In this document: one piece after another, positions 1-64,000 of the stretch | Layout: every line of letters starts with the position of its first letter | Position numbering within the stretch: the stretch's first letter is position 1 | NCBI GenBank assembly: GCA_001606155.1 | Contig: LODT01000013.1 | Span: 434,001 to 498,000 of the forward strand | DNA length: 64,000 bases | Origin: Tieghemostelium lacteum | Taxonomy: Eukaryota > Evosea > Eumycetozoa > Dictyosteliales > Raperosteliaceae | Reading direction: 5' to 3' | Made by a program: the position numbers and the translations under genes | Notes under the pieces: model-generated | What the model saw: only the letters and a program-made list of their open reading frames with translations | Told to the model about the DNA's origin: nothing | Database searches by the model: none

Positions 1-744
1 TTCCAATCTTTCTTCCTCAAGTCTTATCATTTCTAATCTTTCTTGCTCTAAACGTTTTTTTTCAAGTTTGATTTTCTCCAAACGCTCCAATTCCTCTTCT
101 TGTCTTAATTTCTCTAGTCTCTCTTCTTGCTCAATTCTAATTTTCTCCAAACGTTCAACTTCTTTTTCCAATCGAATTTCAGTTAGAGTTTCCAAATAAT
201 ATTTTCTCTGAAGGAACATTCTAACAGTAGATTGTATAGTAATAGCAGATTGTCTAGCTTTTAGGAAATATTTACGAGCAATAATCAATCTTATAAAAGA
301 GGTAATAACAAATGAGGCTTGGTTTTGGATTTCATCTTGTCTGATTTTATACATCTCTGAGGTATCACTAATATGCACAGTTTTTCTTTTGGGTAATAGT
401 TTTCTAGCTTGAACTTTCTCAGCTTTGGTTACAGGTCCAAAAAATACATCATTGAGATCATCTGATGTTGTTGGTATTGTTGAACTAGTTGATTTTACTT
501 TTCCAGGTGATTTTAATGAAATTGAGTGACTGTTATTTACTACATTGGTATTATCCTTCAATGGTGTTATAGATTTAATTGGTGTTGAATTTAATTTAGT
601 TGGTGTAGATGACGACTTTGTTGGTGTTGATTTTATACTATCATTTTCCTTGTTTGATTTTGATTCCCTTGGATCAATGTATCTAACTTTGTTGGTATTT
701 GAGAACTTTACAGATTTTGTGGGAGTTGGTTGTATTGAGTCCAT
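1..744 (-). CDS. IQ-motif coiled-coil protein, 5' part (runs off the left edge)
   Basis: The minus frame from the ATG at 744 stays open to the window edge, about 248 residues. Residues 1-105 are Ser/Thr/Pro/Lys-rich with repeated TPTK/STP-type elements and look disordered. A basic region (QARKLLPKRK) follows, then a stretch matching tandem IQ motifs (FIRLIIARKYFLKARQS, then ITIQSTVRMFLQRKYY; pattern IQxxxRxxxxR). From about residue 190 the sequence becomes a long E/R/L/K heptad helix (LEKIRIEQEERLEKLRQEEE and on), typical of a single-alpha-helix or coiled coil. IQ motifs normally bind calmodulin or myosin light chains. No motor domain is visible in this part. The neighbouring ATG seven bases upstream is out of frame. 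The orthologue cannot be named from the fragment. Confidence 0.8.
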   Translation of the reverse strand, partial: MDSIQPTPTKSVKFSNTNKVRYIDPRESKSNKENDSIKSTPTKSSSTPTKLNSTPIKSITPLKDNTNVVNNSHSISLKSPGKVKSTSSTIPTTSDDLNDVFFGPVTKAEKVQARKLLPKRKTVHISDTSEMYKIRQDEIQNQASFVITSFIRLIIARKYFLKARQSAITIQSTVRMFLQRKYYLETLTEIRLEKEVERLEKIRIEQEERLEKLRQEEELERLEKIKLEKKRLEQERLEMIRLEEERLE

Positions 745-949
745 CTTTCATCAAATAAATAATTTTGAAAAATTTTTTAAATTTGTATTTTATATTATTT
801 AAATGTTGTCTATTTTTAAAAATTTGGCGCTTTAACTTTTTACATTCACAACAAAATAAAAATCTTTAATTAAAATACTAATTTTATTCAAATACATGGT
901 GATTCAAACTGAAACATTGATAGTTTTACTACGAGTAATTGTGCACAGA

Positions 950-2665
950 ATTGTTCTCAACCCTTCCAGTGATGGTCAAACTTCAGAATACCCTCTATAG
1001 CTCGGATAGAGTTAAAGTGGTCATCGTAGCACAAATTTACTGCAATAGGTGGAATGGCAACTTAAATTGTTTTGGATACTTTATATTTGGTAATTAATCC
1101 CAAAAACTCCAATCCTTCAAATGTTTGTTCCAAACCTTTTGGGTAATCAGTGGACCAATTTTTTACAGGTATACCAGCGAAACTATAGCCAAGAGAGTTT
1201 CAATTGTTTTTTGGCCTTTAGAAGTTATTTGTTTACGATTGATATCTTCCAGGTAGCATTCTGCCTTTATAATTGCTTCAATGTAGTACTTTGTAGTGCC
1301 ATTTCTTATTTCCAAATTTTTAACAACTTTTAATAAATACTTCTCTAATATTCTTGTCCAACCACCTATTAAATAAAGGCAGAATTTAAATCTCTTCTAC
1401 ATGTGGATGAATAGTACTAAAACCTATAGCAATATTCAACATTTGATCTAAAGACAAGTTTGGTATGGGAAGTGCTTTGCAATAGTGACCCGACTTGTGT
1501 CAGACATTGGTCTGTTTAGGTAACTTGTCTTAGTATAGAACAATAGACAAAACTAGTAACATATATAGTAATATCTAGAGATCTAGGGTCTCTAATAAAC
1601 ATATATAATAAACATTAACCATTGTGGTTCAGTAAGGTCTATAGTACGTTAGAGATACATATAACACTTTAGAACTTAATATAACTATCCTTAATATAAC
1701 TTAAGTCTTACAGACTTGGAAATTATGAGAGAGTGGTGTTAATAAAATTCCACCAAAGACAGCTACTAAAAATATATTAGAATGATTATTGCAGAGAAGA
1801 CCCAATTCTAGTAACAATTTCTTTTAGATAAACTCTAGATTCCTGAGGGGTGTTTCTAGTAACCAGCATACGATACATATAGCTCTTTATAGTTCGGGTG
1901 TCCAATCTTTTTTGATTCTAATATTTTAGGATATTCAACCAAAACTCTGGTTTTTCCAATACCTGGGGATCTAGCAGCTACTATTATAGGATGGTTTTTC
2001 TGATCTGTTGAAGATTTATTATTAAATCTTTTTTCTGTTACTTTACATAGCTTATCCATTGTTTTTTTTTTCCCTCAAAAGGAAAATCTTTTCCATAGGT
2101 GTCTATTATCTATAAAGATATGTTATTATTGTGTTGGATTTCTTGGTACAAACAAAATATTTACATTGTGTGTTTTATAGAGGTTTTGATTACCATTATC
2201 TACTAAATATTTAAATATATCTATGAATTCTAATTATTTCAATTTATTAATACTATCTGCTTTATATTATACAAAAAAATCTACATACTTTGCTGTCCTT
2301 GTGTACCTATTATTGTATAGTTGAATGTCAACAGGTGTTTAAATTGTGTTGATGTTTATGTTACAAAATATATTAGTATATATGAACAAAAGGTATTGTA
2401 ATTAGTGAGGTGTTTAGTTTACAGTACTTATGGTTGTTTTAATTTTAACACTAAGTCGAACATAACTCTGTGTACCATCATCATAGTTGTTTACTAAAGT
2501 ATTTAACTTTGTAATTGGGGATAAGGGTTCAGTTTCTTCTTCTCTTGAGGTAGGTGTTTTGAAGACTTGAACTAGGTCAAATGAATCTACAGGTTTACCA
2601 ATAGTTGAATTAAAATTTGGTTGAACACAATCTTTAACCTCTGAAATGTACTCTTTTTTTACCAT
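950..2665 (-). pseudogene. Decayed Crinkler (CRN)-type gene copy
   Basis: This is a broken relative of the intact gene at 3395-5516, read on the same strand. Recognisable parts, in order from 2665 downward, are a header-like open segment (2414-2665), an intron-like block nearly identical to the intron of the intact copy (2281-2426), a P-loop NTPase segment with the Walker A core PGIGKT (around 1950), and protein-like pieces of a C-terminal region spread over about 950-1480. A non-coding-looking stretch separates the last parts. It looks clearly dead, with several breaks. Crinkler genes are known for birth-and-death evolution, so a fossil beside a live copy fits. The outer limits are approximate. 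Confidence 0.6.
2281..2426 (-). repeat. Conserved intron-derived block, copy in the decayed CRN gene
   Basis: This stretch pairs with 5089-5229. In the core beginning at 2312, roughly 90 aligned bases differ at only three positions by eye. Similarity fades on the header side right at the intron start (GTAAACTAAAC) and on the other side before the body exon. It lies between the header-like and NTPase-like parts of the decayed copy, the same place as the intron of the intact copy. Confidence 0.8.
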
Positions 2666-3394
2666 GGTTAAACTACTTTCACTTGAATTTTACCCAAACA
2701 GTAACATTGTTATTATCTATATTCATTATATAATTGTTGGGTATTTATTTTAATTCTTTCAAATAGATTCAAATGATATTATTTAAATTTTGTCAAGGAA
2801 TTTTACAAAAAATACAATTTAATGAGAAGACCAGGAGTTTGTGTTTTCTCTGATGGAGATGCAAAGGCCATATCCCCTTCGGGAGAAGAAGAAAATAAGG
2901 ATTTTGATACTCAAATTTTAGTAAAAATTAAAATTAGAAAAATTTGTCAATAAATAAATATATATAAATTGAATAATAATAATAATATTAAAAATTAAAA
3001 TAAATAAATAATTGGTAAATTATTACTATGACAACATGTAAGTCAAAAACAAGATAGTTTTACACAATAAAAAATCAAAAGATTTTTTTCCACATAAGAA
3101 AATTTTTTTTTGACTTTTTGATCAAATGCTGAAATTCTAAATGCAAGTGCGGATAATTTTTGTAAAAAGTGTAATATACCCACATCGCCGACACATTTTG
3201 TTGACTCTCAATAAATCTTGTAGTCTTTAATTTTATTTCTGCACTTTTTTTTATTTTTTTTTTGGTTTTGCTACAGTTAAGGTGAATCTAGAGTTTAAAT
3301 TTATGGGATATTATAATACCCCAACTAATCAAGAGGAGGAGATACAACAAAAAAAACAAACACCATCCAAATATAATATAATGGAACCACAACG
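2666..3394. other. AT-rich interval between the two CRN copies, one small ORF
   Basis: No convincing gene is visible. A 43-codon plus-strand frame at 2822-2953 starts MRRPGVCVFSDGD and ends with a Lys/Ile-rich tail. It has better codon balance than random AT sequence, but nothing identifies it. The stretch from 2960 to 3390 is mostly homopolymeric A/T and probably holds the 3' end of the intact CRN gene. Confidence 0.4.
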
Positions 3395-5516
3395 TTATGG
3401 TTTTGGTGGATAGGCAAAACATTGATATTCAGAGAAATCAGCATTGTGCCATATGTGGATTACGCCAACGCCTGATATTGATGTAGGATACTTTACAGTT
3501 TCATTTTCTTTTCCCATTGTGTAGTGGAGTACCCAAGCTTCTAATGCACCTGCTGCTTTCTTATATTCTGAACATCTATTAATGTGTTCTGAAACTTGAT
3601 TTAATGTGGAATGGGCTACAATTTCTAATATACATTTTTTACCAACAATCTCTAGTAAAATATCAGCTCTATCTGTTTTTGTTGAACTAGTTCTAGCATT
3701 TGGAAAAATATGCATAGGTGGATCCCAAATCTTAATGAGTGTAACTAATTCAAAGTGATAAAAAGCTTCTGATGGAACTAAAGTGTCCTTTTTAGGTCCT
3801 GTACCAAAACCTCTATAGTTCTTAGTTGAAAGGTTTCCATTCAGTGTGAAAAATGGTGTGAGAGTTTCCACCATTTGAATGATATCAAATTCAGTATTTT
3901 TTCTCGACTTGGGTGGAACCTTACGATTGCATATTGTGCGTATATTGGCCAATAAACAATAATAGAGTAATTGTGATTTGATGGCACACTGGGAGATAAT
4001 TACTAATTCTGAGCCCGCTTTTAATTGATAATTTAAAATACCAATTGATATCCAATATCTATCTGCATCACCTAATTTGGTATCAACGATCAAGGGTTTA
4101 GGAAAAGATCTGATATGTTCCAATAATCTCTCTTTATATTGAGGTGAATCAATTTCCAAATCACTCATTATTCTTGTGACAGTAGAATACCCCAATACTT
4201 GTTGAATAAGAGAGGAGGATACAAGTTCTGACCAATCACTAAAGTTTTTGTCAAAATGATTCATACCTTCATCAACTGCTCTACCACACAAATTTACCAG
4301 TCCAGCATGTCCATTAGTCAGGTCAAATATATTTTCAACTATTTTAGGGTCCACTGTGCATGCATGGTCATCTTGGTATAACTTAAATAGTTTTTTAACT
4401 TCCTCTAGGGTGAAATCATTTGTAGCAATCTGATCAATAACGTTAAAAGGAGAATATTTCCGACTTTTTGGTGCGTTAATGGAATGTGGCTGAATAGGGT
4501 GTATTTTGTCTATAAATAAGATATCAAATGGCCCAATGGCAACCACAGACTTTAAATATGAGTCGAATGGTTTCCAACTTCTAAGTTGTCCAAGGAAACC
4601 TATCTTTACTTCTTCAGGTGCTGCTAATATTCTATCAAATTCATCGATAAATAGAACAACTTTCTTCCCAAGAAAGAATTTTTTTGCTAAAACATTTTGT
4701 TTATCAAAAATATAAGGAACATCATCAGATGTAAATGTACCGTTTATACATCTATTAATTTCACGTACGAATCGTTTCCAAAAGTCTTCAGAATTTAAAG
4801 TATAATGCTCCAATGATGTATAGACAGGGATATAATTTTGCTGTGTGAGTTTCTCCATTATATCAATAACCTTTGTTGTTTTTCCAGAAGATCTTGTTCC
4901 ATGAAATAAAATATAATCTCCCTGGAGTATTTTATCCCTAAATGAAGTGTTATCTCTTTCCAAATAAAAATATTTTGTATTCCTTTCATGAATTCCAATG
5001 GCGCCGTTTGTACTAAATCGTGTTGGAAAAACTAAAATTTTAATATTAATATTAAAACAAATCTAATCAATCCTGTCTATTAAATAATCTACATACATCC
5101 CTGTAATTGTGTATCTATTGTATAGTTGAATGTCAAAAGGTGTTTAAATTGTGTTGATGTTTATGTTACAAAATATATTAGTATAAATGAACAAAAGGTG
5201 TTGTAATTATGATAGGTTTAGTTTACATACCAGTAATTGTTGGAACAGCGGTTGAAACAATTGTAAAAAGTCTAGTTTTTCCATCAATATCTTTGTCTAA
5301 ATCCTTTATCTCTTTCTCACTAGGAAGTATTTGATTTTTATCATATTTACCATCAACATAAGAAACTAATTTCAATCTTATACTTTCATTATTTGGCCTA
5401 AAATGGGAGATGAATTTATGATGAGAATAAACAAAATCTTCAACTTGACCAAGGTAAGGAAATTCTGGAACTACAATTGATGTGTTTTTATCAATATAAA
5501 CAAATACAAAGTTCAT
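3395..5516 (-). CDS. Crinkler (CRN)-type protein: header, P-loop NTPase and REase-like tail
   Basis: Two exons, 5231-5516 and 3395-5031, join in phase across a 199-base intron (donor GTATGT, acceptor ATTTTAG) to give 640 residues. Residues 1-95 form a beta-rich, ubiquitin-like header ending VSTAVPTIT. A linker (VFPTRFSTNGAIGIH) leads to a P-loop NTPase with Walker A GTRSSGKT (140-147) and Walker B VVLFIDEFD (about 220-228). Residues 550-640 resemble the PD-(D/E)XK nuclease tail of CRN proteins: D552 in RADILLE, E565 in ILEIVAH, then a SEHINR stretch. Known CRN family members have this header-NTPase-nuclease plan, and many act in the nucleus. Nuclease activity here is inferred, because the usual Lys after the Glu is not obvious. 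No signal peptide is visible. The body exon begins upstream of the TTG at 4963, so that codon is not the start. Confidence 0.8.
5089..5229 (-). repeat. Conserved intron-derived block, copy inside the intact CRN intron
   Basis: This is the partner of 2281-2426. It covers most of the intron of the intact gene, from just inside the 5' splice site towards the body exon. Its core starts near 5118 and reads ATTGTATAGTTGAATGTCAA on the plus strand. See the finding on exon-intron similarity. Confidence 0.8.
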
Positions 5517-6848
5517 TGTTGAAAAAGTTTAACTAAAAAAAAAAAATTTAAATATATTGAAATTTTAAAAAAAATATATTTAAATAGGAAATAGAGAATG
5601 GATTAAATAGAGAATTTCCTATTAAATTCAAAATAATTTATTGATACCAATTCTATTGACTTGCAAATAATGTTTTTATTTCGTATATAAATTTGAAATT
5701 TGTATATATACCCTTTTTTTCCTTTTGATTCATCTTTTCAAATGGTATGAATTAAATTATGATATACATCTATTGTATTGTAAAGATTATTCAGCAGAAA
5801 TAAACTTTATCAACAAAATATCACCAATATAGGTAAAAAAATAGTTAACATTTTCATTATTTGCTTTTCTGTATTTATGATGTTGAAAAGTAAATGCATG
5901 AGGTATCACTTGCATATTGCTTATTAAACAATACTAGCATTGGCATTAAAAATATAATATAATATAAGCTACACTTCCAGCAAGAATTCAGTCTGCTGAA
6001 TAAACATTAATCTTCAGATTGTTTGGGTTAGCAAAACTTGAAGCAACTCTCACAATTGTTTGGGGATCTCAATTGAACCTGCGGAACATTCTGATCTTAG
6101 AGAAGGTCTAACCCTTCTCTTAGCCAAGTATTCAGACAAAACTATACTTCTGTATTCGTTTAATTGGTTAAGAAGATATTAGGTATGAGCTGAAGAAGAG
6201 GTACTCCTGATGTTGTATTAGAATTTAAAGTTGTGTTGGTTCTGATTCTACATTTTCATAGTTATTTATAAGATTATTATTATTATTATTACTGTGGTTA
6301 GAAGCAGCTTTAAGTTCTATAATAACATTATTATTATTGTTTGCATCTGAGAATGATACCAATGGTGCTTGAGTAGAAGGACTACTGATCAGTTATTATT
6401 ATTATAAAATAGGCAATTGAATTAATGGTTTAAAATATGCTTTTAAATTACTCTAATTCTTTATATTAGCTCAACATTAATGAATATAGTTGTATCTAGA
6501 GCACATATGAGTGTTAAAGAGATACCAGCCGCACTTAAAGTATAAATAGTACTTTTATATAAAAATGAGTTATATTTTTGGTGAATCTGAAAAACATTGG
6601 CGATTATATCATTGGAAATTCATGACCTCTGTATAAATTTAAAATAAATAAATAAAAAAGTAAAGTTACTTTTTTTACTTTTTTTCCTATTTATAAAATT
6701 TCAATAAAGAATTTTTTTTATGCTCGATTTTATTTTTAAAAGTTTTTTTGATTCGTTGGTGCATAATAACATTGAGTTTTGAATCGCACTTTATCAATCA
6801 AAGAACCCAAACACTATACATTCTTAATAAATTATAAATATCGAAACA
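5517..6848. other. Intergenic region upstream of two divergent genes, with a gene remnant
   Basis: Apart from the Asn-rich remnant at about 5990-6395, this 1.3 kb is AT-rich with no open frame of note. Its ends should hold the promoters of the CRN gene (minus) and of the CxxC protein gene (plus). Long T/A runs at 6670-6730 precede the latter. Confidence 0.5.
5990..6395 (-). pseudogene. Eroded Asn-rich gene fragment, family unknown
   Basis: On the minus strand, coding-like pieces lie in different frames. The first is an Asn-rich piece (SPSTQAPLVSFSDANNNN, ending NYENVESEPTQL). Then comes a conserved-looking piece (QLNEYRSIVLSEYLAKRR, continuing RPSLRSECSAGS and IEIPKQ), which stops with TGA near 6060. 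A third piece one frame away reads VRVASSFANPNNLKINVYS. The order is collinear, so this looks like the decayed end of one protein gene rather than chance. No parent gene is present in the window, and I do not recognise the family. Confidence 0.5.
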
Positions 6849-7601
6849 ATGCCTCTACTTCATGAGGATAATTATTTTTCTCTGCCATTAAATGGTAGCA
6901 TGATGAACCATTTTGGTTCGGTACAAGATGAAATCGATAATTCGTTACCCCTAGATATGATTATCAATGAAGGGAGTTTATCATCTTATAAAAACACCAA
7001 CAATATCAATAGTCCCTCTAAACAATCTTCCACTTTTTTATATAATACCTCATGTTCCCCATTAGATGAACCCAAACCCACTTTTGAAATGGATAATACA
7101 TATGTTAATAACAATAATAATAATAATACAAATAATAATAACAATAACACTGAAAATAATAATAACAATAATATAATAGAAAATAGTAGTACAGTATTTC
7201 ACGACAATGAAAATACATTTAATTTATTTAATACACATAACGAGGATGATTTAACTTTTGATCTTGAACAATCGGATGAAAGTGTACCTAATACACCAAG
7301 TGCAGTAAGACTAAAAAATCATTCATCTAATGGTAGTCTTAGAGTGTGTAAAACCAAATTGGACACAAAATGCAATCCAATATTTAACAAGACATTTTAT
7401 TGTAAAGAATGCAATAATCCCGATAAACCCATGAAATATCTATACATAAATTTACAAGAGATTCTCTATTCGTGCTGCAGTGAAAACTGTAATTTCCCAC
7501 TGAACAGTACCGAAATTAATCAATATATCTTTCAAACACCGCAGTACCCACAATATCAACCAAACAAAAGAAAATCACCCAAATTATCACTTTCAAATTA
7601 A
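6849..7601 (+). CDS. Asn-rich protein with a C-terminal CxxC zinc-binding segment
   Basis: A single exon of 250 residues. Residues 1-160 are low complexity, with an Asn run at about 80-110 encoded by AAT/AAC repeats. Residues 165-225 are different: FNKTFYCKECNNP (CxxC), then YINLQEILYSCCSENCNFPL, giving four or five Cys spaced as one zinc ribbon or knuckle. The C-terminus is basic (PNKRKSPKLS) and could be a nuclear targeting signal. I do not recognise the family. The Cys cluster is the only part likely to be conserved. The start is the first ATG after a long T/A-rich leader. A nuclear or regulatory role is only a guess. Confidence 0.75.
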   Translation: MPLLHEDNYFSLPLNGSMMNHFGSVQDEIDNSLPLDMIINEGSLSSYKNTNNINSPSKQSSTFLYNTSCSPLDEPKPTFEMDNTYVNNNNNNNTNNNNNNTENNNNNNIIENSSTVFHDNENTFNLFNTHNEDDLTFDLEQSDESVPNTPSAVRLKNHSSNGSLRVCKTKLDTKCNPIFNKTFYCKECNNPDKPMKYLYINLQEILYSCCSENCNFPLNSTEINQYIFQTPQYPQYQPNKRKSPKLSLSN

Positions 7602-7815
7602 ATTTTAGAAATAGGATAAAAAAGAGGATAGAGAGAAACTTAGATTATCTCCAATGTAAATAGAAATATAGTTATTTTGGTTAAATAAAGTTATAACCAA
7701 TCGATTAAAACAACTGAGAAAGTAAGAGTAAAGAGAAATATTTGAATGCTGACTTTACTTTATTTCAATTTGTGTTGGGTATTGAAAGGTGAGGTATGTG
7801 TGTTCTGTTGATACA

Positions 7816-9306
7816 TTATGAAAAATGAGCATCTAAATAGGAGTACAATGATAAAGATGATTTTGTATGTAACATCAATCTATAATATTCCCAAAGAGAT
7901 TTATAGAGTTGACCTATTGTAACTGCTTTTTGTTGTAAAAATGTAACCATATTAGTGAGTTCATTGGCAAACTTTTCTTCACCAAAAGAGTAATATACAA
8001 TATCTCTACCAGATTGAGAGGCTGCAATCAACTGAATTAAAACTTTCAAATGTTTATCGCCACCAAATACACCGCAACCCCAGTTACCAGTGGCAACATT
8101 GGGTGGAAGTGTTGCTGATAGACTATCATAGAACCCACAATAAGCCTTCTTGAGTTCCCTGTCAATGTGGTGAGGTGAAAACTGAATAAATGTGTCTGGT
8201 CCATGAAGTTTAAGTGCATCCATTGCAACAATAGTTGTAGTACGTCGACCTAGTTTATCAGTTGGAGTCTGGTCCTGGTGAGGACCAGTCCAGGTAAATG
8301 TCTCACCATACCCACTGTAATTTGAGAATCTCTGTGCTCCACTTACAATAAGACATTCGTTATCCAGAAGCTGTGCTGTAAATAATCTAGATATAATCAA
8401 CTCAGGATTGATCATAAATCTAATTTCCTCCTGTACACAGCCGTGTCCTAGTACACCTCCACCTACCATCTTATTTGCAAAATCCACTTGTAACATACCT
8501 GCTCCATCATCTTCTATAGTACCTTGTGAGAATGCAGCTATATCACGTAGGAATCTAGTTGATTTCTCCCAATCTGGGTAATCAGCTTCATCTATAACCT
8601 GTCTGTGATAGGATATGATCCCAGTTGGCATCTGATTGGTTACTGTTATGAGATACTGTATGATACAATTAAGCTTTGCAGCACGATTTGGGACTAGGTT
8701 ACCCTCGTAGAGTGTATTAAAGTTTATGGATGGGTATTTACTGTTATACTGCTCGCCCTGTTTAGGAAATGTGCATAGAAATGCATTGCACATCAAAGAG
8801 GCTATTTGTCTCTGTGAGAATATCAACTCTTTATCTACATTCTTTTTCAATAGTGGTATAGGTCTAGGCAGTAGAAATGGCAGTTGAAGTGCCAAGTTGA
8901 TTACTTTTGGTAGTGTATTAAGGAAAAACTCACGAGTGTCGCTCTCCGACATTTCCAACTCAAAGAAATCCAATAGGCATTGAAAATCCTTGTAGTGAGT
9001 ATACACCTTAATGGCATCAATAAATGATTCGCAATCTCTAATATGTGTACTCAAAGCAGTACTAATAAGGTACCATCTAGAAAGATATTTTGTCTTGATT
9101 TGTGGTTGTGCATTGGGATCATCTAAACTACTTGTATTTTCAGTAACCTGTTTTCTGTATACATTATTCTTTGAACATGGTAATTTAACATATTCATTAT
9201 TCCAAACATCTTTATATTTCTCATCATCAAAAGGTATTAAAAATATTCTATTCGATAGAGTTTCTTCTGGTTTAAAATCAAATTCATCTGATAATGTGGA
9301 TGGTGA

Positions 9307-9351
<45 letters not shown>

Positions 9352-9603
9352 TGAATCGCTTTTTGATCTTTTTATAGTTGAATCATTTGAAATATCATCT
9401 AATGGTCGTTTTTTAGAATCATTGTTGATTGGTGAGTTTGCTTTATATGATTGTTGATGTTGATTATCTGGAATTGTAAGTTCTGTGTCTGTCCTGTTAC
9501 TGCCGATGGTCAAAGACTCATCAGATATAACTATTGTGTCTGTTCTTGAGAGATTAGTGTTTACTGGTTCATAGAAATCTGTAATTTTCTTTTGGTTTGA
9601 CAT
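7816..9603 (-). CDS. Poly(ADP-ribose) glycohydrolase (PARG)
   Basis: Single exon, 595 residues. It removes poly(ADP-ribose) chains added by PARPs in DNA repair and cell death. The catalytic signature GGGVLGHGCVQEEIRF starts at residue 381 (GGG-X-QEE, with both Glu present), followed by the substrate loop SGYGETFTWTG and the conserved GNWGCGVFGGD. The N-terminal 120 residues are Ser/Asp/Asn-rich and disordered, with a run of 15 Asn. The extreme N-terminus carries QKKITDFY, a full PCNA-interacting (PIP) box pattern Qxx[ILM]xx[FY][FY]. A basic segment (SKKRPLDD, TIKRSKSD) could be a nuclear signal. The domain order matches the PARG family. D. discoideum is known to have PARG-type enzymes. Confidence 0.95.
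9307..9351 (-). repeat. AAT trinucleotide microsatellite coding for poly-Asn in PARG
   Basis: A run of 15 uninterrupted ATT units on the plus strand (AAT in the coding sense) encodes the poly-Asn tract in the disordered region of PARG. Such repeats are abundant and length-variable in dictyostelid genes. Confidence 0.95.
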
Positions 9604-9869
9604 GTGTGATATTTGAACAAAGTACTCAAAAAATTAAAATCTAAAAAAATTTTACGGTTGTAATTCTAGTAAATAAATTAAATTAATCAAAAATTTAAAA
9701 AAAAAACAAATTTTTTCTTATTGGATGGGGGTGTAAAACTCTTTTACTTTAACTCCCATTTTATTATCATTGTACCCCATTTTTCAAATTAGCAGAAGTG
9801 GTGAAAGCAAGTGGTAATCAAATTATTTCACTTGTTTCTATCATGTTTTATTTTTTTCTTTTTTTTTTT

Positions 9870-10481
9870 TTAATTAAATAAAATCAACAAAAAGCATACA
9901 AGTAAGATTGAAATATAAGAAATTGTGATTTTAGATACTGAGGATGATTCAGAATTTAAAATTTCTTCTAAAGCTTTTTCAATTTCAGAAGAGGTCATGA
10001 GGGAGCTATCATCTGTTCCTGCGGTTCCGGTTGATGTACCTGGTGCTTGTGTAATAGTGAAACATTCATTCAAATCTTTTTCAATGAAACTGAACTTTAA
10101 GTCACCACCAGAGAATGTATTCTTCATTTTAATGTGAATATACAAGTAATCTCTGAAGCAAGAATTTCCTACAGTCATTGGTGTATTACCATCAGAAACC
10201 TCGTCATCTGAAAAATCCTCATCAGAAGAGAATGCAATGGCAATTGATTCTGCCATATCATCTGAAGTTATAGCAATACCAAAACTATTTAGAGCTCTTC
10301 CCTTAACCCTTAGAATTAATTCTTCAGTTCTTCCAACATTGATTTTATAATCTTGAAGGGATTTATCCCAAGATTGCAATACATTCCATTCACCACCATC
10401 CTTTCTTTGGAATTCATAAGCAAAGGCACCATAGCTGAGTAATACTGTTACAATTAGAAGAGTTAATTTAAAGTTATACAT
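9870..10481 (-). CDS. Secreted protein, probably GPI-anchored
   Basis: A single exon of 203 residues. Residues 1-21 are a classic signal peptide (LLIVTVLLSYGAFA). Residues 22-145 are a globular, beta-rich domain with paired cysteines (NSCFRDYLYIHIKM and LNECFTI). A Thr/Gly/Ser linker (PGTSTGTAGTDDSS) is followed by a C-terminal hydrophobic tail (ISYISILLVCFLLILFN) after a Ser-rich stretch (NSESSSVSK). That is the layout of a GPI-anchor signal, although a C-terminal transmembrane helix is the alternative. I do not recognise the domain. A cell-surface role is inferred only from the topology. Confidence 0.8.
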   Translation of the reverse strand: MYNFKLTLLIVTVLLSYGAFAYEFQRKDGGEWNVLQSWDKSLQDYKINVGRTEELILRVKGRALNSFGIAITSDDMAESIAIAFSSDEDFSDDEVSDGNTPMTVGNSCFRDYLYIHIKMKNTFSGGDLKFSFIEKDLNECFTITQAPGTSTGTAGTDDSSLMTSSEIEKALEEILNSESSSVSKITISYISILLVCFLLILFN

Positions 10482-11105
10482 TATTTATTATTTAGAATAT
10501 TTAATAATTTAATAATGTTTATTAAGAATTTTTTATCTCTTTATATACTCGAAAATTTGATTGGTGGTATATTTACCAAGTATTCATCTCCATTAATTCT
10601 CCACTCAAGAATTACCACATTCTTAAAAATCAAAAATTTAAGTGTTAAATCAAATGGTATATTAAAAACACAATGAAAAATATGGGGTGGTAATTTGAAT
10701 ATACCCCATAAAATTATGAACAAAATTTTTTATCCCAATTATCATATACTATTTACAACCAAAATAAGATTCATTCCTCAAATCATTTATTGATTCAAAG
10801 AACTATTTTACCTGAAACAACCCCTATATACTCTCAAAATAGAAATTGTGTTACTAAATTTATGCTCTACATTCTTATTTATGTGTTTTCTATTTTATAT
10901 CAACCATTGCTAGCAAAACAATTTTAATATTCATTGAGTTTAATGGTGGTATGCATAAACACTCAATAGTAGATGAATGATATCAAGAAAGGAAGGTTGA
11001 TTAAATAAAATATTGAAATGTGATTTTGAATTTTTGTTTGTTTTTAAAGGATATAGCTAATTCATACAATTAAAAATATTTATTTTATACAAGTTAGATA
11101 TTCGC
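10482..11105. other. Intergenic, no gene seen
   Basis: An AT-rich stretch between the GPI-type gene's promoter and the 3' end of a cysteine proteinase gene. A 60-codon minus frame at 10541-10723 has hydrophobic, AT-driven composition and no supporting feature. Confidence 0.6.
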
Positions 11106-12557
11106 TTATTTGGCAGATGGGATAGAAGCCATAGTAGCGATACCACAGTTGTTGTTTCTATCTTTTGACATGTAAATGTAACCACCAACACCCCATGAGG
11201 TACCCCAAGAGTTCTTGACAATGTAGTAAGCACCGTTTTCAGATGAACCTGAACCTGATTGTGAACCAGAGTTATCAGCTGATGAATCTTGAGATGAACC
11301 AGACCATGAACCAGATTGGGAACCAGATTGAGAACCAGTGAATGAGAATGAACCTGATTGGGAACCAGACCATGAGCCTGATTGGGAACCAGACCATGAA
11401 CCAGATTGTGATCCAGTACCTGATTGGGAACCAGTACCTGAGAAGGAGAATGAACCTGAACCTGATTGGGAACCTGATTGGGAACCGGAACCTGAACCTG
11501 ATTGGGAACCAGTACCGGAGAAGGAGAAGGAACCTGAACCTGATTGGGAACCAGTACCAGAGAAGGAGAATGAACCAGAACCTGATTGGGAACCGGAGAA
11601 TGAACCAGAACCAGATTGTGAACCAGAGTAGTTGGAACCAGAGAAAGAGTTTTGAGAGTCATCAGAGTTAGAGTCAGATGAGTCTGGACCTGGTGGGGCT
11701 GGTAATGAACCAGAACCGAAACCAACAGCTAAAACACCGTGATCCAATTGAGTGGAAGAACATTTTGGTTCGTAGTAGATACCGCCAGAGTATAATTGGA
11801 AGGAGTTGTGGGAGGCATCGATGGCGACGGAAACTGGACCGTTAGTGATGGCAGCGGCCAAAGCAGATTCAGAACCAGAGGTGACATTTTGGTAGGATTT
11901 CAAAGTAGCACCAGAGTTGGCAGCTTTGTAGAGACAGGTTTTACCGTTTTCAGCTCTGTATGGGTAAGTAGCTTCAGTGTCAATACCACCATTGTTGATA
12001 ATGTATTCAAAAGCTAAAGTCATCAAACCACCATCGCAACCTTGGTTACCGTATGATGAGGAACAATCAATGAGATTTTGTTCAGAAAGACTGACTAAGT
12101 TACCAGAAGCAAATTTGTGGGCAGCTTCAGTGGCACCAGTGGTAGAGAATGACCAACAACCACCGCATTGACCTTGGTTTTTAATGTGAGTGACAGCACC
12201 TTCTTGTCTCCAATCAACTTGAGAGTCTTGGACGGCAAAGACAGAGTCAGAGTTCATAATCAATTTGGAACCATCAAATTTGGTACCCAAATAGATCTTT
12301 TGGTATTCAGCGTTGGTCAAATCGGCAAAGACGGTGAGACCTAAAACGGTTTGTGAACCTTTAGAGTTCCATTCGTTGACATAGTCCATGTTGGATTTGA
12401 AAATTTCAAATCTTTGGGCGAATTCGTGGTTGGCATATGTTCTACCATTTTGGATCATCCAATTGGTGAAAGTGTTTCTGTATTCTAATTCGGTGAATGA
12501 TGATTTAGCAGAAGCTAAAACAATCAAGAATAAACATGCAATGATAACTGATTTCAT
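11106..12557 (-). CDS. Papain-family cysteine proteinase with a Ser/Gly/Gln-rich insert (CP4/CP5 type)
   Basis: Single exon, 483 residues, lysosomal or secreted. It has a signal peptide (1-17, CLFLIVLASA), an inhibitory propeptide to about 112, then a mature enzyme starting near VDWRQEGAVTHIKNQ. Catalytic Cys134 lies in QCGGCWSFSTTG, His273 in LDHGVLAVGFG and Asn449 in VKNSWGTSWG; all are intact. Between His and Asn lies a low-complexity insert of about 158 residues (284-441), built of SGSQSGS, GTGSQSG and SGSFSFSG units. D. discoideum CP4/CP5 carry such serine-rich regions, which are sites of GlcNAc-1-phosphate modification. The same modification here is inferred. A close relative lies at 60455-62003 but has an intron that this gene lacks. 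Confidence 0.95.
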   Translation of the reverse strand: MKSVIIACLFLIVLASAKSSFTELEYRNTFTNWMIQNGRTYANHEFAQRFEIFKSNMDYVNEWNSKGSQTVLGLTVFADLTNAEYQKIYLGTKFDGSKLIMNSDSVFAVQDSQVDWRQEGAVTHIKNQGQCGGCWSFSTTGATEAAHKFASGNLVSLSEQNLIDCSSSYGNQGCDGGLMTLAFEYIINNGGIDTEATYPYRAENGKTCLYKAANSGATLKSYQNVTSGSESALAAAITNGPVSVAIDASHNSFQLYSGGIYYEPKCSSTQLDHGVLAVGFGSGSLPAPPGPDSSDSNSDDSQNSFSGSNYSGSQSGSGSFSGSQSGSGSFSFSGTGSQSGSGSFSFSGTGSQSGSGSGSQSGSQSGSGSFSFSGTGSQSGTGSQSGSWSGSQSGSWSGSQSGSFSFTGSQSGSQSGSWSGSSQDSSADNSGSQSGSGSSENGAYYIVKNSWGTSWGVGGYIYMSKDRNNNCGIATMASIPSAK

Positions 12558-12809
12558 TCTTTCTTTCGTAAAAATAATTATATGTAATAATAAAAAAAAA
12601 AAAATTATTTTTAATTCGTAAGATAAAAACCGACCATATTCTAAATCAGACTCGGGAAAAAAATCAAGATTTCAGGTGGGGTTTATATTTTGGAAATTTC
12701 AATGCATCTTTCTTTTTTTACAAGATTGCAGCATTAACCACCTATTTAATTTTGTTTTTTTTAAAATTAATATCTTCGGTTTCGGAAACTGTTTTTATTA
12801 TTGTTCCGG

Positions 12810-15008
12810 TTATAGTGGTAGAGTCCAACTATCAAGTATTATTCCATCCCATGGTTGTGCAGTTCCACAAATTGATAAATCTATGAAATCCTTTGGGATT
12901 CCTTGATGAACTGCCACCACTCCTATTGAGTCTTTTCCTGATCCATCAATACCGTGATACAATTGAATATTTGGATAATCACCTTGGTCATAAGTACCAT
13001 GAAGAATGAGTGAATCACAACTTGTCAGTGCACTTGAATCAGTGGATACAGTGGATATACGACTATACCAATCACCAAGAGTACCAAAATTATAATTTAA
13101 AATCTTTGGGAATGAGAAGGGAGTTTGTTCACAGACTCTTGGTGTAGGTCGCTTATTGTTACCTTCAGTATTGAAACAAAATCCGTCACCTGATACTTGT
13201 AGTATATAAGTCACATTTTGGAACTCTATGCTAGATAATGATACTGATGAACCTACACCCATATAAACAGGACTCTCTGAAAGTCCATATTGGTTATATG
13301 ACCCCTGTTCACTTGATATATTTATCCACAGAGCATATATATCATTTACCCAGGTACTAAACACAAGCAATACTGATATCTGACCACTAGTCTCATTAGT
13401 AACTTGCACCAAATCAAAATCTTGAATTTTATAATTTAATCCATCAGAATAGAAATTGGATACCAATTGAAATGAGTTATTACTGTTCATCTGAATCTCC
13501 CATATACTAATACCAAATTGATCATTATTATTATCGTAGTAGTACTCTAATAGATTCAGAGACTGATTTTCATCATTTGTGTTTTCTTGATTTTGTGATG
13601 GAAGTAGTTGCTCTAGAATATAGAGTTTAGACCAAACACCTGTATTCGACTTTAGTGAATTTGTGGGACTTGAGATATCACCATAACTTATTAAATTCAA
13701 GTACCATTGATCCGTTAGATTATAGATTAGATAATTATTAATTCGGTCTGAAATGAAAATTAGTTGATTTTGAGTGGTGGTATTGAATGATTTGACATTG
13801 GCAATATCTAGGAATCCAGATGTTAATTGTAATCTCCAAGTTCCAATATACTCAATTTTGCCTAAAATCTCTTTACTTATATACAAGTGGTAGTAAATAG
13901 GTGCCTTATCAATAAGTGTAGTGTTTCTAAAAAATATAAATACTAAATTGGCATTTTCGACATTGACAACCAAAACCTTAGGATTGAATTGGTTGGTTGT
14001 GGTTTCTTCTACAAATCCTTTTCTCTTACTACTTGTAATTATGGTACTATTACCAAAAGCCTCTAATTGTAGATTCCAGCCTTGATTAGACACCAAACTA
14101 GAATAGATCTGGAATTGAACAGGATCAATATTCTCAGCAAATCTTAACTCTGGAAATGTTAATCTATTATTCATCTCCATGCACTTTATATAAGACTCAG
14201 ATATATCCTGTATTAGAAACTGATCCGAAGGTTCCCACACTAAAACTGGATAAGTTGAATTTAGAAATTTTCCAAAAGGTGGTGACTGAAGACATAGTCT
14301 GTCTATCCAGTAACTTGATATCCCAAATTCCACTGGCATGTCAACAACTTGGAATTGGTCATATCCCAATGTACTGTTATTACTGTCTAGTGCACCCCAT
14401 GGATCAGCAATCCAAGTCGATACCAAAGGTTTCCAGATATTAGCTAAACATCCTATAGGTGCCGCTGACCCATCCAGTATAAACTCTAGATTTAGACTGT
14501 CACCATACTCATTCAATAATCCAAATACCTGGTTTTGGATAAATTCATTAGTTGCATTTCTGAATGATTCCGATTCAGGAACGGAATCACAAGGTTTGGT
14601 GGTATCCAATTTAAAACATAGTGAAATGAATTTCTTAATCTGGTTGTTGGAGTACCATTTATCTTTGTTATTTACAATATAGTTTATCAAATCGTCACTG
14701 CTGTTATATTGCACTGTTGAAATTGGTGTATCATGTGATAGCACAAAACAACCATTCTCTATATTACTCTGGTTCACTGATTTTTGAATTTTACAAAATT
14801 CCAAATCACTCATATAGTGAATGTCAACTTTGGAATATTGTGTTCCTTTTCTATACATTTGATCATACTCATTCAAGTCATTCCATGAATGGGCTTGGTA
14901 GAATATATTATATTTTTGCTGTACATTATTATTATACTTATAAAATTTACTATTATTACATGAACATATTTGCAAGATTAAAATAAAACAAATCAGTACT
15001 TTTAACAT
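12810..15008 (-). CDS. Secreted protein with a GDPD/PLC-like phosphodiesterase domain
   Basis: Single exon, 732 residues. Residues 1-17 are a signal peptide (LICFILILQICSC). Residues 35-290 resemble the TIM-barrel PI-PLC-like/glycerophosphodiester phosphodiesterase fold: a first His in FYQAHSWNDLNEY, a Gly and acidic strand (KVDIHYM) and a second His in CFVLSHDTPIS. These correspond to the metal and catalytic positions of the family, though the usual HRG and E-x-D triplets are changed. The rest (about 300-732) is beta-rich with many N-glycosylation sequons (NSS, NNT, NIS) and a Cys-containing tail; I do not recognise it. The product is probably secreted or lysosomal. Activity is uncertain. 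Confidence 0.65.
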   Translation of the reverse strand: MLKVLICFILILQICSCNNSKFYKYNNNVQQKYNIFYQAHSWNDLNEYDQMYRKGTQYSKVDIHYMSDLEFCKIQKSVNQSNIENGCFVLSHDTPISTVQYNSSDDLINYIVNNKDKWYSNNQIKKFISLCFKLDTTKPCDSVPESESFRNATNEFIQNQVFGLLNEYGDSLNLEFILDGSAAPIGCLANIWKPLVSTWIADPWGALDSNNSTLGYDQFQVVDMPVEFGISSYWIDRLCLQSPPFGKFLNSTYPVLVWEPSDQFLIQDISESYIKCMEMNNRLTFPELRFAENIDPVQFQIYSSLVSNQGWNLQLEAFGNSTIITSSKRKGFVEETTTNQFNPKVLVVNVENANLVFIFFRNTTLIDKAPIYYHLYISKEILGKIEYIGTWRLQLTSGFLDIANVKSFNTTTQNQLIFISDRINNYLIYNLTDQWYLNLISYGDISSPTNSLKSNTGVWSKLYILEQLLPSQNQENTNDENQSLNLLEYYYDNNNDQFGISIWEIQMNSNNSFQLVSNFYSDGLNYKIQDFDLVQVTNETSGQISVLLVFSTWVNDIYALWINISSEQGSYNQYGLSESPVYMGVGSSVSLSSIEFQNVTYILQVSGDGFCFNTEGNNKRPTPRVCEQTPFSFPKILNYNFGTLGDWYSRISTVSTDSSALTSCDSLILHGTYDQGDYPNIQLYHGIDGSGKDSIGVVAVHQGIPKDFIDLSICGTAQPWDGIILDSWTLPL

Positions 15009-15306
15009 ATTATTATTTTAAAACTAGTTATCAACATAAAAAAAAAAAAAAAATAAAGGGAATAGTGATCCAATTGTTGTTAACCTTTCTCAATCATTGT
15101 GAAAAAAAAAAAATTTTTATTTTTACATTCACTCAATTCTAATTACACAAATAAAATCATTGTAGAATATAGGATGATTTAATTTTTATAATATTCATCA
15201 TTTGTTGGAACTGTAATATTATAGAAAATTCATTGAAATTTTTTATAATTAATTTTATTTTATTTATTTTTTTTTTTTTTTAAATTCATAACTGTTATAA
15301 TAGACA
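15009..15306. promoter_or_regulatory. Divergent intergenic region
   Basis: About 300 bases of A/T-rich sequence with runs of A near 15040 and T near 15270. They flank the starts of the GDPD-like gene (minus) and the small Asn-rich gene (plus). I see no defined binding site. Confidence 0.4.
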
Positions 15307-15707
15307 ATGACAGACTCGAATATACAAAAGACAAATGAATACAATAACAATGATTTGAAAAATGATTATACAAAACTAAATAATTTTAATTTAGATTCCT
15401 CGAGGATTAACGCGAATAGTAATACACATATAAACACTCAAAATACGAATAATAATGATAATAATAGTGCAAAAGATATAAATAGAGGATATGTAAATCA
15501 ACAACAATGTCAACAAGAAGAGTATATGTATATGAATGAAAATAAAACAATTGAATCACCTGAGATTGGAGAAGTAAATATTTTATATGTTTAACATGTT
15601 TAACATATGAAGAACTCATACTTACACTTTATTAGTTTTGTTATTTAGTTGAGAAAATACATGTAGATGATAAAAACGATGATTATAATATGCCATACAT
15701 ATGCTAG
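15307..15707 (+). CDS. Small Asn-rich hypothetical protein, exon structure uncertain
   Basis: The ATG at 15307 opens a frame dominated by Asn, Asp, Thr and Tyr. A good donor (GAA/GTAAATA) follows residue 89 at 15573. An in-phase acceptor at 15653 (TTATTTAGTTGAG) would add KIHVDDKNDDYNMPYIC and a stop, giving 106 residues. Without splicing the frame ends at 15594. Further downstream (about 15805-15943) there is another coding-like stretch with CTSNANCLTC, which might be a later exon or unrelated. Low complexity makes homology impossible to judge by eye. Confidence 0.4.
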
Positions 15708-16029
15708 GGCTCAAAAGAATTTTTAAATATGTATTATAGCGTCTAGGAATAAAACAAACACATGTATAAAGTAATGTTAACAAATATTATCATTATTATT
15801 AGACATTACAATTTTGTATATTCTACAACAACTAAAGAAGATATCAATAAACAAGAATATTTATATCTCTTTTTTTCATCTTGTACCTCAAATGCTAATT
15901 GTTTAACCTGTCAATCCACTATATTAAATCAATCTGTAATGTAATATAATACAATGTTCTGTTGATGGAGATTTGCTATTTTTTTTATAAAAGACATATA
16001 TTATTTATTCTAGCTTTCAAAAAAGATCT

Positions 16030-16805
16030 TTAGAATCTTAATTTGGTGAAGAACCATTTTGATTTACCAGCTTTGTGTCTGTAGTTAAAAATTAATATTA
16101 GAAATCCAATTTTGTATATGATAATCAAAAGTTAAATAAGTATACTTACTTGGCTTGGAAAACCTTTTTAACGGCTAAACGAGTGTGGGTACGTTTGGCT
16201 GGGGAAATGGATTCAACGGAGACGGATTCTTTGAGGGTGTTGAATGAGTTTTCAGTTGGACCTTCAAAATTGTAACGGGTTGGCATGATGTGGTTGTAGT
16301 TGACAACTTTAACAAATGGTCTGATGGAGGTTCTCTTTAAGATGACTTTTCTGCTCATGCTTCTGACGATAGATTTTGGGTACTTGTCAATACCTGCAAC
16401 AAGACAGTGACCGTATGGACGTTCCTTGTTGGCATCATCAAAGGGTAAATATAAGGTCATTTAATTCGATTATTTTAAATGTGAATTTTGGATAGAGTCG
16501 AAGGGTTAGTAGAAAGGGAAAGGAAAAGATATAATAGGCCAACTTTTCATCAAATAACTACAAAGCGTGCAATTAATGAATTCAATAGTCCTTTAAAGAT
16601 GATTAGAGATAGATTCGAGATGAATTTGTATATTACATTGGTATTTTTAATAACAACAGCTTTACGACCTGCGTATTTACCGTTTAAGAGAATAACGATT
16701 CTACCTGGTTTAATGCTAAATTCCAATGATCTGTTAGTATCCTGTAATCTATTCTCTCTGTCGTGTTTATGTGTCTAAATACAATTTTGCACTTGATCCT
16801 GTCAT
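16030..16805 (-). CDS. rpl27: 60S ribosomal protein eL27
   Basis: Four coding exons: 16783-16805, 16637-16715, a third ending at 16150, and 16030-16078. The joined N-terminus contains KFIKPGRIVILLNGKYAGRK (the KOW motif). The third exon carries RPYGHCLVAGIDKYP, FVKVVNYNHIMPTRY and similar blocks, and the last ends SKWFFTKLRF, all diagnostic of eL27. Introns 1 and 3 have normal GT-AG ends (donors GTATTT and GTAAGT). The intron 2 acceptor is unclear. The first AG is at 16425-16426 (AACAAG/GAACGT), giving 141 residues in phase. The family alignment instead suggests that the DDANK codons just upstream are coding. The short first exon (23 bases) and divergent partner gene fit a highly expressed housekeeping locus. 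Confidence 0.9.
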
Positions 16806-16962
16806 TTTGATGATGTCTGGTGGTACTATACGATGAAAACAACAAATTAGACGAGAGGCCAAAAAATTGAAAAAAAATCAGAGGAACGAAAAAAAATCGT
16901 AATTTTAATTTTTTTAAATTAAATTTTGAATTAAACGTTGTCCTCTTTACTGATAAAATGAA
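16806..16962. promoter_or_regulatory. 157-base divergent promoter between rpl27 and a chaperonin-like gene
   Basis: Two start codons face away from each other across 157 bases, so one short AT-rich segment must drive both a ribosomal protein gene and a TCP-1-type gene. It contains a T/A tract at about 16895-16925. No specific factor site is recognised. Confidence 0.5.
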
Positions 16963-18725
16963 ATGATCAACAATCACTCTGATAAGGCAATTGAAAATTA
17001 TTTAAATGAAAAGAATATAAAATCAGGTTTGAAATCATTGGATTCTATTCAAACTATTTCCAATAGTATTTTCTCAATATTACGTACTTCTATTGGGCCC
17101 AGAAGTCAAAGTAAATTAATTATAAGTATGTATTACTATTAAACATGTTGAATCAACATCTAGAAGAAACTTATAAGAATATAATGTATTAATATTGTGG
17201 TGAATTAGAAAGTGATGGTAGTTATTTAATTAGTAATGATGGGTCTACTATACTTAGGAATTTGAGTATGAGGAATTCAATTGGAAATGTGTTGGTACAG
17301 ATATCATTATCACAAGACAGAGAGATTGGTGATGGTACTACATCAGTTGTACTGATAACTTGTGAACTTTTGAGACTGTTAATTCAATATCTACAGAGAA
17401 ATTCACTAGAGCAAAAGTATCATCAAATTACACTGACACAGGTGCTCTATGAGTTCTTGACTTTGATTGATACTGAATTGTTACCTAGTATATCAATGGA
17501 ATATCAACAATCACTAGACAGGAACAATGAAATTTTATATAAATTAGCTGGTGTGGCGTTGGGTACTAAACATTATTCATACTGGACTGATAATCTCACA
17601 CAATTGATTATAGATTCTGTAGAATTTTGTAACAACACTGTTAGTAAAAAAATAGATTTAAGAAATTCATTACAAATTCAAAAACTATATTCTGGTAATG
17701 ATACTATTGAATCTTCTGAATTCTTAAGGAGTTCATGTATATTAACACTTTCAAGTGTACCAATGTTATTAGTATCTAATGATAACCAAAATAGCATTCG
17801 AATCATTATTATCAATAGTAAAAGTTTTTTTAATAGTGTTAATAGTAGCCCTATAAGAGATCTAACTGAAATGAATAACTATTTTCAGAGAGATGACAGA
17901 TTTGCAAATGAATTTGTTAAGGTTATTGAAAAATATGGAGTTTCAGCGGTGTTTTGTAGACACCAAATACCAGATCAATTGTTACAATTGTTGCAAATGA
18001 ATAGGATATCTGTTATTCAGAATATAACTGAAGACTCTCTAGAGAAACTAGAAAGACTATCAAGCTCAATAGGTATAAATTCACTAAATGATCTAAGTAC
18101 TATAAATATAGGTACACTAACTGATTTGGAGTTGCTGACTAAATATGAAAATGAATATTATCTAAAATGTACAAATAATGGTGATACAAAGAGTAGTAAT
18201 GGTGTTTCAGTAATTCTACTAAAAGGTCCAACAAAAGATATAGTAGATGACTTGGAAATTGGTATTATTGATTCTCTATATCTACTAAAGTCTACATTGG
18301 AGTCATCTTCTAGACTTGTTTATGGAGGTGGATGTTTTGAAATGGCATTGGCTGCTAAATTACTAGAATATTGTAATGGATTACCATTGGGTTCATTGAA
18401 GAGAGACATTGGTGAGATTCTAGCAGAAACATTTCAAGTAATTCCAATGTTATTGTTGATAAATAGTTCATTGGATCAGACAAGTATGACACCACAAACT
18501 ATTCTATCCAATCTTATTAAAAAACACCAAACTACATCTACTAAATCCAATGATGCTTTATGTAGTTTAGGTATTGATGGGTGGTCAGGTGATATTAAAG
18601 ATATGTCTACCTTAAATATCATTGAACCACTTACACTAAAGAAATCCATAATCAATACATCTTTTGAAGCATGTATTACATTTCTTCGTATTGATACTTA
18701 TTTACATTTTATTGAAGATGAATAG
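16963..18725 (+). CDS. Divergent TCP-1/CCT-type (group II) chaperonin protein
   Basis: Two exons, 16963-17125 and 17209-18725, join in phase (donor GTATGT, acceptor GAATTAG) to give 559 residues, the usual CCT subunit length. Conserved elements are TSIGPRSQSKLII and SNDGSTIL (N-terminal ATP region), QDREIGDGTTSVV with the catalytic Asp of GDGTT, the intermediate-domain VYGGGCFEMALA, and the late GIDGWSGDIKDM and FEACITFLRID. The apical domain (about 200-360) is poorly conserved and Asn/Ser-rich. Overall the sequence is much more divergent than a standard CCT1-8 subunit. It could be a fast-evolving CCT paralogue or an MKKS/BBS-like relative. The retained nucleotide motifs argue that it is not a pseudogene. 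Confidence 0.8.
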
Positions 18726-18755
18726 TAATTATAAATAAAATAGATTAATCTCTAT

Positions 18756-19278
18756 CTAACTGTACATTGAATTATTTCTAGCTGAACCTTTGTTTTTAAA
18801 TCTATCATTATATTCCTCATCTTTATCCTCTGTTTTCTCTTTACTTTTTTCGTGTTCTCTTACATATCTTCTCATGGCATCATATTCACTGTCTTCTGTT
18901 GGTAGTTCAAATCTACAATTTGGACATACAGAATGCATACCAAGCCATTTAGTTATACAATCTTGTGAGTTTTCATGAAAACTGTTAATAAATGTAATTT
19001 TCAGTCTATGAACGCTGTTTAAACAACTTACCAAAATGAAAATAATGTTTACAAGGAAGTTTAATAACGTAGTCTTCTAGTGGGAAATCCACAGTACATA
19101 TAGAGCAATCGCCTAATCTTTCTTTATTCTTTTTTGTAACTTCAATCTCTTCTGTCATCTCTTTAAAATGATATTCGGATATCGGTGGTGTAGGTCTATG
19201 TTTCAAAATGAATTGAATTCTCTCTAAATCTAATGGTACACCATTTTCATCCATTAAAAAGTCTTGTAATACATTCAT
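18756..19278 (-). CDS. RING-H2 finger protein (RNF115/126-like E3 ligase)
   Basis: Two exons, 19032-19278 and 18756-18961, join in phase across a 70-base intron (donor GTAAGT, acceptor CTCACAAG) to give 150 residues. The splice rebuilds a RING-H2 finger: CSICTVDF, LPCKHYFHFDCITKWL, then CPNCRFELP. The spacing is C-x2-C, C-x-H-x2-H-x2-C and C-x2-C. The tail is charged (Glu/Lys/Asp-rich). The combination resembles RNF115/RNF126-type E3 ubiquitin ligases, though the N-terminal zinc finger of those proteins is absent. An upstream exon cannot be excluded, because only about 120 bases separate this start from the ABCC gene's 3' end. Confidence 0.85.
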
Positions 19279-19400
19279 TCTATTTCTAACTAACACACTA
19301 AAATGGTAAAAAAATTAAAAATTAAGAATTTTATAAAATATTTATAATTTAAATATAAAATCATTACGTGTAAATATTCACTATGAGTATTGAAGGATAT

Positions 19401-22400
19401 TTATTTAAAATGATTAGATTGTGCATAGACAAGTTGAGAGAATTTTGAATTTCTGTCGGCAATTAGATTCTGTGGACTATCGAATTCCAATAGTCTACCG
19501 GCATCAATAACCAGAATACGACTACTGTCAACAATGGTATCTAAACGATGGGCAATAGTTAATACAGTAGATTGACTGAAATTATCTCTAATAACTTTTT
19601 TAATGATTTGGTCAGTTCCAAAATCCAAACTGGCTGATGATTCATCTAATAAGATGATTTTACTGTTTCTCAAAAGTGCTCTGCATAGACACAAAAGTTG
19701 TTTCTCGCCAACTGACCATCCTTCACCTGCTTCGTTCATTTGAGACTGAAGTTTCATTGGTAGATTTTGTACTTGTTTTTTCAATTGAACTTTCTCTAAG
19801 GCATTCCAAATCTCTTCGTCTGTGGACTGGTCAAATGGATCGACATTCAGTCTAAGTGATCCTGAAAAGATGAATGGATCCTGTGGGACGACACTTAAAC
19901 GTTGTCTTAGATCATTTAGACTTACTTGAGAGATATCAATACCATCAATTAGAATAGTTCCTTCTGAGCATTCAACTAGACGTAATAAACTACCTCCAAT
20001 GGTTGATTTACCAGACCCTGTTCTTCCGACAATTCCAATCTTCTCATTACCTTCGATGGTAAACGAAAGGTCTCTTATAACAGGATCCATATTATCACGA
20101 TATTTGATTTCAACATTTTTAAATTCAATTTTTCCAGTGTGGGGCCAATTATCAGGCAAAGCAATATCGTGACAATCTGCAAGTGTAAACTCACTGTTAT
20201 TCGATTCCAAAACCTCCATTTGATGCTTATTCTTGATTTTACTATCTTCAGATGGAGTTTCAATATAACTGAGAACTCTTTCAACACTGTTCATTTTCAG
20301 TTCAATTTCAGTATATGAACGAGTGCTCCAATTGAGGAACCCTGTTAGACCTAGTGCGGTGGTAATAGAAAGACTTCCAAGTGCAGGATTATTACTAAAC
20401 ACTGAGAGTATAGAAGCGAAGAGTACTGTCAATGAACTAATAAGTTCAAGTCGTACACCAACCCATCTATGTACCGCAAACGAATAGAAATAGAGACGTT
20501 GATTAATGTTGACTCTTGATATCATTTCTTGGATAAATCTATCGGCTTGATGCAGTGATCTAATGATTATAATTCCATTAAATGATTCTTGTGCTAGAGA
20601 GTATATTGGCGATCTGGAGATTGACTCCATTCTCTTTAGTTCTCTAGAGGAAGCTCTATAGATTTTTTGAGCGTAGTAGTAGAAGACCATGAGTAACATT
20701 AAGGGGAACATGATGATTGGATTGAGGAATATCATTAATAGCATTGATATAATAACAGTTGCAAAACAGTACATGAAATCAGAAGCAGCAGGTAAGAGTT
20801 TAACATCCACATCTGTTACATCTTTAGAGAATCTGTTTAGAATTCTACCAGAGGGGTTGGTATCAAAGAATGTGCAAGATGCAAATGCAATGGCATATAA
20901 CAACTGTCGATGAAGAAGTCTACAAGATCTAAGAATAAATCTGCTTAGCAGTAAGTATCTAGTAATCATAAGTGCGGTGAACCCTAGAATGATCCCAAGG
21001 TATATAAGTAGATAGAAACTATGTGAATGTGATGAACCGAGCTTCTGTTGAGTCCATATAGCCAACCAATAATCTGAAAATTGAAAAGCAATTTGGCTAA
21101 TTGCATAAATAAAAACTATAAAAAAGAATTGAAAGACTGATCCACCAGCTCTAATGAATGGCATATAGGTACTCAACCCAACAGCACCTTGACAACGGTC
21201 TTCTTTGATTACCAGTTTAGCCATTTCTAAAAGATCACTTGTACCTTCATCTGAAATGAGCTCTTCAATGGGTTTGAGTAAGATTTTTGATGATCCAGAA
21301 TCATCTTTTTCATTAGATGACTTTCCAGAATTACTGTGGTCCTCGAGACCCATTTGCTTCTCTTTTAATAATGATTCAAAATTGATACCCCTTTCCTTCA
21401 ATTCGTTATATGTACCCTGAATAATGGTATCGTTTTGAAAGACTGCAATGTAATCTGCTAGTGGAAGAAACTGGAGTTGATGTGTAACTAAAATTCTGGT
21501 TTTTCCAGACATCATACCTTGTATACAATTTTCAAAGAGATGTTTGGCAACTTCTGTATCTACTGCATTTAGAGGATCATCAAGAACCAGACAATCAGGA
21601 TCTGAATAAAGTGCACGTGCGAGTGATATTCTAGCTTTCTGACCACCACTTAGATTTATACCTCTCTCACCAATCTCAGTTAGATCTCTGGCTGGCAATT
21701 GATTCAAATCCACATGTAATGCACATGCTTGCAGGACTTGCAAATACCGAGATCTTTCATATGGTTTACCAAAGAGTACATTTTCTCTGAGAGATGCACT
21801 CAATAGGAACGGTTGCTGGGTGGTAAACCCAACATTTCTATGAGATCTAACTGTACCTTTGATTTTGTGAATCTCACCTATTAACGATGCGATGAGTGTA
21901 GATTTACCGCAACCTACTGATCCACAAATGATAGTTAGTTTTCCATGTGGTGCACGGAAGTTTAGATTCACAAGTCTGGTAGTACTAGTTTCATTTGTGT
22001 CTCCAATACTCAGGTGCACTTGATCACGTGTTTCTATAGATGGTGAAGAGCCTCCTTCTCCATTTTGGCCTTCATTTAGAGGTTTAAGTTCAATGGCATT
22101 ACTCATTAGCATTTCTTGATTCATATCATCATCGTCTTGCGATAAAATACTAAAATCGGTGTCTGAGAGATTGGTATTACCCAAAACGAGTTCACTTTCT
22201 ATATCATTCGATTCTTGATCGTTCCAATCAAAATAAGCATTTTCAACAACGACATCTTGTTGTATTTGACCTGGTGTTATGTAGTCTATACTTGGAATAA
22301 TCTCTGGAGAACTTAGAAACTCTTCAATTCTCTTTGAAGATGCCACTAATTTGAGTAATCTTTGAAAACATTCAGGTAACATTTCAATAGGTCTCCGCAA

Positions 22401-23675
22401 GTTGACAAATATAGTTAAACATGTGAATGCAATGGTAATTGTCAATTCGTTACCTAAGAGTGAATAGACAGAGAATGTAGATAGTAATACAATGGCACTT
22501 AGACTCTGAGTCAGTAAGCTACTGCACATCCAAAACAATACCATTTTGAAAACCTCTTCCAATTGTGGTATACGTTTTTGTTCAATTCTTTCAAGAAAAC
22601 TTTTTTCCCATGCATATTGTTTGAGGAATCTGATACCACTGATTAGTTCACCAACCAAATTAACTCTCTCATCTGAGAAACTCAATGATTTCAGATAATG
22701 TCTACTGGATTTTGTAGAAAAGAATGATGTCAATGGAATGGCAATAATCATTACCAAAAATCCAACTAAACCAGCAACACCAACTAAATAAGATAAGTAT
22801 ATCAACAATGCAGCAATTTGCACTGGATTAAGAACAATATCAATGTGATTATTCCCTTTAAGTTTTTACGAAAAGTTAGAATAGAGTAAACATATGAAAA
22901 ATGGAAAAAAGGGAGGTTACTTACAAAAGTAATCTAGAAATGCTTCTAAATCTATTGAAATGAGATTCATTACTCTACCAGAATTATATTTACGTTTGGA
23001 AGAGTTGTTAATTTTAAAGAGTTTTTCGAGAATAATGGAAAAGAGTGTACCACGAATTTGAAGTGCATTTCTCATACCAAACCAAAAGGAAATTTGTTGA
23101 AGTACTGATGTACCTAATGAGCACACAAACAGTGCTAAACACAATCCAATAGCATAGATTTTAACAGGATTTGGTGTTTGTATATATTGAATGAGTGCCC
23201 TTAGAACCATTGGTGTTATAACATTGAATACCATTACAATAACCTTCAACAATATTAAAATCCAATTTCTTTTTGTAAACTTTTGGTAACAATTGTAAAT
23301 CAATGGGTATTTGACATTATAGTTGATATCTTGCATATACTGTAAATTACTCTCAACTTTGAGTTTCTTTGGTAAATCATTTATATCTCTGAGTTCCAGA
23401 GGTGCTTTATAACCTTTCCAAATCATTCTTTCAACCCATGTATAAAGTGCCTAATACCATCACATTCATTAATATAAACACACAAACTCTAGATCTAGAT
23501 CATAAAAAACAAAAAATAAAAATGTAAACACTAAAAATCACAATAACAATAGACATACTCTTTGGTAGAGGTTGGCATTCTCTTCGGGACAATTTGTATT
23601 ATACCAATCCCTTTCGGCATCTTCTTCTTTTAAAAGAGTGTAATTACTAAAAAAACTCTTTAATTTTTTAATCAT
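19401..23675 (-). CDS. ABC transporter, ABCC (MRP) subfamily
   Basis: Three exons, 23559-23675, 22925-23450 and 19401-22855, join in phase to give 1365 residues. It is a full transporter of the short-MRP type, without an extra N-terminal TMD0. Order: a short cytosolic N-terminus, TMD1, NBD1, TMD2, NBD2. NBD1 has Walker A GSVGCGKST, signature LSGGQKARISLARALY and Walker B CLVLDDPLNAVD, with Asp in place of the catalytic Glu as usual in ABCC NBD1. NBD2 has GRTGSGKST, the altered signature WSVGEKQLLCLCRALL and IILLDESSASLD. MRPs export glutathione conjugates and other organic anions; the substrate here is unknown. The linker after NBD1 is acidic and Ser-rich. Confidence 0.95.
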
Positions 23676-24283
23676 TTTTAATTTATCTATATATCTTAAT
23701 TCAATCCATATGAATGAAAGAAAAAGCTTCTATTTTAATTATTTGATTGAATAAAATGAGAAGAGGGAAAAAAAAAATTTCAAGAATGATTTGTGCATGT
23801 CAGAATGTCACAATTTTAAAAATCAAAAAATCATTTAACCAACCCCCATCTTTACACATTGTTTAAACAAATAAAAAACATGCAGGATTCTACTAATTTT
23901 AACACAATATTCAAAAATTAAATTTTAATAATTTAAAATTCCTAAATTTATGTATATAAAATATCATTTGAAATTTACCAAAAACAAAAATAGAAAAATC
24001 ATGATAATTTTACTTTAAAGATGATTTCAACTCAAAGTTCAATAGAAATAATTATTCCGGAATCACTAAAAATTCAAGGTTATTTGCAGGTGTTACCAAA
24101 AGATTCGATTTGAATTGATTTTTAACTTTTCAGATGAGCGTGATGAGTTTTTTTTATTGGAAATTTTGGATTTTTTTTAAACATCAAACGAAAAGTCATA
24201 AAAGATTAATTTGGACCTTGATTTAAAATTTTAGTCAATTTATAAATTTAAAAGAATATCAGAGTTTTATTTAAATATCAAAT
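23676..24283. promoter_or_regulatory. Divergent intergenic region, ABCC gene and ComC-like gene
   Basis: About 600 bases, very AT-rich, with no open frame of note. It contains the promoters of both flanking genes. I see no recognisable element beyond A/T runs near the two starts. Confidence 0.4.
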
Positions 24284-27200
24284 ATGAAATCAACACCTAT
24301 TGTTTTCATAGTTTGTATTTTTATAATTTTACAATATGGAACTTTTGTAAGATGTCAACAGATTGCACCTGCAGAGTGTAAGTGTGAATGACTTTTCATT
24401 TAAGTTACATAACATTTAATAGATATATTTATTAAAAAAGTTTTAAATTTAAAGATAATTTGTTAGTTTCACTTAGAACACTGTTTCATTGGGAGACTTT
24501 ATATCCTGACCCAATTCCACCTGCTACCCAATTTAATTTTTGTAATACCATAGTAAACACAATTCAATGTTTCGGTGATATATCTACTCCCCGATCTGTT
24601 AAAGCACTGTCTCTTATTGGTGATGGGACGCAAACCATTCCAGATTTATCAGTTTTTACACAGTTAAAAACTTTGTATGTTTTTACTATAATTTTCTAAA
24701 TAGTTGTATACTTTTAATTTTAACAAATTATATTTCCTATACCAATAGAACAATATATAACATTTCAAATCCAAATAATTTCATGTCAAATCTTCCATCA
24801 ACTGTTACTATTCTTGATTGTAGATATTGCCAACTCACATCAATACCTACAGATATTTATGATTCATTTAGTTCGCTGTATGTTTCTAATCAACTAAAGT
24901 ACCTGCAAACGATATTCTAACCTTCCTTTTTATTTACAATTAGAAATCTATACAATAATCCACTAAGTATGACATTCCGTCTCAGTTATGCACCAGATTT
25001 AATAACATTGGGATTAGTAAACAATGAACCTCAATACATTAACTACTACATTGATATTTTAAATGACAGTCCAGGTAGGCTCTCAATTGGTTCATTGTAA
25101 TGTATTTCCATATAATTATAAGTTATAATCACATTTCTAATATTTACAATACACTCTATAGATCACAGATGGCTCAAAACTCTTCACTAAATTTTACAAA
25201 TTTTAGAGATAACATGAATCTATTTTTATATTTCAGTGAGCAAATTTCAGTGACTGAATTAAATTTTACACAAATTTTTGATGCTGCAGACATTATCGAC
25301 ATTAAATCAGTTCATATATTGGCTCCATCACTGACAACAAACTATTTTGATTTTCCAACCGATTTACATAGTTCATATGAATTGTACGTAGCTACTAATA
25401 CTTTTGTTTTCATACATTTTTACTAATTAAAAATACAATTATTAAATCAGTGAATTTGTTAACATTAAATTTAATACACCCTCAACTTTTATAAATTTAA
25501 ATCAACCACAATACCAACATTTATCTGCATTGTATGTATTTTCATAACTTTAAAAATAATATAATATATACAATTGATTTTTATTAATACTTTTGTACAA
25601 ATTATACAGAAAAATCCGAAATTCACCAGAATTTAATATTAACGGGTCACCAGTATTTTCTGATATACCCAGAACAAATTTAATTTCATTTTGGTTGAGT
25701 GGGGTTTCATTGACAACTGTTGGTCAATTATTGGTAGGATTAAACACTTGGGATTACTCATTTTCCAATAACTTCTTGACTAAAATCCCTGCCATGTCAA
25801 ATAATGAACCACAACCAAAATTTGTGGATTTGTCATATAACTTGATAGATGATGTAATGTCAGATGCAGTATTTTGTAATAATTTTGTAGATATAAAATA
25901 CAATAAATTTGTAGGGGAGTTGAATAAATGCTATTCTTGCTATTTAAATCATCCAACAATTGCAGATATGATAAAAGGAAATAACTTTTCAAATTATCAA
26001 GATGGTTCAACTCAATATCCTCCATGTGAGGTTACTATTACAAACTATAATAATGTAACAGCCGGTCTTGCATTGATACTTGAGGGTTCACTACTACCAA
26101 AATATCAATACTTAGTCACATCAGATCCACCATTCACATGGGTAAGTTATAAAGGACAAACTAAAATATCGTAAGTATACTTTGCAAATATCTATCAAAA
26201 CCCAATTAAATATCTAACCTTTACCAAACCTCTCCAATTACATTCGGTAATAGAGCAACAATGGGGGCAAACTCATTTGTAATTGCAAAAGCCAGAGGAT
26301 ATATAGTTGTATCTATTCATGCTACCCAAGTTTTTAATTTTACCATTCCAATTAACATAATCGCACCAGTAATATACAATATATTAATTTCACCTCTTTC
26401 AAATGGTTATCATTTTGCAATTGTTGGTATGTCATTTAATACTGATGACGCCAATACCACTGTGACATTCAACAACTACAATTGTGTAGTAACACCAAAT
26501 AATCAAAGTAGTTCCATTGAATGTACTCTTTATATATTGGATTTAGTTGAAATGACTTATAGGATGAATGTAACAGTTGGTAAATTAAGTACTGTTCTAC
26601 GATACCATTTCACTCGTTTGTATCCCGTTGTATCTGCCATTACTCCTTGTCCTAGATCCGGTGGATCAGTCTCACTTTTTGGTGAATTTGGAGTTGCACT
26701 CGAACACGCAACAATATATATCGGTGGTAAACTATGTTCAATTCAAAACATCTATCCAAAGAACATAACATGTATACTGGGCAGTGGAAATGGTAAACAA
26801 TCTGTAAATGTAACTGTTAATGGCTTAAATTACTATGCTGAAAACTATTTTGTCTATTTGGAAGACAGTCAACAGTGCCCGTATTCCTGTGGTGTAAATG
26901 GATTTTGTAATGTTTTACAATATTGTACTTGTAAAGCAGGTTTTGGTGGCCCACAATGCCAATATACCGTACTACCCAATGGTGTCATTGTGAATAGTAC
27001 TACAACAATAATCTCACAAGAAGACATCAATTTTCATATTTCCCTCCGATCTCTACAGGAAATGAGCTACAATAACGAGGTTATTCGGGAACATATGCTA
27101 GGTGATTGGACTCAAGACCCAAGTCCTGATAACAATACCTGGATATACAGCACTCAGTTAAAAAACACCACCATCAGTTACACGATATTCAAAGCACCAA

Positions 27201-27799
27201 ATGCAATGGATTTCACTTTTGCTGGAATTCCAATGCATCTTGAACAAGACTCTATTAAGATATCTGTTAATATCTCTAAATGGGAGTTCCAATCCTCACT
27301 AAATACCCTTCAATTGATTATAGCGACTAAAGTAAATTCCGAGAGTACTTGCCAGTCGAATATTGAGTCCTACCAGGACGAACTTGAGGCTCTAAACTAT
27401 TTTCAAATTGAACAGGATGGAAAAGTGCTATATGGAAAATTCATTGACCAAATGCTATCTGATGGAAAACCTACTTATTCTTCAACTAAAATACTTTCCA
27501 AAACTGAAAAGGAAGTTATAGTTGGAATATCGATACCACAGTGTAGAACAGAGTGTCTTATAGACCCTGATTTCAGTTTATTAGTTAACCCTAGTAGTGG
27601 ATGCGCAGAAAATACCTCAAAAAAATGGATTATTCCAACTGCTGTTGTGGTATCAGTTGTTGGATTTACATCACTTGCCATTATGGCAGTGTACATGCTT
27701 AGAAGAGGTAGCTATATCCTTATATCTAAAAATAGTTTGGTCATATTCAACAAAACTATTAAACTCGGAAAACTATTTCCATCCAAGCCCTCCAAATAA
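24284..27799 (+). CDS. ComC-like transmembrane protein (LRR, TIG/IPT, EGF-like)
   Basis: About eight exons: 24284-24377, 24455-24674, 24749-24877, 24944 to 25016 or 25074, one starting near 25169 or 25253 and ending 25383, 25451-25531, 25610-26170, 26254-27799. Several of the junctions fall after a Leu codon in phase 2, as in repeat-encoded exons. The protein has a signal peptide (IVCIFIILQYGTFVRCQ), leucine-rich-repeat-like segments, a TIG/IPT-like region (about IYNILISPLSNGYHF onward), an EGF-like module (CPYSCGVNGFCNVL then CTCKAGFGGPQC), a beta-rich stalk and one transmembrane helix (WIIPTAVVVSVVGFTSLAIM). This matches the ComC family of D. discoideum surface proteins. Ligand and role are unknown. 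The fourth intron has two workable solutions. Confidence 0.85.
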
Positions 27800-28027
27800 A
27801 AATTGTCAAATAATATATATTTTACTCAATTTCCAGAGTATGGAAATTAAATTTTCTAATTTGGGAAAAACAATGTTTTTGATTACTTTTTTTTTCTTTT
27901 GATATTTATGCAGAAATATCTATATTTTTTTTTTTTTCTATTTATTTTTTTTATACCTCTTTCAGATGATTGGATAAATGACGTTTGAACCCATTTAATA
28001 TTATATAATAACTAGAATTAAAAACAA

Positions 28028-31000
28028 ATGGATACACATTTAAATTTTAATTCGTCTACGAATACACCATCATTTGGTGTGAAATCAAATGGTTCAACAA
28101 CACTACAGCAACAACAGATAAATAATAGTTCAAATAATAATAAATTTACAATACATGATATATATGAGACTACTCATGGCGATGTTGTAGGTACTTTCTA
28201 ATGTATTAGAACCAGATCTGTTAGAGGATTCACTAATTTAAAATAATAGTTTATATTATCGACATTATCAACTAGAAAGGATACACAGATAATTAGAATT
28301 GAAGGAAGATGTGGAATGTTATTATTTGAGGGTTTACAAGGAGTAGATCTATTCCCTAATCACAGAGCTGCAACTGCATATCTTCAAAAGAAATATACAT
28401 TAAAATCTAAATTGTTTGTAGAGTTAGACATATGTTTGGATAGGATTAAGAGTAGTTTTATTAATATTGGTTAATGGTATATAGGAGAGCATTTGCAATA
28501 TTAGGATATATAATTACAGAGAAATCATCACATTTATTAGTGGCAACAAAGATTAGAAATGAAGGAGATCTAATGGGAATACATACTGTAAATACCATTG
28601 TAGAGCATCAATGGATTAAAATTGATTTATCCTATTTGAATTCATATCAGTCTAATGAAAATCAACAAACAGAGGGATCATGGACTACAACATTATTGGA
28701 TGAGTCAGAGATGGACTCTCTATCATCTAAACTCTCCAAAGAGTCATCAGGTGATATGAAATCTATTCTAAAAGAACTCCAAACCTTTCCCTTTGAGTGT
28801 ACACATTACTATTGCGAAACCTATGATCTCACCAATTACTTTCCCTCTAACCAAACTACCCCTTTTCAATACTGTTCTGAATTCACTTGGAATGAATGGT
28901 TGAGAAAACCATTTGAAAATTCAAATTTATCTCATCTCTGTATAGTTTTACTTCAAGGTTTTATATCAATTAAACCAATACAATCTTTAAATAGTAAGTA
29001 TATATATATACACCCACACTGGTATTCTCATTCCAAATTAACATCTTCTAAAACCCTACTCTTTTTTAAAATAGTATCAATATCATATATAATGAAAAGA
29101 TCAAAATTAAATCCAGGTACACATTTATATGCACCTGGTATAAATGAGAATGCAGGTCCTGCAAATGAATATGAGTGTGAGATGATAATGTGGAAGAATC
29201 AGTCACCTAGTTCCTTACAATCATCACAAACATCTACACCCATAATTAACCAACCTCAACAACAGCAACAGCAACAACAACCACAACAACAGAATGGAAT
29301 GTCATCATCTATATCACTACAAAATATTTTAAATGCTAATGGAAATAGTGGAAATAGTGGAAATAGTAGCAATACAGGTAATACAATAGAATGGACATCA
29401 CATTTATGGAGAAGAGGTACAATACCGCTATGGTGGAGAGCAATGTTTAAGAATCAAGGCAGTAATGAAATTGAACTGTTTCTAAAGGACAAGGGAAAAG
29501 AGAATCCAAATCCATTTGAAAACACAGAGATTTACTATAATAATTTATTGAATAGATACAAGAGATTCTATGAGTCTAATAAGGACTCTATACCCACTAT
29601 TCACCTTGTAAACTTACTAAGAACTCTGGAGAGTGACAGACAAGAGAATGCACTAACTCAGCTATATTTACAGTCCTGCGATACTGCAATGTCACTATTG
29701 AATTGCAATCTTAATATAATATCATTTGATTGGTCAAATAACTTGAAATCCAATAATAATCTCTCCAAAACAGTTCAAATGCTTTGGGAGTCTTCTAAAT
29801 ACTCTATGGACTCTTGTAGCTATTCTTACGGTACTGTAAAGATTGTGAATGGTCTAGAAGAACAACCAGTACTCTCTCCAAGTCACTCCACATTCTCACC
29901 ACCAACACTCCAACAACAAACATCTATAATGTCACTTCTATCATCTCCTATGCTACTCCAACCAAACAGTATTGGAAACCCACTGAAAAAGAGTACTAGT
30001 ATCACACAGAATCTCAATGACAGTACTGACAAAAACCCATTATCAGATAGCAATGGGTCCAGTGCTAGCGGAGGTCATAATCAACTAGGATCACCATCAA
30101 GCTCTTCCAATTCAATGGTGTCACCAAACAATAGTAGTAACAGCACCAACAGTGACAAAAGACTTGTTCATCTACAATATCAACCCCAAAGAGAGATTAT
30201 GAGATACAGTTGCTTGGATTCACTGGAACGTGTAAATATAGCCACATTCTTTAACTGTTTTCAAATCCTTGCAATGATGGGTAGTAAACTTGGTATTGGG
30301 TTTCATGATCTTCTAGGATTCGGGCAGATTTCATTGGAGTTTATGATTAACACATTTAAGAAACTGGGTCTTTTTAGTGCGTTAAGTGAGTTTTTCCTCA
30401 CTAGTACTGATGTATGTTCAATATTGTACACTAATAACCCAGCACAGCCTCCACCAACAATCAGAGAATTTATTAACATAACATCAGTTTCGTCATCACT
30501 TTCTAACCATTTACTGACAAGTCAGAGAAAGTACCAGAGTTTACATTCCGATGAAAATAGAAACTATCAATATCTGCTGATATTGGGTGTTGGCGGTGGA
30601 ACTAAATTCTTTCCCTTTAATTCTAGTAATGGAAAAGAGGTTTCACCATACTGGATATCATCTCCACCTAGTAGTTGTGTAATGTCACTTCCAACACTAT
30701 TGGAAGGTGCAACATTGTCACCTAGTATATTGGTTAGAGATATTGATGATTTTTGTTGGATATTTCCACAGAATTTAAATACCTGTGAAGTTACTATATT
30801 CCTAGGCCAACCATCGATTGTAACTGAATTGTGTCTGACCATTTCACATGGCACCAATACAGATACCTATCCACAGAGTATGGATGTTCTATTGGGTAAC
30901 TACTACAATGAGATGCATTATGTTCTACAAGATATACTCATTCCAAGATGTACTACTGGTACTAAACTCTCGTATCTCTTACCTAAAGTCCCATGGGAAT

Positions 31001-33324
31001 CCTATAACACCAGTTTGAATAACTTCAATAACATTCCTATGGACCGTTACTTTAATAGATATGTTAAATTAATATTCTACGGATCTGTAACCCCTATAAC
31101 CATTGGTAAAATGGAGATCTTTGGATACAATTCCAACTCATTTCACAGTAACAGCGTGCAATTAATCATTAATCCAACCTATAGAAACAGTTTAGATAGA
31201 TATCAGAGAAAAAAGGAAGGGACAAGTCCATCAGGTACAATGAATGCAAGTACTTTGGTAAATGGTCAAGGAAGTATCTCTGACTACACCCCAATTCTAA
31301 ATCACAGAGAATCTACAAGAAAAGAACAAATTAGTAGTGAAAGTCAGAGTTCAAGAAACGATAAAATCTACCGTACATTGGTAAACGATCAAATTGATAG
31401 TATTTTAGCAATTCTCAATCAAGATGACAAAGATATAAATGAAATTGACGACGATCTTCAATTGATTGAAAATATTGAAAAACTTAATAGTGATAGTTCC
31501 ATTGCTAATTCTCCATCATCAGCCTATGGTACTTCTCCAAATCAAGAGACATCTAAACTTAAAAAGCTCTCTGATATTGATGAGATATTATTAATATCCG
31601 ATTATAACGGTGACAATAGTAGTAATAGTAACAGTAGTAATAATAGTAATAATAATTATAGTAGTAACAACAATAATAATAGTAACAACAATCACAGTAG
31701 TATTGTAAAAGAAGATATTTCAGAAACATTAATAATTAATACCAATAATGCCAATGATCCACCTCTAAAACAATATGAGTTCTATTTAAAGAGATTATTG
31801 AATCTTAATAAGGAAGGTAAAATTATATCACTTTTAGAGGCACTGGAATTGGAGTGTAAAAGAATTCAATTGAAAGTTTCACCATGGGAACGTGATAATC
31901 TCACTAAATCATTGGGTATTTCAAATAATCTATTGAATCCAGACAGATTTATATTCGAACGTGATGAAAAGATTGAATCTTCCATTAGAAAGAATAATAA
32001 ATATAAGTCATCTATATGCCAAAGACCTCAATGTGGAAAACCTTTGGCATTTCTTGACAAGATTCGTCACCTCCAATGTAACTATTGTTACAAGAGATTC
32101 TGTCCAAGCTGTGTAAGTTCAAATCAGGTTAAGGTACTGGAATTTGAAAGTCAAAAGTTGATATCCGTATGCAATAATTGCTCAGTTTTAATACAAAAAC
32201 AAGAGTCACTATTAGAGAGAATAACCAATCACAATAGACACTATCACATTGAACGTTCTAAGCAACAACTTTCATTCTACCAGAAAGTTCTAATGAACTC
32301 TAGCCACAATCAAAATAATGTAAATTTCAATAGTAATAATATAACTTCGATCCCATTGAACTTTGAATCTCTATCCAAGACCCTGATTCCATTAGCAGAG
32401 TATCCAAAAGGTGCTATACTTCGATCTATCCCAACTGACATACTATCACCTCCTATTGAAACTGTGTTACTACCTCCAGGTGTACTCCCACTCAACATGT
32501 ATTGGTATGCACCTAGAGATGTAAATTCAGTGGAGCTGGTAATCATTCTAAGTTGTGAATCATTGGCATTCTCAATCTCATTGATTGCAGATTCCCTCGG
32601 ATACCATAACTATGATTTACCTCAAGTCGAAGTTAGAGTCTCCAAGACATTTACCAAACATCCAGACCAATTCGAGACTCTTGAACCATGGATATTTCAT
32701 CCAAATGGATGGAGTACCACTGACCCTAATCTAGTAATTCAACCCCAGTCTTGTGTATCCTATATCCTACCACAACCTATACAAGCTCGTGCAATATCAT
32801 TGAAATTCACTCTACCAGATTTACCAGAATTTTTAAAGTATGATGACAACAGTGGTCCTCCTATAACCCCATTCCTCCATATCGGAAGAATAGCAGTTCA
32901 CGGTACCTTCTCAGACACATTAGTTGACATACCAACTTTTACATTCTCATCCATCCCACTAGAACCTGCACATAAAGAACTCTACGAAAACACACTCTAT
33001 ACCAATTCCCTAATTGCTCAGAAACGTAATCCAATTAAAACCAGTCTTACTGTTAAATCTCAAAAAACCATTCATCTAACACTCTCCAACACCAATACCA
33101 ACATCAAAGGTTTCTCACTGATTATAGCCACAGATGAAAATGAAGGTGTTAAATCTCAAATTAAAGGTCTATCTTTGAGTTGTATAACTGTAAATCAAAA
33201 AGGTGAAACACTTTCACATCAATTTGTATGTAATACCATTATTTACAAACTCATCTTTAATCCTAACATTTTATTAACATTTCAATTTACAATAGATAAC
33301 TCAAATTTTAGTTCCAAAGAGTAG
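28028..33324 (+). CDS. SAC9-type phosphoinositide phosphatase
   Basis: Three exons, 28028-28186, 28250-28413 and 28485-33324, give 1720 residues in phase. Exon 2 starts FILSTLSTRKDTQIIRIEG, matching the plant SAC9 N-terminus. Next come SAC-domain blocks (LLVATKI, QWIKIDL, HYYCETYDLT, WRRGTIPLWW) and the CX5R catalytic loop RYSCLDSLERVN (plant SAC9 reads NCADSLDRTN). The large C-terminal part also matches SAC9: TISHGTNTDTYPQ, a zinc-like cluster (CQRPQCGKP, CNYCYKRFCPSC, CNNC) and late beta-rich blocks. Plant SAC9 acts on PI(4,5)P2 and related lipids. Low-complexity spacers (Gln, Asn, Ser) separate the blocks. The WW motif of plant SAC9 is not seen. The second intron (71 bases, GTTTGT donor) is inferred from phase and alignment. 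Confidence 0.9.
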
Positions 33325-33524
33325 ATTAAATAGTACACTTTATTATGATTTACCAAATTTACCACCAATGATACAAACTCTAGTTTTTGAGTTTACCTCC
33401 AACTATGGTGGAAAAATTACAACTTTTCCAAAGGTTTTAATATATTAATTCTGAATAAATAATTCAAAATGAGATCAATTATTTAATTAAATATTTTTTT
33501 TTTTTTTTTTTAATTTTATTTGCA

Positions 33525-35255
33525 ATGGATCAATCTTCCAATTCCATTTATAACCAGAATGCAAATAATATATTAGAGGGTAGTGGTAGACCTATTGATT
33601 CAGAGGATCAAATATTATTACGTCTACCAGTACCCTTAGCAGATAGAGTGAGGAGAATGATAAAACAAAAACAAATTGATATACCTATAGAATTCTCATT
33701 TAAGAATGAGAGACAATTACAATTTAAACTTGGTGATGAAATTTTTGAAAGTACACTAGTGGATCTACCGTGTATTGTAGAATCACAAAAAACCATTGAC
33801 AAGGTGAACTTCTTTAAGACATCTGATATAGGTCAAATGATTCTAGTACATGACAAGGATACTGAAAATATAGAAGAAGTACAAAATCAATTATATCAGA
33901 ACGAATATAAACTACAGAGTGGTATTACCCCACCTACTAAAGATATTGTAAAGAAAAGATTTAGAGAATATACTAGAGAAAAGAAAACAGAGTTAGCAAA
34001 AATCGAAGAGGAATTAGTTAGAATAATCAACCAAAACAAACAAAATGAAGAGGAAATTGAGTTTGTTACTCTTAATGAACTTAAAGATAAATATGGTAGT
34101 GATTTGTTTAATCAAAATTCTAAAGAACCAGTTATATTCTATGAAAAGGCAGATGACCAATCAGTATTAGATTTAGATTCTGATGATGAAATGGCTGATA
34201 TTGATAGTAATCTAAATATTAGAGCTATTAAATTAAGAAGTAGTACTAATATTAATAATAATAATAATAATAACAACAATAATAACAATAATACATCATT
34301 TAATCCAATTAGTAATATGGTTGTGTATGATCAACATAATATATCAAGTGAAATTTTAAGTAAAAAATCTTTAAGTTCTGAGAAATCACCTGAAAAGAAA
34401 GAAAGAAAGACTAGAAGTGATAAAGGTAAAGAAAGACCTAGAAGATCATCTGATGGCAGTTCAATGCCTGTTGGTTCTCCTTCTGTATCAAACCCACAAC
34501 CACCTAGTGGTACTTCTTCTTCTTCAAGTAGTTTGAAAATTAAATTCCCAGGTATGCCAACTTCACCTGGTACTATTGTTGGTGGTTCTAATACCGATAC
34601 ACCAATGACACCAATTAGCAGTGGTGCAAATTTAACATCTCCTCACCCACCTTCAAGTTCAGAATCAAAAGAAGAGAAAAGAAAGAGAAGAAAAGAAAGA
34701 GAAGAACGTGGTGATAAAAAGAGATCATCAGGTAGTTCATCATCATCACATCATCGTAATAGAGATAGTATGAATGTTGATCAATCCCCACCACCTCAAC
34801 AATTAACACCACAACAGCAACAATATACATCACCACAACAAATACATCCACAATATCAAGGTATTTCATCACCACCTATTAATATAAGCGAATCTATTAA
34901 TACACCTGTATTCTCCACACCAAATCTCTATGAATTTCAACCTAGTACACCATCAACACCAATGTTTCAAAATATTTCACAAGCAGAGACTCCACCTACA
35001 AATACAACTGGCGCCTCTGCAACTCAGATTGAATTAATCAATCAAACCAATACACTTAGAAAACTTCAACAAGAACATGAACAATTGAAAAAGAAAATTA
35101 TTGATGGTCAAAACAGTTTAAGTTCACTACCAAACAAACAAATTAGAGATAGAACTCAATCTAAAATTGATGATTACATTAAACAATCTGTAACTAAACA
35201 ATCTGAAATTGATCAAGTTGAAGCTTTAATTGAACAATTGAAACAGCAACAATAA
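33525..35255 (+). CDS. taf7: Transcription initiation factor TFIID subunit 7 (TAF7/TAFII55)
   Basis: Single exon, 576 residues. The N-terminal 150 residues form the TAFII55 domain: ILLRLPVPLADRVRRMI, then STLVDLPCIVESQKTID and FFKTSDIGQMILVHD, followed by the late motif SGITPPTKDIVKKRFREY. In other eukaryotes this subunit binds TAF1 and controls its acetyltransferase within TFIID. The C-terminal two thirds is low complexity, with an Asn run, a Lys/Arg/Ser-rich block (EEKRKRRKEREERG) and Pro/Gln tracts. It ends in a coiled coil (LRKLQQEHEQLKKKI and VEALIEQLKQQQ). The start follows a long T run. Confidence 0.95.
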   Translation: MDQSSNSIYNQNANNILEGSGRPIDSEDQILLRLPVPLADRVRRMIKQKQIDIPIEFSFKNERQLQFKLGDEIFESTLVDLPCIVESQKTIDKVNFFKTSDIGQMILVHDKDTENIEEVQNQLYQNEYKLQSGITPPTKDIVKKRFREYTREKKTELAKIEEELVRIINQNKQNEEEIEFVTLNELKDKYGSDLFNQNSKEPVIFYEKADDQSVLDLDSDDEMADIDSNLNIRAIKLRSSTNINNNNNNNNNNNNNTSFNPISNMVVYDQHNISSEILSKKSLSSEKSPEKKERKTRSDKGKERPRRSSDGSSMPVGSPSVSNPQPPSGTSSSSSSLKIKFPGMPTSPGTIVGGSNTDTPMTPISSGANLTSPHPPSSSESKEEKRKRRKEREERGDKKRSSGSSSSSHHRNRDSMNVDQSPPPQQLTPQQQQYTSPQQIHPQYQGISSPPINISESINTPVFSTPNLYEFQPSTPSTPMFQNISQAETPPTNTTGASATQIELINQTNTLRKLQQEHEQLKKKIIDGQNSLSSLPNKQIRDRTQSKIDDYIKQSVTKQSEIDQVEALIEQLKQQQ

Positions 35256-35323
35256 ATCTAAATCATAGGTTTAACCTTGTAATTAAATTTCTTATTTTCT
35301 TAATTCCTAATTTTATTTGATTT

Positions 35324-36109
35324 CTATTTTTCATAATATGCCATAATGCTGTATGAAGCCATAACGGCTAATAAACTAAAAACGGATAAAACACCTCCAT
35401 AAACTACTCTATCATCACGATTGATTCCAAAATAATCTGCACCATAATCATAAAATAGATAATATGTCAAAAATGGTACTGTAAACATTAAAATTGTAAA
35501 TAATATAAATTTTATCATTACTACCCTATTTTCTTGTTGTCTATATTATTGTAAAGGTTAATACACCTATAAGCATAATTAGTGTTGGTATGATATTTAC
35601 ATTATTAACATTTCTTTTTCTGAATATTTTTTTGTACCAATTAAAGGAGATCCTATAGAAGAATCTGACTTTTGAGTAGTAGAGATTGATGAAGAAGATG
35701 AAGTATCAGAATCATAATTCTCCTCTTCAGTCTCAGTGTCACTATTTTGAGCTTGGGTATTGTATTTTTTTTTAGGTGTAGTCTTTTTTTTAGTAGTTTT
35801 CTCTGTAATTGTATCTTGATCAAATGTTACATCACTATCATCTGTTTTTTTATCTTTCTTTGTTGATGGTTTTCTCTTTCTCACTTGACCCTCTTTTTCT
35901 AACTCTGTTAATTTCTTTTGCATTTCAGAAGCAGTACTAGATCTAGTTGGTATTTTACCACTTTCTTTTTGATTTACAATTACTGATTCTCTGGCTTTGT
36001 CTTCTTGTAACTCATGATTAATTTTTTGAATACTATTTTCTCTGACTAGTTCTTTAAATTCTTCTTTGGTTGTTGGTTTTTTTGGTGTTCCTCCACTTGA
36101 TCTTGCCAT
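35324..36109 (-). CDS. vma21: VMA21-like V-ATPase assembly protein with a long charged N-terminal extension
   Basis: Exons 35601-36109 and 35324-35540 join in phase across a 60-base intron (GTAAAT ... AATATAG) to give 241 residues. The second exon encodes two transmembrane helices separated by a short loop (FTILMFTVPFLTYYLF; GINRDDRVVYG; VLSVFSLLAVMASYSIMAYY). That is the VMA21 layout, including the Pro in helix 1 and the Asn-Arg-Asp loop. VMA21 is an ER chaperone for assembly of the V-ATPase Vo sector. Exon 1 adds about 170 Lys/Glu/Ser/Thr-rich residues with no membrane segment. Alternatively, exon 2's own ATG (35518) starts a 64-residue VMA21, and exon 1 with its readthrough stop is a separate 170-residue protein. 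The perfect phase and splice sites favour one gene. Confidence 0.7.
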
Positions 36110-36339
36110 TTTTACAAATCAATGTTCAATTTGACAATAAATAATAAAAATGACAGTTGAAATTAAAAAAATATAGAATTTAAAATTCAACACACAACAC
36201 TCACACTCACTCACTAACACTTGTAAGTATGTAACATATGTAAAATGATTTAGTGATTATCGAATTTATTAAATATAGATAAAAATTGTATATTTATTGA
36301 GAATTTAAAAAAAATGATTAAATGTTAAATGTAAAATGT

Positions 36340-39300
36340 TTATCTTGTTCCTTTCTTTGTTAAATAAACAAATACAATAACCAAAACGATGTTAAATGCC
36401 CAGAAACAAGTTAAGATACCCCAATTTCTCCATCTATTATCATAAGACCAGTCGAGGGTATTGAAATATTCGGTACCAGATTTGAATGCACAATAACCAC
36501 AGTTGGTGTCAACACCATCGATAGTAGTTACATAACCAGAGGCGTATTCAGAGAATGTCTTGGTATAGGAATCACAAGTTTGACCTGGAGGTGGAGTGAA
36601 TCTTACAAGATCTTCTGGTTCACAGACTACATTGACGTTACCTAGAACATTAGTTACAAGACCTTCAAGGAAATATCTGGCGGGATTCAGATGGTACATC
36701 CACGACTCCCAGAAATGAGGTAACTGATCTGGAGGAACCATAACACCTGCAAACAAGAAGAGGAAAACAATAATCAAAGGTACAATAATCATAGCAAAGA
36801 ACATGTTGATACAGACAGCTGCAAGTGCTTGACCGAAACTTACACAGAAGAAAAGATACATCATGAAACTGAACCAATAGTAGAAACCAGTGGCATTGTT
36901 GAATTCCAAGCCTGCAGTCCAATACATACAGACAAAGAATAATGTACCAGTTACGACCAAATAAGGAATTTCAACAAACACAATACTGACACCAAATGCA
37001 TGCCATGAGTATACTTTAGATGCATAATCTCTACGGAAATATTCTCTTTGGAAGAAGAAATGTGGGAGAGCATTGAAAATCAACATGATACCAAGTAGTA
37101 AAGATTGGAAAACAACGAAAATTCTCTGTTGCATATCTGTGGAGGAGTTTTGTAGATCCCAGAAAGAGAAACCGATAATTAAACCTACTAAACAAGCTTG
37201 AACGAATCTACCAAAGGAATAAAATGGATCTCTCCACCAGATGAGATTCATACGTTTGTAAACCTCCCATAATTGGTACCATGGACCAGTTGCGAATTCT
37301 CTTGGTTTTTCATCATCACCGTGAGTTTGTGAGGATGTTTGTTCAATGCTATTCAATTCTTGGTGGATTGCATGGCATTCTTGAGATGATTTCCAAGCTG
37401 CTGACCAGTCAACATCAGTCTTTCCATGAACACCAGCACCGATAGCTTCTAGAATATATTCAGCTGGATTTTCAGATTCAGTACATGCACGAACACCGTG
37501 TCTTTGGAAATATTGTGTGAGGACAGATGACTTTTGACCAATGTCACCAAAGTATACAGTTTTACCACCTTTGGCAAGAAGTAAGAGTCTATCAAAATGC
37601 TCAAAGAGTACGGAACTTGGTTGATGGATTGTGCAGACCAATGGCATACCAGCATCTGCAAGTTTTCTAATGAATTTGATGATATTGTAAGATGATTGAG
37701 CATCAAGACCTGAAGTTGGTTCATCTAAAAAGAGAATGTGTGGTTTGGCAACCAACTCAACACCGATAGTTAGACGTTTTCTTTCTTCTACTGAGATACC
37801 AACACCGGATTCCAAGTCACCAATAAGAGCATCTCCGAGATGTTTCATCTCCATCATTTCTAATACAGATTCAACATATTCGAATTTCTCTTTAAGTGGG
37901 ATTTGTGGATCTTGACGTAACTTGGCATTGAATCTAAGGCATTCTCTTACGGTTAGATAAGGGTTGTGGACATCCATTTGTTCAACGTAACCTGTGATTC
38001 TTTCAAAATCAATAGCAAGTGGTTTACCATTTAATTTGGATGTACCTTCAATGGTACCTACAGTCTTTCTCTTTGCGAGTACATCGAGTAATGTAGTTTT
38101 ACCGGCACCTGAAGAACCCATAAGTGCAGTCATTTGACCTGGTTTAATCCAACCTTCGATATCATCTAAAAGAAGTCTCTTGTTTTCTGGAGCTGGTACT
38201 GGAACGGTATATTTGATGTGTTGCCATGTGAATACACCTCCTCTCATGGACAAGGTATTCTTCATCTTGCTAACATCAGTGGCTTCCAAGACAATCTTAG
38301 TTTGCAATTTTTCTTCTTCGACATCATTCATCTTTGGAGCTTTACCTGGTTTGTAGACTTTATGAGTGTAACCACCACCAGTCCAATCAAAGATCTCCAT
38401 AGCAACGCAATTCATAATGGTAAAGAGGATCCAGAATAAGTAGACAACAATGGTATTCAAAGCACGATCGCTAGTCTTGAAACTTAGAGTCTTGTCGAGG
38501 TAGGCTTCACCAGTGAGATATAATTCACCTTGTACACCACCAACCATTGGACATACACGATAGTCAGATTGGTTGTAAGATGGACCGTATGGGATAGCAG
38601 AGAGCTCGCATTCAAAGTCCATACCCATGAATTCATTAGCCATCAATGCTTTGAAGGCGTAGGCGAATGGGTTGACCCAGAAGAACCATTGGAACCATGG
38701 ATGCATCTTATCATATGGAATAGCATAACCAGCGTAGGTAACCATGAAAATCAAAAAGACAATTAAAATGTTCTGAGCTATATACATGGAACCACAGAAA
38801 TTACCAAATACTCTGAAAAGATTGGTAGCAGCCAAAGCAGTACCAATGAGGATAAAACAGAATATAAAGAACTTGTCAGCCCTATAATCTAGACCAAACA
38901 TGAAATATGCAATAATGGAGAACAAGAATACCTGTAGGAAAATAATTGGAAGATCCGACGTAACTTGTGCTAAGTGGAAAGCAGATGGTCTGTACATGGC
39001 ATAGGACTTTTGTTTCTGTAGAATACGTCTACCGATGAAAGCCATTGGCAACTCAGCTTGTGACAAGAAAGCATTAAAGAGCAGAGCAGCAAACATTGCA
39101 CCACCTCTTGAGAAGAGACCTGCAATGGATTTATCTTGTTGATAGAAAACACTACCGTAGATCAAAGCTTGTATAATAACAGAGAAATAACGTGAGCAAA
39201 TGGAGAATTTATCACCCCAAATAATTTGGAAATGTCTTTGAGTTAGAGCCTTAACTTGGGTTACAAAACTGGTAGTGTAAGGACTCTTCTTTCTGGCAGT

Positions 39301-40783
39301 CTTAGATTTTTCATGACGGAATTGGTGGATGAAATCGATACTTGGTTGTTGGACTTCAACTTGTTTTTCATAGTCAGCTTGTAACTGTAACTGTTCGTGA
39401 TAGTATTTTGACTCTTTCCAGCATTTTTCAAAATCTTCAGAAGTTTGTGGAACACGATCTTCAAAACCTGGTTTTACCAATCTCTCTTGTGGATTAGTCA
39501 CACCAGTAAGGAAATCTGGAGTGGATTTTCTTGGTTCGCAATCGAAACCCAAGTCCATAAAGTATTGTTTGGCATGGTGGATTGGACCAAAATAGATGCA
39601 TCTACCTTTTTCCAAAATTAAAACTTTATCAAAGAGTTCATAGATACTCTCACCAGCTTGATAGAATGAAGCAATAGTGGTCTTGTTGAGTGTATCTGAC
39701 ATGATACGAAGTGATTTAGCGTAATCTAATGCAGAAGCAGCATCAAGACCACGAGTTGAACAATCCCAACAGTTAATAGAAGCACTGCTAACCATAGCCT
39801 CTGAGATTGTAATTCTCTTTCTTTCACCACCTGAACAACCACGAACGTATTCGTTACCGACAATAGTGTTTCTCTGATGAACAATACCGTACATACCAAC
39901 AATGAGATTAAATATTTTATCTCTGAAAGAACGTTTAGTCTCATCGTTGAGTCTGTTTCCTGGAGTTTTACATTTTAGAGCAAAATCTAAAGTTTGATGT
40001 ACTGTCAATGTTGGATAATGAATATCTTCCTCTGGAGTGTAAATAGCTTCACCTCTATATCTTTCCCATTCTTTATTTGGAATACCGCCATAGGTTACAT
40101 CACCTTTTACACTAATATAAGATTTTCTTTGATTGGAAATAACTCTGAGAAATGTTGAGCAACCAGCACCTGGTCTACCCAATACCAATAACATTTCACC
40201 ATCTTTACAAAATGCACTGACATCATTTAAAATATTGAATTTTGATCCTTCGAATGAAGTTTTACTCCTAAATATTTTTAAAAAAACGAAATATTAATAT
40301 CTAAAAAATCTAAATTATTTATAAATTACGGAAATGAACTTACCATGCAAAAGGATTGAATAAAGATGCTATCCATTTAATTGGACTAAGCATATCATTA
40401 ATAACAGATACATCAGCACCTCTACCAACAACAGTTAAGTTTCTAATAGAGACACCCATTTTCTTTGGTTTTCCACCAGCTTCCATTTCCATTCTGAGTG
40501 AATTTTCAAAGTATTTACGTAACTTGAAATCTTCATCAGACATAACTGTTCCAGTGACTCCACTTTCAATATCTTTTTTTTGTTGATCTGTTATTCTAAG
40601 TTTTTCGGATTCCAACTCCAATTCACTTGCAATCTGATTAAATTGTTGCTTTTCAGCTTCAACTTGAATGTTTGGTGAGGTTGGTGGAGTTGGATTATTA
40701 TTATTGTTATTATTATTTGAAGCTTGTAAATTTGCTAAAGCTTCATTTTGGATACTAATATCCTGTAATTCATATTCCTCCAT
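36340..40783 (-). CDS. ABC transporter, ABCG subfamily, full-size PDR type
   Basis: Two exons, 40344-40783 and 36340-40267, join in phase to give 1455 residues (donor GTAAGT, acceptor ATATTTAG). The order NBD1-TMD1-NBD2-TMD2 is reverse to ABCC and typical of PDR pumps. NBD1 has the PDR-type Walker [14 protein letters not shown] and Walker [13 protein letters not shown], lacking the catalytic Glu, as is common in the family. NBD2 is canonical: [17 protein letters not shown], the signature-like [14 protein letters not shown] and [12 protein letters not shown]. The extracellular loop before the last helices is Cys-containing. The N-terminal 150 residues are acidic with an Asn run. Substrates are probably lipids or xenobiotics, but that is not evident from sequence. 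Confidence 0.95.
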
Positions 40784-41902
40784 TTTTAAAAATTAATTTT
40801 CCAAATGGAGAAGTTTAAGTTTCTTTTATATATATTATAAATATATTATTTAACTAGTGTTGTGTGTATATAAAAATATAATTTTTATTATTAGCTATAT
40901 TGTATCTATTAGATTTATCTATATAAGGACTTTGAAGAAAAAAATGAAAATGGTCCTTTTTTTTTCGATTAGATTGAGTCTTATTTAAAATATATAAGTT
41001 AAGATCTCTTAAATACAAAAAGAAATAATGAAAATAAATATTAAAAATAAATAAAAAAAAAAAAAAAAAAAAAAGATTAATAAATAATTAACTGGATTGT
41101 GAGATCATGTTATTTAGATTCACTCGTCAAAATGTTTGGGGATGGTGTTTTAATATAAATTTAAATATTGCATATTTTTTTTTGAGAAATTCATCATTTG
41201 ACGACATTTAAAAACAAAGTGTTTTTATAAAAATTTTTTTTTCTTTTCCTTTTCAAGTGAGTTATAAAAAGTTTCGATAAAAATTTTGGTTCCAATGCAA
41301 TTTATGAATCATGAAATCGAATGTTCGGTGTCCAATTATTTATAAATTGGGATTAGACATTACAAATATTTATAATGTCCATCATTTGATTTTACAATTA
41401 TGTCAGAACCTACCAGCTATAACGCAAATATGTTTATAACACAAAGTTATATTGTATTTATTAGTTTATCTCTTCTTCCCTCTAGATTTTTCCAAGTTCT
41501 TAATTAAACTTATTTTGTTAAAAGTACACAATATACTTTTATTAATATTAACTGTTCCGTTTTTAATTATTTCTTTGAGTTTTTTATCGGTCCAAAATCG
41601 ACAACAAATTCATTCGTGCACTTCTCATAGGGTTCTATAAAACCTTTCGTTTTTTTTCAAATAAAAGTCAGAAAGCAGCAAACTTTACAGGTGAATGAAG
41701 ATATTTAATATTTTCCTAGAAATATAATTAGGGTATTCAGAGACAAATGGGGTTAGTTTAATATTAATTATACCTAAACACACTTACAATGTTTATAAAT
41801 TAAAAATCTGTTGTTTTATTGACATGCTTTTGTGTGTACGTTTATTGTTATTGGAGTGGTTTTGACATGATTATTATTGGTAAATTCTTTAATTGTGCAC
41901 AA
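40784..41902. other. 1.1 kb intergenic, no gene seen
   Basis: This holds the promoter of the ABCG gene at its left end and the 3' flank of the acyl-CoA oxidase gene at its right end. Between them are long A and T runs (for example a stretch of about 20 A near 41055) and no open frame with coding character. A 62-codon plus frame at 41452-41640 is hydrophobic AT-driven sequence. Confidence 0.6.
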
Positions 41903-43969
41903 TTAAAGTTTGGAGGAATATGGTGGAATACCAACTCTTTCGGACATATTTTTAATGTAGCTAGTAGACCCTATTGGTACATCTGGAAATGTTAGTCCAA
42001 ATGATTCTTCCATTAACTCAAAGATAAATGGTTTTAATTGAACACACAAGTCTCTAATGGCATCAGAGATTGCCAATGCCTTTCCAGCTGATAGGAAATT
42101 TGCGTTTCTATAGAATCCAAAGTCATTCTCAATATTTGTAAGTGCATACAACTTTACAATGTTACTCAAAACACTTCTTGATCCTGGGTCAACACATTTC
42201 TTTACACACAAATATGAAGATTCCAAACAAAATAGTTGAGTGTAATATCTAGCCAATTTCTGAATATCCAATACTATAAATGGTAAATAATTAATATGAG
42301 CTCTTAGATAATGAATATATATTCAACTTACAAGATTCATTCCAAGATTGAGTAAAAGTTAAACCTTTGGATTTCAAAAGTGAGAGTTTGGTAATTAGGA
42401 TGGATCTTTGTTTTTCAAATCTAAAAACAAAGGCATGAAGATGGAATTCATCAGAAATGAGGTAGGGAATGGATCTAGAATGAGTATAGTATGGATTAGA
42501 GGTATCTAAAAATGATTGAACCTCTTTGATAATGTAACCTTTTACACCCTCCTTTTTATACCATTTTCTATATTCAACCAATAGATGTTTAGTTAATTGC
42601 TGGAATAGAACAGTACCATCACCCTCTGCAGTTTGAAAGACTTCCAACTCGTCTCTCATGTAACCAAAGAGTGAATATGCAGAGAATCCGTTACCTCCAC
42701 ACATGGTACGTAGTTTACTGATGGATTGAATGGCGTACTCTGCAACAGTTGCTTTTACACCTCCAATTATAGCGTTATAGCTATCAGCTTTATCTGGCAT
42801 TTTAGATTCTGGAAACCGTTCCACAATCACATTTCTAGAGAATTCCAATGCAAAGACATTGGAAATCATGGGTATAAGAGTCTGATAGTGAGTTGGATAG
42901 TTGATTAACAACTCTTCAGGTTTCTCTTTTTCTCCAAATTGTCTTCTCTGCATAGCATATCTAAAAGTATTCTTAATTGCTACATTTAAATATGCAGGAG
43001 GTCCCACTATATACAACATTCTACCCATAACCAATTGTGAGATTGTAATTTGAAAGAGTTTACCAGGAGATGATAACTTTGTTATATATTCTCCAGACTC
43101 AGTAATAGATGCAAAACGACTGAGTAGATTCAAACGAGGTGCACGGAAATTAGAGAATCGAATCCAAGCATTATCTATACCGTTCCAGCCTATTTTAGGC
43201 CCGCAATCACCCAATTCAATACCTGGACGAATTTCCTTGGTTTCCATATCACGGATATTCACAATGATACCATGTACACCTTTATCCTCATTGTTGAATA
43301 TCAATCTACAAAACAGTACTACGTGAGTACCATATCTAGACGTATTTCCAATCCAAAATTTTGTAGATGAAGGTGTTGGAGAATCGATAACAAACTCCTG
43401 AGTTTGGAAATCATATCTAGCAATAGTCTCTATATTTCTGACATTGCTTCCATGACCCATCTCAGTCATTGCAAAACCTCCTACAATTTTCATTTTGTTA
43501 ATATCATCAAAATAGATTTTATGATGATATTCAGTACCTAATTCCAGAATGGTACCTCCAAATAGCTGATAATGTATCACAAATTTAGCTAAAACATTCA
43601 TATCGAGTTTAATCAAGTTCATTAATTTGGAGAGGAACAAGAGGGGTTGATCTCTAAGTTCCTCAACTCTTAATACGCCGGTTTGAGCAATCTTCATTGC
43701 AATCTCGTGTGTTTTTATCTTCTTTTCATTTGAATTCATATCAAGCAAAAAGCTATCATATTCTAAATGCTTTACTTCTTTTTCTGCATCCTTTAATATC
43801 ACAATCAAAATCTCCTATTAATATCAAAAAAAAAACACCCTCCTGGTAATATCTCCATATTCTCCCAAAAATAGAGAATTTTAATACATACTGGATAATA
43901 TTTATAAAAAGGTCCTAATCTGACCTTTTTAATTTCTTCAGTGTCATATAAAGGTTTAAAACTATTCAT
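41903..43969 (-). CDS. Peroxisomal acyl-CoA oxidase
   Basis: Three exons, 43892-43969, 42332-43814 and 41903-42273, join in phase to give 643 residues. It catalyses the first step of peroxisomal beta-oxidation, acyl-CoA to trans-2-enoyl-CoA, with FAD and O2, releasing H2O2. Family blocks visible are GGFAMTEMGHGSNVRNIET (FAD/substrate region), FWIGNTSRYGTHVVLFCRL, RYAMQRRQFG and RTMCGGNGFSAYSLFGY. The segment FQTAEGDGTVLFQQLTKHLL contains the catalytic Glu. The C-terminus is PPYSSKL, a perfect PTS1 peroxisomal signal. The length is slightly under the 660-700 usual for ACOX1. Its start faces the DGAT1 start 170 bases away. Confidence 0.95.
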
Positions 43970-44139
43970 TATTTGTGTAGAAATTTAAAAAAAATTAATA
44001 AGAAAAATTTAATTAAATTTGAGTAGAGTGATAAAAACTTGTGCATATTAAATTTATTTTTTTTTTATTTTTTAAATTGATTTTGCTTTAGTGGGAGGGT
44101 TACATTGTTTTACATTTCAATCTTTATCTTAAAGAGAAA
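43970..44139. promoter_or_regulatory. 170-base divergent promoter shared by acyl-CoA oxidase and DGAT1
   Basis: The two start codons are separated by 170 bases containing a long T run near 44055-44075 and a G-rich spot (AGTGGGAGGG at 44090-44099). One regulatory segment therefore sits between a fatty-acid degradation gene and a triacylglycerol synthesis gene. Confidence 0.5.
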
Positions 44140-46026
44140 ATGGAAAGTCCAAACATCTCCAACAGAAAAAAACATAAGGATACAAAAAATAATACAGAGA
44201 ATATTAATAATAACAACACAATAATTAGTGAAAAAGAGAATAAGAGAGAAAAAAAGAATTTCTTTCAAACTTTAGAGTTGGAAACTGAAAGAATTAGAAA
44301 TATATTTATTAATCATGAATTTCATAAATTGGATAGAACCAGATCTAGAATCAATGCACCAAAGGTAGTCTCATCAGACACTGAATCAGAGTCTGATTCT
44401 GAGGTATTTTTGTCAAATAAAGACAATAAACATTCTAGTCACCACCACCATCATCATCGTAAAGTAACCTCACCAACTAGTAGTAATGGAGCTACTACAA
44501 CCTCACCAACACATACATCACCAACATCACCAACAGTCACAAGACCAACTTCAAATGGTCTATTTGCACCTAGACACTCACTTCTCAGCAGTGAATCAAA
44601 AGATATTGACTATAGAGGTTTCCTCAACCTTTTGGTTTTGTTACTTGTATGTATATTAGTAATAATATCTCCAAAAAAATATAACACTAACATATTTTTG
44701 TCTCCCCTGCCCTTTCACAAAAAAAACTTAAAATTTTTATCGGACATAATATATATCGGAATTTAGATTTTTATAAGTTTTAGATTAGTAATATTGAATC
44801 ATTTAACTTATGGTGTTAGAATTGATTTAAGTTTATTAACAATATCCGAATATCATAGATGGCCAGGAGTATTAATAGGTCTCAGTTTGAATATCTTCAT
44901 TCTGTTTGCTTATTTAATAGAGTTGGCTGCTGCCAAGAGAATCTTTAAAAACAGATTTTGTTATATTCTCAGAGTTATCAACTGTACTGCTTGTATAGTA
45001 ATTCCATCAACATCCATTGTGGCATTTGATGCCAATCCAGCATCTGGAATCATTGTAATGATTATGATTTGCATCTACTCTATGAAATTGATTTCCTATG
45101 CCTATGAAAATAGTAAACAAAGAAACTTTTATCCAGACAATTCTTCATTTACATGGGACTACAAGGATTCAACTATCTACCCCAACAATCTAACTTTAAA
45201 ATCAACTTATTGGTACATGTTAGTCCCAACACTAGTCTATCAGCTTTCCTATCCAAGATCGGAACGTATCAGAAAGAGATTCTTAATTAGAAAGATTATT
45301 GAAGCTGTATGTATTAAATATCATCACTTTACCCTCTACCATCTGTGTTATTAGTGTTACTAATTGTATTTGAATATATAGCTATTTTTATCACTATTAA
45401 TATTCTATATGGTCGAACAATATATGGTACCTTTGGTTCAAAATAGTTTGAAACCAATGGAACAATATGATATGGTTAGAATTGTAGAGAGGGTTATGAA
45501 GTTGTCATTACCTAATCTATATGTATGGTTACTTGGATTCTATGTATTCTTCCATTTATATTTGAATATAATGGCTGAAATTACTAGATTTGGTGACAGA
45601 GAGTTCTATAGAGACTGGTGGAATAGTACAGGTTTGGATTACTTTTGGAGAACTTGGAATATGCCAGTTCACCATTGGATGGTAGTTTTAATCTACACTC
45701 CAATGCGTAGAAGAGGATGGTCAAAGAACTGGGGATACTTTATGTGCTTCTTTGTAAGTGCAGTCTTCCATGAATTGGTTATATCCATACCTTTCCACAC
45801 TATCAAGTTGTGGGCATTCTTTGGTATCATGTCTCAAATGGTTTTGATTGCACTCACCAAGAATCTATTGAATGGCAGCAGTACAGGTAACATTATATTT
45901 TGGTTCAGTATAGTTTTAGGTCAACCAATGATTGTCCTCTTGTACTATAGAAACTTTATTCAAGAGAATCCAGATTTATACCCACCTGTAACTTATCTAA
46001 GTACCAGTGAAGGTCTAAAATTATAA
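44140..46026 (+). CDS. dgat1: Diacylglycerol O-acyltransferase 1 (DGAT1, MBOAT family)
   Basis: Three exons, 44140-44646, 44767-45306 and 45382-46026, join in phase 0 to give 563 residues. It transfers an acyl group from acyl-CoA to diacylglycerol at the ER, the last step of triacylglycerol synthesis. Hallmarks are DYRGFLNLLVLLL running across the first junction into FRLVILNHLTYG, FGDREFYRDWWNS (FYxDWWN motif) and VSAVFHELVIS with the catalytic His. Multiple hydrophobic helices are present. The N-terminal 150 residues are disordered, with a natural run of six His (HSSHHHHHHRK) and a Ser/Thr/Pro region. The first intron acceptor is GAATTTAG at 44766, not the later AG sites, because only that one restores the DGAT1 sequence. 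Confidence 0.95.
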
Positions 46027-46212
46027 ATTATCTCCTCATTCCAAAATCTAAAAAAACAATATAGATAATAAAACAACACTCCAAAAACAAAAACATTGAT
46101 AACTTTGTTTGAATAGACTATATTCTTAGCGCTAATACATATATTTAAAATTACATCTTTTCTTTTATTTGCAGTGTATCTCTGTTTTCTTCTTATTTCT
46201 AATTTGTTTTGA

Positions 46213-46833
46213 TTAACCATACAATTTCAAATGACAAGATACACAAAAAGCTTTATCGTTTTGTCTTTTGTATCCTACACCAGATAGAGAGGTTGTACAA
46301 AATGAACAATGGAAGTGTTCAGGATGGAATCTTTTGTTTCCCATTGTGATACATTTACCAGAGATGATTGGTTTCTCACAATGTCCACAAAGGTATCCAA
46401 TAGCTTCATAATAGTGTTTTTCACAATAGACAACTCCGTCATCTGTGTGGTGAAAGTTTCCTGATAGTTGCATTTTGCAAGTATAACAACAAAAGTGTTC
46501 TGGATGATATGATTTACCAAGTGCATTGGTAATCTGTCCTAAAATAGCTTGTTGACATCTCTCACATTTTGGTGCAAATTTATCTAAAAAATCTTTTGAA
46601 CAATATGCATAACCATCTGGACCTTCTTCGCATCTTGATCCATCTGAAAAGTCCTATATTCCATTACTAATTGTAAATATTTAGTTTTAAAACAACTTTT
46701 CCTATCTATATCTATATACTTTTCCACAAGTGTTACAAGCTAAATGATATGGATGCCACTGTAATCCAAATGCTGTCAAACATATATCTGTAATTTGTTG
46801 TTTACATCCAAAACAATTTGGAATTACTGACAT
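46213..46833 (-). CDS. Protein of three LIM domains
   Basis: Two exons, 46720-46833 and 46213-46653, join in phase 0 (intron 66 bases, acceptor AATATAG) to give 184 residues made almost entirely of three LIM double zinc fingers. LIM1 begins CFGCKQQITD and crosses the splice at CNTCGK/DFSDG. LIM2 begins CERCQQAILGQ and LIM3 begins CGHCEKPIIS, ending FCVSCHLKLYG. Each has the C-x2-C, H-x2-C and C-x2-C spacing. LIM domains are protein-protein adaptors. In D. discoideum small LIM proteins (for example LimF) act in cytoskeleton and Rab21 signalling, and this could be a relative, though that is not proven. The start is 154 bases from the divergent TTM-like gene. Confidence 0.9.
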
Positions 46834-46987
46834 TGTTTTTTATATGAGGTTTTAGTTTTTATAATTACAAAAATGTGAAAAAAAATCAATTCCATCAAAT
46901 TTAAAAATTTTTTTTTTAAAGTTTTTGTTTTTGTTAACCCAAACGAACGAAGAGTATTTTTGATTTTACTTCTTGATTTTACAAGCA

Positions 46988-48728
46988 ATGGAATCTAGTA
47001 CTCTAGCCAGAATTCAGAATATCAGTAACCACATTCTATCATGCAATAACGTATCATCAAATGAGGGTGAAGATAATATAGTTACAATATCCAATACAAC
47101 AGCAACAGGTACCCAAAAAAAGAATAAATCAAAATATGATGATGTTATTGAATCTGATGCTTCGTAAATATTCACTTATATAATATTAAAATACACCCAT
47201 TTATTAATAATAATTTTAAAACAATTTAAATGATGATAGACATGTAAGAGATTCACAATTTGAAGAGGAATTAGATATCTCTGCTGAATTGAACTCAACT
47301 ACCAATGAATATGAAATTAAGACAATTCCATATACATTGTCATTTGATCAAGGATTCTTCCATGCTATTAAAGCCATTGAATTATTAGCTGAAAAAGATC
47401 CAAATAAGGTTATAGTTGTTGGAATTGCTGGTCCAGTTGGTGCTGGTAAATCAGTATGTACTCTTATGAGGTTTTGATAGCATTTGAGAATGTCAAAGAT
47501 GTTAATAATTTTAAAACCATTTCTCCCTATCCCCTTTAACCTTATAATAGACATTGGCACAAAAGATAGCAGGACTTGTTAATGCTATTGTCATACCACT
47601 ACAAGACTTTATAAAATTAGAAGCTGTAAAAGACAACAATTACGATGATCCAGTTATTATTGATTTTGGAAAGGTAATTGAAACTATAAATCAACTCAAA
47701 CAAGGTCAAGTTGTAAATATTCCAAAATTGGTAAATAAGAATATTGAAACTAAAACAGCACAACTCACATCGAGCAAGGTTATTATCGTAGAAGGTCTCT
47801 ATGCATTGAGTAATACTATTAGACCTCTACTCAACATTAGTATTGCCATCACTGGTGGTGTACATTTAGATCTTATAAAGAGAATCATGAGAGATATTGT
47901 AGTCTCTAAATCGTCAACTAAAGATGTTCTCTTGCAAATCACTAATGTTGTCTTCCCAATGTTCAAAGCATTCGTTGAACCAGATTTGGAACAGGCTAAA
48001 ATCAAAATTCACTCATCATACAATCCAATGAGTCAGGTTGTTGAACCTACCTATGTATGCAAAGCAAAATACGAAACACACAAAGAAAACTTTGATCAAT
48101 TCCTTTCATCCCTAAATGTTAAACCAGAGAAAAAGGCTTTCTCTGATATGTATCTTTACCCCCCCAAACAAGGTTCTGATGGTATCTCACAAGCTGACAA
48201 AACCAATTGGATTAGAATTAGAAGAATAGACGGTAAATTCCATATTTATATTTATAAAGAGGTATGTGCATATATCAATACAAGTAGACAGAGGATTATA
48301 TTAACTAAAAGTTTATATTTTAACATATATAGATTATGGATGGAGCAATTAATACTAGACCATCATTGAATTTTGAAATTTCAGTAAAGACCATTGGTGG
48401 ATTGTTGTCATTAGGCTATCAAATTGGTGCCATTTTAAATAGACATGTTGAGGTTTGGTATGAGAAATCTGGTATTATCATAACAAAAGAGTATATTAAA
48501 GAATTGGAAAAATATTTCATTCAAGTTAAAGGTCAAAACCGTAGAGAAGTTTTAGGATTTGCAGAGAAACTCAAAATAACTGGTAATCACGTTCCTCAGA
48601 CTTTCCTCTACCTTTATTTCAAAAAATTAAAAAAGAATAAGGCAAAATCATTGGCAACCGATCAACCAAATACCATTATAAAATCATCAAGTTCCTCTGC
48701 CAAAATTAAGAAAAGTACCACCAAATAA
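46988..48728 (+). CDS. Uridine-kinase-like P-loop plus CYTH fusion (TTM1/2-like)
   Basis: Four exons, 46988-47163, 47240-47453, 47551-48261 and 48333-48728, join in phase to give 498 residues. The P-loop domain has Walker A GIAGPVGAGKST, formed across the exon 2/3 junction, then IPLQDFI and IIVEGLYAL, as in uridine kinase and phosphoribulokinase relatives. The second half is a CYTH/triphosphate-tunnel domain matching plant TTM1/TTM2: MYLYPPK, WIRIRRIDGKF, FEISVKTIGGLLSLGY and YFIQVKGQNRREV. Plant TTM1/2 are pyrophosphatases despite their kinase-like domain. Activity here is inferred from that family. No C-terminal transmembrane helix is visible, unlike plant TTM1/2; the tail is Lys/Ser-rich. 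Confidence 0.9.
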
Positions 48729-48809
48729 AAAAATGTCTAAAAATAGACAATACAATTGAAAATATATTATTTTTTTAAAAAATAATTACTATCGATATCA
48801 AATTTGGAT

Positions 48810-49859
48810 TTATTGATTTAATAATTTAGCACAAACAGCGTCGGTATAAGCTTGGGTACCAGCATTACCACCTAAATCTTTAGTGGTTGCTTTACCTTCA
48901 GCAATGGTAGTTAAGACGGCTTTTTCAATATTGTCGGCATGTGTTGTCAAACCCATATGTCTCAACATCATGATACCACTCAATAATAGAGCAGATGGAT
49001 TGGCTAATCCTTTTCCAGCAATATCTGGTGCAGTTCCGTGTACAGCTTCAAAAATTGCAGTACCATTTTCTCCAATGTTTCCAGATGGGGTCAAACCAAG
49101 ACCTCCAATGAGACCAGCACATAAATCAGAAACAATATCACCGTAGAGATTTGGAAGTACCATAACATCTAATTTAGAAGGACTCATGACTAATTGCATA
49201 CAATTGTTATCGACAATCATCTCTTCGTATTGAATGGATGGATAACGAGTTGAAACCTCTCTGCATGTCTTTACAAACATACCATCACTTTGTTTCATAA
49301 TATTGGCTTTGTGAACACAGGTTACTTTCTTTCTTCCATTTGCTAAAGCATATTGGAATGCATAGTTTGCAACTCTGGCTGAAGCCTCTTTAGTGATGAT
49401 TTTAATGGATTGTGCAACACCTTTAACTGGTTGATTTTCAATACCTGAGTATTCACCTTCAGTGTTCTCTCTAATGACTACAGTGTTAACATCGTCGTAA
49501 CGTGTTTTGAAACCTGGAATTGAGACACATGGTCTGACATTGGCATAGAGATTGAATGTCTTTCTCAATGCTAAATTGAGTGATTGATGTCCAGTACCAA
49601 TGGGTGTGGCTAATGGTCCTTTGAGACCAACTTTATTCTTTCTAATTGAATCAATAATCTCATCTGATACACCTGTTTGGGCATTTACATTGACAGTATC
49701 CCATTCAATTGGTACTTTGGCTGCTGAAAAAATCTTTTTAACTGAATCTGCAATTTCTGGTCCAATTCCATCACCTGGGATCAATGTAACTCTAGTAGTG
49801 CTACTATATTGTCTGTGTAATAAGCTACCAATGTTTTTTAATGATACTCTTGAAAACAT
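48810..49859 (-). CDS. idhA: NAD-dependent isocitrate dehydrogenase subunit, mitochondrial
   Basis: Single exon, 349 residues. A Ser/Arg-rich N-terminus ([18 protein letters not shown]) is a mitochondrial presequence. The mature part starts at [17 protein letters not shown]. Substrate and catalytic residues are present: [26 protein letters not shown] with the catalytic Tyr, [11 protein letters not shown] with the catalytic Lys, and [13 protein letters not shown] with the metal-binding Asp pair. The NAD-type signature [15 protein letters not shown] follows. It most resembles the catalytic (IDH3A) class rather than regulatory subunits, whatever name databases use. It works in the TCA cycle, oxidising isocitrate to 2-oxoglutarate. 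Confidence 0.92.
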
Positions 49860-50351
49860 CTTTTTAAAAAACTTGTTATATCCAGATATAAAATCTAATC
49901 AATTTAAAAGAGAAATAAAAAAAAAAAAAAAAAGAAAATTTTTTCGTTTTTTCATTTTGATTTGGGATCATAATGGTGAGATCATTAACTGGTAATAAAA
50001 AATTTTTTTAGATTAATTGTCATAAATAACTTAATTTTAAAAATTTAAACTAGAAAGTACATTTTTAAAAGTGATTATTTCGATTTATTAATCACTTTCA
50101 TTAGAAAACTTAGTCTATATGAAAACAAAATAAGATGTAGTAAACAAAGGCTGTTTAATCTTTTCTAAAAACATATAAGTAATTGAGAAATTATAGTTTC
50201 TAAAACATCTAGATTACCAATCAAATTGAAATTTCCAACAACCAACCACTTTACAAAAAATTTTAAATTAAAAATTTGTGAAATTGGGGGTACAAGTGTT
50301 GAATTGATAATTTAATAGAAACAAATATAAGCATATAGATAGTAAAGAGAT
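49860..50351. promoter_or_regulatory. Divergent intergenic region, idhA and SDR gene
   Basis: About 490 bases with A and T runs near both ends (for example 49918-49935) and no open frame of interest. It carries both promoters. No specific site is recognised. Confidence 0.4.
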
Positions 50352-51359
50352 ATGCAATCAAATAATAATATTTTAATTACTGGAGGACAAGGTTTCATAG
50401 GATCATGGATTTGTAGAATACTAGTTCGTGAGAATAACTTTAAAGTAATAGTAGTTGATGTAAAACCAGATTATCACATTTTAGAACAGATAATGGAACC
50501 TGAAGAGATTAAGAAAATTGATTTCTCTTTTATTGATATTACCAATACTGCTGATTTTAAAGAATTGGTATTGAAATATGAGCCAAAGTTCATTATACAT
50601 TTGGCAGGTTTACAAATCCCAACATGTAAAGCCAACCCTATTCTAGGTGCAAATGTAAATGTTTTGGGTACTATAAACGTATTTGAATCAGTTAAAGAAC
50701 TAAAAGAACGTACTTCTAGAGTATGTCCAGTGATCTATGCCTCTTCAGTCGCTGTAAATGGTCCCTCTGAGGATTACCAAGGTGTAGTAACAGCTCAAGA
50801 TCATCAAAGACCTATGACAATGTATGGTGTATACAAGTTGGCAAATGAAGGTACTGCAAGGGTCTATTGGAATGACCATAAAATACCATCAGTTGCATTA
50901 CGTCCTTACACTGTTTATGGTGTAGGTAGGGAATTTGGTTTGACATCTTCGCCTACCAAACTTCTAAAATCCATCATTTTTGGTCAAAATTATACCATTC
51001 CATTCCAAGGCCGTCTAAATGTCAACTATGTAGAAGATATCGCTAATCTATTTATTGACCTTGGTAGAGTTAACCAACTACAAGGTGCTCATGTTTGTAA
51101 TATCAAAGGTGATTCTTTGGATATCAAAGATTGGGTATCAATGGTCAAACAAATCCTCCCAACTCTTACCAATAAAATTGAAATTCAAATTCAAGGTTCT
51201 CCACTCCCTTTCCCAGATGAATTCTCAGAAGAGGTATTAGAAGAAATTCTCCAAACTAAACCCATCAAAACTACACCTCCTCTTGAAGGCATAAAGAAAA
51301 CTGTTGCCATTTTCCAAACTCTTTATCAACAAAACAAATTATCAAAATCTGATCTTTAA
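50352..51359 (+). CDS. NAD-dependent epimerase/dehydratase (extended SDR)
   Basis: Single exon, 335 residues. The N-terminal Rossmann fold has ITGGQGFIGSWICRIL (GGxGxxG), followed by an acidic residue in VVDVKPD that marks NAD(H) preference. HLAGLQIP is the usual strand 4, and the catalytic pair is in YGVYKLANE (YxxxK), with the upstream Ser in YASSVAVNG. RPYTVYGVGR is the extended-SDR RPxxxYGxGR motif. Such enzymes act on nucleotide sugars or other carbonyl substrates. The substrate cannot be told from the sequence. No signal or membrane segment is seen. Confidence 0.9.
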   Translation: MQSNNNILITGGQGFIGSWICRILVRENNFKVIVVDVKPDYHILEQIMEPEEIKKIDFSFIDITNTADFKELVLKYEPKFIIHLAGLQIPTCKANPILGANVNVLGTINVFESVKELKERTSRVCPVIYASSVAVNGPSEDYQGVVTAQDHQRPMTMYGVYKLANEGTARVYWNDHKIPSVALRPYTVYGVGREFGLTSSPTKLLKSIIFGQNYTIPFQGRLNVNYVEDIANLFIDLGRVNQLQGAHVCNIKGDSLDIKDWVSMVKQILPTLTNKIEIQIQGSPLPFPDEFSEEVLEEILQTKPIKTTPPLEGIKKTVAIFQTLYQQNKLSKSDL

Positions 51360-51472
51360 TTAATAAACATACTATAAAAGTACACAAACCTGTTTGAAGG
51401 TGTACTGAAAATTGTACATTGCGTTCCTATAATTACACATCCTTCTTTGCTTTATTTTGTTTATTATACAAC

Positions 51473-52653
51473 TTATTTTCTATATTCTGTGAAATTTGAA
51501 TGTCTAGTTTGAGTAGCATGCAAAGCAGCTTCTTTCTCACCTTTGAGTGCTTTCTTACAATCCAAACATGTCAAAGTGAAATTTGAAGTATCAGTAAATT
51601 TACCAGCTTTGTTTTCAAGATCTACAAATGATTTCATTTTTGAGACAACTGAATCATTATTACTATCAAATTCAGTTACATCAAAATCCTCATCACCATT
51701 CTTTACTAAACATAATGCCAAAGCATCATAATGAATTCCATCATAGATTAGAAATACCCTCTTTTGATATTTTTGATCTTCACCATAGCAATACATTATT
51801 TTAGTTATAATATCAAATGCAGCAATTTCAACTTTATAGTGGTTTGATAGAATTGACAATTCAATTGCTCCACCCCAATTCTTACTATTTAAAATCCATC
51901 TACAATAAGCTTCGTTAGTTTGTCCTAAAACACCTTCATTATACTGAAATGGGTCCCCTAATAACAATAATATATTAATATCCACAGATACTCTTTCTAT
52001 CATCCATTCATCTAAATCTGTAATTACTTTTAACAGCATCAGCAATTATATTTCTCAATTGTAAACCATTTCTTCTGTTTTTGTTTTCAAGTACATATGC
52101 AACAGCACTGAATAGACAACTGTTATCATCCTCTGTTTTTCTTCTACAAACATAACCGTCAATGTCATTACCTATAATTGAATTATTACTAGTAGCTGTA
52201 GGTGGTTTAGTTGATTGTGTTGTGTGAATTTTATTTGATTGACTAGTTGTATTGACGCTTGGAGTTGATGGTTTTGATACTGGTGTTGTAGTAGTAGTTG
52301 ATGTAGATGTACTTGTAGATGATGGTGTTGTTGCTGATAGTTTATCCTCAACTGTAATGGTGTCTCCTGACTGTATCTTTTCAGACACTTTTTGTTCAGG
52401 GTTACTAGTGTCTAAAGTGGTAGGTGGAAATCCATATAGAACTATTCAAATTATAATAATACTGTATTATTAATATAAAATGCTATAAAATGGGTTGCTA
52501 TTGGTCAACAATATATAATAGTTTACTTTTTTGATTATCACTTGTAATTTTAGTTTTTGTTTCTAATAAATTTTGAAATTCCTTTAAGGATAGGTGGCTT
52601 TCAATTTTTAAATTTTCCACTCCTTGTTTGGATCTAATTCTTAAATTTATCAT
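51473..52653 (-). CDS. OTU-family deubiquitinase, OTU1/YOD1 type
   Basis: Three exons, 52527-52653, 52028-52441 and 51473-51957, join in phase to give 341 residues. Exon 1 plus the start of exon 2 forms the N-terminal UBX-like domain (MINLRIRSKQGVENLKI ... KILYGFPPTTLD ... KIQSGDTITVED) that binds p97/Cdc48. A Thr/Ser-rich linker follows. The OTU domain has the catalytic Cys in TEDDNSCLFSAVAY and the His in VFLIYDGIHYDAL. WGGAIELSILSNHY is diagnostic of OTU1. The C-terminus is a C2H2 finger (LTCLDCKKAL ... HATQTRHSNF). It trims ubiquitin chains in ER-associated degradation. Reading straight through 51958-52027 gives a false frame; the intron there is needed to make KRDPFQYNEG. Confidence 0.92.
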
Positions 52654-53246
52654 TATTATTTATTTTTATTATTCAATGTTGTTGTCAAATGAAATTCAAT
52701 ATAATATATTAATTTTTTTTTTTTTTTTTTTTTTATGTTTATCATAAAGAACACACAATATTGACTGTTATTTTACATAATTTGAAAAAGAATTCGTTTT
52801 AATTCCTAAAAATACAAATCATATGTGGGTGGATGTGGTTTTCCTAAACCTAAATAGGATCTAACTTTTTTTTTGAAATTGTGGTCACATTGCAATTTCA
52901 TCAAAAGTTAATGATTAGCTAATTTAAAATGAAAATTCATCTTTAAATTCTATTTACGGAATTATTATAAGAATATATTCAATATTCTAATAATAAAGAT
53001 TTATTGATCATCATTGGTCAATTCAAAATCATAATACAATGTATAAATAGTTTAGAAATTTCAAAACTTAAACCCATATACCATTTCAATTCAAATCTAA
53101 AATCAACATACTTTATACTGATATTTATACCTCTATACAATTACATCTGTATTTTTTGTAAGTAAAAGTAATACAAAGAATACAAAATATAAATATTAAT
53201 ACTAAAATTAAACTATTTCTTAGGAAATTGTGAAATTAATTTAAAA
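52654..53246. promoter_or_regulatory. Divergent intergenic region, OTU1-like gene and GH9 cellulase
   Basis: About 590 bases containing a T run of about 20 near 52715, a G-rich element at 52821-52838 and an AT-rich leader before the cellulase start. A possible short leader intron (GTAAGT at 53158, AG near 53223) is visible but unproven. Confidence 0.45.
52824..52831 (+). promoter_or_regulatory. G-box-like element upstream of the cellulase gene
   Basis: TGTGGGTG, followed closely by ATGTGG, stands out in otherwise AT-rich DNA about 420 bases upstream of the GH9 gene. It resembles the GT-rich G-box bound by GBF, the factor of post-aggregative gene expression in D. discoideum. I recall the consensus only approximately. 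Confidence 0.4.
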
Positions 53247-54638
53247 ATGAAGTCTTTGATCAAAAATTATATTTTTGGTGTGGTTATTGCAAGTTTGGTA
53301 ATAGCCGCAACTGCTCAACAACAACATGATTATTGTGATGTTTTAAAGAAGTCTTTGATGTTTTATAAAGCACAAAGAGCTGGTAGATTACCAGATAATG
53401 ATATTCCATGGAGAGGTAACTCAGCTTTGAATGATTCAAGTTCTGGTGCACCAAGAGATAAGAATGGTGATGGTAATCTATCTGGTGGTTATTATGATGC
53501 TGGTGATCATGTGAAATTTGCTCTTCCAATGGCTTATACAATTACAATGTTGGCATGGGCTTACAACAATAACGTAGTTAAAGTCGAACAATGTAATCTT
53601 ACTAAACTGTTTTTAGAGGATATTAAATGGGGTTCTGATTGGTTGATTGCAGCTCATGTTTCTGAATTTGAATTTGCAGCTCAAGTTGGTAACGGTCAAG
53701 CTGATCACGCCTATTGGGGACCACCTGAGAATATGACAATGGACAGACCTACTGATATGATATCCGCTGATAAACCAGGTACTGAAGTTGCATGTGAAGC
53801 CTCTGCTGCATTGGCTGCCACCTCCATGGCATTTGCCCAGAAAGATCCAGAATATTCAGCAACATGTCTTAATCACAGCAAACAACTACATGTCTTTGGA
53901 GACAAATATCGTGGTGTTTACAGTGATGTTGTAACTGATGCTGTTACATTTTATAAGTCATGGTCAGGGTACAAAGACGAGATTGTATGGTCAAGTGTTT
54001 GGTTGTATATGGCTACTAATGACACCCAATATCTCACCAAAGCTCAAAGTGATTACTCAACATTTGCTATAGGTGCATTAGCTCAAAAGAACTCACATGA
54101 TTGGGATTTAAAGGCACCTGGAATTGCACTACTTTTAGCTAATTTAACTGGAAATCAGAGCTATAAAGCAGATATTGAATCCTATCTGAAATGGTGGATG
54201 CCAGGAGGAGGTTGTCCAGTAACTCCAGGTGGATTATCATGGATCAGACAGTGGGGACCTTGTAGATATGCAGCAACTACTGCCTTTTTAGCTACTGTTT
54301 ATGGAGGTGATTCCTATGTAAAATGGGCACAGTCACAAGTTAACTACATACTTGGTGATAATCCACTAAATATGTCCTATGTCATCGGTGTAGGATCTAA
54401 ATTCCCTTTGAATCCTCATCACAGAGCTTCTCATCATTCTCCTACTAATAACATTGGAATGCCAGTTCAAAACACTTATGAACTAACTGGTGCTCTTGTA
54501 GGTGGTCCATCACAAGATGACAGTTGGAAAGATGATCGTACTGATTACGTTAGAAATGAAGTTGCAGACGATTACAATGCAGGTCTAGTTGGTGTCATTG
54601 CCACTTTGATAAACAAAGATTCTAAACCAACAAATTAA
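53247..54638 (+). CDS. Secreted GH9 endoglucanase (cellulase)
   Basis: Single exon, 463 residues. Residues 1-23 are a signal peptide (FGVVIASLVIAATAQ). The rest is one GH9 catalytic domain: DVLKKSLMFYKAQRAG at the start, GGYYDAGDHVKFALP with the catalytic base Asp pair, NPHHRASHHSP with the substrate His, and DDRTDYVRNEVADDYNAG with the acid Glu. There is no C-terminal cellulose-binding module or Thr/Pro linker, whereas D. discoideum celA (270-6) has a long extra region. It probably digests cellulose of the spore coat, stalk or extracellular matrix. The leader and G-box-like element suggest developmental control. Confidence 0.95.
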   Translation: MKSLIKNYIFGVVIASLVIAATAQQQHDYCDVLKKSLMFYKAQRAGRLPDNDIPWRGNSALNDSSSGAPRDKNGDGNLSGGYYDAGDHVKFALPMAYTITMLAWAYNNNVVKVEQCNLTKLFLEDIKWGSDWLIAAHVSEFEFAAQVGNGQADHAYWGPPENMTMDRPTDMISADKPGTEVACEASAALAATSMAFAQKDPEYSATCLNHSKQLHVFGDKYRGVYSDVVTDAVTFYKSWSGYKDEIVWSSVWLYMATNDTQYLTKAQSDYSTFAIGALAQKNSHDWDLKAPGIALLLANLTGNQSYKADIESYLKWWMPGGGCPVTPGGLSWIRQWGPCRYAATTAFLATVYGGDSYVKWAQSQVNYILGDNPLNMSYVIGVGSKFPLNPHHRASHHSPTNNIGMPVQNTYELTGALVGGPSQDDSWKDDRTDYVRNEVADDYNAGLVGVIATLINKDSKPTN

Positions 54639-54926
54639 ATCAACATGTATTTTTAGATTAATAAAATAAAATTATAAAATCAAAAATGGTATTAGATTGA
54701 ATATATTTAGGATGTTCGATTATTTCTATTTTTATTAATAAATTTAGTTTTTTAAAATTAGAAAGTGTTTATCATTCTAATATTTACAAAAAGATTTTAT
54801 GATCATGAGAGATTAGTTTCATAAATATAAAGAAACCAAATGAGAAATTTTTTAATACGTTGGTGGTGGGTTGCATGTATTTTTACATTTCCTGAATGAA
54901 ATCTCAGGAGGGGTGTTGTGAATGAT

Positions 54927-55679
54927 TTATGTACAAAACTCCAAAGTTATGGAAGGGAAACCATTTTTTGTTTGATCTTGGTAGATTACTGTTTTTAGTT
55001 TTTCTGTAAGATGTTCTGGATCAACTCCCATACTATTGTTGTTGTTATTATTGTTATTGTTGCTGTTGGTATTATTATTATTTGAACTTATATTATTGAT
55101 TAGATAATTATTGTTTTGGTTGGGTAGTAAATCAATATCAGTTGGTGGTTGTTCGTATCCATCACCTTCAGGCTCCCATTCATTGGGTGGTGAAAGAGGT
55201 GGACTAATAAGAAACTGTTTATCTGGGAAAGGTGGTTGTAATTGATATTTATAAAATGAGTGAGGAGGTAGTTCTTTGCCATAATAAATTACTACATTAT
55301 CCAGTTTGATAAATGGTTGTGACTCTACCAGTAATTTACACAGTTGAGCTTGATTTTTGTGATGAAATACAAAGAGAAGTGAACTGAATATAGAGAGATA
55401 TCTAACAATGCAAGGAAGTTGACATTCATCAACTTGTTCCATTATAGTTTGAATAGATCCTGAAAGCTCTCTAGTAATGTTCTCTATGACCAGTACATTG
55501 GTAGGTGGTCTAGTTAGCATTAACTGTCTCTTTATATCTCTTAACTCTGCTGAAGTCTGTAGAGTCTTTAGACCAAACAAGCTACTATTTACACTGCTAT
55601 TACTACTATTTAAACTTGGTGGTGATCCATCATTATCATTTATCAGTAAATTACTTAATTCTTCTTCTAAATTCTCCAT
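54927..55679 (-). CDS. Calcipressin (RCAN), calcineurin regulator
   Basis: Single exon, 250 residues. The RCAN RRM-like domain covers about 45-150 (RPPTNVLVIENITREL ... IVRYLSIFSSLLFVFHHK ... LDNVVIYYGKELP). It is followed by the family signature KQFLISPPLSPPNEWEP, the phosphorylatable FLISPPxSPP box. Near the C-terminus GFPSITLEFC corresponds to the PxIxIT-like calcineurin-docking site. An Asn-rich spacer (about 190-215) lies between the two. RCAN proteins bind and regulate calcineurin, giving feedback in calcium signalling. No other gene of the pathway lies nearby. Confidence 0.92.
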   Translation of the reverse strand: MENLEEELSNLLINDNDGSPPSLNSSNSSVNSSLFGLKTLQTSAELRDIKRQLMLTRPPTNVLVIENITRELSGSIQTIMEQVDECQLPCIVRYLSIFSSLLFVFHHKNQAQLCKLLVESQPFIKLDNVVIYYGKELPPHSFYKYQLQPPFPDKQFLISPPLSPPNEWEPEGDGYEQPPTDIDLLPNQNNNYLINNISSNNNNTNSNNNNNNNNNSMGVDPEHLTEKLKTVIYQDQTKNGFPSITLEFCT

Positions 55680-56168
55680 TTTTACTATTCTTTTGTGATG
55701 TGTGTTAAATTATATATATTTTAGTTTTAAATACTAATTTGGTTTTAAGTGGAATGAATATGCAAATTTAATTTTTATAAAAATTTTTAAAAAAATGAGA
55801 ATTTGGGTTTTTGTTATTTATTTCATTCAATTAAAATCAACTCCAAAAATAAATATATATATAAATAAAATAACCTATTATAAGTTGTGTTTTAAATCTA
55901 TAGAAAATTATTATAATAAAAAAATCGAAAAAATAATTTGTGGTGTTTGTTATAATAAATAATTATTTTTTTAAATTTTTGGTTTTTTCTCCACCAAATT
56001 GTCCACCCTTATTGTTACAACCACTTTTCGTGTATATTTATTTTTTCTTTCTATATATGCTGCTGAACATTATGCTGTTCGGTTTTTTTTAAATGAATCG
56101 GCTGTGGATTGCAAAAAAAAGGCATACACAAAAAAGTTTGGAATGAACCATGTTGAGTTTGCAATATT
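55680..56168. other. Intergenic, no gene seen
   Basis: About 490 bases of extremely AT-rich sequence between the RCAN start and the 3' end of the next minus-strand gene. A 65-codon plus frame at 55999-56196 overlaps that gene's end and has no support. Confidence 0.6.
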
Positions 56169-56663
56169 CTATCTTTTGAAACCCTTATCTTTTTGAATTT
56201 TTTTGTTTGGTTTAACTTTGGCTTTCTTTTCTTTTCTCTGAATATTGTCACCTGTAGATTCTGCATAATTAATTTCTTCATCATCTAGATCCATGTCGTC
56301 TTGGTCTTCATTTAGATCCTCCTTTTCTTTTTCCTTTGATAGTTTCTTTTCATCTTGTTTCTGTTTTTGTAGTTTTGTCTTTTCAATCATTTTCTGTCTA
56401 GTTTCTTTTTTAAGTTGTTCTCTTTCTTTGGATTCTTGTTTTCTCTTTTCTTTTTGTTCTGCAGTTAGTGGTTTCTTTTTTGATTTTTCTTCATTTGTCT
56501 CCACATCATCTGCATTCTTTATCATACGACTCAATGTCATAGTGGTACTATTAAACAGTAATGGTGAACATCTTTTTATTATATTCCCACTAATTGTATT
56601 CGTAGAATAATATAAACGATTAAAATATGATTTACTAATTAAAAGTGTACAGTTTCTTATCAT
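56169..56663 (-). CDS. Lys/Glu-rich protein with a mitochondrial-type N-terminus
   Basis: From the ATG at 56663 the frame gives 164 residues. The first 45 (IRNCTLLISKSYFNRLYYS and on) lack acidic residues and are rich in Ser, Arg, Asn and Tyr, like a mitochondrial presequence. The rest is highly charged: a Lys/Glu helix (TAEQKEKRKQESKEREQ) then acidic (EDLNEDQDDMDLDDEE) then basic (KEKKAKVKPNKKIQK). I do not recognise the family. The frame is open further up to another ATG at 56729, only six bases from the start of the plus-strand gene, so the inner start is preferred. Low complexity leaves function open. Confidence 0.6.
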   Translation of the reverse strand: MIRNCTLLISKSYFNRLYYSTNTISGNIIKRCSPLLFNSTTMTLSRMIKNADDVETNEEKSKKKPLTAEQKEKRKQESKEREQLKKETRQKMIEKTKLQKQKQDEKKLSKEKEKEDLNEDQDDMDLDDEEINYAESTGDNIQRKEKKAKVKPNKKIQKDKGFKR

Positions 56664-56735
56664 ATTCTGATTCGATGTGCAAAGCAAAAAGATTTTTATT
56701 TTTTTTATTAATATTGTCATCCACAACACGCATTA

Positions 56736-59700
56736 ATGACAACTAATGAAATTATAACCAATCACCAATTATTTTTAAATGATTTATTTGGTTCAATAAA
56801 AGATGATATTATAAATCCTACAGAATCAAATGTATCTTCTCAAACTCAGATTTTATTTTCATATCTAAATGATCATCCTGTACTATATAGATACTTTACA
56901 ACTATGTTCATTGATTGGATAAACTCTTTAGAATATGAACCAGAGGAAGAAGATAAATTATTGTTCCATTTGATAAACTTCACTCAAGATAATTGCCTGA
57001 TTCATACAGTTTTAGAATTAAATGGTTAGTTGAATATTCAAATGTAGAAACAGTAAAAGTATTTATCTAATTGGAAACATCAACTATACAGAATTTATGT
57101 TGGAATTTAAGTGCGATTATAGTACCCAGTTACTTAGGAGGTTTATAATTGACCAATTTCGTCAATGTGTAGTTGAGTCACCAAGTAATGACAGTTTATC
57201 ATTTTTGGAGATTATTAAATATAATATAGTATATATAATCGAACATTTCAAAGACCAAAAAGAAATTATTATACAATTGTTTGCTACACTAAAGGATATA
57301 TTTAAACAACATATTGGGTATGTTATATTCATATTTCCTAATATTCTTGAAATTGGAGAAATTATAGGTCTAGAAGAATTGGATAAATTTGCAATTGAGG
57401 TAAATAACAATGGTAAAATGTTCCCTGATAACATTTCTATTGGAATAATAGACTCGTACATTAAATTTGTTGTGATTCTTGATAGTAAACTCAATAATGA
57501 TTGTACTTTAAAATGGGTAAAACAATTATTTATATTTTTCAATAGAAACCCTGAAACTTTATCCAAAGTCAATAGACCTATGTTATATAGTTTCTTCAAT
57601 GTAATAATAGAAAAAGAATATGTTTATGTATGTATTATTTATTTGCATAATGATTCTAGAAAACTAACTTAAAATCATGTTATTTAAGCAACAACTTTAT
57701 GAATCTATTGAAAAATGTTCGGATACAAATATACTACATGAATTTCAATCAAAGTTCTTTAGCTATTTTCTAGATACTCATAATGGATCAAAGTTTAAAT
57801 TTATTCAGATTAGTCAATATATTAATAATGAAAGTCTAATGGATAAATATTTTGAAAAGGTTTTAGAATACCTATATTCCTATAATTTGGTTGTAATGGG
57901 TAGTGTGGATATTTTAAAAAAATATGGAAAATATATCACAATATCATATATTGAGAAAGCAATAAGATATGGTTCTGAATTTTTACAATTTTGGGTAATT
58001 TGTTACTATATTTTAAAATCAACTGATGCTAATCTGGTATGTTATAATTCAAAGATTTTTGATCACTTTTACTAATTTATAGATTGTTTCATATTAGATT
58101 GAAAACCATTCTAAAGTATTTCAATTCACAGAAATTTTACATAAAAATCATCAAGATAAAATTTCATCACACCATGTATTCATAAAAACTATACTTAGAT
58201 TGGTAATGGTATTTGAAAAAGGTTATGAAGAACTGATTGGAACTCTTAAAGTACATCTCACTACCCTGTATCTAAAAGAGTTGTTTGGAATTTTTTTAAA
58301 GACTAAAGATCTATGGTTTATCAATTTTATTGTTACCTCTCCTGCATTGAATATAACAACTGTACTATCTTTACCCGATAACATAGTATACCAATTCACT
58401 GGCTATTTAATGGACAATAGTCACCAATTCATCAATGTAATATCATTACTTAGAGGGGAGGCAAAATCTATTATATTGTCTCTTGAAACCTCTATAACCT
58501 CCAAATTCCTTAATGTTCTAAATAATCTAGGTGGTATATTAGATTGGGAAGATGAAATCTCTAACATTAGTTACAACCAAAGCAATTTCCATTTATGGTT
58601 GATGTTAGTCAACGAAATACTTCTACGTAGACCTGAATCCAAAATAGAAATTAATGAAACAGAAGTTTTTACGGAAACTGACATAAGTTTCAGCTCAATT
58701 ACACAGTATGTTGAACACCTAAAGCTCACAACCCCACCTAATGAAAGAAGAAACAAGATTCATAATCTCATTAGAATAACCCTTTCCTTGGAAAATTTCG
58801 AAGCACATTACTCAACGATTGAAAGTATAGCTTTACATCTGTTCTCTGAGAATCAAGAAGACTATATTGAATTTTTCAATGAGTTTTTTGTAATTGCAGT
58901 GATAATGGATAACAAAACCTACAGAATGGATTGTACTATGACTGACATGCTTGAAGTGCTTTCTCGTATCTATTCGCGTAATACCCAATTGAAGATACCA
59001 TTAGTTCTTCAATACTATCTGGAGGAATATGATCTGGCTCCTAGCCCAAAATCAGAACAGTTATACCAAAATCCAAATGCCTCAATGCCAGTCTTGTCAA
59101 AATATTTAGTTAAATATATTCTCAAATATCTTGTAAAATCTAAACCTTTTGATAAATTTTGGATATGTGGTTCTTTATCAAGAGTGTCAATGGAGTTCTT
59201 TAAAGTTTGTAAATCACTTTTGGCTGAGAACTCCAGTTTAATGTATAATCTCATGGAGTATTCATCAGAATCAGAATACTCTTTGATAGGACCTGATACA
59301 CTATTTGTAGTAGGTGCACCTACTGATCATAGATTCTTCTACCAATGTAGTATAGATAAATTTACTGACCACATTGGTAGATTGATATTGAACAATAATA
59401 ATATATATACACATTTATTACTAGCCAGATTACCAAATATCCATACACTACATTTGATAATGATTTTTGAAACAGTAAGGTTCTTTAAGGAATTTGCAGA
59501 GGTCTCTCATCCATATCTAAGAAGAGTAAAGATAGTGAGTGGTAGACTGTGCTATAGTGAATTCAAATCCCTATTAGAGAATAACAGAAATATCTCTAGT
59601 ATCACTCTAGCAAATGTAAAATCAAAATCACATTTTCTAGTACCAGAATACGACGATCCCAATCTCATAGCTGACATGATTGTAAAGCAATATCCATCCA

Positions 59701-60329
59701 TCAAATTTAACCTAAATTTTAGGATGCAACTCAACTCTCCAATTGAACCATACATGAAATACACAAATCAATTAGAAATTATTGAACACTATACATCTTA
59801 TAGTTATCTCATGTCATCTGATATTATGCAATCCCCATCTGAATATCTCAGATATCTTAAACATTTAGAAGTCCAAGCCTATCACACCTTCAGCGACTCA
59901 AATCTTGACCACCAAGTGATCTCTACAATACTTCAGAATAACCATCTTACAAATCTTGAAAAGGTATCCATTTGGGATGATTGTGTAAATATTCCAAAGT
60001 ATTTAGTTGGAAATCTCAACCCATCTATTAAAAAACTCATTCTTACTTTGAACCTAAATTTTAAAAGTGAAAATCAGCTTTCTGATCCTCTTCTTTACCA
60101 ACAAGTTCTAGAAAACAAGCTATCATTCTTTCAGCAAGAATCATTGGATTCCATACAAGAGATATTCAATATCCTCAATAAGAACTCAAATTCAATACAC
60201 ACAGTAACCATGGAATTCGTACATAGTCTTGAATATATCTTGTTTGATAAAATTAATGTTAAAAACTTCACCTTCCATTCTATAAATAATAATCCTTTTG
60301 AAATTGAATTCAATCGAATATATAAATAA
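56736..60329 (+). CDS. Large protein of unknown function, LRR-like C-terminal half
   Basis: Four exons, 56736-57024, 57092-57627, 57689-58036 and 58098-60329, join in phase to give 1134 residues (introns 61-67 bases). The N-terminal half is all-helical, with no motif that I can name, and could be a HEAT/ARM-like solenoid (LLFHLINFTQDNCL, IIQLFATLKDIFKQH, EYLYSYNLVVMGS). From about residue 720 there are repeated LPNIHTLHLIM, LRRVKIVSG, ISSITLANVKS and LEKVSIWDD segments. They resemble irregular leucine-rich repeats of dictyostelid F-box/FNIP-type families, but no F-box is evident. No signal peptide or membrane segment is present. It may belong to a lineage-specific family. The start abuts the divergent gene on the other strand. 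Confidence 0.75.
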
Positions 60330-60454
60330 AACAAATAGTTTGTATTTTTAATATTTAAAATTATTATTAGAATCGATGTGACAATTATAGTACACTATAA
60401 TAATAAATTATAATATCTATAATGTGTTTTTTATTAGTTTGTTATTACATTAAT

Positions 60455-62003
60455 TTAAGCTTGTGGGATAGAAGCCATGGTTGCAATACCACAGTTGTTG
60501 TTTCTATCTTTTGACATTAAAATATAACCTTGAATACCCCATGAAGTACCCCATGAGTTCTTAACAATCCAATAATCACCGTTTGATTCACCTGATGAAG
60601 CACCTGATGAGTTACCTGAGGAGTTACCTGATGCTCCTGTTCCTGATCCTGATCCTGATCCTGAGCCTTGTTTAAGACCCCATGAACCTGAAGATGAACC
60701 TGATTGGGAACCTGATTGAGAGCCTGATGAAGACCATTGTGAACCACTTGATGAAGCTGAGGAAGTCCATTGAGAACCAGATTGTGAGTTACCGCTGGAT
60801 TGGGTACTTGATTGTGAGTTACCAGTCCATTGTGAACCAGATTGTGAGTTACCAGTCCATTGCGAACCAGATTGTGAGTTATCGGATTGAGAACCAGAGG
60901 TTTGTGAGTTACCAGTCCATTGTGAACCAGATTGTGAGTTACCGGATTGAGAACCAGAGGTTTGTGAGTTACCTGATGATGAGGATGATGGGTTACCTGA
61001 TGAAGATGAAGATGATCCACTTGATGGTAATGAACCAGAACCGAAACCAACAGCCAAAACACCGTGATCTAATTGAGTAGTTGAACAAGCTGGTTCGTAG
61101 TAGATACCACCAGAGTACAATTGGAAGGAGTTGTGAGAGGCATCAATGGCAACAGAGGTTGGACCTGCAGTAACAGCAGTAGCCAAAGCAGATTCAGATC
61201 CAGAGGTAACATTTTGGTATGAACTCAAAGTGGCACCAATGTTGGAGGTTGAGAATTGACAGGTACCGTCTTGACCAGTGAATGGGTAAGATGATTCAGT
61301 ATCAATACCATTGTTGCTGATAATGTATTCGAAAGCAGCGAACATGTAACCACCATCGCAACCTTGGTTACCGTTTGATGTGGCACAGTCAATAAGGTTT
61401 TGTTCAGAGAGACCAACGAGGTTTCCAGTGGAAATTTTGTGAGCACCTTCAGTGGCACCAGAGGCTGAGAATGACCAACAACCACCACATTGACCTTGAT
61501 TTTTGATTGGGGTGACAGCACCTTGAAGTCTCCAATCAACTTGAGCATCACCAACAGATTTAACATTGTTAGAGGCTTGTGGTAATTTAGAGGCATCAAA
61601 TTTGGTACCTAAGTAAGTCTTTTGGTATTCGGCATTGGTCAAATCAGCAAAGATGGTGAGACCCAAAATGGTTTGAGAACCTTTTGAATTCCATTCGTGT
61701 ACATAGTCCATATTAGTTTTGAAAATTTCGTATCTTTTAGTGAACTCATGATTGGCATAAGTTTTACCGTTTTGGATCATCCTATTTCATTTTTATCACA
61801 ATATTAATAAACTAGATTCTCTACATTGATAACATTCACTCCTCACCCCCCTAATCAATCACGCTAAGGAGATTGAGTTTTTTTAATAGTAATAAAGTCA
61901 CATACCAATTGGTAAAAGAATTTCTGTATTCTAATTCGGTGAATGCAGATTTAGCAGATGCTAAAGCTACAAATAATAAACAAGCAAAGATTATTGATTT
62001 CAT
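60455..62003 (-). CDS. Papain-family cysteine proteinase with a Ser/Gln/Asn-rich insert (second copy)
   Basis: Two exons, 61906-62003 and 60455-61781, join in phase across a 124-base intron (GTATGT ... GAAATAG) after Trp33, giving 474 residues. It has a signal peptide (IIFACLLFVALASA) and a propeptide (FTELEYRNSFTNW and on). The mature enzyme has catalytic Cys134 in QCGGCWSFSASG, His in LDHGVLAVGFG and Asn in VKNSWGTSWG. The insert between His and Asn (about 150 residues) is built of repeated SGSQWTGNSQ, TSGSQS and GSGSG units, with more Gln, Asn and Trp than the paralogue at 11106-12557. It would be lysosomal or secreted, with GlcNAc-1-phosphate modification of the serines likely by analogy with CP4/CP5. 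Confidence 0.95.
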
Positions 62004-63319
62004 TGTTAAGTTGGTATTTTAGATTTATGATTGAGTAAAAAAAAATTCTTTTTTATAAAAAATACCGGCATTCGAAATATCTGATTATAAAATATCTCTT
62101 GGCGGAAACTGTGTAAAGTAAACAATTGGTATTAATCCTTTGAATATTCTTTAGAAACCTTGATTAATTTTTAAGTATTTCATATAAAATTTTAATAAAG
62201 GGATCTTGTGGATTTTAAATAACTAAAAATTTGGGAAATTTGTTGATTATCACATAACTCCAATACCATCTACTATCTTTCTTAGACTATTTCCATTAGA
62301 ATTTTTCAATAAATTTTATGAATAACTTTAAATAAAAAAAAATAAAAGTTTAAAGCTTAGAATATTAATTATCTATTCAAACTTTTTCTTTTCTTTCAAA
62401 AAAGTTATTTTAAAATATTATTGAAAATAGTGATAAAAAATAAATAAATATTTATAATATATAATCAAAAAGGTTTGATTGGTAAAAAGATGACGAAAAG
62501 AAATGAAAGGAATTTAATTTTTCATTGTTCATTGAGAGTTATTTTCAGATATTTGGGTTTTTGAAACGTTATTTACGTCATCAATTTCTTTAAATAATAA
62601 AATAATCAAGAAATAATTTTTCACTTGAATTTTCTAAATATATAATTTTTTTTTTGTTCCATTTTTCAAACAGACCAATTTTTTTCTAAAAGAACCATTG
62701 CTGTTGAGATCAGGAAATTTGAAATCTTCTATCGAATCGTTCTATCTATCTGTTTAGTTTTAAAATTAACTTGAATAAATAAATAATTAAACAGAAGAGA
62801 TGGAATTAAACACTATTGCGAAATTGAATAGAATACCATCACTGAGAATTATTAGAATTAATTCCATTACTTGTTTCGTTCCCACCTTGAAATTTGTTTA
62901 AACAAACAAAATGGTATTATAAAAAAAATAAAAAAAATTTAGATTTCCATTTTGTCCAGAAAACAACAATAATTTTCCAATTGACACTGGGATCAGATTT
63001 CTTTTTTGACACTTTTTGGTAAGTTTTTTTTTTATTTTTTTTAGTCCATTATATTATTTACATTTTAATTTTCAAGTACCGGTTTATTTATTGTTAATAT
63101 TACCTTGTGGGTGTTCATTTTACTATTTATAAAAATCAATCTAGATCACCCATTGCGATAATATATTTATAAAAAAACCACATTGTCTACACCCTCATTT
63201 TTCATTGTAGTACTACCTTTTTTTTTCCAAAATTGTATTTATTAATTTATTCCTAAATCAGGTTATTCTCAAAGATCATTCAAATAATTCGAGTTATAAT
63301 AAATACAATTTATTAAACA
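62004..63319. other. 1.3 kb divergent intergenic region with one small ORF
   Basis: The region lies between the starts of the cysteine proteinase (minus) and the SLC17-type gene (plus). It is strongly AT-rich. A 33-codon plus frame at 62800-62901 (starts MELNTIAKLNRIPSL, contains SITCFVPTLKFV) has a more mixed codon make-up than its surroundings but no other support. Long T runs at 63027-63042 and 63360 precede the SLC17 exons. Confidence 0.45.
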
Positions 63320-64000
63320 ATGGTAGAAAAAAAGTAAGAATGAAAAAGATGATAGATATTTTTTTTTGAATTTTCAAAAACAATTTTTATATACAATATC
63401 TTTCAATTTGCAATTTCGCCAGTATTAACAACAATTGCATTATTCACCTAAACAGTTACGCAAATATAGATGGAGAATATGAATTACCAAAATATTATTT
63501 TCCCAGAAGATTTCTCATGATAATCTTTGGGTTCTGGGCAATCGTGATTTGTTATATATTGCGTGTTATGATATCGATTACAGTCCTTCCAATGAAGAGC
63601 GAATACAATTGGACTGACTCTTATAAGGGTATTTTATTAAGTGGGTTTTTTATGGGTTATGTAGTGACACAGATTCCTGCTCACTTTTTATGTGAGAGGT
63701 TTGGAGGTAAACGAGTGTTATTAGTAGGTTTGACAATTAGTAATATATGTAGTATACTGGTACCTGTAGGTAGTAACCATGCAGGGGTTGCTTTAATTAT
63801 ACTTAGAATCTTTACTGGTATATCCCAGGGTATAACCTTCCCAACTATAAATTGGATGATAAAGAGATGGTTCCCAACAAGTCAGAGATCGACATCCGCC
63901 TCAATCATATGGTCTGGAATTTATATAGGTACTATTGTCATTGATACCTCTGCACCTGCTATAATGAATCAAGTGGGCTGGGTATTTAATTACTATATAT
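63320..64000 (+). CDS. MFS transporter, SLC17 (anion/sialin) type, 5' part
   Basis: A 14-base first coding exon (63320-63333, MVEK plus two bases) with donor GTAAGA joins in phase to exon 2 starting at 63456 after CTAAACAG. Exon 2 is open to the window edge, giving about 186 residues. It begins YANIDGEYELPKYYFPRRF, then helix 1 (MIIFGFWAIVICYILRVMIS), a loop with a WTDSYKG segment, and LLSGFFMGYVVTQIPAHFL, FGGKRVLLVGLTISN, LRIFTGISQGITFPTI and MIKRWFPTSQRS. These are SLC17 hallmarks, a family that carries organic anions, sialic acid or phosphate in lysosomes and vesicles. The 3' part lies outside the window. Confidence 0.88.

What the first reader, a model, noticed from the sequence alone, without database searches (positions are those of the whole stretch)
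2281..5229. Intron more conserved than the exons around it in two CRN copies
The header-body intron of the intact gene (5089-5229) and the matching place in the decayed copy (2281-2426) are nearly identical, with about three differences in a core of about 90 bases. The header exons and NTPase exons beside them are barely alignable. Selection on coding sequence would give the opposite pattern. One explanation is that the intron acts as a recombination site for swapping headers and bodies. Others are a regulatory element or small RNA inside the intron, or local gene conversion.
Basis: partly seen in the sequence, partly recalled or inferred. Interest (0 to 1): 0.75.

Follow-up and report, generated by a model that had tools for sequence, protein, structure and literature searches.

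The report
Shared intron where gene halves swap
In the genome of a soil amoeba, dozens of toxin-like genes share one very similar intron between their front and back halves, and sequence differences along that intron show that unrelated fronts and backs have been swapped there, at least once very recently.

Summary
In the Tieghemostelium lacteum assembly a profile finds 74 copies of the block in the loci fetched. In 73 of 74 a header-like frame lies 5' and/or a body shared with another locus lies 3'. In the window gene the block is two introns around an 18-nt microexon, not one intron; NCBI's protein DLAC_02654 is spliced that way. The exons beside the two window copies align no better than shuffles: they belong to different header and body families. 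Eight recurrent header families, ten single headers and 25 body clusters occur in 48 combinations. Along the block, the nearest relative tends to share the header on the 5' side and the body on the 3' side. The switch lies at the conserved core, AACACCTTTTGTTCATTTATACTAATATATTTT. One locus is a fresh chimera: identical to one gene up to the core, 99.5% identical to another after it. Best reading: exon shuffling by ectopic recombination or conversion inside a phase-1 intron. Why the core itself is so uniform (recombination anchor, splicing or regulatory signal, homogenisation) is not settled. RNA structure is not supported.

The parts
5231..5516 (-). Header exon of the intact gene (about 95 aa; no Pfam match), ending in phase 1 before the donor
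   Evidence: ORF list; first residues of NCBI protein DLAC_02654; no Pfam family at E 0.1
5115..5230 (-). Intron 1 (116 nt), donor GTATGT, acceptor CAATAG; carries the conserved core
   Evidence: Sequence; family alignment; agrees with the DLAC_02654 protein
5170..5202 (-). Conserved core AACACCTTTTGTTCATTTATACTAATATATTTT, where header linkage is lost and body linkage begins
   Evidence: 31-mer pattern hits; linkage scans; divergence 0.137 in the core against 0.218 and 0.216 either side
5097..5114 (-). Microexon of 18 nt coding, with its neighbours' split codons, the linker DTQLQG
   Evidence: DLAC_02654 reads ..VPTIT-DTQLQG-FFPTRFS..; microexon lengths in other copies
5032..5096 (-). Intron 2 (65 nt), donor GTATGTAG, acceptor TTTTAG
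   Evidence: Sequence and DLAC_02654 protein
3395..5031 (-). Body exon: AAA-type NTPase followed by a C-terminal alpha/beta region (nuclease-like by impression only)
   Evidence: PF14516 AAA_35 E 1.2e-9; 43 homologues at E 0.001; secondary structure of a low-confidence model
2281..2423 (-). Second copy of the block in the decayed gene
   Evidence: nhmmer 118.7 bits; 3' part 98% like copy 1
2365..2397 (-). Core of the second copy
   Evidence: 31-mer with 2 mismatches at C11:436365-436395
2414..2665 (-). Header-like open frame 5' of the decayed copy, not alignable to the header at 5231-5516
   Evidence: ORF list; comparison with shuffles
1862..2092 (-). Decayed body of family B0 (P-loop NTPase type), interrupted by a stop
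   Evidence: 75% identity over 77 residues to the L014-type body, one TGA inside

Best explanation
The block is the connector intron of a large modular gene family (Crinkler/CR-like) in T. lacteum. Short header exons of many unrelated kinds end in phase 1 at the same GTATGTAAAC-type donor, and bodies of many kinds follow the same intron, in about half of the copies through a microexon. Shown here: the 5' part of the block travels with the header, the 3' part with the body, and the change-over falls mostly in or next to a 33-nt conserved core. Inferred: dispersed copies recombine ectopically (crossover or gene conversion) in this stretch, and this gives a new header-body gene without breaking the frame, because both sides are phase 1 and small indels inside an intron do little harm. 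The uniformity of the core is probably both cause and result of this exchange; a second role of the core in splicing or transcription is possible and would add to its conservation.
For:: of 74 copies, 54 have a header-like frame (open frame of 40 aa or more, or a tblastn match to another header) and a body shared with another locus, 13 a header and a unique body, 6 no header but a shared body, 1 neither (it lies beside another copy in the same locus); body B0 occurs with 6 header labels, B1 with 6, B4 with 5, B2 and B3 with 4 each (single headers counted); the SAM-like header occurs with 13 body clusters. (65 copies; pairs sharing both modules excluded): the nearest neighbour shares the header 25.8, 26.2, 22.9, 24.1 and 19.5 times of 63-65 in the five windows that cover columns 3-59 (null about 10; 0 of 200 permutations) and is at null from the window at column 51; it shares the body at null level in the four windows starting 5' of column 35, then 6.8 (1 of 200), 5.4 (8), 5.9 (8), 6.1 (24), 6.4 (9), 7.2 (5), and 9.8 to 14.2 of 54-62 in the six 3' windows (null about 3; 0 of 200); same picture with one copy per combination (48); 14 of 23 testable copies have a header-then-body switch at p<0.05; 9 of the 14 intervals overlap the core. 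L077 is identical to L010 over 293 + 27 nt and 99.5% identical to L065 over 409 nt, meeting at the core with two small deletions. L009 and L010 share upstream DNA (98% over 295 nt) and sequence from the donor on (88.9% over 513 nt, then in pieces) but have different headers between; 50 of 56 open header frames are phase 1 at the first recognised donor; 37 of 38 microexon lengths are multiples of 3. NCBI proteins DLAC_02654 and DLAC_09255 share a body (76% aa) but not a header.
Against: Nine of 23 testable copies show no significant switch, and 5 of the 14 significant breakpoints lie outside the core (one just 5' of it, four at columns 83-100); one of the nine inside only touches its edge (67-72). 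The 14 include near-identical loci and reciprocal pairs. Class-mean identities are less clear than nearest neighbours: in the 5' part the header effect is clear (9 of 500 permutations) but the body effect is also positive (26 of 500); in the 3' part neither is significant (52 and 150 of 500). Without SAM headers, the window at columns 76-100 still shows some header linkage (2 of 200) and body linkage at 44-68 is not significant (37 of 200). Phase: 4 of 56 frames came out as phase 2 (donor altered), 1 (the decayed window copy) as phase 0, 1 unread; 31 of 74 copies have no second donor and 5 no TAG acceptor by the rule used. Of 14 further SAM-header loci without a listed block, 7 carry remnants above 20 bits, 3 weak ones and 4 none. 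Splicing rests on a database protein, not on reads. L077's junction carries two deletions, so it is not an equal crossover.
Confidence: 0.85

Rival explanations
1. The core is conserved because it has a function in RNA or transcription (splicing signal with CTAAT branch-point-like motifs, enhancer, intronic promoter as recalled for Plasmodium var introns, or small RNA); swapping happens there only because it is the longest shared homology. This is a rival for the cause of conservation, not for the swapping.
For: Core divergence between copies differing in both modules is 0.137 against 0.218 and 0.216 beside it, and stays between 0.06 and 0.16 whatever the exon divergence. Two CTAAT motifs and three TAAACACCT repeats are in the block consensus.
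Against: No Rfam match in the block and no RNA structure beyond shuffles in six copies (z 1.81 to -1.45). Four SAM-header loci (L082, L083, L086, L088) have no profile match at all. It does not explain the switch of linkage.
Confidence: 0.3
2. Ordinary gene duplication with fast-evolving exons and slow introns, as recalled for venom gene families, without exchange inside the intron.
For: pN is about equal to pS for headers (0.11 and 0.10 in the closest bin), and the window body against L059 has pN 0.12 and pS 0.05 over 966 nt.
Against: Same bodies with unrelated headers and the reverse, linkage switch inside the block, and a fresh chimera.
Confidence: 0.04
3. A mobile intron or small transposable element that inserted independently in many genes.
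For: Many dispersed copies on many contigs.
Against: Of the 74 copies only one has neither a header-like frame nor a shared body, and it lies beside another copy; 50 of 56 open header frames are phase 1; the halves of the block are inherited with header and body. Target-site duplications were not tested.
Confidence: 0.04
4. For the two window copies alone: local gene conversion between neighbours 2.7 kb apart.
For: Their 3' parts are mutual nearest relatives at 98%.
Against: Other loci are 94 to 96% alike in the same part, and the 5' part of copy 1 has nearer relatives elsewhere (L033 at 97%). It cannot explain the genome-wide family.
Confidence: 0.3
5. Chimeric assembly at a repeated block.
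For: The block is repeated and the sequencing method was not examined here.
Against: Matches to the window copy differ from it by 7 to 22%, blocks are only about 140 nt, and 48 combinations with graded divergence are not expected from misassembly; public proteins span some junctions.
Confidence: 0.03

Closest known systems
Oomycete CRN effectors with exchange at the HVLVxxP junction (Haas 2009 as cited in PMC5289972 and PMC6131194; passages read)
   Same: N-terminal header and varied C-terminal body; recombination proposed at the header-body boundary
   Different: There the proposed hotspot is a coding motif. Here it is an intron, with the change-over mapped mostly to a 33-nt core, and many unrelated headers share it.
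[quoted passage not shown] passages read)
   Same: Massive exon shuffling between dispersed genes, one intron phase, ectopic recombination invoked
   Different: There repeats of one exon type in arrays. Here two unlike modules joined through one conserved connector intron with a breakpoint cluster.
Schistosoma mansoni SmPoMuc genes (PMC2576457; passages read)
   Same: Conserved intronic sequence around exchanged exons, ectopic recombination proposed, pseudogenes as possible donors
   Different: Tandem repeats of one exon type within one gene family.
Cone-snail toxin gene made by exon shuffling between phase-1 introns (PMC10501145; passages read)
   Same: Phase-1 introns allow a new toxin gene
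   Different: A single described event, no shared intron sequence used repeatedly in the passages seen.
CR (Crinkler-RHS-type) proteins of Zhang 2016 (paper not held; known here through passages of PMC5289972)
   Same: Header plus NTPase/nuclease architecture, several unrelated header kinds
   Different: Described at protein level; the review has no occurrence of the word intron.

Membership tests
Crinkler/CR-type modular genes | NTPase (AAA or STAND) body followed by a nuclease-like domain | tested here: inconclusive
   Window body matches AAA_35 at 1.2e-9; the nuclease part is only a secondary-structure impression from a low-confidence model; of ten other body clusters scanned, five had no Pfam match at E 0.01 and one only 0.0055.
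Crinkler/CR-type modular genes | Relatives of the body joined to a Crinkler header (PF20147) | tested here: met
   Two Rhizophagus irregularis proteins with the window body type carry PF20147 (P0020, P0025; 2 of 43 hits).
Oomycete CRN family in the strict sense | LxLFLAK header motif and HVLVxxP junction motif | tested here: not met
   Neither string occurs in DLAC_02654 (read by eye); no Pfam match for the window header and only E 0.068 to Crinkler for the L021 header.
Exon shuffling through intron recombination | Same intron phase on both sides of the exchanged unit | tested here: met
   50 of 56 open header frames are phase 1 at the first recognised donor; 37 of 38 microexon lengths are multiples of 3. 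Body-side phase was checked only for the window gene.
Exon shuffling through intron recombination | Mosaic ancestry with change-over inside the intron | tested here: met
Exon shuffling through intron recombination | Intron spliced in vivo | not testable with these tools
   Only database proteins were available.
Structured intronic RNA | Fold better than shuffles or Rfam match | tested here: not met
   Six copies folded; Rfam scan of window 1-8000.

The most novel reading that the evidence does not exclude
The core is a dedicated cis element for programmed or strongly favoured recombination (a break site or protein-binding site) that is kept by selection because it lets the amoeba keep making new header-body combinations, in the way antigen families diversify.
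Probability: 0.15. Interest if true: 0.92.

Novelty: new variant of a known kind. Interest (0 to 1): 0.72.

Why it matters
It is a case of intron-mediated exon shuffling with enough copies, and at least one recent enough event, to see the exchange point inside the intron at near-nucleotide resolution. It offers a mechanism for the header-body modularity of Crinkler-like conflict proteins that had been placed in a coding motif. It also gives a testable question: whether a conserved intron core is a recombination hotspot.

Tried and rejected
Rfam scan of window 1-8000: only a sub-threshold CrcZ-like hit outside the block. RNA folding of six copies: no excess structure. First clustering of headers chained two families (SAM-like and TLTEG) through low-complexity sequence; split. 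Mean identity by pair class gave only weak contrasts; nearest neighbours gave clear ones. A structure model of DLAC_02654 was too poor in the header (pLDDT near 30) to name its fold, and no fold search was run. Two of three protein searches, one of two structure jobs and the other collections were left unused; the genome collections offered hold prokaryotes, so no other dictyostelid DNA was searched. Searches for print on Dictyostelium Crinklers, CRN introns and conserved-intron shuffling listed no paper whose title or abstract start describes this; Zhang 2016 was not held. These are limited searches of an open-licence library. Label caveats: L019 was kept in the SAM group on a 14-residue match, EEAIK and VIVYF each rest on one full header and one short match; L060's header frame is 42 aa without an early start.
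Full report
WHAT THE BLOCK IS. The window lies in a 23.3-Mb genome. The gene at 3395-5516 (- strand) encodes DLAC_02654 of Tieghemostelium lacteum. Its database protein reads VPTIT-DTQLQG-FFPTRFS, so the noted stretch is intron 1 (5230-5115), an 18-nt microexon (5114-5097) and the start of intron 2 (5096-5032). The second copy at 2281-2423 lies in a decayed gene whose body has a stop. The blocks are alike far beyond chance, and the exons beside them are at chance level.

HOW MANY COPIES. The 141-nt query gave 40 scored matches out of 77 candidates. A 31-mer of the core gave 43 places within 3 mismatches, 10 of them exact, and 0 for the reversed control; a variant core gave 10. Two further copies used as queries added places. 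These counts are lower bounds. I fetched the places listed in these five searches in four calls, and a profile found 74 copies above 20 bits in the window and 67 of the 68 loci; L074 gave none.

CONTEXT. Upstream of most copies is a short open exon, roughly 45 to 125 codons, ending at the donor. Of 56 open frames of 40 aa or more, 50 are phase 1 at the first recognised donor, 4 phase 2 with an altered donor, 1 (the decayed window copy) phase 0, 1 unread. Headers fall into eight recurrent families and single ones (and its tblastn matches): SAM-like (25 in the main cluster), TLTEG (7), RVYKD (7), RKDLI (3 plus 1), WTTED (3 plus 2), LDPTT (2 plus 1), EEAIK and VIVYF (1 plus 1 short match each); the names are strings from their sequence. 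Pfam gives weak, below-threshold SAM matches to two header families and a weak Crinkler match (E 0.068) to one. Four loci (L019, L056, L066, L093) seem, by eye, to have only a mini-header, about MSNNNY. Downstream ORFs form 25 clusters, among them AAA_35 (window), a RING finger (L016), and DUF5898 with a weak type-I restriction-like stretch (L043). Tally over 74 copies: header and shared body 54, header and unique body 13, no header but shared body 6, neither 1. Some body clusters are single and may be neighbouring genes (for example L032 and L015), so body counts are approximate.

MICROEXON. By a fixed rule (second donor, first TAG before it) 38 of 74 copies give a microexon length, 37 of them a multiple of 3 (mostly 9, 18, 27; two are 0); L027 gives 14; 31 copies have no second donor and 5 no TAG. 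Copies are related, so these are not independent.

SWAPPING. The same bodies occur with unlike headers and the reverse: B0 with six header labels, B1 with six, B4 with five, and the SAM-like header with 13 body clusters. In the 64-copy set there are 48 combinations, 38 of them among the eight named header families. Public proteins show it too: DLAC_09255 has the window body (76% aa) under an RVYKD header, and DLAC_01878 the same body family (47%) under a SAM-like header. For each window of the block I asked whether the most similar other copy, excluding copies sharing both modules, has the same header or the same body. Header sharing is 25.8, 26.2, 22.9, 24.1 and 19.5 of 63-65 in the first five 24-nt windows (null about 10; 0 of 200 permutations), then 12.9 (23 of 200) and background from the window at column 51. 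Body sharing is background in the first four windows (2.1, 0.2, 0.9, 3.0; null about 2.5-2.8), 6.8 in the core window (1 of 200), 5.4 to 7.2 in the next five (5 to 24 of 200), and 9.8 to 14.2 in the last six (null about 3; 0 of 200). One copy per combination (48), or leaving out SAM headers (39), gives the same picture, except that in the latter set one window (76-100) keeps some header linkage and body linkage at 44-68 is not significant. Segment means are weaker and are reported as they came.

BREAKPOINTS. Of 23 copies with both a header-side and a body-side relative, 14 have a significant header-then-body switch; these include near-identical triplicates and reciprocal pairs, so they are fewer than 14 independent events. 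Nine intervals overlap the core (one only at its edge), one ends just before it, four lie at columns 83-100. Nine copies show no significant switch. The trio L030-L025-L022 is clear: L025 has L030's header and 5' part, and L022's body and 3' part. L077, found by asking which SAM headers lacked a listed block, is identical to L010 over 293 nt and then 27 nt more into the core, then 99.5% identical to L065 over 409 nt; there are two small deletions around the core. L009 and L010 share upstream DNA (98% over 295 nt) and again sequence from the donor on (88.9% over 513 nt, then in pieces), but not the header between, so a header can be replaced as a cassette.

WHY THE CORE IS UNIFORM. Between copies that differ in both modules, divergence is 0.137 in the core (bootstrap 0.106-0.172) against 0.218 (0.191-0.254) 5' and 0.216 (0.184-0.239) 3'. 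Binned core divergence stays between 0.06 and 0.16 while header or body pS goes from below 0.15 to above 0.6; the 5' and 3' parts also flatten, near 0.2. That is compatible with repeated exchange, with homogenisation, and with constraint. Structure and Rfam give nothing. I have no data that separate recombination anchor from splicing or transcription signal, and I give the functional rival 0.3.

EXCEPTIONS. Of 41 SAM-header matches, 25 lie beside a listed block. Fourteen further loci covering 15 matches were fetched and one match was not; 7 of the 14 have remnants above 20 bits, 3 weak ones, 4 none. Of four other loci fetched with them (L091-L094), three have the block or its 3' part. Several copies end in the core and continue into other intron sequence. 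In L016, L081 and L084 two header-like modules follow each other with a block after each.

LIMITS. One genome, no reads, no other dictyostelid DNA. Header and body labels come from BLAST clustering at fixed cut-offs. Alignment is by profile. Permutation counts treat copies as exchangeable, which related copies are not. Papers were read as passages only.

Noticed in passing
window 3395-5031 versus L059: Body of the window gene and its RVYKD-headed relative have pN 0.12 and pS 0.05 over 966 nt, a hint of diversifying selection or relaxed constraint with biased codon use.
   Followed up: no
block consensus, columns 15, 34 and 91: The octamer AAACACCT occurs three times in the block consensus; 32 of 20000 mononucleotide shuffles have any octamer three times.
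   Followed up: partly
L016, L081, L084: Two header-like modules in series, each followed by a block, as if the connector could chain modules.
   Followed up: partly
L095, L009, L010: An upstream stretch of about 260-450 nt is shared at 94-98% by genes with different headers, a possible promoter module.
   Followed up: no
L042, L043, L073: Two block copies in tandem between header and body, so that a further small exon may lie between them.
   Followed up: no
L083: A SAM header runs into sequence resembling window about 3280-3560, i.e. the 3' end of the window gene in reverse, a rearranged remnant (by eye).
   Followed up: no
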